A stretch of 46,791 nucleotides of DNA from Hyphomicrobiaceae bacterium (GTDB lineage Bacteria > Pseudomonadota > Alphaproteobacteria > Rhizobiales > Hyphomicrobiaceae): positions 1 to 46,791 of the forward strand of contig JAMXLN010000321.1 in the NCBI GenBank assembly GCA_024281145.1, read 5' to 3'. Position 1 is the stretch's first letter. Each line of letters begins with the position of its first letter. The notes below the pieces were generated by a model, which did not search any database, was not told where the DNA came from, and saw only the letters and a program-made list of their open reading frames with translations. Below are positions 1 through 46,791 of this stretch, one piece after another. Made by a program: the position numbers and the translations under genes.

Positions 1-472
1 TGACGGCGTATTCGGCAAAGCCACCGTCGGTCGTGAAGCCGTTGGCGCGGTGGCCCTTGTGGGTATCGCCGTAGTTCAAGCAGGACGTGTACATTCCCAT
101 CCGGCAGCGCTTGCACTGGCCGCAGCCGGCGTGAATCTCCACCGTCACGCGATCGCCGATCGAGAACTCGTCCACCCCTGGTCCCAGCGCGGCAATCGTG
201 CCCATGTACTCGTGCCCCGGCGTCCAGCTCTTGTTGAAGGGCAATCCGCCCTCGATCAGCGCCGGGGTACCGTGCGCAATCACCTCAAGGTCGGTCGCGC
301 AAATGGCCACGGCGTCGATGCGCACCAACACTTCGGCGCGGCGCGGCGCCGGCACGGGCTTTTGCGTGAAGCGCAGCTCACCGGGATCGCCTAGCACCCA
401 CGCCCGCATGGAATCGGGCACGGGCATGTTGGCGTTCGTCTTCACACCTTGAGGGGCATACATCCTTGCCAT
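1..472 (-). CDS. Zn-dependent alcohol dehydrogenase, N-terminal part (3' end truncated at window edge)
   Basis: Minus-strand translation MARMYAPQGVKTNANMPVPDSMRAWVLGDPGELRF...PGHEYMGTIAALGPGVDEFSIGDRVTVEIHAGCGQCKRCRMG; GHE motif and structural-zinc cysteines are typical of MDR/ADH. Open to the window edge, so absent from the ORF track. Confidence 0.85.
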   Translation of the reverse strand, partial: MARMYAPQGVKTNANMPVPDSMRAWVLGDPGELRFTQKPVPAPRRAEVLVRIDAVAICATDLEVIAHGTPALIEGGLPFNKSWTPGHEYMGTIAALGPGVDEFSIGDRVTVEIHAGCGQCKRCRMGMYTSCLNYGDTHKGHRANGFTTDGGFAEYAV

Positions 473-568
473 CCTTTGCGCTGCTGCGATGGGCTCAGAA
501 CATTACAGGGAAAATGCAGGCGTTGAATATGCTGGCCCGGCAGGGGCCATGGGGGCCGCAGCCTCGAC

Positions 569-1285
569 CTAGCGGCAGGGCACGGCAAAGTCGACATGGT
601 AGTGCTCGTCGTGCCGGACCCAAGCCTGCTGCTGGTTGAATGCGAGACGCTTCATCGCCTGGGCCCCCGCCGGGCTCGCGGCCAGCTTGGGCTGGAGCCC
701 AACGTCGAAGATCACTCGGCGGATGCTGATGCCGTGGGCGCGAGCCGCGCGATCGAGGGCCAGCAAATGCCGGCCCATGGCCTCGAAATCGATCCTGTGC
801 GCGCCGGCGCGCCCGGTGTTGTCGAACTCGACCGCGTAGCCAAATTGATTGAAGGCCCAGGTCGGCAGTTCGGAAACCTGGCCGTCCAATGTGCGCACCG
901 GCACGTGAAAATCGACCGCCGTGCCGTTGGCATGCGACTTGTGTGGCGCGAAGCGACCACCCCACGGCCATGCGCTCTCCGCGTAGACAAAGCGCAGGTC
1001 TGGATGCGACTTGTTCAGTTCGGCGTAGGCATCAAGCATTGTTTCGCGCACAGTCTCGTGCACAAAGGTGCGGCCGAGCAAGAAGCCGAGCAGGCTATAG
1101 GCGCGATAGTTGTCTCCTGCATAGGGCAACCGGCGGCCGCCTTCGAGATGACCGTTGACGACGGTGCCGTAGCAGATGCTGGCTCGGCCACCGACGAGCC
1201 CGAGCCAGGCGATGTAGGTGGCAAACGCCATCGCAAGCGACAGCGGCGCAAGGCAGACCGCGAGCAGGGCACGACGCAGGGTCAT
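569..1285 (-). CDS. Exported LAS-family-like peptidase (M15/M74-like putative peptidoglycan hydrolase)
   Basis: Start taken at internal Met MTLRRALLAVCLAPLSLAMAF (signal peptide/TM); motifs HKSHANGTAVDFHVPV and DEHYHVDF resemble the HxxxxxxxD...HxH metal ligands of LAS peptidases. Confidence 0.6.
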   Translation of the reverse strand: MTLRRALLAVCLAPLSLAMAFATYIAWLGLVGGRASICYGTVVNGHLEGGRRLPYAGDNYRAYSLLGFLLGRTFVHETVRETMLDAYAELNKSHPDLRFVYAESAWPWGGRFAPHKSHANGTAVDFHVPVRTLDGQVSELPTWAFNQFGYAVEFDNTGRAGAHRIDFEAMGRHLLALDRAARAHGISIRRVIFDVGLQPKLAASPAGAQAMKRLAFNQQQAWVRHDEHYHVDFAVPCR

Positions 1286-1515
1286 CTTGCAGATTGAGAG
1301 CCCACTCCCCCACTCCAGGCATTTGGCGCCATTGCACCTCGGGCAAGCCTCGCGCCCCGTGCTGGGCCCACCCACGTCGAGAACGATCGATACCGGTCTC
1401 GCTCCGTTTGGGCAACATCGCGTGGCAGCGGTTGGCACGTGCCGGTCTGGCCCGGCCGTGCCAAGTTGCGCGCAAGCGGCAAATGCCGCATCGTGGGCCT
1501 GCAAAGGGTGGAGAT

Positions 1516-2493
1516 ATGCCGCAGACCACGAAGACGGCCGCGGGCCGCAACATCACGGTGTCCAAAGAGGCGGTGGATGAGGCCTTTAAGGCGCTCTCCA
1601 ACTGGGGGCGGTGGGGCCAGGACGACGAGATCGGCACGCTCAATCACGTGTCGCCGGCCGATATTGTGGCCGCCGCAAAACTGATCAAGCGCGGTCAGGC
1701 CTTCGCGCTTGGCATCCCGTTGGGGCAGAGCGGACCGCAGCGCGGCCTCTTCGGCAAGCGTTGGAATCCCATTCACACCATGCTCGCCACCGGCACCGAT
1801 GCGCTGGCTGGGCGGCAGGAGCGCCTGCTTTATGCTGATGATGCCATCAACATGCCGATCCAGGCAGCGACGCACTGGGATGCATTGGGACACATCTTCT
1901 ACCACGACAAGATGTATAACGGGCATCATGCCTCGGCGGTGGATAGCGGCGGGCTCTCCAAGCTCGGCATCGAGCACGCCAAGGACAAGCTGATCGGCCG
2001 CGGTGTGCTGCTGGATATCGCGCGCTGGAAGGGGGTGGAAACGCTGGCTGACGGCGAAGGGATCGGCAATGACGATCTTGACGCGTGTGCAGAAGCTCAA
2101 AGGGTTGAAATCCGCAAGGGCGACTTCGTGATTGTGCGCACCGGCCAAATGGAAGCCTGCATCCGGTGTGGTGAGTGGGGCGGCTATGCCGGCGGCGACG
2201 CGCCGGGCCTCAAGTTCGAGAGCTGCTACTGGCTCTACGAGAAAGAGGTGGCAGGGGTGTGCTCTGATACCTGGGGCGTGGAAGTGCGGCCCAACGAGAC
2301 CAAGGATGTGAACCAGCCCTGGCATTGGGTGGTCATTCCCGCCATGGGTCTCTACATGGGCGAGATGTTCAACCTCAAGGAGCTGGCCGAGGATTGCGCG
2401 GGCGACAAGGTTTACGAATTCTTTTTTTGTGGCGCCCCGCTGGTCATTCCGGGCGCAACGGGGTCGCCCATCAATCCGCAGGCCATCAAATAG
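1516..2493 (+). CDS. Cyclase family protein (kynurenine formamidase/isatin hydrolase-like)
   Basis: Translation MPQTTKTAAGRNITVSKEAVDEAFKALSNWGRWGQDDEIGTLNHVSP...THWDALGHIFY, typical of the PF04199 cyclase family. Confidence 0.85.
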   Translation: MPQTTKTAAGRNITVSKEAVDEAFKALSNWGRWGQDDEIGTLNHVSPADIVAAAKLIKRGQAFALGIPLGQSGPQRGLFGKRWNPIHTMLATGTDALAGRQERLLYADDAINMPIQAATHWDALGHIFYHDKMYNGHHASAVDSGGLSKLGIEHAKDKLIGRGVLLDIARWKGVETLADGEGIGNDDLDACAEAQRVEIRKGDFVIVRTGQMEACIRCGEWGGYAGGDAPGLKFESCYWLYEKEVAGVCSDTWGVEVRPNETKDVNQPWHWVVIPAMGLYMGEMFNLKELAEDCAGDKVYEFFFCGAPLVIPGATGSPINPQAIK

Positions 2494-2753
2494 GCCGCAG
2501 CCTTCAGCTTGCCTGGCACCGACCACGTCCCGACCGGGATTGCGCTGCGCTCGCGGGCCGCGCGCTAGGTGAGCCCGAGCTGGCCCTAATCCTGTTGCTG
2601 GGCATCGTGCGAAGGTTCACAGAGGCGCTATTGCCCCCGTCCCATGGGCGGCCCATGAATTGCGTTTGCGCCACCGCGGGCACTCGCACTTCGCGGCTTT
2701 TTGAGAGCGAAGGCGACGCCATGCAGTGATGCCATGCGTGACGCGCCGTTCGT

Positions 2754-3659
2754 TCAACGCTGGAAAAACCCTCTCAGCACCGCGACGAATTCCTCGAGAC
2801 GATCGTGGTGCACCCAATGGCCGGCCCCGGCGATGGAGACCACCTGCGCCTGCCGGAAATGTCGCATGCGGCCGTCCTCTGCCGGATTGGAGGCCCAGCT
2901 CTCATTGCCGTAGACGAGCAGCGTCGGACAGGCGATGCGTCCCCAGAGCTCCTCCACCTCGGCATAGGTCATGTCGTAGGGCGGCCAGGATCGCACGTAG
3001 TTGTCGAACTTCCAGCTGTAGGTCCCGTCCTCGTTCTGGTTGACGCCGTGCAGCGTGAGATGGCGCGCTTGCTCGGGCGTGAGGTGCTTGTTTTCCTCCT
3101 GCATGCGCTTCCAGGCATCCTCGATGGAAGGATAGCGCCGCGGCATGCGCCCGGAGAGCGCGCGCTGGTCGTCGATCCAGGCGCGCATGCGCTCGTGGAA
3201 GGGTTTCCTGTTGCGCTCGCCCATGCGGCGCGGGGACGGCCCCAAGCCCTCAATGGCGACCAACTTGGCAACGTTTTCAGGGTAGAGACCCGCGTAGCGC
3301 AGCGCGATATTGCCGCCCAGCGAGTGGGCAAGGAGTGTGACGGGCGCGATCTTGAGCTGGTGAATGAGCTGGGCCAGATCGTAGACATAGCCCGACATCA
3401 TGTAGGTACCATCCTGCGACCACTGGCTGTCGCCGTGCCCCCTGAGGTCGGGAGCAATGATGTGCCACTCGCGGCCGAGCTTCTCAGCGAGCCAATCCCA
3501 GTTGCGGCAGTGATCGCGTCCGCCGTGCACCATCAGCAAAGGCGGCGCCTCGGCGTTGCCCCAGTCGACGTAGTGCAGCCTCAGGCGCTGCGAGAAAAAG
3601 ATGCGCGATGTGGGACCGGGTGACGTGACAGGCATGGGCGGCAGCACCCCCTCAGACAT
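2754..3659 (-). CDS. Alpha/beta hydrolase
   Basis: MVHGGRDHCRNWDW, DLRGHGDS, LLAHSLGGNIALRYA nucleophile elbow, GAGHWVHHDRLEEF catalytic His. Confidence 0.88.
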   Translation of the reverse strand: MSEGVLPPMPVTSPGPTSRIFFSQRLRLHYVDWGNAEAPPLLMVHGGRDHCRNWDWLAEKLGREWHIIAPDLRGHGDSQWSQDGTYMMSGYVYDLAQLIHQLKIAPVTLLAHSLGGNIALRYAGLYPENVAKLVAIEGLGPSPRRMGERNRKPFHERMRAWIDDQRALSGRMPRRYPSIEDAWKRMQEENKHLTPEQARHLTLHGVNQNEDGTYSWKFDNYVRSWPPYDMTYAEVEELWGRIACPTLLVYGNESWASNPAEDGRMRHFRQAQVVSIAGAGHWVHHDRLEEFVAVLRGFFQR

Positions 3660-3785
3660 GGGTTGTTTTGAGCGCGCAATTGTTGCGCAAGCGAAAGGTA
3701 GCGCTGCGCCGCAGCACGCGGAAGCCCGGTGATGTGGCGGCCCGTAGCGGCCCCCCGAAAGGGGTCCGATGGAGCGGGAGTAAGC

Positions 3786-3857
3786 CTGGGGCCAGCACTG
3801 GGGCCAGCACTGGGGCCAGCACTGGGCGCAGCACCTTGGGGCAGCACTGGGGCCACG
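3786..3857. repeat. 12-bp tandem repeat (CTGGGGCCAGCA), 3 perfect units plus degenerate copies
   Basis: Direct reading: CTGGGGCCAGCA x3 at 3786-3821, then CTGGGCGCAGCA, CCTTGGGGCAGCA, CTGGGGCCACG. Confidence 0.9.
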
Positions 3858-3977
3858 TTCTAAGCATGGTCTTGGGCCAGAGCGTATCCCCGGGGCGGTC
3901 TGATGCCGGTGGGGTGCCAGTGCAGGATATCAGTGCAGGATTTCGATGAGGGCAAGCCTGCCACCCGGTGAGCCCTG

Positions 3978-4062
3978 CGGCCTCACCCCTAATCCTTGCC
4001 GGCTTCCCCTCCCTCGCTCTCCCCAAAAGGAGAGGCACCCATCAAAAGGAGAGGCACCCATG
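3978..4062. repeat. REP-like intergenic element followed by a 19-bp tandem duplication (AAAAGGAGAGGCACCCAT[C/G])
   Basis: GGCCTCACCCCTAATCC...CTCTCCCCAAAAGGAGAG hairpin; exact 19-bp unit duplicated at 4025-4043 and 4044-4062 apart from the last base. Confidence 0.6.
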
Positions 4063-4210
4063 CGCGGTTTGCGAGCTCTCGTTGCCAAACCGGCGAGGAC
4101 TTTAATTTGCTGCCGGGCTATGGTTGATGGTCGCGAGCGGCGCACCGAGGGTTCGCTCAAGTTGGCGCACGCAGCTCGGGAAGGACTAGCCCAACGGACG
4201 GAGACGAGCG

Positions 4211-4570
4211 ATGGCGGAGATGAAAACCTACTCCGGCGGCTGCCACTGCGGGCGCGTGCGTTACGAGACGACAACTGATCCAACTCAAGCCATCGCCTGC
4301 AACTGCTCGATCTGCGCAAAGCACGGGCTGTGGCTGACGTTCGTGGCGCCGCAGCAGTTCAAACTGCTGTCGGGGCTCGACGATCTGGTCGACCACCAAT
4401 TCAACAAACACATCATCCATCATCTTTTCTGTCGCACCTGCGGCGTGGAATCCTTCGCACGCGGCAAATCACGGGATGGCAAGGACATGTTTGCCATCAA
4501 CGTGCGCTGCCTCGATGGTATCGATATTGCCAAGCTCAAACCCAAGCCGCTCGATGGGCGCAGCCGGTGA
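4211..4570 (+). CDS. GFA family protein (glutathione-dependent formaldehyde-activating/CENP-V fold)
   Basis: GGCHCGRVRYE, CNCSICAKHG and FCRTCGVESF zinc-binding motifs. Confidence 0.9.
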   Translation: MAEMKTYSGGCHCGRVRYETTTDPTQAIACNCSICAKHGLWLTFVAPQQFKLLSGLDDLVDHQFNKHIIHHLFCRTCGVESFARGKSRDGKDMFAINVRCLDGIDIAKLKPKPLDGRSR

Positions 4571-4619
4571 ATGCCTGCCCTGATGCGCGCGCGGCGCCAC
4601 GCGCTCATTCCGTCCTCTT

Positions 4620-4664
4620 ATCGCGCCACCCATGACCGCGCCACCCATCATCGCGCCATCCGTG
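4620..4664. repeat. 15-bp tandem repeat, 3 units
   Basis: ATCGCGCCACCCATG / ACCGCGCCACCCATC / ATCGCGCCATCCGTG read directly, just downstream of the GFA gene. Confidence 0.8.
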
Positions 4665-4784
4665 GCTGTGCCCGCGATCGCCGGCCTCGTTGCAGCCAAC
4701 CACAGCTATTGAGCAGCGCCATTGGTCATGGATGAGCGCTCGCCCAGCTTGAGGCCGATGGTAGGTGGGTGCCTTCGCAGCACG

Positions 4785-4804
4785 AAGAGCTCGATCGAGC
4801 TCTT
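4785..4804. promoter_or_regulatory. Perfect 20-bp palindrome AAGAGCTCGATCGAGCTCTT, candidate operator
   Basis: Sequence equals its own reverse complement; lies in the long intergenic region upstream of pcaHG. Confidence 0.4.
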
Positions 4805-5057
4805 AGCCCGTGCGGGCGCTCGCTGGCGCGCGCCGGAGACCGACCTCCAAGTCGCGGAAATTCCCAGCAAGAGATCGTGATCGGCGACCTCATGGTGCCG
4901 CCCAATCGTTCCCGCGCTGATTGTGCGCTTGCCTTCACCCCGGGCGCGGCCATAACTAGGGCAAGGCGTGCAAGCATCAGCTACGGCCGCTTGGATGCGG
5001 TTTGCTTGCAGCCCGATCGCTCGCCAATGCGATCCTGCGGCAAGGAGATTGTGGCCC

Positions 5058-5765
5058 ATGGATGACGTCTACTCCCGCGCCGGCAGCCGCGCCGATCCGC
5101 CCTATCTTGTCGCCGACTACGTGGGCACGCGAATCCGCGCGCCGCAGCGGCCGCTCATCCTCATCCCGCAGACGCTGTCGGAGATCACGGGGCCGGTTTA
5201 CGGCCACTCCGATGTGCTGCCGGAGGAGGCAGACCTCACCAAGCAACACGCCGGCGAGCCTTTGGGCGAGCGCATCATCGTCAAGGGCCGCGTGCTCGAT
5301 GAGGCTGGGCGACCGGTGCCCAATAGCCTTGTCGAGATCTGGCAATGCAATGCCGCCGGCCGCTATCGCCACGTCGTGGACCAGCATGAGGCACCGCTGG
5401 ATCCGAACTTTACGGGCGCTGGCCGCTGTGTCACGGATGCGGACGGCAACTATCACTTCGTCAGCATCAAGCCGGGCGCCTATCCCTGGCGTAACCACCC
5501 CAATGCCTGGCGACCGGCGCACATTCACCTCTCTTTGTTCGGACCCTCGTTCCTCACGCGGCTCGTGACGCAGATGTATTTTCCCGGCGACCCGCTCTTC
5601 CGGTTTGACCCCATCTTCAATTCGGTGCCCGATCCCAAGGCGCGCGAGCGCATGATCTGCCGGTTCGACCTGGAGGCAACGCGGCCCGAGTGGGCGCTGG
5701 CCTACCACTTCGACATCGTTTTGCGAGGCAGCAGGGCAACGCCGTTGGACGCCGACCATGCCTGA
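5058..5765 (+). CDS. pcaH: Protocatechuate 3,4-dioxygenase subunit beta
   Basis: MDDVYSRAGSRADPPYLVADYVGTRIRAPQRPLI...LVEIWQCNAAGRYRH...YPWRNHPNAWRPAHIHLSLFG iron-ligand region (Tyr, His-x-His); AAGGAG upstream. Confidence 0.93.
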   Translation: MDDVYSRAGSRADPPYLVADYVGTRIRAPQRPLILIPQTLSEITGPVYGHSDVLPEEADLTKQHAGEPLGERIIVKGRVLDEAGRPVPNSLVEIWQCNAAGRYRHVVDQHEAPLDPNFTGAGRCVTDADGNYHFVSIKPGAYPWRNHPNAWRPAHIHLSLFGPSFLTRLVTQMYFPGDPLFRFDPIFNSVPDPKARERMICRFDLEATRPEWALAYHFDIVLRGSRATPLDADHA

Positions 5766-6342
5766 GCGCACGCCCTCCCAAACCGTAGGTCCCTATTTGC
5801 ACATTGGCCTCACACAGGGCGCCTATGGGGCGCGCGAGATTTTCGGCGCCAACCTGGCCGATGCCGGCCCTTCCGGTCGCCACATTCGCATCGAGGGTCG
5901 CGTCTATGACGGGGAGGGCAAGGTCGTGCCCGATGCCGTCCTGGAGATCTGGCAGGCCGACGATCAAGGCCGCTACGCCCATCCTGCCGACGGTCGCCCG
6001 CTCGCCTCCAACTCGTTTCGAGGCTTCGGTCGCTGTCCAACCGACAAGGATGGCGTGTTTGCCTTTGCGACCGTCAAGCCGGGCTCCGTGCCGGGTCCTG
6101 CCGGCGCCGCACAGGCGCCGCACATCAACGTTGGCCTGTTCTCACGCGGGCTCTTGAAGCGGCTCTTCACGCGCATCTATTTTGAGGGCGAACCTGCCAA
6201 CGCCGCCGATCCCGTCCTCGCCCTTGTCCCCGCTGACCGTCGCCGCACGCTGCTGGCCAAGGCCGACCCGGGCAACCCCGGCCTCTTTCGCTTCGACCTT
6301 TACTTGCAAGGTGCCAACGAGACGGTCTTCTTCGACGCTTGA
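5758..6342 (+). CDS. pcaG: Protocatechuate 3,4-dioxygenase subunit alpha
   Basis: TPSQTVGPYLHIGLT...VLEIWQADDQGRYAHP...APHINVGLFSRGLLKRLFTRIYF; overlaps the pcaH stop by 8 nt. Confidence 0.93.
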   Translation: MPERTPSQTVGPYLHIGLTQGAYGAREIFGANLADAGPSGRHIRIEGRVYDGEGKVVPDAVLEIWQADDQGRYAHPADGRPLASNSFRGFGRCPTDKDGVFAFATVKPGSVPGPAGAAQAPHINVGLFSRGLLKRLFTRIYFEGEPANAADPVLALVPADRRRTLLAKADPGNPGLFRFDLYLQGANETVFFDA

Positions 6343-6692
6343 CCCACGGCAGCCCGCCACGCTTGGCAGCAGGTTTCCACACCTGACCGAGCGAGCGTGG
6401 GTGTAAAGAGCCGCTACCTTGCCGCCCGCGGCGTGTGCCATACACGGGACCCCCGCGCAGGTTCCACGCTCGTCGAGGACCAGCCCTCATGCTCCAGTGC
6501 ACCTGCCACAGGCCCGAGCGTGCGCTCGGGAAGGCCCACATCCCGGCGGGCGCGTCGCGGCCGGCTGATCCGTTACTACTGGCGCCTCGACAGGCGGCCG
6601 CACTGGTGAGCGGCCCTGCCAGGGGCTGCGGATGGCCGGCATGGGCCGATGCCGGCGATGCTGCGGCGCGCACCGTCTGAAGGAGCGGTGCG

Positions 6693-7799
6693 GTGCATCG
6701 GGTGCTCGTCTTCGGGGGCTATGGCGTCTTCGGCGCACGCATCGCCGAGCGCCTAGCGCGCGAGCCTGGTCTGGAGCTCATCGTTGCCGGGCGGTCGCGT
6801 GAACGCGCCCTTGAGCTCGCAGCCGAGGCCGGGAAAACCGCTCAGGTGCGGATCACCGCGGTGCGGCTCGATGCGATGGAGGTGAAGTGGAAGATGCTTG
6901 CCGCGGTCGCCCCGCGGGTCGTGATCAACGCGTCGGGTCCCTACCAGTGGCAGGATTATCGGCTGGCGCGGGCGTGCATCAGTGCAGGCGCGCACTACAT
7001 CGATCTGGCGGACGCTCGCCAGTTTGTGAGTGGCATCGCAGCGCTCGAGGCTGAAGCGAAGGCGGCGGACGTGCTGATCGTCAGTGGTGCGAGTACAGTA
7101 CCCGCTCTGTCGGCGGCAGTGATCGACGCGTACGCGCAGCGATTTTCGGCGATCGAGGCGGCTCGCATCGTCATCGCACCCGGCAACAGTTTCGATCCGG
7201 GCCTTGCCACCACCCAATCGATCCTCGGCACTCTCGGCCGTCCGTTTGCGGCCGCGGGTGGAAAGATGCAATCGGCGATCTACGGCTGGCAAAGCCTGCG
7301 CCGCCAAACCGTGTCCGGGCTCGGCGCGCGCTGGCTGGGCGCCTGCGAAACTCCTGACCTTGATCTGCTGCCGCGCCGCTACCCCGGCCTCAATCGCGTG
7401 GAGGTCTTCGCAGCGCTCGAGGTCGACGCCTTCCACTTGGGTTTGTGGGGACTATCTTGGCTTGTGCGCGGTGGGCTCGTGCGCAAGCCTGAACGACTGG
7501 CGCGACCGTTGCTGCGTGTGAAACGCGCGCTGCGCTTCCTCGGTTCGGACGTGGGCGGCATGGCCATCACTCTCAACGGCAGGGATCGCCAGGGTGCGCC
7601 TCAGCGTGTGGCTTGGCACTTGGTCGCGCGGCGCGGTCATGGCCCCTACATTCCCACCATCGCGTCGCTGATTGTTGCCAAAGGTCTTATCGCCGGCACG
7701 CTGCACCAACGCGGCGCCATGCCTTGCCTCGGCCTCTTCACGCTGAGCGATTTTCTCGGCGAAGTGGCCGACCTTGATATCGCGGCGGCCGAGACATGA
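6693..7799 (+). CDS. Saccharopine dehydrogenase-like NAD(P)-binding oxidoreductase
   Basis: GTG start after AAGGAG; VLVFGGYGVFGARIAERLA Rossmann motif, VVINASGPYQWQDYRLARACISAGAHYIDLAD. Confidence 0.85.
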   Translation: MHRVLVFGGYGVFGARIAERLAREPGLELIVAGRSRERALELAAEAGKTAQVRITAVRLDAMEVKWKMLAAVAPRVVINASGPYQWQDYRLARACISAGAHYIDLADARQFVSGIAALEAEAKAADVLIVSGASTVPALSAAVIDAYAQRFSAIEAARIVIAPGNSFDPGLATTQSILGTLGRPFAAAGGKMQSAIYGWQSLRRQTVSGLGARWLGACETPDLDLLPRRYPGLNRVEVFAALEVDAFHLGLWGLSWLVRGGLVRKPERLARPLLRVKRALRFLGSDVGGMAITLNGRDRQGAPQRVAWHLVARRGHGPYIPTIASLIVAKGLIAGTLHQRGAMPCLGLFTLSDFLGEVADLDIAAAET

Positions 7800-8326
7800 G
7801 CGTGCCCCTCTATCGGCGCGTGCTGGGCTCGCGCTTTGCCATGTTGCCCTCGCTTGTGCGCGAGCTGCATCAGCTCGAGGCCGCAAGCCAATGGGTGGGT
7901 ATCGCGCATGTCGAACGCGGTCGCTCGCGCCTCAGCCGCCTCGCAGCCTGGATCGCCGGGCTGCCGCCGGACGGGCGCGACCAGGCGTTGTGTGTCACGT
8001 TTGAACCCGTTGGCGCCTGTGAGATCTGGACGCGGGGGTTCGCTGCAGTGCGCTTCCGATCCGTGCAGCACGAACGCAAAGGTTTCCTGTGCGAACGCGC
8101 CGGACCCGCAACGTTCGTCTTCACGCCTGTTGCCAGTGCCAACGGACTGGCGTTGCGGCTCGAAGGCTTCCGCCTGCTCGGGTTGCCGCTGCCGCGGCTT
8201 GTGCACCCAAGCGTGCGCACTTGGGAATGCGAGCGCGAGGGCCGCTACGAGTTTGAGGTCGAGGCATGCTTGCCGCTTGCAGGCCTCATCATCCGCTATC
8301 GTGGTTGGCTCGTGCGGCAGGGATGA
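7796..8326 (+). CDS. DUF4166 domain-containing protein
   Basis: MSVPLYRRVLGSRFAMLPSLVRELHQLEAASQWVG...; ATGA overlap with the preceding saccharopine-dehydrogenase-like gene, a known domain partner. Confidence 0.75.
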   Translation: MSVPLYRRVLGSRFAMLPSLVRELHQLEAASQWVGIAHVERGRSRLSRLAAWIAGLPPDGRDQALCVTFEPVGACEIWTRGFAAVRFRSVQHERKGFLCERAGPATFVFTPVASANGLALRLEGFRLLGLPLPRLVHPSVRTWECEREGRYEFEVEACLPLAGLIIRYRGWLVRQG

Positions 8327-8345
8327 TGGGACGCGGACGCGCGGA

Positions 8346-9401
8346 CTACTTCGTCGCGACTGGCTTCTTGGTCGACGTCGGACTGACCGTGCTGGTCGGC
8401 TTGGCGGCCAGCACGGGCTTCTCGCTGCCGCTGGCGAGCACCGAGCGGCACTCGGGCGGCAACTGATCGAGCGTCAGGCTGGGCTTTGCTGGCGCTGGCT
8501 TGGCCGCCGCCACCGGTGGTTTGGGCGGGATGGGCGGTTCAGGCTTGGGCTTCACCAGCGCGAGCCACTTGGTGAGCTCCTTGCCGCAGCCATCTTCGGC
8601 GGGCAGCGGCGGCTGGTGCTCGCAGTTCGTACTGCCACTGGGACACGCGATGCGGACGTGGAAGTGATCGTTGTGGCCCCAGTAGGCGCGGATCTTGTGC
8701 ACCCACGCGCGATCGCCCTCCTTGGGGGCGGCCTCGCAGATCGCCTTCTTGATGGCGGGGTGCACGAAGATGCGCTCGACGCTTTTGTAGGAGGCTGCGC
8801 GTTGCAACAGGCGAAGGTGCGCGTCCGTCCACCTGTTGGGATCCACGGACACCCCGTCCGCCGCCACCATGGAGACGGCCGACACCTCGTCGCGCTCGTG
8901 GGCCGTGAACCGTCGCTCGGGCACGGGCGTGAACCAGATGTCGACGTCCAGCCCGACTTGGTGGCTGGCGTGGCCCGACAGCATCGGACCGCCGCGGGGT
9001 TGAGAAATGTCGCCGACCAGCAGACCGGGCCAGCTGTCGTGCTCACGCGCCTCGAGCGCAAGCTTTTCCACCATGGCGATGAGGTCGGGGTGACCCCAGT
9101 TGCGGTTGCGGGAAAGGCGCATCGCCTGCCAGGCGGGTCCGTCGCTTGGCAGCGCCTTTGCGCCTGCCAGACAGCCCTTGGCGTAGAAGCCGATGGCGCG
9201 CGCTGCCATGGGTGCGGGCGATTTGGCAGCGCCAAACAGCTCTTTGGCCGGCGGCCCGGCCGGCTTTACGACCTTTTTCTTGGGCACCGGCTTCTTGGCC
9301 GCGATGAGGATGGGTTTGGCCGAACCCCCGTCCTGCGCAACAATGACACTCGGCACGCTCGCCGCCACGGCGAGCGCACACAAAATGCTGGTAGAGCGCA
9401 T
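8346..9401 (-). CDS. mepA: Penicillin-insensitive murein endopeptidase (M74)
   Basis: GDISQPRGGPMLSGHASHQVGLDVDIWF and YWGHNDHFHVRIACP motifs; N-terminal signal peptide. Confidence 0.92.
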   Translation of the reverse strand: MRSTSILCALAVAASVPSVIVAQDGGSAKPILIAAKKPVPKKKVVKPAGPPAKELFGAAKSPAPMAARAIGFYAKGCLAGAKALPSDGPAWQAMRLSRNRNWGHPDLIAMVEKLALEAREHDSWPGLLVGDISQPRGGPMLSGHASHQVGLDVDIWFTPVPERRFTAHERDEVSAVSMVAADGVSVDPNRWTDAHLRLLQRAASYKSVERIFVHPAIKKAICEAAPKEGDRAWVHKIRAYWGHNDHFHVRIACPSGSTNCEHQPPLPAEDGCGKELTKWLALVKPKPEPPIPPKPPVAAAKPAPAKPSLTLDQLPPECRSVLASGSEKPVLAAKPTSTVSPTSTKKPVATK

Positions 9402-9509
9402 ATCTCCCCCTCCGCCCTATCGGACAGCCAATGTCGTTCTTCCCCTCCGGCGTTTGCGGCTGACGCCGAATCTAGGCAGGTGCGCTGTGCCGCACAGCGT
9501 TTTCCAAGC

Positions 9510-10040
9510 TCACCTTGGGCCTTGTCGGCCCCGCGCCTTGACCCCTGCGAATGCCGCTCCGACAGCGAGCAGGATCGATGCGACGACGTTCCAGCCTGCG
9601 AAGGAGAGGCCGAGAAAGCGCCAGGACGCCTCGTCGCAGCGGATCACTCGGGCGTTGGCGAGGTCTTTGAAGAGACCGCCCGCGCCTTGCGATAGTGGCT
9701 GCGAGCCGCCACAGGTTTCAGGGCCTGGCCAAAATTTCCACTCCGCGCCGGCTTGGTAGATGCCGAGCGCAGCATTGGCGATAAACGCCAAGGCGACCAG
9801 GGCAAAGAGGGCCGATGCTGCGCCCCTGTGCCCGGCGGAAAGTAAAAGGAGGGCCAACAACAGCACCGGAATGGCGGCGTAGTAGCTATAGCGCTGCTGC
9901 AAGCAGAGCGGGCAGGGGGTGTAGCCGCCCAAGTGCTCGAAGGCGAGGGCCGTTGCGATCACTGCCGCGGCCACCAACAGCACGAGCAAGCCCGTGCGCC
10001 CGGCTGAGGATTGCAGCGATGCTGGGAGGTTGAGCAGCAT
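9510..10040 (-). CDS. dsbB: Disulfide bond formation protein B
   Basis: YTPCPLCLQQRYSYYAAIP with CxxC, several TM segments, second Cys pair near GPETCGGSQ. Confidence 0.85.
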   Translation of the reverse strand: MLLNLPASLQSSAGRTGLLVLLVAAAVIATALAFEHLGGYTPCPLCLQQRYSYYAAIPVLLLALLLLSAGHRGAASALFALVALAFIANAALGIYQAGAEWKFWPGPETCGGSQPLSQGAGGLFKDLANARVIRCDEASWRFLGLSFAGWNVVASILLAVGAAFAGVKARGRQGPR

Positions 10041-10048
10041 GGCGGCGC

Positions 10049-10630
10049 TCAGAAGGCGTAGCGGATGGCAACGAACCCACCCAGCAACAGAACAACGAAC
10101 GCCGTGGTGACGAGGGTGAGGCGTTTTTCGATGAAGTCGCGGATGGGTGTGCCAAACCAGTAGAGCAGGCCAGCCACGAGATAGAAGCGCATGGCGCGGG
10201 CGACGATGCTCGCCAGGATGAATGGGCCAAGGCTCATCTTGAACACGCCCGCCGCGATGGTCAGTACCTTATAGGGAAAGGGGGTCCAGCCCTTGGCGAT
10301 CAAAATCCAGGGGCCCCAAGTATCGAACAACACCTGCATTTGCGCGTACTTTTCGCCATAGCCGTAGAAGTTCAAGATCGGCTCGCCGATGACCGCAAAG
10401 AGATAGTAGCCGATGGCATAGCCGGCCACGCCGCCGACGACGGAGCCGGCGGTGGCGATGCTGGCGTAAACCCAGGCCCGGGAGCGTTGCGCCAAGACCA
10501 TCGGGATCAGCATCACGTCCGGTGGGATGGGAAAGACCGAGCTTTCGACAAACGCGATGCAGAACAGCGCCTGTGGGGCCCTGGCGTGTCCCGCCATGCC
10601 CATCATCCAGTTGTAGAGGCGCTCGATCAT
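10049..10630 (-). CDS. YqaA family (DedA/SNARE-associated-like) membrane protein
   Basis: MIERLYNWMMGMAGHARAPQALFCIAFVESSVFPIPPDVMLIPMVLAQ...GWTPFPYKVLTIAAGVF. Confidence 0.85.
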   Translation of the reverse strand: MIERLYNWMMGMAGHARAPQALFCIAFVESSVFPIPPDVMLIPMVLAQRSRAWVYASIATAGSVVGGVAGYAIGYYLFAVIGEPILNFYGYGEKYAQMQVLFDTWGPWILIAKGWTPFPYKVLTIAAGVFKMSLGPFILASIVARAMRFYLVAGLLYWFGTPIRDFIEKRLTLVTTAFVVLLLGGFVAIRYAF

Positions 10631-10693
10631 CTCCCTTTGTCCCTAGCCTCTCCACCACGCACTTGTCGAGGACGCATCGTCGCGGGCACCTCG

Positions 10694-11305
10694 TTACGCC
10701 AGCCCAAGGGCCAATTGCACCGGCCGGAACGATCGCCGGTGATGCGGGGTGACACCGTGCCTGGCGATTGCGGCGTGGTGTTCCCGCGTGCCATAGCCTT
10801 TGTGCCGATCAAAGCCGTAGTCGGGGTAATCGCGCGCGAGCTCGGCCATCATGGCATCTCGGGCTACCTTGGCCACCACCGCAGCGGCCGCGATCGACAG
10901 GCACTTGGCATCGCCTTGGGCGATGGGGCGGGTCGCGCAGCCCAGGTGCGGGGCCTTGTTGCCGTCCACGAGGACGAGCCTCGGCCGGTCTGTGAGCCGC
11001 GCCACGGCCTGCGCCATGGCCCACAACGAGGCGTTGAGGATGCTATCGGCATCGATGCGCTCGACGCTCGCCACGCCAATGCCGACCTGTGCCGTGGCGA
11101 TGATCGCCTGATAGACGGATTGGCGGGCTTTGGCATCGAGCGCCTTGCAATCGGTCATGCCGTCCGGAATGCGCGAAGGATCGAGCACGACGGCGGCTGC
11201 AACCACCGGACCGGCCAGAGGCCCGCGGCCCGATTCGTCGACGCCGGCGATCGGCCCACCGCCCAACTCGAGCTCGATCGCCTCCAGCTCGAAGGTCGCT
11301 CTCAT
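10694..11305 (-). CDS. rnhB: Ribonuclease HII
   Basis: IAGVDESGRGPLAGPVVAAAVVL and DGNKAPHLG, KGYGTREHHAAIARHGVTPHHRRSF; GTG at 11317 is an alternative start. Confidence 0.93.
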   Translation of the reverse strand: MRATFELEAIELELGGGPIAGVDESGRGPLAGPVVAAAVVLDPSRIPDGMTDCKALDAKARQSVYQAIIATAQVGIGVASVERIDADSILNASLWAMAQAVARLTDRPRLVLVDGNKAPHLGCATRPIAQGDAKCLSIAAAAVVAKVARDAMMAELARDYPDYGFDRHKGYGTREHHAAIARHGVTPHHRRSFRPVQLALGLA

Positions 11306-11359
11306 GGCGCGAATCACCCTTCCCTCTCCGGGCGAGCTTCGCGGGATCGGCCGTCGCTG

Positions 11360-12418
11360 TCAAAAGAGCTTGAGTTGACCTCCGGTCGCCACCGGCGGGC
11401 GGAAGAGATCGGTGCGCAGCTTGGCGGTCCACTCGTTGAAGCCCAATCGCTTCGCCGCCAAGCGAAATCTGGCGCTGATCTGCTCGGCGTAGGGCCCAGT
11501 GCCGCGCTGCCGCACACCCCAGTCGGGCGTGTAGTCTTTGCCCCCGTGCATCGAGCGCAGGATATTGATGGCGTGCGCTGCCCGGTTCGGGAACTCGGTC
11601 TCAAGCCACTCGCGAAACAGCTCCTTGATCTCCAGGGGCAATCGCAGCAACACATAGCCCGCCTCGCGGGCGCCGGCCGCATGGGCCGCCGCCATGATGC
11701 GCTCAATTTCGCTGTCGGTGATAGCCGGGACGATGGGCGCCACCATGACCGCCACTGGCACGCCAGCCGCGCTCAGGGTCTTGATGGCTTCGAGCCGGCG
11801 CGGTGGAGTTGCCGCTCTTGGTTCCATCTTGCGCGCAATGGTGCGGTCGAGGGTCGTGAGCGACACGGCCACCTTGACGAGATTGCGCCGCGCCATTGCT
11901 GCGAGAATATCGACGTCGCGCGTCACCAACGCCGATTTTGTGACGATGCCGACCGGATGATTGGTTCGGTCGAGCACCTCCAGGACCGCGCGCGTGATGC
12001 GGTGCTCACGTTCGATGGGTTGATAGGGGTCGGTGACGGCGCCGAGGGCGATGTATTTGGGCTCGTAGCGTGGATTGCCCAGCTCGCGCTCCAACAGCTC
12101 GGCCGCGTTCACTTTGGCATAGAGCTTGGTCTCAAAATCGAGCCCCGCCGAGTGACCAAGAAAGCAATGCGTCGGCCTGGCGTAGCAATAGATGCAGCCG
12201 TGCTCACAGCCGCGGTAGGGATTGATGGACTGCTCAAAGCCCACGTCCGGACTGTCGTTGTGCGCGATGATGCTCTTTGCCGTCTCGCGGTAGACATCCG
12301 TCTTGAACGCGGCGAGCTCACCGAGGCTCTCCCAGCCGTCATCGAAGGCCTCACGTTGCTCGCTCTCGAAACGGCCAACCCGGTTCGAACGGGCACCGCG
12401 CCCGCGGCGTCTCTCCAT
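11360..12418 (-). CDS. PA0069 family radical SAM protein (spore photoproduct lyase-like)
   Basis: SINPYRGCEHGCIYCYARPTH; VTDPYQPIEREHRITRAVLEVL. Start set at MERRRGRGARSN; the longer 504-aa ORF runs into a tandem-repeat tract (see findings). Confidence 0.85.
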   Translation of the reverse strand: MERRRGRGARSNRVGRFESEQREAFDDGWESLGELAAFKTDVYRETAKSIIAHNDSPDVGFEQSINPYRGCEHGCIYCYARPTHCFLGHSAGLDFETKLYAKVNAAELLERELGNPRYEPKYIALGAVTDPYQPIEREHRITRAVLEVLDRTNHPVGIVTKSALVTRDVDILAAMARRNLVKVAVSLTTLDRTIARKMEPRAATPPRRLEAIKTLSAAGVPVAVMVAPIVPAITDSEIERIMAAAHAAGAREAGYVLLRLPLEIKELFREWLETEFPNRAAHAINILRSMHGGKDYTPDWGVRQRGTGPYAEQISARFRLAAKRLGFNEWTAKLRTDLFRPPVATGGQLKLF

Positions 12419-12496
12419 CTCGATAAGGTCACGAGCGCGAGGCTCGGGGCGCCCGCGCGGTCGCGTCCATGGATCCTCAACCACTCTGCGCTCTCC

Positions 12497-12605
12497 TTTC
12501 TTGCGTCTCGTCTTTCTTGCGTCTCGTCTTTCCTGGGTCTCGTCTTGGGTGTCTTGAGGGCCTTTGCGGGATCTTTCTTGCGATCTTTCTTGGGGTCTTT
12601 CTTGG
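12497..12605. repeat. Nested tandem repeats: 16-bp unit TTTCTTGCGTCTCGTC x3, then 12-bp unit GATCTTTCTTGC/G x3
   Basis: Direct reading at 12497-12544 and 12570-12605; CT-rich on the plus strand. Confidence 0.9.
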
Positions 12606-12979
12606 GGCCCTCTCGCCTCTCTTGGGTTCTTTGCGTTTTCGAGATCCCTGTGGGGCTGGCTGAGCCCTGGACGGCTTTCGGGGCTCCGTCGGGCTGATGC
12701 GCTTCTGCGTCTGTAGCTGCCGGGGGGCAATCCCCTTGCCGGCCCCTGCCGGGCTCGCTTGGCCGACCTTTCGCCGCCGCCGTCCGGGATTTCGTCTCCC
12801 GGGCTCCTTCTTTGCTGCCTCGGGGTTTCTTCGCTGTGCCTTGATTGGGGCGTTGCGAGGCAGTGTAATCGCAACGCAGCGATGAAGCAAGAACAATACG
12901 TGAACTTAACCCGAACACACGCCGCTTTGAGAGGAGAGGCCAGCCGGCCCTATAATTTCTCCCGATCGAGGCGCAGCCC

Positions 12980-13669
12980 ATGATCTCCGTGATCATTCCG
13001 ACCTTCAACGCGGAGGCGACACTCGCAGAAACGCTGGGGGCGTTGGTGCCGGCCGCGGTGGCGGGGCTCGTGCGCGAAGTGCTCGTTGTCGACGGCGGGT
13101 CCAAGGATCGTACCGCCGACATCGTCGAGCACGCCGGGGCTAACCTGCTACCGGGGAACCTCGGTCGGGGGCATCAGCTCAAAGCCGGTGCCGCGCGTGC
13201 CCGCTTTCCCTGGTTGATGTTCCTGCATGCTGACACGGCTCTCGCGTCTGGTTGGGAGCATGAGGCCAGCGCCTTCATGCGGGCCGTCGATCGGCAGGAG
13301 TTGCCGCTTGCGGCCGCTGCTTTTCGCTTTGCACTCGACGCCAAGGGCGCGCGCCCGCGCGTGCTCGAGAGGCTGGTGGCGTTGCGCTGTGCGACCTTGC
13401 GGGTTCCCTACGGCGACCAGGGGTTGTTGATCCCCAAGCGACTCTACGAGGAAATCGGCGGCTATCGCCCGCTCGCCTTGATGGAGGATGTGGACCTCGT
13501 GCGGCGTCTGGGACGCGGTCGCATCGTTCTGCTGCGGACCCAAGCGGTGACGAGTGCTGAGCGATTTCGCCGCGAGGGCTACATGCGTCGCGGCGCCCGC
13601 AATTTGCTCTGCTTGACGCTTTGGACATTGGGCGTGCCCATCCACATCATTGCCCGCATCTACGGCTGA
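12980..13669 (+). CDS. TIGR04283-type family 2 glycosyltransferase (arsenosugar-biosynthesis-associated family)
   Basis: MISVIIPTFNAEATLAETLGAL...VLVVDGGSKDRT...GRGHQLKAGAARARFPWLMFLHADTAL. Confidence 0.85.
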   Translation: MISVIIPTFNAEATLAETLGALVPAAVAGLVREVLVVDGGSKDRTADIVEHAGANLLPGNLGRGHQLKAGAARARFPWLMFLHADTALASGWEHEASAFMRAVDRQELPLAAAAFRFALDAKGARPRVLERLVALRCATLRVPYGDQGLLIPKRLYEEIGGYRPLALMEDVDLVRRLGRGRIVLLRTQAVTSAERFRREGYMRRGARNLLCLTLWTLGVPIHIIARIYG

Positions 13670-13776
13670 TCTGGGTCTTGCGATGCAGCATCAATTCTCT
13701 GTGAAAGCGGATGAGATCGTCACAGTAAACGTCTACCGGTTGGTGTGCGACGTTGGCAAAGCTCTACGAGGCATCC

Positions 13777-14736
13777 ATGCACAGCATTTCGCGCCGTGGT
13801 CTTGTAATTTCAGCCGCGAGCGCCGCGGCAGCATTCGGGCTCGACGGGCCGTTGGAATTCATTGGGCCCGCCTTCGCCCAAAAGCCCGATCCCCAGTTGG
13901 TCGAGAAGGGGTTCACAAAATTCAAAGTCGGGGACCTCGAGGTCATCCAGATGTACGACGGCATCTGGGAGAAGGCGCACGACCCTGGCTTCATCAAGAA
14001 CGCCTCGATCGACGAGACGAAAGCGGCACTGAAGGCGGGTGGCCTCACAGATGAGTTCGTACCAATCACCTTCACTGTGACGGCCGTGCGGCTAAAGGGG
14101 CAGGTGATCCTGTTCGATGCCGGCACGGGCAATCAGGTGTTCCCGAAGGCAGGAGCGTTGGCGACCAAGAACATGCAGGCCGCCGGCCTCGACCCCGCTG
14201 AGATCAAGACCATCATCGTCACGCATTTTCATCCCGATCACATCACCGGGTTGATGGCCAAGGACACCAACGCGCCGATCTTTCCCAATGCAGAGATCCA
14301 CGTGCCCGTGGTGGACTATAAGTATTGGACTGATCCTGCCACCACGGGTGGCGCCGCCAAGCGAATCCAGGCGGTCTTTCCGGGCTGGAAAAACATCAAG
14401 CCCTTTGAAGGTGACAAGGAAATCGTGCCGGGCGTGCAGGCGATCGCCACCTTTGGTCATACCCCCGGCCACACCAGCTATCAGTTGGGCTCCGGCAGCG
14501 AACAGCTCATCGTGCTCGGCGATGTCAGCAACATCCCGGCGCTGTTCGTTGTCCACCCGGAGTGGCGTGCCGCCTTTGACACCGATGGACAGCTCGCGGA
14601 GACCAATCGCCGCAAGATGTTCGACCGCGTCATCGCCGACAAGGCGACTGTGGCGGGCTATCACTTTGGCATGCCCGGCGCGGGCAGCATCAAGAAGGAC
14701 GGCAACGGGTACGTCTTCGTGCCCATCACGGTCTGA
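13777..14736 (+). CDS. MBL-fold metallo-hydrolase with Tat-like signal
   Basis: SISRRGLVISAASAAAAFG signal; THFHPDHITG (HxHxDH) and GHTPGHTSY motifs. Confidence 0.9.
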   Translation: MHSISRRGLVISAASAAAAFGLDGPLEFIGPAFAQKPDPQLVEKGFTKFKVGDLEVIQMYDGIWEKAHDPGFIKNASIDETKAALKAGGLTDEFVPITFTVTAVRLKGQVILFDAGTGNQVFPKAGALATKNMQAAGLDPAEIKTIIVTHFHPDHITGLMAKDTNAPIFPNAEIHVPVVDYKYWTDPATTGGAAKRIQAVFPGWKNIKPFEGDKEIVPGVQAIATFGHTPGHTSYQLGSGSEQLIVLGDVSNIPALFVVHPEWRAAFDTDGQLAETNRRKMFDRVIADKATVAGYHFGMPGAGSIKKDGNGYVFVPITV

Positions 14737-14753
14737 GGAGATCGGCGCGGCGC

Positions 14754-15449
14754 ATGCGAGCGAAGGGGTGGCGCTTCGACCGGCAAAGGGCGCCGCGGCG
14801 ACGCGTGGCGCCCTTTCGCTGTCGATTGGTTGTGATGGCAAAGGCGCCGGCGGCAGGCGCCGTCAAGACGCGGCTAGCGCGCGTATTGGGTGTCGCCGAG
14901 GCCACCCGCTTTGCGCGGCATGCGACGGCCGCCCTGCTGCAGCGCTTGACGCCCGATCCACGCTGGCAAACCATCCTGGCCGTGACGCCGGATGTGGCCG
15001 TGAGCAGCCGTTGCTGGCCACGCGGCGTGATCCGCCTGCGCCAAGGCAACGGAGACCTTGGCTGCCGCATGCAGCGCATTATGGACAGGCTGCCGCCGGG
15101 ACCCGTGGCCATCATTGGCACGGACGTTCCCCGTGTGACGGCCGCGCAGATCGCGCGAGCGTTTCGGCGCCTCGGCCGCGACCAGGCCGTATTCGGGCGG
15201 GCCATGGACGGGGGCTATTGGCTCGTGGGCATGCGACGCCGCCCGCGCGTGCTTGAGGCTTTTGCGAATGTGCGCTGGTCGAGCGAGCATGCGCTCAGTG
15301 ACACATTGGTAGGCCTGCGCAACGTGAGCGTCGGTTTTGTAGCCACGCTCTGCGATGTGGACGAAGCTATCGCCTTTCAGGCCGCCGCTGGCCAGTTTGG
15401 GCGGCGCGTTCTCAGTCGCAACGGCCCACCCCTGCCACAAGAACGGTGA
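14754..15449 (+). CDS. TIGR04282-type glycosyltransferase (CofC/MobA-like fold)
   Basis: CRLVVMAKAPAAGAVKTRLARVLG, GPVAIIGTDVPRVTAAQIARAF, AMDGGYWLVGMRR. Start uncertain (ATG 14835 or TTG 14826 also possible). Confidence 0.85.
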   Translation: MRAKGWRFDRQRAPRRRVAPFRCRLVVMAKAPAAGAVKTRLARVLGVAEATRFARHATAALLQRLTPDPRWQTILAVTPDVAVSSRCWPRGVIRLRQGNGDLGCRMQRIMDRLPPGPVAIIGTDVPRVTAAQIARAFRRLGRDQAVFGRAMDGGYWLVGMRRRPRVLEAFANVRWSSEHALSDTLVGLRNVSVGFVATLCDVDEAIAFQAAAGQFGRRVLSRNGPPLPQER

Positions 15450-15511
15450 CCCCTCGTGAGGGAATCCTCGATGCGCACAGCGCGCAGCCGTGCCCTCGAC
15501 AGCGATCCCGC

Positions 15512-15643
15512 TTACCTTGCCTCGCGGTCGCGGTCTGCGAAGAACCGTTTGGCATCGTGCGCATCTGGATCATAGGCAACGGCCTGCGCGGCGAAGGCGC
15601 CAAGGATCGACAGCGCGAGCAGGGCAGATGCGATCGCTCTCAT
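15512..15643 (-). CDS. Small putative secreted protein (43 aa)
   Basis: MRAIASALLALSILGAFAAQAVAYDPDAHDAKRFFADRDREAR*, preceded by AGGAG at good spacing; signal-peptide-like N-terminus. Not in the ORF track. Confidence 0.6.
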   Translation of the reverse strand: MRAIASALLALSILGAFAAQAVAYDPDAHDAKRFFADRDREAR

Positions 15644-15802
15644 GATCATCTCCTAGCGTTGATTGCCGAGCGCTCGGCTTGTCGTTGATATAGGGCCGGC
15701 ATTGGCGGCATGCACGAGCCCCTCCCCAAGCTGTGAGAGGCTGTGAACCGGAGCGGTTGGCGCTCTCGGGAAGGTTCCCGGCCGCGCTCGTGCCACGGCA
15801 CC

Positions 15803-16606
15803 TCACCCGCACACCCAACTCATGCCGCGGTCGAGGTGGAAATGATCGTGGTGTTCTGGGTTGAAATCGGGTCCCAACACAACGCGGAAGTACGCACAAG
15901 CGCTATCATGAGCGGCCCTCAGAAACCGTGCTTCCGGACCGTCACCCCGCCATTGTCTGCGCACGCTGATGTGTTGCCCGTCCGCCAGCGTGAAGCCGGC
16001 GATATCAATGGCATTGGCAATGGCGTGCTCGCTGCGCCGATTCTTCCAGAACTTGGCGCCAACAATGTTGCGGCAAGCGTAGGTGCCGTAGCTCTGCACC
16101 GCCACGACGCGCTGGCCAAAGGTGTCCTGTGCCGCCGGCTGCACGCCGTATTCCAACCACAGGGCTAGCGCGGTTGCGGCCTCGCAGGTGATCTTGTCGA
16201 AGCCGGCCCGTACGCCTCCAGCGCTGCTCATGCGGACGGCATTGGTCCAGCCGCAACCGTCCTGTAGGGGATGATCGGCGATGGGCTCGACCTCCACGTA
16301 CGGAGCGACAAGAACGCGCCGACACAGATCCGGATTGTATCGCATCGCCGCGAGCCGCCAGTCGGCGAACGGAGGGCTTGGGTCGGCGAGGTCGATGGCG
16401 GGCAACGGGTTTAAATACCAGGGCACGAGGCCCTGGCGGAACGACAAGGCGAGCCCGCAGAGGACAACAAGGAGGGGGATCGATCGCAACGCGCGCCGGT
16501 AGCGTCTCGCCGGCATATTGGGATGGGCCCTCTGCATCGAGCGCACCTGTGATGAGGGGGCCGCGCCGGCGCTCAAGAACCAACGCTGGGGCCTAAGGTC
16601 ACGCAT
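15803..16606 (-). CDS. Extensin-like C-terminal domain protein
   Basis: GCGWTNAVRMSS...CEAATALALWLEYGVQPAA...QSYGTYACRNIVGAKFWKNRRSEHAIANAIDIAGFTLADG...HHDHFHLDRG. Confidence 0.9.
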   Translation of the reverse strand: MRDLRPQRWFLSAGAAPSSQVRSMQRAHPNMPARRYRRALRSIPLLVVLCGLALSFRQGLVPWYLNPLPAIDLADPSPPFADWRLAAMRYNPDLCRRVLVAPYVEVEPIADHPLQDGCGWTNAVRMSSAGGVRAGFDKITCEAATALALWLEYGVQPAAQDTFGQRVVAVQSYGTYACRNIVGAKFWKNRRSEHAIANAIDIAGFTLADGQHISVRRQWRGDGPEARFLRAAHDSACAYFRVVLGPDFNPEHHDHFHLDRGMSWVCG

Positions 16607-16677
16607 GACGGGGCCTTGGAAGGCTGGCGCTCAAGTGAGCCAGCCCCCTTGCATCGGCGGATGCGATGCACCCGACC

Positions 16678-16893
16678 TCAGAAATCGCAAGCAAGGCCGT
16701 CCTTTTCCCAATCGCCGTAGCGCGTGGGATCGGGGCCGTCCCGGCCACCGATCTCTTTGGGTGCCTTGGGCCCGGCCGCGCGGCGCGCGTCGGCAAGCCG
16801 ACGACGGGCCTCAGCCTCCGCCAGCGCGCGCCGCGCCTGCGGCGTTAACTCCTTACCGGGATTGGGTTTTTCTGATTGTTCAGATGCGGTCAT
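16678..16893 (-). CDS. DUF1674 domain protein (SdhAF4-like)
   Basis: C-terminal [25 protein letters not shown], the family hallmark. Confidence 0.9.
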
Positions 16894-17007
16894 AGCAACC
16901 TGCGAACGCCTGCTGGCTCTGGCTGTTGGGCGGCAGCCATACCATATTATGTTGCGCAGACGAACCTGCCCGCAGGAAACCGGCGGGCCGTAAGGGACGC
17001 AACGCAC

Positions 17008-17943
17008 ATGCCCATGAACTTTGCCAGAACCGGATTGCTGCTCGCCGTGCTGACCGGCATCCTCGTGGCGATGGGCGGCGTGGTGGGTGGCCGGGGCGGC
17101 ATGGTCATTGCCCTCGTGGTGGCCGCTGCCATCAACCTCTTCAGCTACTGGCGTTCCGACAAACTGGTGCTCGGGATGTATGGCGCCGAGGAGGTCGATG
17201 CGCGTTCCGGGGGTGAATACTACCGCATTGTCGCGGACCTCGCCGCCCATGCCGGGCTGCCCATGCCGCGCGTCTATGTCATGCACAACCCCCAGCCCAA
17301 CGCCTTTGCCACGGGCCGCAATCCCGAGCACGCCGCAGTATGCGCCTCCACCGGCCTGCTCGAGATGTTGAACGCACAGGAGGTATCGGGCGTGTTGGCG
17401 CACGAGCTCGCCCACGTCAAGAACCGCGATACGCTCACCATGGCCGTCGCCGCCACCATCGGCGGGGCCATTTCTATGTTGGCGCAGTACCTGCAGTTCG
17501 GCGCCCTGTTTGGCGGTCAGCGCGGCAACAACAACAGTCTGGGTTGGATCGGGGCGCTCGTGGCCATGCTTGTCGCCCCGCTCGCAGCCATGTTGGTGCA
17601 GATGGCCATCAGTCGGTCGCGCGAATACCAGGCCGACCGGCTTGGCGCCATGATCTGCGGTCAGCCGCTCTGGCTGGCCTCCGCGCTCGGCAAGATCGAG
17701 GGCTATGCCCACCAGATCCGCAATGAGCCGGCGGAGGCGGCACCGGCAACGGCGCACCTGTTCATCATCAATCCCCTCTCCGGGGAGGGCATGGACAATC
17801 TCTTTTCCACCCACCCCAACACGGAAAATCGCATCGCAGAGCTTGAGAAGCTTGCCGCCGAGATGGGTACGAGCGCGCCCACGCGCGGTGCAGCGTCGCA
17901 ACCCCGAGGGTCCTCTGCTGGTCCGCGGGGGCCCTGGGGCTGA
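17008..17943 (+). CDS. htpX: Zinc metalloprotease HtpX
   Basis: [16 protein letters not shown] (HExxH), [41 protein letters not shown]. Confidence 0.95.
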
Positions 17944-18181
17944 GGTGCCAAGCTCGGTTGCGTCTTGGGCTCGCTCAACCCGTGAGCGGGACCCATGAGC
18001 GGGCACCGCCACCCTTAGCCGCCGTCCCTGACGCGCCTGCCCCTCCTGCCCAACCCTGGCTCCGCGGCAGAGCCCGCGCATGGTGAACCGGGCGCCGGCA
18101 CCAATTTCCCTTCGTCGCGGAAGAGGACTAGCCTCGGGGGTGTTGGGCTAGGCGGGCGGCAATTCCCAGGAGGAGACCGCC

Positions 18182-18475
18182 ATGGCGACGTATGTCATGT
18201 TGGCGACCTATACGGAGCAGGGCCTCAAGGGCATCAAGGACACGGTGAAACGCACCGAGGCCGCGCGCGAGCTTGCCAAGAAGGCGGGCGTCACGATGCG
18301 GGAGAGCTTTTGGACGCTCGGCGCCTACGACCTCGTGGCCGTGTTCGAAGCCCCAGATGATGAGACCATGACAGCATTCTCACTATCCGCCGCCAGGCTC
18401 GGCAACATCAAGACGCAGACTCTGCGCGCCTTCTCAAGCAAGGACATGGGCACAATCCTTGGCAAGATGGTGTGA
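18182..18475 (+). CDS. GYD domain-containing protein
   Basis: MATYVMLATYTEQGLKGIKDTVKRTEAARELAKKAGVTMRESFWTLGAYDLVAVFEAPDDETM. Confidence 0.9.
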   Translation: MATYVMLATYTEQGLKGIKDTVKRTEAARELAKKAGVTMRESFWTLGAYDLVAVFEAPDDETMTAFSLSAARLGNIKTQTLRAFSSKDMGTILGKMV

Positions 18476-18493
18476 CCGGCACGATGGTGTGAT

Positions 18494-20725
18494 CTACGCG
18501 CCAGTACCACCTGCCATTGCTGGAGCGACGTCCACGTTATTGGTGTTGTAGGTCGTCGCTCCGCTTGGGGCGGAGCGGTCATCGGTCAGCACATTGGCGC
18601 ACCCGCGCATGTCCGTGCCTGTTGCGTCGGGCGTGAACCAAGCGCCCTCCTTGATCGAGACCGCGCCGGGAGCGATGCGGTCGGTAACGCGTGCCGGCAG
18701 CGTGACGGCCCCGCGGTCGTTAAAGACGCGCACTGGGTCGCCGTCGTGGATGCCGCGGGCGTGGGCGTCCGTGGGATGCAGCCACACATCGTCGCGGTCA
18801 ACGCGGCCGAGCACGGGCTGGTTGCCGTGGATGGAGTGCGTGCGGGCTCGCGACTTCGGCGTGAGCAGTTTGAGCGGATAGCGGCTGTCCTCTCGGAACG
18901 GTGGCACCCAGGTTGGAATTGGCGCGATCGTCCCAAGTCCATAAGGATCGGGATTGGCGGCGAGCGCCATGGAATAGATCTCGATCTTGCCAGACGGTGT
19001 GGTGAAGGGATGGCGCTCAGGGTCGCGGATCTCGCGCGCGAATGCGACCGCATCGGCGGGTGGTGCGAAGCGGGCTAGTCCGTGCGCGGCGAAGGCATCG
19101 AAGTCGTCGACCGCCTCCCGTGTAAGCTCGCGCAACCAGGCGAGCTCGCTCTGGTCGTTATAGCCCTTAATACCCACGCGGCTGGCGAGGTCGGCGAAGA
19201 TATCGATATCGTTGCGGCACTCGCCCACTGGCGCGATCGCCTGCTGCATGAAAATGGCGTAGTGGCCGGCACCCGCCCACGGCGTATGCACATCGTTGCG
19301 CTCCCAGAACGTCGTCGCCGGCAGGACAAGATCGGCGTAGCGCGCTGTGGGGGTCAGAAAATGATCCTGCGCCACCAGGAACTCCACCTCATCCAGCGAG
19401 CGCACCATCTTGTTGACGTTCGGAGCCTGATTGAAGAGGTCGCCACCTGTCGAGTAGATCAGCTTGATATCGGCCGGATAGCCGCCCGCCTTGCCGCGGG
19501 CCAACAGGTCGGCGAGCAGCGGGGAGGCAACACGCGCGTCGATCGGGTTGGTGCCGCAGGGCAAGCTTTTGATGCCCGCGCGCCCCGTGGCGCCGTTGCT
19601 CACACCTGAGCTGCCACCGCAGATGCCGACGTTGCCCGTGATAGCCGCCAGGGCGTAGGCGGCGCGGTGGAACTGTTCCCCATAGGCGGTGCGGCCGGGT
19701 GCGTAGCCGCACTGCAGGGCAGCTGGCTTCGTGGTGGCAAATTCGATGGCGAGCCGGCGGATGGTTGCGGCGGGGACGCCGGTAATCGCGGCGGCCCATT
19801 CGGGTGTCTTTTTGATGCCGTCCGGCCCACCGTTGAGGTAGGACAGGTAGGAAGCGCCGGCGGGTGCGCCGGGCGGCAGGTGCTCCTCATCGAAACCAAG
19901 CACGTGCGCATCGCAATAGGCTCGATCGTAAAGGCCCTCGCTGGCGATCACGTAGGCCATGGCGATCAGCGCAGCGGCATCTGTCGAGGGCTGGATAAAG
20001 ACGTGTTCGTCCGCCAACGCCGTGCTCGTTCGCGTCCGACGAGGGTCGACGCAAATGACACGAGCACCCCGTTTTCTCGCCAGCCGCAGGTACTGCCAGG
20101 TGCCCGTGCCAAACGTGCCATCGCCAGGGCTCCAGCCCCACAGCAGCAACAGTTTGGAGTTCACGAAGTCCGTGGGCTCACGCCCCGCGCTCTTGTAGAC
20201 GGCCTTGGCGCCGTAGGTCATCCGCACGGCAAACACTTCCGCTTCGGCCGACATGTTCGACCAAAGCTCGGTACAGCCGCCGAACATGTAGAGAAACCGC
20301 TGCGCCGCCGTGCGGCCATGCAGCGCCGAAAGGCTCCCCGAGCGCGAAGCGTCAAGGATCGCGGCATTGCCGTAGCGCGCGCGTACGCGCAGCATTTGGC
20401 GCGCCACTTCGTCGAGCGCTTCATCCCACGAGATGCGCTCGAATTGCCCGCCACCGCGCTTGCCAACGCGACGCAGCGGATGCTGCAGCCGATCGGGATG
20501 ATAGACGCGCTCGATCTGCCCAAAACCACGCGCGCAGGCTTGCAGCGGCGGCAGCTGCGGGTTCCATCTGGTGGGATCGGAGGAGATCTTGACGATGCGG
20601 CCGTCGACCACGTGCGCGTTTACCACGCATCGACCCCCGCAGTTGTGTCCGCACGTGCTGGTGGCGATCGTCTCGCCCGGCTTGGGCGCGGCCCTTGGCC
20701 GCTGATAGCGCGTCCCTTGTCGCAT
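18494..20725 (-). CDS. Molybdopterin-dependent oxidoreductase, DMSO reductase family (DmsA-like catalytic subunit)
   Basis: CGHNCGGRCVV...ACARGF (Cx3Cx3C..C Fe-S site), GNAAILDASRSGSLSALHGR, WGWSPGDGTFGTGTW, DPRRTRTSTALADEHVFIQPSTDAAALIAMAYVI, SGKIEIYS. Confidence 0.9.
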   Translation of the reverse strand: MRQGTRYQRPRAAPKPGETIATSTCGHNCGGRCVVNAHVVDGRIVKISSDPTRWNPQLPPLQACARGFGQIERVYHPDRLQHPLRRVGKRGGGQFERISWDEALDEVARQMLRVRARYGNAAILDASRSGSLSALHGRTAAQRFLYMFGGCTELWSNMSAEAEVFAVRMTYGAKAVYKSAGREPTDFVNSKLLLLWGWSPGDGTFGTGTWQYLRLARKRGARVICVDPRRTRTSTALADEHVFIQPSTDAAALIAMAYVIASEGLYDRAYCDAHVLGFDEEHLPPGAPAGASYLSYLNGGPDGIKKTPEWAAAITGVPAATIRRLAIEFATTKPAALQCGYAPGRTAYGEQFHRAAYALAAITGNVGICGGSSGVSNGATGRAGIKSLPCGTNPIDARVASPLLADLLARGKAGGYPADIKLIYSTGGDLFNQAPNVNKMVRSLDEVEFLVAQDHFLTPTARYADLVLPATTFWERNDVHTPWAGAGHYAIFMQQAIAPVGECRNDIDIFADLASRVGIKGYNDQSELAWLRELTREAVDDFDAFAAHGLARFAPPADAVAFAREIRDPERHPFTTPSGKIEIYSMALAANPDPYGLGTIAPIPTWVPPFREDSRYPLKLLTPKSRARTHSIHGNQPVLGRVDRDDVWLHPTDAHARGIHDGDPVRVFNDRGAVTLPARVTDRIAPGAVSIKEGAWFTPDATGTDMRGCANVLTDDRSAPSGATTYNTNNVDVAPAMAGGTGA

Positions 20726-20760
20726 TGCCGTCTCCCCATCGCGTGAGGTGGGCGAAGGGC

Positions 20761-22215
20761 TCACGCGGGCGGAACCATCCCAGGCTTCGGATCGATCGGC
20801 AAGTGGCGGCTGAGGCCCAGTGCCTCCTCGAACAGCCAGCCGGCCTGTAGCAGTTCGGCCTCCGCGCGATGGCGTCCGACCAGCTGCAGCCCGACCGGGC
20901 GGCCGTACCGGTCAAATCCGCAGGGCACCGCCAGCGACGGCAATGCCATCATGGTGGTGGCAGCCGTGATCAGGGAGGCTCCAAGATAGGTTTCGAGCTT
21001 GCGACCGTCGATGGCGGGGGGCATGCGCAGGTTGACGTCGAAGGCCGGGGTCGAGGCGCCGGGTGAGATGAGCAGGTCGTAGACCTCGAAGAAGTCGACG
21101 ACGCGCCGGAACAGTCGAGCGCGTTCCCGCTCGGCAGCGGCAATCTGGCTTGGCGTCTGTTTGAGGCCGATCTCAGTATTCCAGATGATGTCGGGCTTGA
21201 TGAGACTGCGGTGGCTTTCCAGCAGCAGCTCGCGATCGACCACATAGTGCTGCGAACGCAGTGCCAGGAAGGCTGTCTCAATGTCGCCGAGGTCGGGTGC
21301 GGCCTCCTCCAAGGTCGCGCCGAGGTTCTCGAAGATGCGCGCGGCCCGGGCGCAGATTTCACGCGTCTCGCGTTCCACAGGTACCTTGCCGCCAAAGTCG
21401 GGAGTGAAGGCGATCCGTTTCGGTACTCTGGGCTCGGCGATGGCAGCGGTGAACGGACGGCTCGGGGCCGCAAAGGTCAGAGGATCGCGAGGACAGAGCC
21501 CAACCATGGTGTCGAGAAACAGGGCCACGTCAGCCACCGTGCGGCCCATGGGCCCGTGCACCGAAAGCGGTGCGAATAGGTTGTTGGCGGTGCCGCGCGT
21601 GACGCGACCAGCTGATGGCCGCATTCCCACCAGGGAACAGTAGGTGGCGGGGCGGCGCAGACTACCGGCGTGATCGGTTCCGTGCGCCAGCCACACCTCG
21701 CCCGCGGCCAGTGCCGCGGCGCCGCCACCGGTGGAGCCGCCGGACGTGAGCGCCGTGTTCCAGGGATTGCGGGTGCGCCCAAACACCTCGTTGAAGGTCG
21801 AGCCGCCGGCGCCGAACTCGGGCGTGTTCGATTTGGCAATGACGATGCCGCCCTTGCGCTCGATGCGCTCCACAAGGGGGTGCGATGTCGTGGGCACGTG
21901 GTCTTTGAAGATCACGGACCCATACGTGGTGCGCACGCCAGCGACGTCGACGAGGTCCTTGATGGCGACCGGCAACCCCGCCAACCATCCCGGCTCGCCT
22001 TCCGCAGCACGACCCTCGCCACGCATGAGGCGCCGTGCATGCTCGCGCGCCCGCTCGAATGCGAGCGTCGGAAGGGCGTTGATGGCGGGCTCGACCTCAG
22101 CGATCCGCCGCTCGGCGACCTCGATCAGTTCGAGCGGCGTGACTTCGCGGCGCTTGAGGCAGGCGACCGCCTCGACCGCGGTCAAGCGCATGAGTGCGTC
22201 GGATGTGTGAGCCAT
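20761..22215 (-). CDS. Amidase (amidase signature family)
   Basis: GLPVAIKDLVDVAGVRTTYGS...SNTPEFGAGG...NPWNTALTSGGSTGGGAAALAAG (Ser-cisSer-Lys triad context). Confidence 0.93.
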   Translation of the reverse strand: MAHTSDALMRLTAVEAVACLKRREVTPLELIEVAERRIAEVEPAINALPTLAFERAREHARRLMRGEGRAAEGEPGWLAGLPVAIKDLVDVAGVRTTYGSVIFKDHVPTTSHPLVERIERKGGIVIAKSNTPEFGAGGSTFNEVFGRTRNPWNTALTSGGSTGGGAAALAAGEVWLAHGTDHAGSLRRPATYCSLVGMRPSAGRVTRGTANNLFAPLSVHGPMGRTVADVALFLDTMVGLCPRDPLTFAAPSRPFTAAIAEPRVPKRIAFTPDFGGKVPVERETREICARAARIFENLGATLEEAAPDLGDIETAFLALRSQHYVVDRELLLESHRSLIKPDIIWNTEIGLKQTPSQIAAAERERARLFRRVVDFFEVYDLLISPGASTPAFDVNLRMPPAIDGRKLETYLGASLITAATTMMALPSLAVPCGFDRYGRPVGLQLVGRHRAEAELLQAGWLFEEALGLSRHLPIDPKPGMVPPA

Positions 22216-22611
22216 GGTTGCGTCCTGGTGGGCATCGCCGCGCGTGCCGGAATTTTGCGCATGCGCCGCGCTCGCCTGCCGCCCGAGGTCGCGCGCGTGT
22301 AACCTGAGGCCCGCAAAGCTGCAAGCCTCATCTCACCGCAACGTCGAGGCACCGGGCTCGTCGCGGGCAGGTGGCGTCGATGCCTATGCCTATGCTTCTA
22401 GCTGCGCCTCGACGAGCGCCAGACGCATCAGGTCGTGGAACCTTTTCTCCCATCGCCGCGCCGGATGGGCACGTTGCGCGTCGCCATCCCCGCATTTGCA
22501 GACGGACGAGCTGTGCGGGCGAGGCGCCCTCCGCATACCGCCGCCAGGCTGGTAGAGCGCGGGATCGACCGATATGGTCTGCACAGCGAACGAGGGTCCA
22601 CGGCGAGGTGG

Positions 22612-23772
22612 GTGTTGCAACGGGCACAGCGGATCGCTGTCGTGGGGGCCGGCCTCGGCGGGTTGACGTGTGCGGCCTTGCTGCAGCGCGCGGGCTTTGT
22701 GGTCATGGTCTATGAACAGGCGGCGACCTTCGCGCGGATCGGCGCCGGCATCATTCTGAGCGCCAATGTGATGAAAGTCCTGCGGGCGCTGGGACTGGAG
22801 CGCCCGCTCCTGGAGGTCGGCATCGCCCCGGATGCTTTCGTCAGTCGGACCTGGGACACGGGCGAGACACTCTTCGAATTGACGCTAGATGCAGCAAGCG
22901 AGCGGCGTTTCGGCGGACCCTATATCAACGTGCACCGGGGTGACCTGCACGCCGTGCTCGCGAGCGCTGTCAAACCCGGTTCGATCGCCTTCGGACACTG
23001 CCTGGTTGGCCTGGAGGCGTCGGGCGCAGCGGTCAGCCTCGCGTTTGAGAACGGCACGCGGCATGAAGCCGACATCGTCATCGGTGCCGATGGCATCAGG
23101 TCCAAGGTGCGCGAGGTGCTGCTTGGGCCCGAGCCGCCGCGCTTTACGGGCCGCGTGGCGCAGCGGGCCATCTTTAAAACCGAGCGGCTGGGCGGGCAGC
23201 CCATGCGCGACTGCACCAAGTGGTGGGGACCTGACCGCCATCTGCTCGCCTACTTCATGACGCGGCGTCGCGATGAGGTATACCTGATGGGCAGTGTTCC
23301 CGCCGTGTCCTGGGATCGTGAGGAGCTTAGCTTGGCCTGTCCACCCGGGGAGCTGATCGAGGCGTTTCAAAATTTCCATGCCGAAATCCGCCGCTTGGTG
23401 GAGGCCGCTACCACCGTCGTCGTTTCACCGATTTGCGACCGCCCGCGGCACGATGGCTGGAGCGCGGGGCCAATCGCCTTGCTCGGCGACGCCTGCCATC
23501 CGGTGCGCCCCTACATGGCCGCCGGCGGCGCCATGGCAGTGGAGGACGCGGCGATCCTGAGCCGCTGTCTGATCCTATTCGGCGACGCTGACCCGGCCGC
23601 AGCCTTGCGATGTTATGTGGCGACGCGCATTCCGCGCGTGCGCGAAGTCCAGCGGATTTCCATGGAGAATAGTTGGTTGAACGGCCCGACGGCGACGGAT
23701 TGGTATTTCTGCTACGACGCCTTGACCGCGCCGCTGATGCGGGCCCTTGAGGACCCTTTGGGCTACACATGA
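22612..23772 (+). CDS. FAD-dependent monooxygenase, resembling 6-hydroxynicotinate 3-monooxygenase (NicC-like)
   Basis: QRIAVVGAGLGGLTCAALLQRAGF FAD motif; HRGDLHAVL, DIVIGADGIRSKVRE, TKWWGPDRHLLAYF, LLGDACHPVRPYMAAGGAMAVEDAA. GTG start inferred. Confidence 0.85.
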   Translation: MLQRAQRIAVVGAGLGGLTCAALLQRAGFVVMVYEQAATFARIGAGIILSANVMKVLRALGLERPLLEVGIAPDAFVSRTWDTGETLFELTLDAASERRFGGPYINVHRGDLHAVLASAVKPGSIAFGHCLVGLEASGAAVSLAFENGTRHEADIVIGADGIRSKVREVLLGPEPPRFTGRVAQRAIFKTERLGGQPMRDCTKWWGPDRHLLAYFMTRRRDEVYLMGSVPAVSWDREELSLACPPGELIEAFQNFHAEIRRLVEAATTVVVSPICDRPRHDGWSAGPIALLGDACHPVRPYMAAGGAMAVEDAAILSRCLILFGDADPAAALRCYVATRIPRVREVQRISMENSWLNGPTATDWYFCYDALTAPLMRALEDPLGYT

Positions 23773-24722
23773 AGAACAGGGCGCCGCCCGACCCGATGCC
23801 TGAGCCGAGGCCCGATCCGATGATCGCTCGCGATCTCGTCGGCTACGGCGAATTTCCGCCGCACCCGGCTTGGCCCGGCGGCGCACAAATTGCCGTCAAC
23901 TTCAACCTCAACATCGAGGGCGGCGGAGAATCGACGCTCGCCAATGGGGACGCGGCATCCGAGGGTTTGCTCAACGACATTGGCGTCGGCTCTCAGATTG
24001 GTCGACGCGTGCCGCTGGTCGAATCGGTGTTCGAATACGGCAGCCGCCGCGGCGCCTGGCGCGTGTTGGACGTGTTCGCCGAACAGGGCGTGGCGGTGAG
24101 CATTCTGGGTGTCGTGCGCGCACTTGAGGAGAATCCCGCACTGGCCAAGGCGTGCCTCGCGCGGGGGCACGAGATTGTGAGCCACGGCTATCGCTGGATC
24201 GATTATGGCGCGGTTCCCGAGGAGATCGAGCGCGAGCACGTGCGGCTCGCGGTGGAGAGCCTCACCAAGCTTGTGGGCGAGCGACCGCTTGGGTGGATGA
24301 CCGGACGGCCCGGCCCCAACACGCGTCGGCTGTTGTGCGAGGAGGGCGGGTTTCTCTACGATCGCGACTCGCTCGCCGACGAGTTGCCGTACTGGCTGAG
24401 CATGCCGAGCCGCCCGCATCTCGTCATCCCCTACTCCTACGAGGCCAATGACAACCGATTCAACGAAAATAGCGGGTTCTCGACGGGCGATGATTTCTTC
24501 ACCTACATGCGGGATGCCTTCGACGTGCTCTATCGCGAGGGCGTCAGGGGCAACCCCAAGCTGCTCTCAATCGGACTGCACGATCGGCTGATCGGGCGGC
24601 CCGGGCGTGTGGGCGGGCTCGTCAGGCTTCTCAACTACATGCGAAGGCAGGAAGGCGTGTGGTTCTGCCGGGGTGTCGACATCGCACGCCATTGGCATCG
24701 GCATTTCGCTCCGCAGCCTTGA
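23769..24722 (+). CDS. Polysaccharide deacetylase family protein, PuuE (allantoinase)-like
   Basis: DLVGYGEFPPHPAWPGGAQIAVNFNLNIEGGGE...ESVFEYGSRRGAWRVL...EIVSHGYRWIDY...ERPLGWMTGRPGPNTRRLL; overlaps the upstream stop (ATGA). An internal Met at 23820 is an alternative start. Confidence 0.88.
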   Translation: MKNRAPPDPMPEPRPDPMIARDLVGYGEFPPHPAWPGGAQIAVNFNLNIEGGGESTLANGDAASEGLLNDIGVGSQIGRRVPLVESVFEYGSRRGAWRVLDVFAEQGVAVSILGVVRALEENPALAKACLARGHEIVSHGYRWIDYGAVPEEIEREHVRLAVESLTKLVGERPLGWMTGRPGPNTRRLLCEEGGFLYDRDSLADELPYWLSMPSRPHLVIPYSYEANDNRFNENSGFSTGDDFFTYMRDAFDVLYREGVRGNPKLLSIGLHDRLIGRPGRVGGLVRLLNYMRRQEGVWFCRGVDIARHWHRHFAPQP

Positions 24723-24899
24723 GCCTCTGGGAAGTCGTGGGCCGGCGCCGCGCAATCCAGGCCCTCGTGTGGGAGTGCGAGCATTGACCGGGCATGATGT
24801 GCTCGTCGATTGGCGCGATGGCGATGCGAGCATAAGGATTGCCCGTGGTGCGTGGTGGCGCCCGGAGGCATGCCCAACACTCGGGAACTTGCTGCCCGC

Positions 24900-25292
24900 T
24901 CACTCGAAAGCGGGATCAACTGGCACGCGGTAGCCGTTCGCGAGACGGTTGGTCTCGTTGGCCATGCCGACCACGGCCATCAGTTCGCCGAACATGGCCT
25001 CCGTCATGCCAGCTTTGCGCGCGCTCGCGGTATGGCTGGCGATGCAGTAGCCGCAACCGTTGGTGACGCTCACCGCGACGTACAACATCTCCTTGATCAG
25101 CGGGTCGAGCGCGCCGGGTGCCATGACGGCCTTGAGGCTTTCCCAGGTTCGCTCGAGCAGCGCCGGGTCACGAGCGAGGTATTTCCAGAAGTTGTTGACG
25201 TCGGGTACGTTGCGCGACGCCTTGATGTCGTCGAACACAGCGCGCACCTGTGCGGTTGCCTCGGCATACTCGACGGGCTGCGGTTGGCTCAT
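24900..25292 (-). CDS. Carboxymuconolactone decarboxylase family protein
   Basis: PLIKEMLYVAVSVTNGCGYCIASHTASARKAGMT (CxxC-x3-H). Confidence 0.92.
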   Translation of the reverse strand: MSQPQPVEYAEATAQVRAVFDDIKASRNVPDVNNFWKYLARDPALLERTWESLKAVMAPGALDPLIKEMLYVAVSVTNGCGYCIASHTASARKAGMTEAMFGELMAVVGMANETNRLANGYRVPVDPAFE

Positions 25293-25422
25293 GCGCTCCT
25301 CCATGCGGGCTTTGCAACTCACGCGGGGCCCGTGGCGCCCAGTCTAGTCGAGGACGATGCGACGGTGCGAGGAATGGCTTGATATGACAGGGAGTGGTAG
25401 AGCGCTGGCCTCACCCCTAGCC

Positions 25423-25453
25423 AAAAAAAACATGGCCGGCGCATGAGCCGGCC
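25423..25453 (-). terminator. Intrinsic terminator on the minus strand
   Basis: GGCCGGC(TCATGC)GCCGGCC perfect 7-bp stem followed by ATG and T8 on the minus strand. Confidence 0.8.
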
Positions 25454-25605
25454 TTGCGAGTGAGGCGATCGTGTCCCCCTGTGCCTCTTCGTTTGATGAG
25501 TTGGCCCGGTCCGATGGCGAGACCCCGGGGGGCTGGGGGGCTGAGAATTCCGGAGCCTCGCCATGGACCGGGCCGAGAGGCAACGATGGGAACATCGCAG
25601 CCCAT
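25423..25605 (-). ncRNA. Candidate structured small RNA (rod-like hairpin plus intrinsic terminator); 6S-like but unassigned
   Basis: Minus strand GCGAU/GUUCCC/UGCCUCU/GGCCCGGUCC-A-UGGCGAG/GCUCCGG...CCGGGGU/CUCGCCA-UC-GGACCGGGCC/AGAGGCA/GGGGAC/AUCGC forms a near-continuous hand-folded rod, followed by GGCCGGCTCATGCGCCGGCC-ATG-TTTTTTTT. Confidence 0.5.
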
Positions 25606-25844
25606 TAGGGCGGATCGTTGACGCCGGCGGGGCCTGTCGGCGACCTCATTGGGGCAGAAGCAAGATCCATTGGCCAGCCGCTCTTGCGGCATCGCCTGGT
25701 CGCATGAGCGGTGTGCGCAACTCTTTGCCTGGGCGACAATTCTGCGGCAACGCCGGGGCTTGCGTGTCGGCACACGCGAGGGCAAGCTGCGCCGCCGCGA
25801 CGTCCCCTGCGCCGCTTCGGGCGCGGATTGGAGAGACCGAGCGA

Positions 25845-27251
25845 GTGTCCAAAGTCGCCAAGCCCAACGATATTGCGCCGTGGGAGCGCGAGGAAATCCT
25901 CGAGCTGGCAGAGCGCTCTGCTGGCATCGGAGTGTGGGACATCGACATGGCAACCGGCATGTTGCGCGGTCGGCCGCCGCTCTTCCGGATGATGGGCCTG
26001 CCGCCCACATCAGGTCCGGTGCCGATCGACACCCTGCGCGCGCTGCGTCACCCGGATGATCGCGACCGGGTCGCCGATGGTTTGCAGCATGTGCTCGATA
26101 GCGGCAGCGATTTCTACGAGGTGGAATACCGCATCATCCGTCCGGATCGGCAGGTACGCTGGATCTTCCGGCGCGGGCGCATCGTTCGCGATGGCCGCGG
26201 CAAACCGGTTCGCTATAGCGGAATCGATATCGACATCACCGAGCGCAAAGCCGCCGAGGCCGCGCTGGCCGAGAGCGAGCAGCGGTATCGGGCGCTGGTG
26301 GACAACGCCAGCGACATCGTCGCGACGATGGATCTCGATCTAAGCGTCACATCGATCAACCCGGCAATCGAGCGGATCCTAGGCTATTCGCCCGAGGAGG
26401 TGATTGGCACACGGCTTAGCCGGTACGTACCTGTGGACCAGCTGGGGTTGCTGGAGAAAATGCGGGAGCGCAAGTTCGTGGGCGTCGAAGAAACGCGCTA
26501 CGAGACGGACCTGCTGCGCAAGGACGGTCAGCGCTGCACCGTTGAGGTCAACTCCAAGCTCATCCTCGATGCGCTTGGCCAACCGATCGGCGTGCATGCC
26601 ATTGCTCGCGACGTCACCGAGCGGCGCAATGCGGAGGCACGCCAGATGCTGCTCCTCCGCGAGCTGCAGCATCGCACCAAGAACATCCTCGCCGTGGTGC
26701 AGTCGGTGGTGCTCAACACGCTGGTCAGCGGTCGGAGCGTGGAGGGTGCCCGCGAAGCGATTGTCGGCCGCTTGCAGGCCATCGCCCGGGCGCAGGAGTT
26801 CGTCGCCGCCGGAAAATCCGGAGGCGCACCGCTGCGCGAACTGGTCGAGGGCCAGCTCGCAAGTTTTGCACCTCGCGCCAGGATCGACGGGCCGGTAATC
26901 TATGCGGGTGCACCATTTGCGCAGATGTTCGCGCTGGTCATTCACGAGCTGGCGACCAACGCGGCCAAATACGGATCGCTGTCCGAGCCGGGCGGCCAGG
27001 TCATCATCGAGTGGAAGGTCCAGATGGACGGCTCCGAGCCGCAGCTCTCATTCGCATGGATCGAGCGCGGTGGGCCGCCGGTCAAGGCACCGGCCCACCA
27101 GGGCTTCGGGAGCCGGCTCATCTCCGCAGCGCTTTCGGGGACGCCACGGATAGCCTTCGATAGTCAAGGCTTCGAGTACAAGGTGGACGTTCCCCTGGCT
27201 GATGTTGTGCGGGCGAGCAAACCGATGAGCCCCGAAGCGGAAGACCCGTGA
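25845..27251 (+). CDS. PAS-domain sensor histidine kinase, HWE family
   Basis: Two PAS/PAC segments; LLRELQHRTKNILAVVQSVV H-box; HELATNAAKYGSLS N-box; WIERGGPPV; GFGSRLI. GTG 25845 start preferred over the track start 25563. Confidence 0.88.
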   Translation: MSKVAKPNDIAPWEREEILELAERSAGIGVWDIDMATGMLRGRPPLFRMMGLPPTSGPVPIDTLRALRHPDDRDRVADGLQHVLDSGSDFYEVEYRIIRPDRQVRWIFRRGRIVRDGRGKPVRYSGIDIDITERKAAEAALAESEQRYRALVDNASDIVATMDLDLSVTSINPAIERILGYSPEEVIGTRLSRYVPVDQLGLLEKMRERKFVGVEETRYETDLLRKDGQRCTVEVNSKLILDALGQPIGVHAIARDVTERRNAEARQMLLLRELQHRTKNILAVVQSVVLNTLVSGRSVEGAREAIVGRLQAIARAQEFVAAGKSGGAPLRELVEGQLASFAPRARIDGPVIYAGAPFAQMFALVIHELATNAAKYGSLSEPGGQVIIEWKVQMDGSEPQLSFAWIERGGPPVKAPAHQGFGSRLISAALSGTPRIAFDSQGFEYKVDVPLADVVRASKPMSPEAEDP

Positions 27252-27367
27252 TCGCTCGCGGCCCTCCGCATGGGCAGCTCTCGCGGATCGCCATCGCGCT
27301 GATGGCGGGCATCGTACCTTGCGCGCCCAGCGGGCGTACCAGCTGCAGCACGAGGCGCGGCAGCGCA

Positions 27368-29080
27368 TCACTTTCGGTTCAAGTGTGCCTGCGGGTTGCC
27401 GGGGTGAATGAATTCCCAGGGTGAAACTTCGCTTCCCTGCGGCACCTCGATCTCAATCAGCACTGGCTTGGACGTGTTTATCGTCTGGGTGAGAACGCGC
27501 GCCAGCGCGGCTGGCGATGTCACGCGGTGTCCCTCGATGCCAAAGGCCTTTGCCAGCAGCATGAAATCAGGATTGTCCAGCACCGAGCCGATGACGCGAT
27601 TGGCGAAGGCGGTCTTCTGGTCGCGCAGGACGTTGCCGTAGGCAGCATTGTTGAAAAGGAGCGTGATGAGGGCGATGCCGTACTGTGTGGCTGTCGCGAG
27701 TTCCTGCACGGCAAACATGAAACCGCCGTCGCCGGTCACGGCCACGACCGGCGTGTCTGGATGCGCCACCTTAACGCCGAGCGCGGTGGGGAACCCGAAA
27801 CCCAGTGTGCCCTGAAAACCCTCCGACACATACGTGCGCGGCGCATAAACGGGAAAGCCAAAGTAGGATGTGAACCCCATCTGGCTCACCTCGATCACGA
27901 GCACGCCTTCGCGTGGCAGCACCTGGCGGATGGCGTCGAGGTAGGCCATCTGCGGCTGCACCTTGCTGTAGGCTGCACGTGCCGCGGCCTTGACGGCGGC
28001 GACGCGGGCACGCGCTGCGTTGGCACCTGTGGCGGCCTTCGTGGCGCCCTTGCGGCCGCGCAGGCGGCGCACCGCGGCGAGCAGTGCGCGGCTGCCAGCA
28101 TCGGCGTCCGCAACAATCCCCGCGTGTGGCACCAGTCGGCGCATCTCGGCAGGATCGATGTCGATGCGGATCAGATGCGGCGGGGCCTGCGGCCGGTCGA
28201 TGAGGGACATCATGCCGGTCCAGCGCATGTACGGCATCTCAACCCGGGTGCCGATGGCGACGAGCGCATCCGTCTCGGGCCAAAGGCGGAAGGCGGCGTA
28301 GGAGGAGACGCCAAGTTCGTGGTCCTCTGCAACGATACCGCGCCCGCCGCGAAACGCGGCCACCGGCGCGTCGAGCTCCTCGGCCAGCGCGTGCACTGCC
28401 TCGCTTGCGTGCTGCGCTCCGCTGCCCACCATGAGCATCGGCTGCGTGCTCGCGGCGAGCAGCTTGGCGGCGGCCTGCACTTCTGAAGGCGAGGGTGCGA
28501 GTGCACCGGGAATGGTGGCGGCACCCAAGGGCTCGACGTGGCCGACCGAGGCCATCGTATCCCAGGCCATCTCCACGGCCACGGCACCCGGCCGGCCCGA
28601 CAGCATCTGGCGAAAAGCTTCATTGAGGACGGCTGGGGCATCGGCCGGACGCTCGATGCGGGCTGCCCACTTGGTGAGGGAACGCAGCGTTGCGAGCTGA
28701 TCGGGCAGCTCGTGCAGATGGCCGCGACCGCGGCCCAAGAAGGCGGAGGGTACCTGGCCTGTGATCAGCAGGACAGGCGCACAGCATCCTTGCGCGGTGC
28801 AAATGGCGGCACAGGTATTGAGGATGCCAGGCCCAGGCACGACGGCGAACACGCCTGGTCGCCCCGTCGAGCGCGCGTAGCCGAATGCCATGTAGCCGCA
28901 GGCCTGCTCGTGCCGCGCGCCCACGGTGCGGATGCGGTCACTGTTTTGCTGGAGCGCGTCGAACAGCGGGTAGAGTTGGGCTCCGGGCAGGCCGAACACC
29001 CGATCGACACCGTTGGCGATCAGCGCCTCAACGATTGCCATGCCGCCGGTCATGGCGCCGGCCTTGGCCCTGTGCTGCAT
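27368..29080 (-). CDS. Thiamine diphosphate-dependent enzyme (acetolactate synthase/benzoylformate decarboxylase-like)
   Basis: GVDRVFGLPGAQLYPLFDAL, RHEQACGYMAFGYARSTGRPGV, TGDGGFMFAVQELATATQYGIALITLLFNNAAYGNV (ThDP motif). Confidence 0.9.
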   Translation of the reverse strand: MQHRAKAGAMTGGMAIVEALIANGVDRVFGLPGAQLYPLFDALQQNSDRIRTVGARHEQACGYMAFGYARSTGRPGVFAVVPGPGILNTCAAICTAQGCCAPVLLITGQVPSAFLGRGRGHLHELPDQLATLRSLTKWAARIERPADAPAVLNEAFRQMLSGRPGAVAVEMAWDTMASVGHVEPLGAATIPGALAPSPSEVQAAAKLLAASTQPMLMVGSGAQHASEAVHALAEELDAPVAAFRGGRGIVAEDHELGVSSYAAFRLWPETDALVAIGTRVEMPYMRWTGMMSLIDRPQAPPHLIRIDIDPAEMRRLVPHAGIVADADAGSRALLAAVRRLRGRKGATKAATGANAARARVAAVKAAARAAYSKVQPQMAYLDAIRQVLPREGVLVIEVSQMGFTSYFGFPVYAPRTYVSEGFQGTLGFGFPTALGVKVAHPDTPVVAVTGDGGFMFAVQELATATQYGIALITLLFNNAAYGNVLRDQKTAFANRVIGSVLDNPDFMLLAKAFGIEGHRVTSPAALARVLTQTINTSKPVLIEIEVPQGSEVSPWEFIHPGNPQAHLNRK

Positions 29081-29396
29081 GTCTCTTCCTTGCCAAACCA
29101 ACGCACTCCGTCATATCGGGGCTCGCGCCAACGATCCAGCCAATCGGGGTGGGTCGGCGGGGCGTGGCGTCGTCAACGCGAGCGCGCCAGGCCGGCCGGA
29201 AGAGCCCGCCGCGGTCAGGACAGTACCAGCGCTCCTCTTGCGTGGGCAGTGAATTGCAGCGCCCAGCCAAACGGGCTCGCAACCCGCATCGCGCTGTTGG
29301 CCACGCTGCCGCCCGGGGTGTTGCAAGGGCGCCAGCGCCCGCTCGAGCCGGGTCGGTGCCTGCGGCGTGCGACATAACGCGGCCTTTTGTCATCGC

Positions 29397-29445
29397 CATG
29401 TGCGGGGCCATGTGCGGGGCCATGTGCGGGGCCCATGTGCGGGGC
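29397..29445. repeat. 12-bp tandem repeat CATGTGCGGGGC, 4 units (1-nt insertion before the fourth)
   Basis: Direct reading. Confidence 0.92.
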
Positions 29446-29561
29446 ACTCGACCGCCCTGTGGGAAGAGGCCCACCGAGCTATCCAAGGCGCGCAGATCAT
29501 GCATGCATCATGGCCGGGAGCGGTCGAAATCGGCCTCGCCAGTTCTCGCGCCGCCAAGCTA

Positions 29562-29567
29562 TATAAT
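29562..29567 (+). promoter_or_regulatory. Possible -10 box TATAAT upstream of the Liv operon
   Basis: GCTATATAATCGCC about 110 bp upstream of the substrate-binding protein; no clear -35. Confidence 0.3.
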
Positions 29568-29674
29568 CGCCGGACATTGAGGCGGGCGTCCTCGTTCGCG
29601 CGACGTGCGGACGGTCCGAAACACGGGGCCCCGACAGGCCCTGCCAGAAGGCAAATCTGCTTGGGGAGGAGGCA

Positions 29675-30871
29675 ATGAAGCTCAGTCGCCGTCAAGCTTT
29701 GAAAGGGACCGCTGCGAGCGCTGCCACGCTGGCAACGGGTGTGTTCCGACCGGCCATTGCACAATCGGAACCCATCCGCATTGGCTATCTTCCGGCGCTC
29801 ACGGGTCCCAGCTCGTCGACGGGCATCGGCATCAACCGCGGCACCGAGCTTGCGGTGAAGGAAATAAACGCCGCCGGTGGCATCAAGGGGCGACAGATCG
29901 AGCTCATCGTCCGCGATACGCAGAGCGATCCGACCAAGGCGGTCAACGGCGCGACGGAGCTCACGCGCCGGCACAAGGTGCAGGTCATGTGGGGCCCGTT
30001 GAATTCGGGCGAAGCGCTGGCGGCGACCCCGCTGATCGCGCGCGATGGGGTACCCCAGGTTCACCCCTGTTGGGTCGATGCGCTGACCGACCCCAAGAAA
30101 TACCCGCTGGCCTTCCGCAATGCGCCCACCAATCAGCAAATCGGCGGCGCGGCCAACCACTACGTGGTGCATATTCTCAAGGCCAACAAGGTGGCCGTGG
30201 TCAGCGACACCACGGGCTACGGCACGGCCTCGCTCGATGCCTATGTGCCAATGCTCAAGAGCATGGGTGCGACGGTCGTCTATCAGAGCAGCGTCGAGGC
30301 CAACAATCCCGACGTCAAGCCCGAGCTCTTGCGCATGCAAGCGGCGGGCGCCGAGGCCATCATGCCCTGGAGCGTGAATGCTGGGTTCCTGTCGCGGCTC
30401 ATCAACACCCGCGCCGAGATGGAGTGGGACGTCCCGATCGTCGGCCAGACGACACTCGGCTCTGGTCAAACCAAGGCGCTGCTGAAGAAACCCGAGTACT
30501 GGGAGAAGGTCTACCCCAACAACTTCCGCAACTGTAGCTACGATGCGTCCGGACAGCTGCCGCCGCGCACGGCTGAATTCGTGGAGCGGATCCGCAAGGC
30601 CGGTATCGAGATGTCCGATACGCTCCTGTGGTGGATCGCCCTGGGCTACGACGGACCGCGCCTGATCGCCGACGCGATCCGGGAGGCTGGCAGCACGCCC
30701 GAGGAGATTGCCGGATACTGGAACAAGGTCAAGGGTTGGCCCGGCGTCTACGGCACGATCACGTGGACGCCCGAACTGCACGATGGCTTCCAGGGCAGCG
30801 AGGTCGTGATGGTGCAGGCCAATTCCCTGAAGGAGGGGGCCTTCGTCCTCGCGCCCGGCTATTCCGGCTAG
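29675..30871 (+). CDS. ABC transporter substrate-binding protein (branched-chain amino acid type), Tat-like signal
   Basis: MKLSRRQALKGTAASAATLATG; IRIGYLPALTGPSSSTGIGINRGTELAVKEINAAGGIKGRQIELIVRDTQSDPTKAV. Confidence 0.93.
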   Translation: MKLSRRQALKGTAASAATLATGVFRPAIAQSEPIRIGYLPALTGPSSSTGIGINRGTELAVKEINAAGGIKGRQIELIVRDTQSDPTKAVNGATELTRRHKVQVMWGPLNSGEALAATPLIARDGVPQVHPCWVDALTDPKKYPLAFRNAPTNQQIGGAANHYVVHILKANKVAVVSDTTGYGTASLDAYVPMLKSMGATVVYQSSVEANNPDVKPELLRMQAAGAEAIMPWSVNAGFLSRLINTRAEMEWDVPIVGQTTLGSGQTKALLKKPEYWEKVYPNNFRNCSYDASGQLPPRTAEFVERIRKAGIEMSDTLLWWIALGYDGPRLIADAIREAGSTPEEIAGYWNKVKGWPGVYGTITWTPELHDGFQGSEVVMVQANSLKEGAFVLAPGYSG

Positions 30872-30875
30872 CCCG

Positions 30876-31733
30876 ATGCTGGTGTCGATCGTCTCCTACG
30901 GCCTGGCGCTGGGAGCTGTCTATGCCCTGATCGGCATCACCTACAACGTCATGTTCGCCGCCTCGCGCGTGTTCAGCTTCACGGCGGGGATGACGGGCAT
31001 GCTGGGTGGGGTGCTGGGCGCGTTGTTTATCGACCGCCTGGGCATGCCGGTGATCGTGGGTTTCGTTGCCACGCTGGCAGCAGGGGCTGTGCTCGGCATC
31101 ATCACCGAAATCTTGACGGTACGGCCGGTGCTGAAGAGCCTGGATCAGCACCTTTATGTGCTCTCCACACTGGCATTCGCGCTCATGATCCAGCAACTCA
31201 CCGCCATCGAGTGGAGCACCGAGCCGCAGCCCTTCCCCCGCCTCTTGCCGATCGGCCCGGGGCTCTTTGATCAGCAGTTCTGGCTGCCGATGGTTGCCTG
31301 CGCGGCCACGATCGTGGGTCTTGAGTGGCTTTACCGTCGCACGCTTATCGGGCGTGCGTTCCTGGCCATCGCCGAGGACAATTACGCCGCCCGCGCGCTC
31401 GGCCTGCCGGAACAACGCCTGCGCATTGCCAGCTATGCCCTCGCGGGTGTGATCGGAACGTTGGCCGGTTTCACCGGGGCGGAGATGATGCTCGCCTATT
31501 TCGGCAACGGCCCGCTGTTGAATTTCTATGGGTTTGTACCGGTCGCGCTCGGCGGTATGGGCAGCAACCGGGGCGCCGTGGTGGGCGGGCTTGCGCTCGG
31601 CCTCTTCCAGCAGACGGCAAACTTCTTGGTGGGGGGCATCTTCGCCTCGGTCGCCGTGTTTGTGGTGTTCATCGTCGTGCTGCTGGCGCGGCCCGAGGGC
31701 TTCGCCGGCGCTGCCACGGCGCGGCGCGTATGA
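30876..31733 (+). CDS. Branched-chain amino acid-type ABC transporter permease (LivH family)
   Basis: GLALGAVYALIGITYNVMFAASRVFSFTAG; YAARALGLPEQRLRIASYALAGVIGTLAGF. Confidence 0.92.
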   Translation: MLVSIVSYGLALGAVYALIGITYNVMFAASRVFSFTAGMTGMLGGVLGALFIDRLGMPVIVGFVATLAAGAVLGIITEILTVRPVLKSLDQHLYVLSTLAFALMIQQLTAIEWSTEPQPFPRLLPIGPGLFDQQFWLPMVACAATIVGLEWLYRRTLIGRAFLAIAEDNYAARALGLPEQRLRIASYALAGVIGTLAGFTGAEMMLAYFGNGPLLNFYGFVPVALGGMGSNRGAVVGGLALGLFQQTANFLVGGIFASVAVFVVFIVVLLARPEGFAGAATARRV

Positions 31734-33526
31734 AGGACTTAGCGACATCGGCCCCGGTGGCTGCCACGCGCGGGCTCGCCAGGCTCGAAGCCTTGGCCCC
31801 CGTCCTCGTGCTTCTCATCGCCGGGGTCTGCCTGCCGCTGTTTGGCGATTCCTACCTTGGGGTGATCGGCACGCGCGCGTGCATCTATTGGGTGCTCGTA
31901 TCCGGGCTCAATCTCGTGGTGGGCTTCGCCGGCCAAATCGCCATTGGCTGGGTGGCATTGCTGACGCTCGGGGCCTATGTCACGAGCGTGCTGACGGCGG
32001 GGGCGGTGGCGCCCGAGCTTTCCCCCTATCTGGCCCTGGCGATCGCCGGGCTCTTCGGCGCCATCTTCGGAGTGATCGTCGGTCTTCCGGCGCTGCGCCT
32101 GCGCACCTTCTATTTCGCGATGACAACGCTCGGCTTTGCCACCATCGTCACGCAGGTGGCGCTGGCCTGGAAGAGCGTGACCGGCGGCGGGGTCGGCGTG
32201 CCCGGTCCGATTTTCCCTTGGCCATTCGCTTCGCCCTGGGGCTTTTACTTCTTTTGCCTCGGCCTTGCCCTCCTGTGCACCTGGATGACGGCGAACATCG
32301 CGGCGAGCCGCTTCGGCCGGGCGCTGGTGGCGATCCGCGACGCTGAGGTCGCGGCCGAGGCGGTGGGCATCTCCAAGCCGGGGTTGCTCGTCAAGGTGTT
32401 CCTGTTCAGCGGCGCCGTGGCGGGAGTTGCGGGTGGCCTCTTTGCGTCGCTGCAGTCCTACATCACACCCGACGCCTTTACGTTCGACTTATCGATCTTG
32501 TTCTTCATCGCCATCCTGATCGGGGGGCGCGGCTCGATCCTGGGGCCTCTGCTGGGCACCATCATTCTGACAGCGCTTCCTGAATTTGCCGCGCCGCTGG
32601 TAGCGTGGTCCACTTTCCTCTATGCCGTGCTTTTGCTGATCATCGTGCTCGCTATGCCGGGCGGCATTGCCGAGGTGCTCGACTTCAAGAACCGGCGCCC
32701 GCTTGAGCGGCATCGCGAAATCCGCCCGCGTCCCGAACTGCTGGGGACCCTGAGCAACCCCGACACCTCCCCCGCTGTGCTCACGCTCAAGGGCGTGTCG
32801 CTGAGCTTTGGCGGCGTGCGCGCGATCGACGATCTCACCCTGGAGATCCGGGCCGGCGAGGTGCACGGCCTAATTGGTCCCAACGGCAGCGGTAAGACCA
32901 CCACGCTCAACGTGATCTCCGGGTACTATGCACCACAGCAGGGCCAGGTGTTCTTGCGCGGCAAGCCATTGCGGCCCCGCGCGCCACACACGCGTGCCGC
33001 GCAAGGCATCGCACGTACGTTCCAAACCCCTCGGCTGATTGGCGCCGCCTCCGTGCTCGAGAACGTGATGATCGGGGGCAGCAAGGACGGCCGCAGCACT
33101 TTCGTGGAATCGCTCGTGGCGCTGTCTCGACATCGTCGCGACGAGGCCATGCTGGCACAAGCGGCGATGACGGCGCTGTCGGTGGTGGGTTTGGAGCAGC
33201 TCGCTTTTGCGCGCTCGGACCGATTGCAACACGGCGAGTTGCGGTTCGTGGAGATTGCGCGCGCGTTGATGCTGCGCCCGTCCTTTCTGTTGCTCGACGA
33301 ACCTGCAGCGGGATTGTCCGTCGAAGAAATCAAGCGCCTCGGCGACCTCATCCTCACCATCAGCCGGCAGGGAACGGGCGTGCTCCTGGTCGAGCACCAT
33401 GCGGATTTGATCTTCGATATCTGCGACCGCGTTACCGTGCTGAATCTGGGCAAGGTGCTGGCATCGGGAACGCCGGCCGAGATTCGTGCGCATCGCGAGG
33501 TCGTCAATGCCTACCTTGGAGGCTAG
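31730..33526 (+). CDS. Fused ABC transporter permease (LivM family) and ATP-binding protein (LivG family)
   Basis: N-terminal LivM (NLVVGFAGQIAIGWVALLTLGAY; AVGISKPGLLVKVFLFSGAVAGVAGGLFA) joined to LivG (LIGPNGSGKTTTLNVISGYY; GELRFVEIARALMLRPSFLLLDEPAAGLS). ATG overlaps the LivH stop. Confidence 0.92.
   Translation: MKDLATSAPVAATRGLARLEALAPVLVLLIAGVCLPLFGDSYLGVIGTRACIYWVLVSGLNLVVGFAGQIAIGWVALLTLGAYVTSVLTAGAVAPELSPYLALAIAGLFGAIFGVIVGLPALRLRTFYFAMTTLGFATIVTQVALAWKSVTGGGVGVPGPIFPWPFASPWGFYFFCLGLALLCTWMTANIAASRFGRALVAIRDAEVAAEAVGISKPGLLVKVFLFSGAVAGVAGGLFASLQSYITPDAFTFDLSILFFIAILIGGRGSILGPLLGTIILTALPEFAAPLVAWSTFLYAVLLLIIVLAMPGGIAEVLDFKNRRPLERHREIRPRPELLGTLSNPDTSPAVLTLKGVSLSFGGVRAIDDLTLEIRAGEVHGLIGPNGSGKTTTLNVISGYYAPQQGQVFLRGKPLRPRAPHTRAAQGIARTFQTPRLIGAASVLENVMIGGSKDGRSTFVESLVALSRHRRDEAMLAQAAMTALSVVGLEQLAFARSDRLQHGELRFVEIARALMLRPSFLLLDEPAAGLSVEEIKRLGDLILTISRQGTGVLLVEHHADLIFDICDRVTVLNLGKVLASGTPAEIRAHREVVNAYLGG
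33492..33516. repeat. Left copy of an imperfect 25-bp direct repeat (24/25) in the livG 3' end
   Basis: ATCGCGAGGTCGTCAATGCCTACCT versus ATCGCGAGGTCCTCAATGCCTACCT at 43362-43386. Confidence 0.85.
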
Positions 33527-34184
33527 CAAGGGATGGCGGTCGCGTTGGCGGTACGCCGTCCGTGAACGGTAAAAGCCAACAGGTCGGCGTGACCCGATGC
33601 TTGGAGCGTCGATGTCATGGGGGTGTGTGCATCGATAAGCCCAAACTGGTGCTGAATCTCGGATCAGCGCTTCCCGTCGCTGCGTACAAATTAAGCGATC
33701 GTGGGCAGTGGGTGACGCCGGCGGGTTTACCAGCAGCGAGCCTGAGCTAGCCGCGAACGGTCCAGGCTGGCACCTCCCGTTCGCCGTTGCTGTATTTTGC
33801 CAGCAATTTGAGGGGATCGATGCAAGCTCTAGATTTGATGGGCCTGCATTGCAGGGGTAGCCGTCGGTAGCAGCCGAAGATCGACTAAGAATTTTGATCG
33901 CCTCAAGACGATCGTAGCGCGCTTTGCTGGCTAAGTGCTTCCCTCTAAAAAACGTAAGGGTTCCTGCTGATTACACCCCTCCCATCGTGGGTGTACCGAT
34001 CAACGCTCGGAAAGGGCTCAACATGCACACCAATTCTCCGGCACCGAGGCGATTGGCAATGGAAAATTGCTGCAGTTGCCCGCTCGGTCTCGCCTCACGA
34101 CACGCGTGCCCATCTTTCTTGCCCTGATCTTGATCAGTGCCGACCGCATCCTCAACGCGCTTGTTTCGAGGAGGGAGCGCCCGC

Positions 34185-34388
34185 TTGAAGTTCTTCGAGA
34201 TCGACCTGTTCGGGGTCTACGTTGCGCCGATATCAGTGCTGATGGTGGCGGCGTGGTTTGTGACAGTGGCATCGCGCCGGGTCGCGAGCCGCTTCGGTCT
34301 GTTTCGACACGTGTGGCATCCGGCGCTGTTTGTATTCTCAGTTTACATGATCGTGCTGTCATCGATGGTCCTCGTCATCGCCCATTGA
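34185..34388 (+). CDS. DUF1656 domain-containing small membrane protein
   Basis: LKFFEIDLFGVYVAPISVLMVAAWFVTVASRRVASRFGLFRHVWHPALFVFSVYMIVLSSMVLV; GAGGAGGGAG upstream of a TTG start. Confidence 0.8.
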   Translation: MKFFEIDLFGVYVAPISVLMVAAWFVTVASRRVASRFGLFRHVWHPALFVFSVYMIVLSSMVLVIAH

Positions 34389-34395
34389 TACCCCC

Positions 34396-35538
34396 ATGTC
34401 GGATACCGTCACCAGAGCAGAGCTCGGCAAAAATGCCGACGTTCGTGCCATGCCGCTCGCGGAGCCGACTGCTCGCAAGGCGGACAGATCGCGGATTCCA
34501 GCGATCCCGGTATTGATTACGCTCGCCACCGCCTCACTAGCAGCAGCGGCCGGTTGGGCCATGTGGAACGCGTACATGGGCGCACCTTGGACTCGCGATG
34601 GCACGGTGCGCGCCTATGTCGTTACCATGGCACCGGAGGTTGAAGGACGCATCGTCGAACTGGCGGTCGTCGATAACCAATTGACCCATAAGGGCGACCT
34701 GCTGATAGTGATCGATCCAACCAACTACAAGATCGCACTCGAGCTGTCGGAAGCGGCAGTGCGTCAGGCCCGCGCCAACGCGCAGAACATTGCGGGCCAA
34801 ATCCCGGTGCAAGAGGCGCAAGTCGGTGCCAACAAGGCCCAAGTGGAGCAAGAGCAGGCGGCCCTCACATTCGCGGTACAGCAGGCGGCTCGGTACCAGG
34901 ATCTTGCACAGCGCGAGGCGGGAACCATACAAATGGAGCAGCAAACCGCGTCGACGCTCGGCCAGACTCAGGCGGCGCTCAAGAATGCACAGGCGACCCT
35001 TGCCCTCGCCGAGCGCCAAATCACGTCTCTCAAGGCTCAACTCAGCAGTGCAGAGGCGAGCATTGACCAGGCCGTAGCGCAGCGTCATCAGGCACAAGTA
35101 AATCTGGAACGCACCAAAATCCGTTCTCCCGTGAATGGTTGGGTCACCAACCTCACAGTTCAGCTAGGTGACTATGCGACCGTGGGGAGGAGTGTGATCT
35201 CCCTCGTCGATGCTGATTCCTTTTGGGTGGATGCCTATTTCGAGGAAACGCAACTTGGCTCCATTCATGAAGGTGATCCAGCCAAGATGAAACTGTTGGG
35301 ATACAGCCAGATCGTTGAAGGCGAGGTCAGCGGCATTGCACGGGGCATCAATATCCCCAATGCACAACCAAACGACCAAGGGCTAGCGAATGTCAGTCCG
35401 ATTTTCACGTGGGTCCGGCTCGCCCAGCGCGTGCCGGTGCGGATTCGGATTCATAAATTGCCGGACGGCGTTCGCCTGATCGCCGGCGCGACCGCGACGG
35501 TGCAGATCGACGCAATTCCTCGCCAGGCCCCACATTAA
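34396..35538 (+). CDS. HlyD family efflux transporter periplasmic adaptor subunit
   Basis: N-terminal TM, APEVEGRIVELAVVDNQLTHKGDLLIVIDPTNYKIAL, coiled-coil, RTKIRSPVNGWVTNLTVQLGDYATVG. Confidence 0.92.
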   Translation: MSDTVTRAELGKNADVRAMPLAEPTARKADRSRIPAIPVLITLATASLAAAAGWAMWNAYMGAPWTRDGTVRAYVVTMAPEVEGRIVELAVVDNQLTHKGDLLIVIDPTNYKIALELSEAAVRQARANAQNIAGQIPVQEAQVGANKAQVEQEQAALTFAVQQAARYQDLAQREAGTIQMEQQTASTLGQTQAALKNAQATLALAERQITSLKAQLSSAEASIDQAVAQRHQAQVNLERTKIRSPVNGWVTNLTVQLGDYATVGRSVISLVDADSFWVDAYFEETQLGSIHEGDPAKMKLLGYSQIVEGEVSGIARGINIPNAQPNDQGLANVSPIFTWVRLAQRVPVRIRIHKLPDGVRLIAGATATVQIDAIPRQAPH

Positions 35539-36333
35539 GCAAGCTAGGTTGCGCTGGCGGTTTGAACGTTGAGAGGCCGCGCGATGTCGTGAACGGAGGT
35601 CCTCATAGATGGGATGCGGGGAGCGAACGACTAAAAGAGATATGCAGCCAACGTCAGGGCCCATATTCGGCGCGCGGTATGCGCGCTTCTACACATTATG
35701 GCGGGTGGCGAAGATTGCCATGCCGAGGGCTCGGAACATGTAGAAGTTATTGGCCTGGCCGGGCACGCATGTTCCTCGTGGCACAACCCAAGCCAGCATT
35801 GGCGACAAAACGCGACGCCACTGGAGTTGCGCGCAAGAGATAGGGCACCGGGCCACGCGAAGAACCAGGCGTCGCGATCGATCTATCAGTGTTCCAGCAT
35901 TCTCTACCGAGCTATCCTGCTTCTGAGACAGGGTTTATCCTTATGTGGCTCCGTGCTGCCACCTGCTAACCTACCTCAATGCGCAGTTGGCATTTGCCAA
36001 AAACCGACGCCGTCTATCAGCTGACGGAGAGAATGTCCGGCCGATTGCCCGATCACCCGGTGGCCCCCATCCGGTGAGGCTGAGGCACGCCAGCGCCACC
36101 CACATGCAAAATAGGTTCGCTCATCAGTTAACTCGGACCGGACCTGCGTCGGACCTCGGGTGTTCCTTATGGAGGTTAGTCCTGCGCCGCATAGAATTCA
36201 TGAAGGAGCCGACCATGTCCTAGGTCACCTTCGAAAACCAATAGCCCAGGACTGGCTACGCGTTCGAGGGACGCGAGCGAAACTTGCCTGACGGCTCTGG
36301 CGGTTGACCGAACCTGCCACAACAAGGTGCCAC

Positions 36334-37077
36334 ATGCGTGTCGGCTTGTTCATTCCTTGCTATATCGATGCCTTTTTTCCGGAGGTCGGGATCGCTACGC
36401 TGGAACTACTGGAAAGGTTCGGTCACCAAGTCCTCTACCCGTGTGACCAGACTTGTTGCGGCCAGCCGATGGCCAACAGCGGCTTCAACGCGGACTCCGC
36501 CGACACCGAGGCGCTGTTCGTGCGAAATTTCTCCGGCTTTGATTACGTCGTGGCGCCGTCCGGCAGCTGCGTCCAGCACGTCCGCGCCAATTTCGACGCG
36601 GTGGAACAAACGCCGGAGGTCAAGGACGTCCGCGGTCGCATCTATGAGCTCGTCGAGTTTCTGCACGACATCCAGAAGGCAGAAGCGTTTCCGTGGGCGC
36701 GGTTTCCGCATCGGGTCGGGTTGCACAACAGCTGCGGTACCCTGCGGCGCCTTAAGCACGCCACGCCCTCCGAGCTGCATGAGCCATTCTTTTCGAAACC
36801 AATGGACCTGCTGTCGAAGGTCGACGCCATTCAATTCGTCAATCCGGCGCGCCCCGACGAGTGCTGCGGCTTCGGCGGCACCTTCTCGGTATTTGAGGAA
36901 GTCGTCTCGACGAAGATGGGCTTTGACAAGGTGACCGATCACGCCCGCGCCGGTGCCGAGTACATCGTGTCCGCCGATAGCTCTTGCCTGATGCACCAGC
37001 AGGGCTGCGCCGAACGCATTGGCGTGCCGATCAAGTTCATTCATATCGCTCAGATCCTGAACGGAGCTGGCGCATGA
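36334..37077 (+). CDS. lutA: (Fe-S)-binding protein, lactate utilization LutA (CCG domains)
   Basis: MRVGLFIPCYIDAFFPEVG, YPCDQTCCGQPMANSGF, ECCGFGGTFSVFEEVVS. Confidence 0.9.
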   Translation: MRVGLFIPCYIDAFFPEVGIATLELLERFGHQVLYPCDQTCCGQPMANSGFNADSADTEALFVRNFSGFDYVVAPSGSCVQHVRANFDAVEQTPEVKDVRGRIYELVEFLHDIQKAEAFPWARFPHRVGLHNSCGTLRRLKHATPSELHEPFFSKPMDLLSKVDAIQFVNPARPDECCGFGGTFSVFEEVVSTKMGFDKVTDHARAGAEYIVSADSSCLMHQQGCAERIGVPIKFIHIAQILNGAGA

Positions 37078-38642
37078 GCCCGCAATCCAAACCCTCGGAC
37101 CACACTGGCTTGCTACATCCTGGACTCTTGGCTCCCGACGATCGCGACGCCATTTACCGCGACGGCCAGCGCCTCGATCATGCCGAGGGAACCTCCAGGC
37201 CGCTGCACGCGCAGCCAGAGCCTCAGCCGCGCGGCGCCAAGGTGTTTGGCAATCGACCAATTGACCAGGCAGAAGCAGCCGCCCGCTTCATTGCCGCGCC
37301 CGAACACGAGAAGATGCATGACGAGCGTCTTTGGGATCTGCGGCAAAAGCGCGATCGCGAAATGCATGCCATTCCCGAGTGGGAAGAACTTCGCTCGCTT
37401 GCCTCCGCCATCAAAGAACACACGCTCACCCATCTCGACGAGTATCTCGAAGCGTTTGAGGCAAATGCGCACTCCAACGGCGTCCATGTCCATTGGGCGC
37501 GAGACGCTGCCGAGCATAACCGGATCGTGCACGGCATCCTACAAGATCACGGCGCCAAATCGCTCATCAAGAGCAAGTCGATGCTGACCGAGGAATGCGG
37601 TTTTCGGGATTACATGGCTTCGGTCGGCATCGACGTTATTGAGACCGATCTCGGTGAGCGCATCCAGCAGCTCGACAACGAGGATCCGAGCCATGTGGTT
37701 GTTCCGGCCGTACACAAGCTCAGAACCGATGTCGCGCAAGTGTTTGCTAAGACCATCGGCACCGATCCCAACAACAGCGACGTGCACTACCTCGCCGAAG
37801 CCCAGCGCGAAGCGAACCGGCCCTTGGTCCTCACCGCCGACGCCGGCATGACCGGCTGCAACTTTGCTGTCGCCGAGACCGGCGGCGTCATCGTCTGCAC
37901 CAATGAGGGCAATGCCGACCTGTCGGCCAACGTGCCGAAGCTGCACATCGCCTCAATTGGCATCGAGAAGACCATCCCGCGGCTCGAGCATCTGGCCATC
38001 TTCGTGCGCCTGCTATCGCGCAGCGCGCTGGGATCGCCGATGACGCAGTACACTTCGCATTTTCGCGGACCGCGCGCTGGCGGCGAGATGCACTTCGTGC
38101 TCGTCGACAACGGTCGCTCCGCACGTCTCGGCATGGCCGAGTTCTGGACCTCGCTGAAATGCATCCGCTGTGGTGCCTGCATGAACACCTGCCCGGTTTA
38201 CCGGCGCAGCGGTGGCCTCAGCTACGGCGCTACCTATTCCGGCCCCATTGGCCTCATCATCGATCCGACCTTCAATGCGCACAAATATAGCAATTTACCC
38301 TTTGCTTCGACGCTCAACGGCAGCTGCACGAATGTCTGCCCGGTCAAGATCAATATCCACGAGCAGATCTACGCCTGGCGGCGCGAGCTGGTGAAGCGGC
38401 ACGAGGTCCCGTTCGCCAAGAAGCTCGCGATGAAGGCAGCCGGCGAACTGTTGTCACGACCGTCAGCTTATCGCGCCGCCATCGCCGCAGCCGACGTGGC
38501 GCTCGCCCATTTGCCACGCTTTGCCATCTACAACGGGCTCAACGCTTGGGGCAAACATCGTGAGGTGCCCCATCCGCCCAAGCAAACATTTCATAGCTGG
38601 TACAAAGCCAACCGCGGAGGCAAAGATGACCAGCCGCGATGA
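37074..38642 (+). CDS. lutB: LutB/LldF family L-lactate oxidation iron-sulfur protein
   Basis: CIRCGACMNTCPVYRRSGG and CTNVCPVKINIHEQIYAWR ferredoxin motifs; TGCNFAVAETGGVIVCTNEGNADL; ATGA overlap with lutA. Confidence 0.93.
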   Translation: MSPQSKPSDHTGLLHPGLLAPDDRDAIYRDGQRLDHAEGTSRPLHAQPEPQPRGAKVFGNRPIDQAEAAARFIAAPEHEKMHDERLWDLRQKRDREMHAIPEWEELRSLASAIKEHTLTHLDEYLEAFEANAHSNGVHVHWARDAAEHNRIVHGILQDHGAKSLIKSKSMLTEECGFRDYMASVGIDVIETDLGERIQQLDNEDPSHVVVPAVHKLRTDVAQVFAKTIGTDPNNSDVHYLAEAQREANRPLVLTADAGMTGCNFAVAETGGVIVCTNEGNADLSANVPKLHIASIGIEKTIPRLEHLAIFVRLLSRSALGSPMTQYTSHFRGPRAGGEMHFVLVDNGRSARLGMAEFWTSLKCIRCGACMNTCPVYRRSGGLSYGATYSGPIGLIIDPTFNAHKYSNLPFASTLNGSCTNVCPVKINIHEQIYAWRRELVKRHEVPFAKKLAMKAAGELLSRPSAYRAAIAAADVALAHLPRFAIYNGLNAWGKHREVPHPPKQTFHSWYKANRGGKDDQPR

Positions 38643-39237
38643 CATCCTCGCATCGATCCGCGCAAACCGGCCAAAGGTGGACCGACCACTACCCCCTGTC
38701 CCACTGTTCGATGACCACCCACCGGCCTCGCTTCTCGCGGCCTTCAAGGAGAACCTTGAACGCATGGGCGGCATCTTCCTCGATCTGCCGGGGGCCGGCG
38801 ACCAGCTGGAGCCGGTTCGGGCGAAGATTGCGAAGGCCAAGGTCGTTTGCTCAACGGTGGCGGAAGTCCCAGGCAACCGCGACATTGCCGCAGCCCGCGC
38901 GCCGCAAGACCTGGCCGACGTCGATTTCGCGCTGGTGCGTGCCGCCTTCGGCATCGCCGAGACAGGATCAGTCCTGCTCCATGATAGCGAGCTCGGCGTC
39001 AATGCCCTCGCTTATCTGGCACAACATCTCATCGTTCTGCTCGACCCATCCGACATCGTCGTCAATCTCCATCACGCATATCGCAGGTCGGAGTTCCAAC
39101 ACGGCCATTACGCCGCTTTTCATACTGGCCCATCGGCCACGGCCGATATCGAGGGTGTTCTCATCCACGGTGCCCAGGGTGTTCGGTCGCTTTCCGTACT
39201 GCCCCTGGCAAGGGCGGCCCAGCCGCTAGGGGGCTGA
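38626..39237 (+). CDS. lutC: LUD-domain lactate utilization protein C
   Basis: MTSRDDILASIRANRP...FALVRAAFGIAETGSVLLHDSELGVNALAYLAQHLIVLLDPSDIV; overlaps lutB. Confidence 0.9.
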   Translation: MTSRDDILASIRANRPKVDRPLPPVPLFDDHPPASLLAAFKENLERMGGIFLDLPGAGDQLEPVRAKIAKAKVVCSTVAEVPGNRDIAAARAPQDLADVDFALVRAAFGIAETGSVLLHDSELGVNALAYLAQHLIVLLDPSDIVVNLHHAYRRSEFQHGHYAAFHTGPSATADIEGVLIHGAQGVRSLSVLPLARAAQPLGG

Positions 39238-39272
39238 TCGTCAACCTGGCGTCGGCGCGGCGAGTTTGCTCG

Positions 39273-41360
39273 ATGACGGACGGGGTCGCTGCTCAGGGCT
39301 GGTCTGGCGCGAAGCGGATGCTAAGTCCACTGAGCGCGGCTTTACGAAATGGCCTGAGCAGCGCCGGCCCACCCCTGCTGTTTGGCTTGCGGCTGTGGGC
39401 TTCGGTCTGCCTCGCGCTCTTCGTCGCGTTCTGGCTCGAGTTGGACAATCCTTTTTGGGCAGGCACCACAGCGGCGATTGTCTGTCAGCCGCGGCTCGGG
39501 GCCTCGCTACGAAAGGGCTGGTTCCGCATGATCGGCACGCTGATCGGCGCCACAATGATCGTGGTGCTGACCGCGTGCTTTCCGCAGGATCGCGTAGCCT
39601 TCCTCGGGTTGCTTGCGGCGTGGGGGGGTGTTTGCGCGTTCGCCGCTACCCTGCTGCGCAACTTTGCCTCTTATGCGGCGGGGCTTGCCGGTTTGACCGC
39701 AGCCATCATCGCCGCCGATACGCTGGGGGCGACCGGAGGCGCCAGTACGGAGGTCTTCATGCTGGCGGTCACGCGCACCAGCGAGATCTCCATCGGCATC
39801 GTGTGTGCCGGCGTCGTTCTTGCTGGGACCGATTTCGGCGGCGCCCAGCGGCAGCTTGCGACGTCCTTTGCTGCTTTGGCAGCCGAGACAACAGGTCGTT
39901 TTGCCGGCATGTTGGCGCTGGCGGGGCCGCAAATGCCGGACACGCGATCTGTGCGTCGCGAGCTCGTCAAGCGCACCATCGCGCTCGACCCCACAATCGA
40001 CATGGCGATCGGCGAATCCAGCCAATTGCGCTACCACCTGCCGATACTGCAGACAGCCGTCCACGGTCTGTTCGAGGCGCTTGCGGCTTGGCGCAGTGTT
40101 GCAACACATCTGAGGCGATTGCCGCAGAACATAGCTCGCGGGGAGGCAGAAACCGTCCTGCCTAACTTTCCGGATGCATTGCGATCGCCGCCACAGTCGG
40201 GGCCACCGATACGCTGGATGGCTGATCCCATAGGCCTGCGTTACCTATGTGAAGGGGCCATAGGGAACCTCCAAGCCCTGTCTGCCCGCACGCCATCGCT
40301 GCGGTTACTCGCCGACGAGACCGCTAAAGTCCTGGTCGGTATTTTGCATGTGCTCGACGCACTAGCCCTGCTCGTTGACGCGCCTGGTCAACCTCTTCCT
40401 GGACATCGCGGCTTCCGGCTCAGTGTACCCGATTGGCTGCCTGCCTATGTCAATGCGGCGCGGGCGTTTATCACGATCGGCGCGGTCGAACTCCTTTGGA
40501 TCGCGACCGCATGGCCAAACGGTGCGCTCGCCATTGCCTTCAGCACAATCGTGGTCGTGCTACTATCACCGAGAGGCGATCAGGCCTACGCCGGCGCTCT
40601 GATGTTCATGCTTGGCACCGCCGTCGCTATCGCGGGCGCGGCGACCATTAAGTTTGCCGTGCTGCCGGGGCTTGCGACGTTCCCGGCTTTTTGCATTGCC
40701 ATCGGTCTTTACCTCGTACCGGTCGGCCTTGGCATAGCTCAAAGCCGGCAGCTAGGGATGCTGGCCTTCTTTACCGCAATGGGGGTTAACTTTGTCCCTG
40801 TCCTCGCACCCACTAACCTGATGAACTACGACACGGCGCAATTTTACAACCTCGCGCTGGCAATCTTGGTCGGCAGCGGGAGCGCTGTACTTTCATTTCG
40901 GCTGTTTCCCCCTCTTTCACCGGCCTTGCGGACCCGCCGGCTGCTCGCCCTCACTTTGCGCGATCTCCGCCGCGTTGCGATCGGTGCCGTGTCATGGACG
41001 TCCGATGACTGGGACGGCTGTGTGTACAGTCGGCTGGCGGTAATGCCAGATGAGGCCGAGCCACTGCAGCGTGCGCAGCTTCTCGCGGCCCTCTCGGTGG
41101 GCAGTCAAATATTGCAACTTCGCCGCGCCGCAGGCCTGCTTGCTCTTGGTCCGGAGCTTGATCCTGCGCTTGTCGCGCTGGCGCATGGGAACAGCGCTAT
41201 TGCTAGCAGATGGCTTCGCCGCCTCGACCAGCATCTCGTTTCTCGGTCCGACCCGCAGGAACGAGAGCCTCACTCGCTGCGGATGCGCGCTGGTATTCTG
41301 GCTATTTCAGAGGCGCTTGCGCGCCATGCTGTCTATTTTGATGGCGGGGATCGCACATAG
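39273..41360 (+). CDS. FUSC family protein (aromatic acid exporter/AaeB-like membrane component)
   Basis: LRLWASVCLALFVAFWLELDNPFWAGTTAAIVCQPRLGASLRKGWFRMIGTLIGA, repeated TM blocks, long 695-aa ORF. Confidence 0.92.
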   Translation: MTDGVAAQGWSGAKRMLSPLSAALRNGLSSAGPPLLFGLRLWASVCLALFVAFWLELDNPFWAGTTAAIVCQPRLGASLRKGWFRMIGTLIGATMIVVLTACFPQDRVAFLGLLAAWGGVCAFAATLLRNFASYAAGLAGLTAAIIAADTLGATGGASTEVFMLAVTRTSEISIGIVCAGVVLAGTDFGGAQRQLATSFAALAAETTGRFAGMLALAGPQMPDTRSVRRELVKRTIALDPTIDMAIGESSQLRYHLPILQTAVHGLFEALAAWRSVATHLRRLPQNIARGEAETVLPNFPDALRSPPQSGPPIRWMADPIGLRYLCEGAIGNLQALSARTPSLRLLADETAKVLVGILHVLDALALLVDAPGQPLPGHRGFRLSVPDWLPAYVNAARAFITIGAVELLWIATAWPNGALAIAFSTIVVVLLSPRGDQAYAGALMFMLGTAVAIAGAATIKFAVLPGLATFPAFCIAIGLYLVPVGLGIAQSRQLGMLAFFTAMGVNFVPVLAPTNLMNYDTAQFYNLALAILVGSGSAVLSFRLFPPLSPALRTRRLLALTLRDLRRVAIGAVSWTSDDWDGCVYSRLAVMPDEAEPLQRAQLLAALSVGSQILQLRRAAGLLALGPELDPALVALAHGNSAIASRWLRRLDQHLVSRSDPQEREPHSLRMRAGILAISEALARHAVYFDGGDRT

Positions 41361-41742
41361 GGTTTAACGAGGTGGGGAAAGGCACTCCATCGCGAGCACA
41401 ACCCGTGTTGCGCGTTATTTCAACAAAGACGACAAGCGGCCGCTTTGCTGCGACCTTGAGGACAGGGCGTTTGATTTTGCAATTCGATCGGTTCGAGATG
41501 CTGGCGGCTCGCACCCCGTCCAGCTATGCGCGCGGATGCTGTCGTCAGAACCTTGTGCTCGACGCCTAGGCTGCCTGGCTGAAGCGCTGCGCCGGTGGGC
41601 TCGCGGCGGGTCTAGCAGCGCGATGACAAGAATTGGATGGCCTGAGGACCCTAAGTTGAACTCACTACTCACGACCGAGGTGGGTGTCCGACCAAGCCTC
41701 ATGCCAAACAGCAACCATCAAGGCGCGCTACACGCCGCAGCC

Positions 41743-41766
41743 CATGTTGGCACACATGTTGACACA
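41743..41766. repeat. 12-bp tandem duplication CATGTTGGCACA/CATGTTGACACA
   Basis: Direct reading, 11/12 identity. Confidence 0.7.
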
Positions 41767-41835
41767 CGGTGCTAATGAAGACTCCGGACACGTACGGATA
41801 ATCCAAGGGCGTAACCGGTACGGCCCGACGGTGTA

Positions 41836-41955
41836 TCAGCTCTTCTTAATCTCGACACCCGGGGCTTTGAACACAGTATTTTGAGTGCTATCCCAATAAA
41901 GATAGCCCAAGACAATTACGGCTACGAGCAGAGCTCCGATCATCAATCCGCGCAT
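41836..41955 (-). CDS. Small single-TM protein (39 aa)
   Basis: MRGLMIGALLVAVIVLGYLYWDSTQNTVFKAPGVEIKKS* preceded by GGAGGCTATC; N-terminal TM. Not in the ORF track. Confidence 0.65.
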   Translation of the reverse strand: MRGLMIGALLVAVIVLGYLYWDSTQNTVFKAPGVEIKKS

Positions 41956-42227
41956 GATAGCCTCCTTTGTGCCTGCGTACTAAACGCCAGCGGTAAGGCT
42001 TTTGTTGCCTTGGGCGCGTATGTCGCGGCACAGCAAGTTCGATAGCAGTAGGACATTGCGTGTCTGCGATCACGCCATCGCTGCTTCTGATTGTTGTTAC
42101 TTTATCCGATCCAAGCTCACACGAAGGAACGAATACGAACGAATACAGGCTGCGACACACGTCCTCTAAATCCACCAATGCGGAACCAACGGAGCAACAT
42201 CTCCGTTACGCCCACAGCCGCTGAGAG

Positions 42228-42440
42228 TTGGTGAGTATCGTGGGCGATCTGGATAACGCAATACGGCGCATCGAGCTTCGCGCCGAGCAGCTGATCATTC
42301 AACTTCGCGCGATGGAGCGAGATGCCCCTGGCGCGGAGCAATTGCGGTCAGTCCTTCTCGTGATGCTGCATCGCCTCGTCGCCCTGAAATGCGAGCGAGA
42401 GCGGCGCGAGCATGACCTAACCCTTGATTGTGCTAGCTGA
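42228..42440 (+). CDS. Small hypothetical protein (about 70 aa, charged helical)
   Basis: VSIVGDLDNAIRRIELRAEQLIIQLRAMERDAPGAEQLRSVLLVMLHRLVALKCERERREHDLTLDCAS; helical composition is plausible, non-ATG start. Confidence 0.4.
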   Translation: MVSIVGDLDNAIRRIELRAEQLIIQLRAMERDAPGAEQLRSVLLVMLHRLVALKCERERREHDLTLDCAS

Positions 42441-42506
42441 GCAACGTTGGGAATCGCGGACGTTGCTGCTCGCTGCGTTATTGGCAAGGCAGTTCGGAGA
42501 AGAGGT

Positions 42507-42680
42507 ATGGGAAACTTACTGCACTACGCCATCGTCTTCCTCGTCGTGGCGCTCATCGCCGCCGCCATTGGGTTTGGCGGCGTTGCCGGCGTTGCCATGG
42601 AAGGCGCGAGAATCCTCTTCTGGGTCTTCATCGTCCTATTCGTGGTTTCGCTCGTCGCGAACTACGCGCGACGGACCTGA
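42507..42680 (+). CDS. DUF1328 domain-containing small membrane protein
   Basis: [57 protein letters not shown]. Confidence 0.88.
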
Positions 42681-43361
42681 GACGGACCTGACCTGATCCC
42701 AGAGGGATCTAATCTTAAAGGGAGCGGAAGTCAGCGTCGCTCAAGGCTGGCGCGGGCTTCCGGTCCCGTGGGTTCGGCAGAGTACGGAACGTCTCTTCCC
42801 TGGATAGACGTCTGCCGTGACCAAGTCTCTGCCATGATCAAGTCCAGGGCTGGTGAGGTACCGGAAGCGATGGCCGACCATTTTTTTTTGTCGCGCCGCC
42901 AATGCCTTCAGCTCGCGGTCCGGCGTTTAGAGATCAACCCGCTTCACAGGGGCAGCAAGCGCCAGCTGGAGCTGCGTGTGCCTCGTTTCCATTGCTGGAG
43001 ATCTAAACGCCGCGCCTCCGTAAGGCGTCGCAGCTTCGCACGATCGCCGTGACGTTGTCGCGCGTAGATGGGCCCGAATGAGCGCGTGAGAATCGAGCGA
43101 CGCCGGCATGTCGCGGCGTGAGATCCTGTGCTCGATCAAGCGCCACGCTTTTGTTCGGGAACTGCCGCCGGTGGGCTTCCGCGCCACCGCCCCGACGAAA
43201 TTGCCCGTTGCTACGTCCCGTCGCGCCGATCACTGCCGCTAGAATGACGCCTCACATGTTCGGCATGGGTGTGCTACTCCCGGTTGCGGAATTGGGCAAT
43301 CAAGCCCCAGGTCAGTATCGAAACCCCCAGAGACCTAGATAACATGGGCACACCGTTGGAA

Positions 43362-43386
43362 ATCGCGAGGTCCTCAATGCCTACCT
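43362..43386. repeat. Right copy of the 25-bp direct repeat, in a livG C-terminal remnant overlapping livF
   Basis: Reads ...NREVLNAYLGA* (stop 43394-43396) versus ...HREVVNAYLGG* at the end of livG. Confidence 0.85.
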
Positions 43387-44150
43387 CGGCGCGTGAACCC
43401 CTGCTCGAGATCAGCGACCTCGCTGCCGGCTACGGTAAAATCGGCGTGCTCAACGGCATCGACCTGACGGTTGGAGCGGGTGAGGTGGTGGCCCTGCTTG
43501 GGCCTAACGGTGCGGGCAAGACGACCCTGCTCCGAGCCATCTCCGGCCTGCTCCCCTGGTCGGGGCGCGTTCGCTTCGCCGGTAAGGAGCTGGCCGGGGC
43601 CAATCCGCGCGACACGGTGCGGGCTGGGCTCGTGCACGTCATCGAGGGGCACCGCGTCTTCACGCAGCTTACGGTCTTCGACAATTTGCTGCTGGCCGGC
43701 TACGGGTTGCCGCGTCGACGGCTCATGCCTCAAGTGGAGGAGGCGCTCGCCTTCTTTCCGGAGATCGCCGCCAAGCGCAACGACGGGGCGGTGACGCTGT
43801 CGGGCGGCCAGCAGCAGATGCTGGCTGTCGCACAGGGCCTGGTGCGCCGTCCGCGCCTCTTGATGCTCGATGAGCCATCGGCTGGGCTCTCGCCCGTGCT
43901 CGTGGACCGCGTCCTCGCGGCCGCCGGACAACTGCGCGATGCCGGAACAGCCGTGTTGTTGGTGGAGCAGCTGATCGAGAAGGCGCTCCTCCTCGCCGAT
44001 AGGGTCTACGCCTTGGCGCGCGGCTCGATCGTGCTGGAGGCTGCTGGCAACGAGCCCGACCTGCCGAACCGGCTGGAGCGGGCGTACTTTGGTCAGGTCC
44101 TGACGGGTGAAGCCTCGCCAAAGGCTCGGCCAGCCGTGCCTCCCACCTGA
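43377..44150 (+). CDS. ABC transporter ATP-binding protein (LivF family)
   Basis: LLEISDLAAGYGKIGVLNGIDLTVGAGEVVALLGPNGAGKTTLLRAISGLLPWSG; LSGGQQQMLAVAQGLVRRPRLLMLDEPSAGLSPVLV. Confidence 0.93.
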   Translation: MPTSAREPLLEISDLAAGYGKIGVLNGIDLTVGAGEVVALLGPNGAGKTTLLRAISGLLPWSGRVRFAGKELAGANPRDTVRAGLVHVIEGHRVFTQLTVFDNLLLAGYGLPRRRLMPQVEEALAFFPEIAAKRNDGAVTLSGGQQQMLAVAQGLVRRPRLLMLDEPSAGLSPVLVDRVLAAAGQLRDAGTAVLLVEQLIEKALLLADRVYALARGSIVLEAAGNEPDLPNRLERAYFGQVLTGEASPKARPAVPPT

Positions 44151-44267
44151 GGCGGCGCGCAGAGCCTTCATCTCCACCAACACAAGTGTTTGCGGTATCC
44201 TGGACTGCGGTGCCCTGCTAGGAGTTGTGCGCACCCCGCTCGCCCATCTCAACAGCGCACCGCCATC

Positions 44268-45422
44268 ATGGCCGTCCCCGATAAAGCGCAGCAGAACACG
44301 ACGCGGCCCGAGTGGACCCGAGCGCGGCGCATCGTCGTCAAGATCGGTTCCAGCCTGCTCGTCGACCGGACGAGCGGCGAGCTCAAATCCGCGTGGCTTG
44401 CCACCCTCGCTGACGATATCGCGGGGTTGGTGGGAACCGGCCGGCAAGTGATTGTGGTCTCCTCGGGCGCGATCGCGCTTGGCCGACATGTGCTGGGCTT
44501 CGCCAGAGGCGCGCTCGAGCTTGAGAGGTCGCAGGCCGCTGCCGCCGTCGGGCAGATTTCGTTGGCCGGCGCTTACCAGGCTGTGTTTAAGGCGCGCGGG
44601 CTCGCCGCTGCCCAGATCCTTCTGACACTGGGCGACACGGAGGAGCGACGCCGCTACCTCAATGCGCGCCAGACCATCGACACTTTGCTCAGCGAACGCG
44701 CCGTGCCGGTCGTCAACGAGAACGACACGGTCGCCACCGCCGAGATTCGCTACGGCGACAACGATCGCCTGTCCGCCCGTGTCGCCAGCATGATGAGCGC
44801 CGACTGCCTGGTATTGTTGTCGGACGTCAACGGTCTCTACACCGCCCCACCCGGCAGCGGCAGCGGCGCCCGGCTCATTCCCGAGATACGCCAAATCACC
44901 CCCGACATCGAGGCCATGGCCGGTGGCACCGCCAATGAGCTTGCGCGCGGCGGCATGGTGACCAAGATCGAGGCGGGCAAGATCGCGCTGGCTTCGGGCA
45001 CGCACATGGTGATCACCGCGGGCACTGTTGAGCATCCGCTGCGCAGGCTGGAAGAGGGTGGACCGTGCACCTGGTTGCTGGCGCCGTCCGATCCGGTGAC
45101 GGCTCGCAAGCGCTGGATCGCCGGTCAGCTCGAGCCCAAGGGCTTTGTGGCGATCGACGCGGGCGCCGAGCGCGCATTGTTCTCGGGAAAGAGCCTCCTG
45201 CCCGCCGGCGTGATGCGCGTTGGGGGGGCCTTCGAGCGGGGCGACGCGGTGGTCATTCGCGCCACCGACGGCCGCGAGCTCGGCCGCGGCCTCATCGCCT
45301 ATGCACGCGAGGACGCCGAGCTCATCATTGGCAAGAGGACGAGCGAGATCGCCGCCATCCTGGGCTTTGCCGGCCGCGCTGCTTTGGTCCATCGCGACGA
45401 TATGGTCTTGAGCCGGGGCTGA
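44268..45422 (+). CDS. proB: Glutamate 5-kinase
   Basis: [61 protein letters not shown]-terminal PUA domain. Confidence 0.95.
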
Positions 45423-45487
45423 ACGCGGCTTAAAGAACCCCAGGCGCCGAGCTTGGTAACGACCGGCGGTCCACCGGAACACGTGAA

Positions 45488-46791
45488 ATGCAGATGGTGA
45501 GAACGGCAGCCAAAACTGCGCGCGCGCGCGCCGCGGGCGCAGCTGTTGCGAAGTCCAAGCCCGGGGCTGGCGCGCGGCCCGAGGCCGTCGGCAACGTGCA
45601 GCAGGCGATGGCCGTGCTTGGCGCGCGGGCGCGCGAGGCCGCCCGTGAGCTTGCGCTCGCCTCCGCCGAGGCCAAGAACGGGGCGCTGCGGGCGGCGGCA
45701 GGGGAGATGCGCGCGCAGACAGCGGCGATCCTGGAAGCCAATGCGCGCGACCTGCAGTCGGCGCGGGAAGGTGCCGTCACGGCCGCGTTCCTCGACCGGC
45801 TCGCGCTCGATCCCAGACGCGTTGAGGCCATGGCCACAGGGCTTGAGGAAGTGGCAGCACTGCCCGATCCCATCGGCGCTCAGATTGCGCGTTGGACACG
45901 GCCGAACGGCCTCATCATCGCGCGCGTGCGCGTGCCGCTTGGCGTCATCGGCATCATCTACGAGAGCCGGCCCAACGTGACCGCGGACGCCGGTGCGCTC
46001 GCCCTCAAGGCCGGCAATGCGGCGATCTTGCGGGGCGGCTCGGAGAGCCACAATTCGAGCCGGATCATCCAAGCCTGCCTCGCGCGCGGACTGCGCTTTG
46101 TGGGTTTGCCCGACGCGGCCGTGCAACTGGTGCCGACCACCGATCGCGAGGCCGTCGGTCTCATGCTTAGGGGGCTCGACGGGGCCATCGATGTGATCGT
46201 TCCGCGTGGGGGCAAGAGCCTGGTGGCACGCGTACAGGAGGAGGCGCGCGTGCCGGTGTTTGCCCACCTTGAGGGCATCTGCCACACGTACGTGGACAAG
46301 AGCGCCGATCTTGCGATGGCCAAGGCCATTGTGGTCAACGGCAAGATGCGACGGACCGGCGTGTGCGGCGCCACCGAGACGCTGCTGGTCGATGCCAATG
46401 CGCCCGCCGGCCACCTGTCGGCGCTGGTCGCAGCCCTGATCGAAGCCGGGTGCGAAGTGCGCGGCGATGCCGCCGCGCGCAAGGCCGATGGCAGGGTCAG
46501 GCGCGCCACCGAGCAGGACTGGTCCACCGAATATCTGGATGCCATCATTTCGGTGCGGACGGTGGATGGGGTTGAGGCCGCGCTGGCGCACATTCGCAAG
46601 TATGGCTCCCAGCACACCGATTGCATCGTCACCGAGAACCAGGAGGTGGCTGAGCGCTTTCTGACTGGGCTCGACAGCGCCATCGTGCTGCACAATGCCT
46701 CGACCCAGTTCGCCGATGGCGGCAAGTTTGGCATGGGCGCCGAGATCGGCATCGCCACCGGCCGGCTGCACGCGCGCGGACCCGTGGGCGT
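45488..46791 (+). CDS. proA: Glutamate-5-semialdehyde dehydrogenase (truncated at window end)
   Basis: [46 protein letters not shown] (catalytic Cys), [27 protein letters not shown]; runs to the window edge. Confidence 0.95.

Follow-up and report, generated by a model that had tools for sequence, protein, structure and literature searches.

A CIME is an att-flanked remnant of an integrative element that has no recombination genes. Elements that carry an integrase use the 3' ends of protein-coding genes such as guaA, rplL and rpmG as integration sites, leaving repeats of 12 to 54 bp (PMC4701971), and genomic islands restore the gene that they have entered (PMC12884075 and PMC4383910). We have compared with these systems a locus of a Hyphomicrobiaceae bacterium (GCA_024281145.1, contig JAMXLN010000321.1, positions 1 to 46,791, the whole stretch being referred to as the window), where a 9.87-kb acquired segment has entered at the overlap between the last codons of livG and the start of livF.

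The insert is bounded by a direct repeat of 28 nt with 26 identical positions, whose copies lie 9,870 bp apart from start to start and share a longest exact block of 13 nt (Table 1). The original prediction had placed the repeat at 33492-33516 and 43362-43386 with one mismatch, coordinates that are correct, with the repeat extending to 28 nt. The left copy (ATCGCGAGGTCGTCAATGCCTACCTTGG) is the end of the livM-livG fusion (...HREVVNAYLGG*), in which livG stops with LGG* at 33526. The right copy (ATCGCGAGGTCCTCAATGCCTACCTCGG) reads ...NREVLNAYLGA*, has a 20-nt overlap with livF from its ATG at 43377, and carries the ribosome-binding site (GAGGT) and start codon of that gene. The duplicated 28 nt keeps both the livG C terminus and the livF ribosome-binding site and start, and both genes are intact. 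An insert of 10 kb can thus be accommodated where two operon genes overlap, with both proteins preserved, since the stop of the first gene and the ribosome-binding site and start codon of the second are all contained in the duplicated block. A sigma-70 scan found no promoter upstream of livF, a kind of scan that means little in this lineage. livM and livG form a single reading frame free of internal stops in the window and also in the five relatives checked, so the fusion goes far back in this kind of transporter.

Table 1. Coordinates of the insert, its flanking repeats and its neighboring genes in the window
Feature	Coordinates	Strand	Remarks
livM-livG fusion gene, left neighbor	31733-33526	+	Last codons inside left repeat; fusion also in relatives
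Left repeat, attL-like	33492-33519	+	Outer half ancestral, inner half foreign
13-nt exact block TCAATGCCTACCT, putative crossover place	33504-33516	+	Mismatch polarity
Left insert end, no recognizable gene (~0.63 kb)	33527-34154		
Likely FUSC 3' scrap just before DUF1656	34155-34184	+	20/30 nt to G663, 18/30 to Bradyrhizobium, collinear diagonal
DUF1656 (AaeX-like) small membrane protein	34185-34388	+	Pfam PF07869, E=2e-18
HlyD-family periplasmic adaptor (AaeA/EmrA-like)	34396-35538	+	
lutA, Fe-S cysteine-rich protein	36334-37077	+	85-87% aa to G663 and Bradyrhizobium plasmid
lutB, LUD/4Fe-4S protein	37074-38642	+	82-85% aa to G663 and Bradyrhizobium plasmid
lutC, LUD protein	38626-39216	+	78% aa to Bradyrhizobium plasmid LutC
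FUSC (AaeB-like) transporter	39273-41360	+	PF04632, E=2e-117
Right insert end (~2 kb), no recognizable gene except DUF1328, no integrase relic	41361-43361		
DUF1328 small membrane protein	42507-42680	+	
Right repeat, attR-like, displaced original livG end	43362-43389	+	Holds livF ribosome-binding site and start codon
livF, right neighbor, intact	43377-44150	+	

The unoccupied form of this junction is widespread. A search with LivF returned relatives at 67-80% identity, and through this search and the site pattern we found 56 loci in which livG (at least 61% amino acid identity) is directly followed by livF with no insert. These belong to about 51 genomes, a number that leaves out loci fetched twice and in which some species may be counted from two collections. 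Nearly all of them show the 20-nt overlap, which bears out the proposal that the right copy looks like an ancestral junction and that relatives should have contiguous livMG-livF. Two genomes of the same family (G019 and G041) have the junction GAGGTCGTCAATGCCTACCTCGGCGCGTGA, the sequence obtained by taking the first half of the left copy in the window and the second half of the right copy. There is one copy of the site per empty-site genome and two in this genome, which is the only one with two copies at the livG/livF junction among the approximately 600 distinct genomes scanned with the site pattern. The second copy is thus more than a chance match, and conservation of the LivG C terminus cannot account for it, given that the relatives carry a single copy each. 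The suggestion that other islands might end at the same repeat found no counterpart, as no second filled livG/livF site was detected in these ~600 genomes, nor any viral contig bearing the site pattern.

In two Reyranella-like genomes livG and livF are separated by a spacer and livF has a new start, the spacer being ~0.2 kb long with inverted-repeat-like DNA in the first (L223, G810) and ~0.1 kb long in the second (L220, G828). The former was considered as a filled site and rejected, since its spacer has no second repeat copy. There are thus other ways of opening the livG/livF overlap. Six genomes of the same genus have no close livF (best, 47% identity), yet both flanks of the operon (29675-44150) match the genus; the liv operon itself is therefore patchy and may have been gained or lost as a block.

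The surroundings of the operon are native to the host genus, with proB 84-88% identical to that of a genome of the same genus (G006) and the region to the left of the liv operon showing 78-79% DNA identity to it. The assembly is a draft of 388 contigs, in which an artefact joining two genomes might be imagined. However, the 13-nt longest shared exact block is below the k-mer sizes commonly used in assembly, false joins would have to have arisen twice and independently at one homologous point, and both flanks match the same genus, all of which makes such an artefact highly improbable, as the original prediction had argued from the short exact block.

The first mismatch (33503/43373) is G in the left copy and C in the right one, and G is present in 53 of the 53 empty-site sequences (a few of which come from the same genome as duplicate loci). 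The second (33517/43387) is T in the left copy and C in the right one, with C in 49 of the 53. As the empty-site bases match the left copy at 33503 and the right copy at 43387, the outer half of both copies is ancestral and the inner half foreign. This polarity fits a crossover of two similar, nonidentical sites within TCAATGCCTACCT (33504-33516), and adds to the support for an attP × attB type of recombination. A plain target-site duplication therefore does not fit. Transposition would account for a direct repeat flanking the insert, but 28 nt exceeds the 2-13 bp of DDE elements (PMC4701971), the insert has neither terminal inverted repeats nor a transposase, and the mismatches point to a crossover between different sites, so that we give this explanation hardly any credence. 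The incoming site stays in the livG frame up to the stop (CTT GGA GGC TAG), where the similarity to livG ends, and its LGG* end resembles the livG ends of some relatives (L042 and L043).

The ends of the insert were also searched for other traces of recombination. No arm-type repeats common to both ends were found. An inverted repeat in the core of the right copy (CGAGGT-N11-ACCTCG) was discarded as evidence of an integrase site, since it is not significant and 3% of the 28-mers in the window are as good. Nor did the ends contain further livG sequence that was convincing above shuffled controls; marginal and noncollinear scores were obtained with 2 of the 14 livG sequences. This result bears on another explanation, in which livG-livF was partly duplicated and the additional livG was then interrupted by the insertion and decayed, leaving just its final codons, under selection as the livF start region. 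The right copy is indeed kept exactly where livF needs it, but apart from those marginal scores no livG remnant above the controls lies upstream of it and more steps are needed, so we consider this course of events very unlikely.

All of the recognizable insert genes (DUF1656, HlyD, lutA, lutB, lutC, FUSC and DUF1328) are on the plus strand, in the same direction as the operon. LutABC would carry out L-lactate oxidation by means of iron-sulfur proteins, as these families do. The open reading frame listed as lutC at 38639-39229 is in the wrong frame, and the intact gene is the one in Table 1. DUF1656, HlyD and FUSC are similar to AaeXAB, an efflux pump for aromatic carboxylic acids, a putative function, although the NCBIfam models were matched below their equivalog cutoffs. 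The right end contains two small possible open reading frames with no family match, at 41836-41979 (minus strand) and 42225-42440 (plus strand), the former of which would code for a short peptide that looks membrane-like and the latter for a charged peptide of 71 residues. As the original prediction had noticed, there is no integrase; Pfam and PHROGs identified neither integrase, excisionase or phage genes nor relics of them in the insert, and no tRNA or Rfam match was found in it. Elsewhere in this genome there are five Phage_integrase matches.

The lower GC content that had been noticed by eye is real, at 60.3% in the insert versus 65.6% in the rest of the window, and the shift at the repeats is also seen in GC3, which is lower inside for most genes (66-79% in insert genes and 79-84% in flanking genes). 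The shift does not extend to GC-corrected tetranucleotide usage, in which the insert is no outlier. LutB is ~39-44% identical to homologues in a sample of the host family and order, whereas its identity to a gene of the conjugative Bradyrhizobium sp. Ash2021 plasmid NZ_CP100605 reaches 85%. The lutABC genes as a whole have 79% DNA identity to this plasmid, where HlyD-DUF1656-FUSC are close by. In a genome of the same order (G663), lutAB at 82-85% identity precede FUSC-DUF1656-HlyD. The efflux proteins of the insert are for the most part only 55-67% identical to their counterparts on the plasmid or in G663, and no FUSC match was found in six genomes of the same genus. The right end gave one weak DNA match to plasmids, in the DUF1328 region. 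These comparisons show that the cargo is foreign and related to rhizobial plasmid genes. On the Bradyrhizobium plasmid the neighbors of these genes are malic enzyme, fumarase, 2-hydroxyacid dehydrogenase and cytochrome bd, which suggests a role of the cargo in organic-acid use and export.

With regard to REARRANGEMENT, the closest relatives of the cargo (G663 and the Bradyrhizobium plasmid) have the order lutABC ... FUSC-DUF1656-HlyD, with FUSC and DUF1656 overlapping, versus DUF1656-HlyD ... lutABC-FUSC in the insert. The 30 nt before DUF1656 resemble the FUSC 3' end of both relatives on the expected diagonal, each resemblance having a frequency of ~4e-5 among window positions; it is absent with two more distant relatives. 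Because of the different gene order and this likely scrap, the insert is taken to be a reworked fragment of a lutABC/FUSC-DUF1656-HlyD cluster. A circular permutation via a circular intermediate is suggested, as it would give the order of the insert, and the scrap together with the complete FUSC would fit equally well the truncation of a cluster with two FUSC genes.

We consider that the insert is an att-flanked island that arrived by site-specific integration and whose integrase was lost or never carried, with a probability of roughly 0.68. The 28-nt chromosomal site (attB) would have recombined with an almost identical site of the incoming DNA (attP), which itself would have borne a livG-like 3' end through the stop (NREVLNAYLGG*). 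A crossover inside the 13-nt block would supply livG with a new, equivalent C terminus at the left junction, and the right junction would retain the displaced original end of livG, that is, the ribosome-binding site and start codon of livF. The most likely agent would be a site-specific tyrosine-type integrase on a circular element. We infer this integrase, the circular form and the loss of the integrase gene, or else its action in trans, either of which would leave an att-flanked islet. Excision of the insert would be expected to give the circle junction GGAAATCGCGAGGTCCTCAATGCCTACCTTGGAGGCTAG.

The main rival is homology-assisted capture, in which linear or plasmid DNA with a short livG-like end entered through ~28 nt of similarity with no dedicated integrase. 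It agrees with the insert having no integrase, with the single occurrence among the genomes scanned, with a cargo order that is rearranged and truncated compared to relatives, and with an incoming site that resembles a piece of the livG gene. Nevertheless, 28 nt with 2 mismatches and an exact block of 13 nt are little for homologous recombination, the insert ends hold no further livG sequence, and the similarity reaches no further than the livG stop codon, which is also the case in the attP of gene-restoring islands; we regard this capture as possible but unlikely. In favoring an att-flanked island with site-specific integration we retain most of the original prediction, which saw the livG 3' end as an attachment site and the insert as a possibly decayed island. 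Those of its proposed tests that were run all favored it. Its insertion, repeat and foreign cargo are borne out, while a dedicated integrase can only be inferred and recurrent use of the site was not found in the ~600 genomes.

A bolder version, which we think rather doubtful, is that the conserved livG/livF overlap is the target of a so far undescribed family of integrative elements, and that the insert is a nonautonomous member with a cluster that was rearranged, and possibly circularly permuted, during its entry. If true, two reading frames as well as a ribosome-binding site would constrain the site, and a single crossover would restore both genes. Likewise, if a site-specific recombinase was involved, the overlap would be a new integration address, one that many genomes possess, Reyranella-like ones and others. 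The locus also documents a transfer of lactate-oxidation and efflux cargo, related to rhizobial plasmids, into an alphaproteobacterial genome.

Among known systems, DDE transposons have terminal inverted repeats and a short target duplication, both of which the insert lacks. The clusters of the Bradyrhizobium sp. Ash2021 plasmid (NZ_CP100605) and G663 contain the same genes in a different order. Like a CIME, the insert has att-like sites at both ends and only cargo, with no recombination genes, but no parent element with the same att site was found in the ~600 genomes or in viral contigs. It works like an integrated island, and we describe it as an integrase-less islet rather than filing it as an island. 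The islands, ICEs and IMEs inserted by tyrosine recombinases into the 3' ends of protein-coding genes (PMC4701971) share with it an empty site in relatives, a repeat containing the 3' end of the gene, the restoration of that end and displacement of the original one, and a foreign cargo, and differ from it in their integrase gene or relic and in the repeated use of their site. They also differ in the target, which here is the overlap of two genes, with a repeat that holds the start of the next gene as well. The kind of event is thus an ordinary one, and it is the address, the livG/livF overlap, that is new and unusual.
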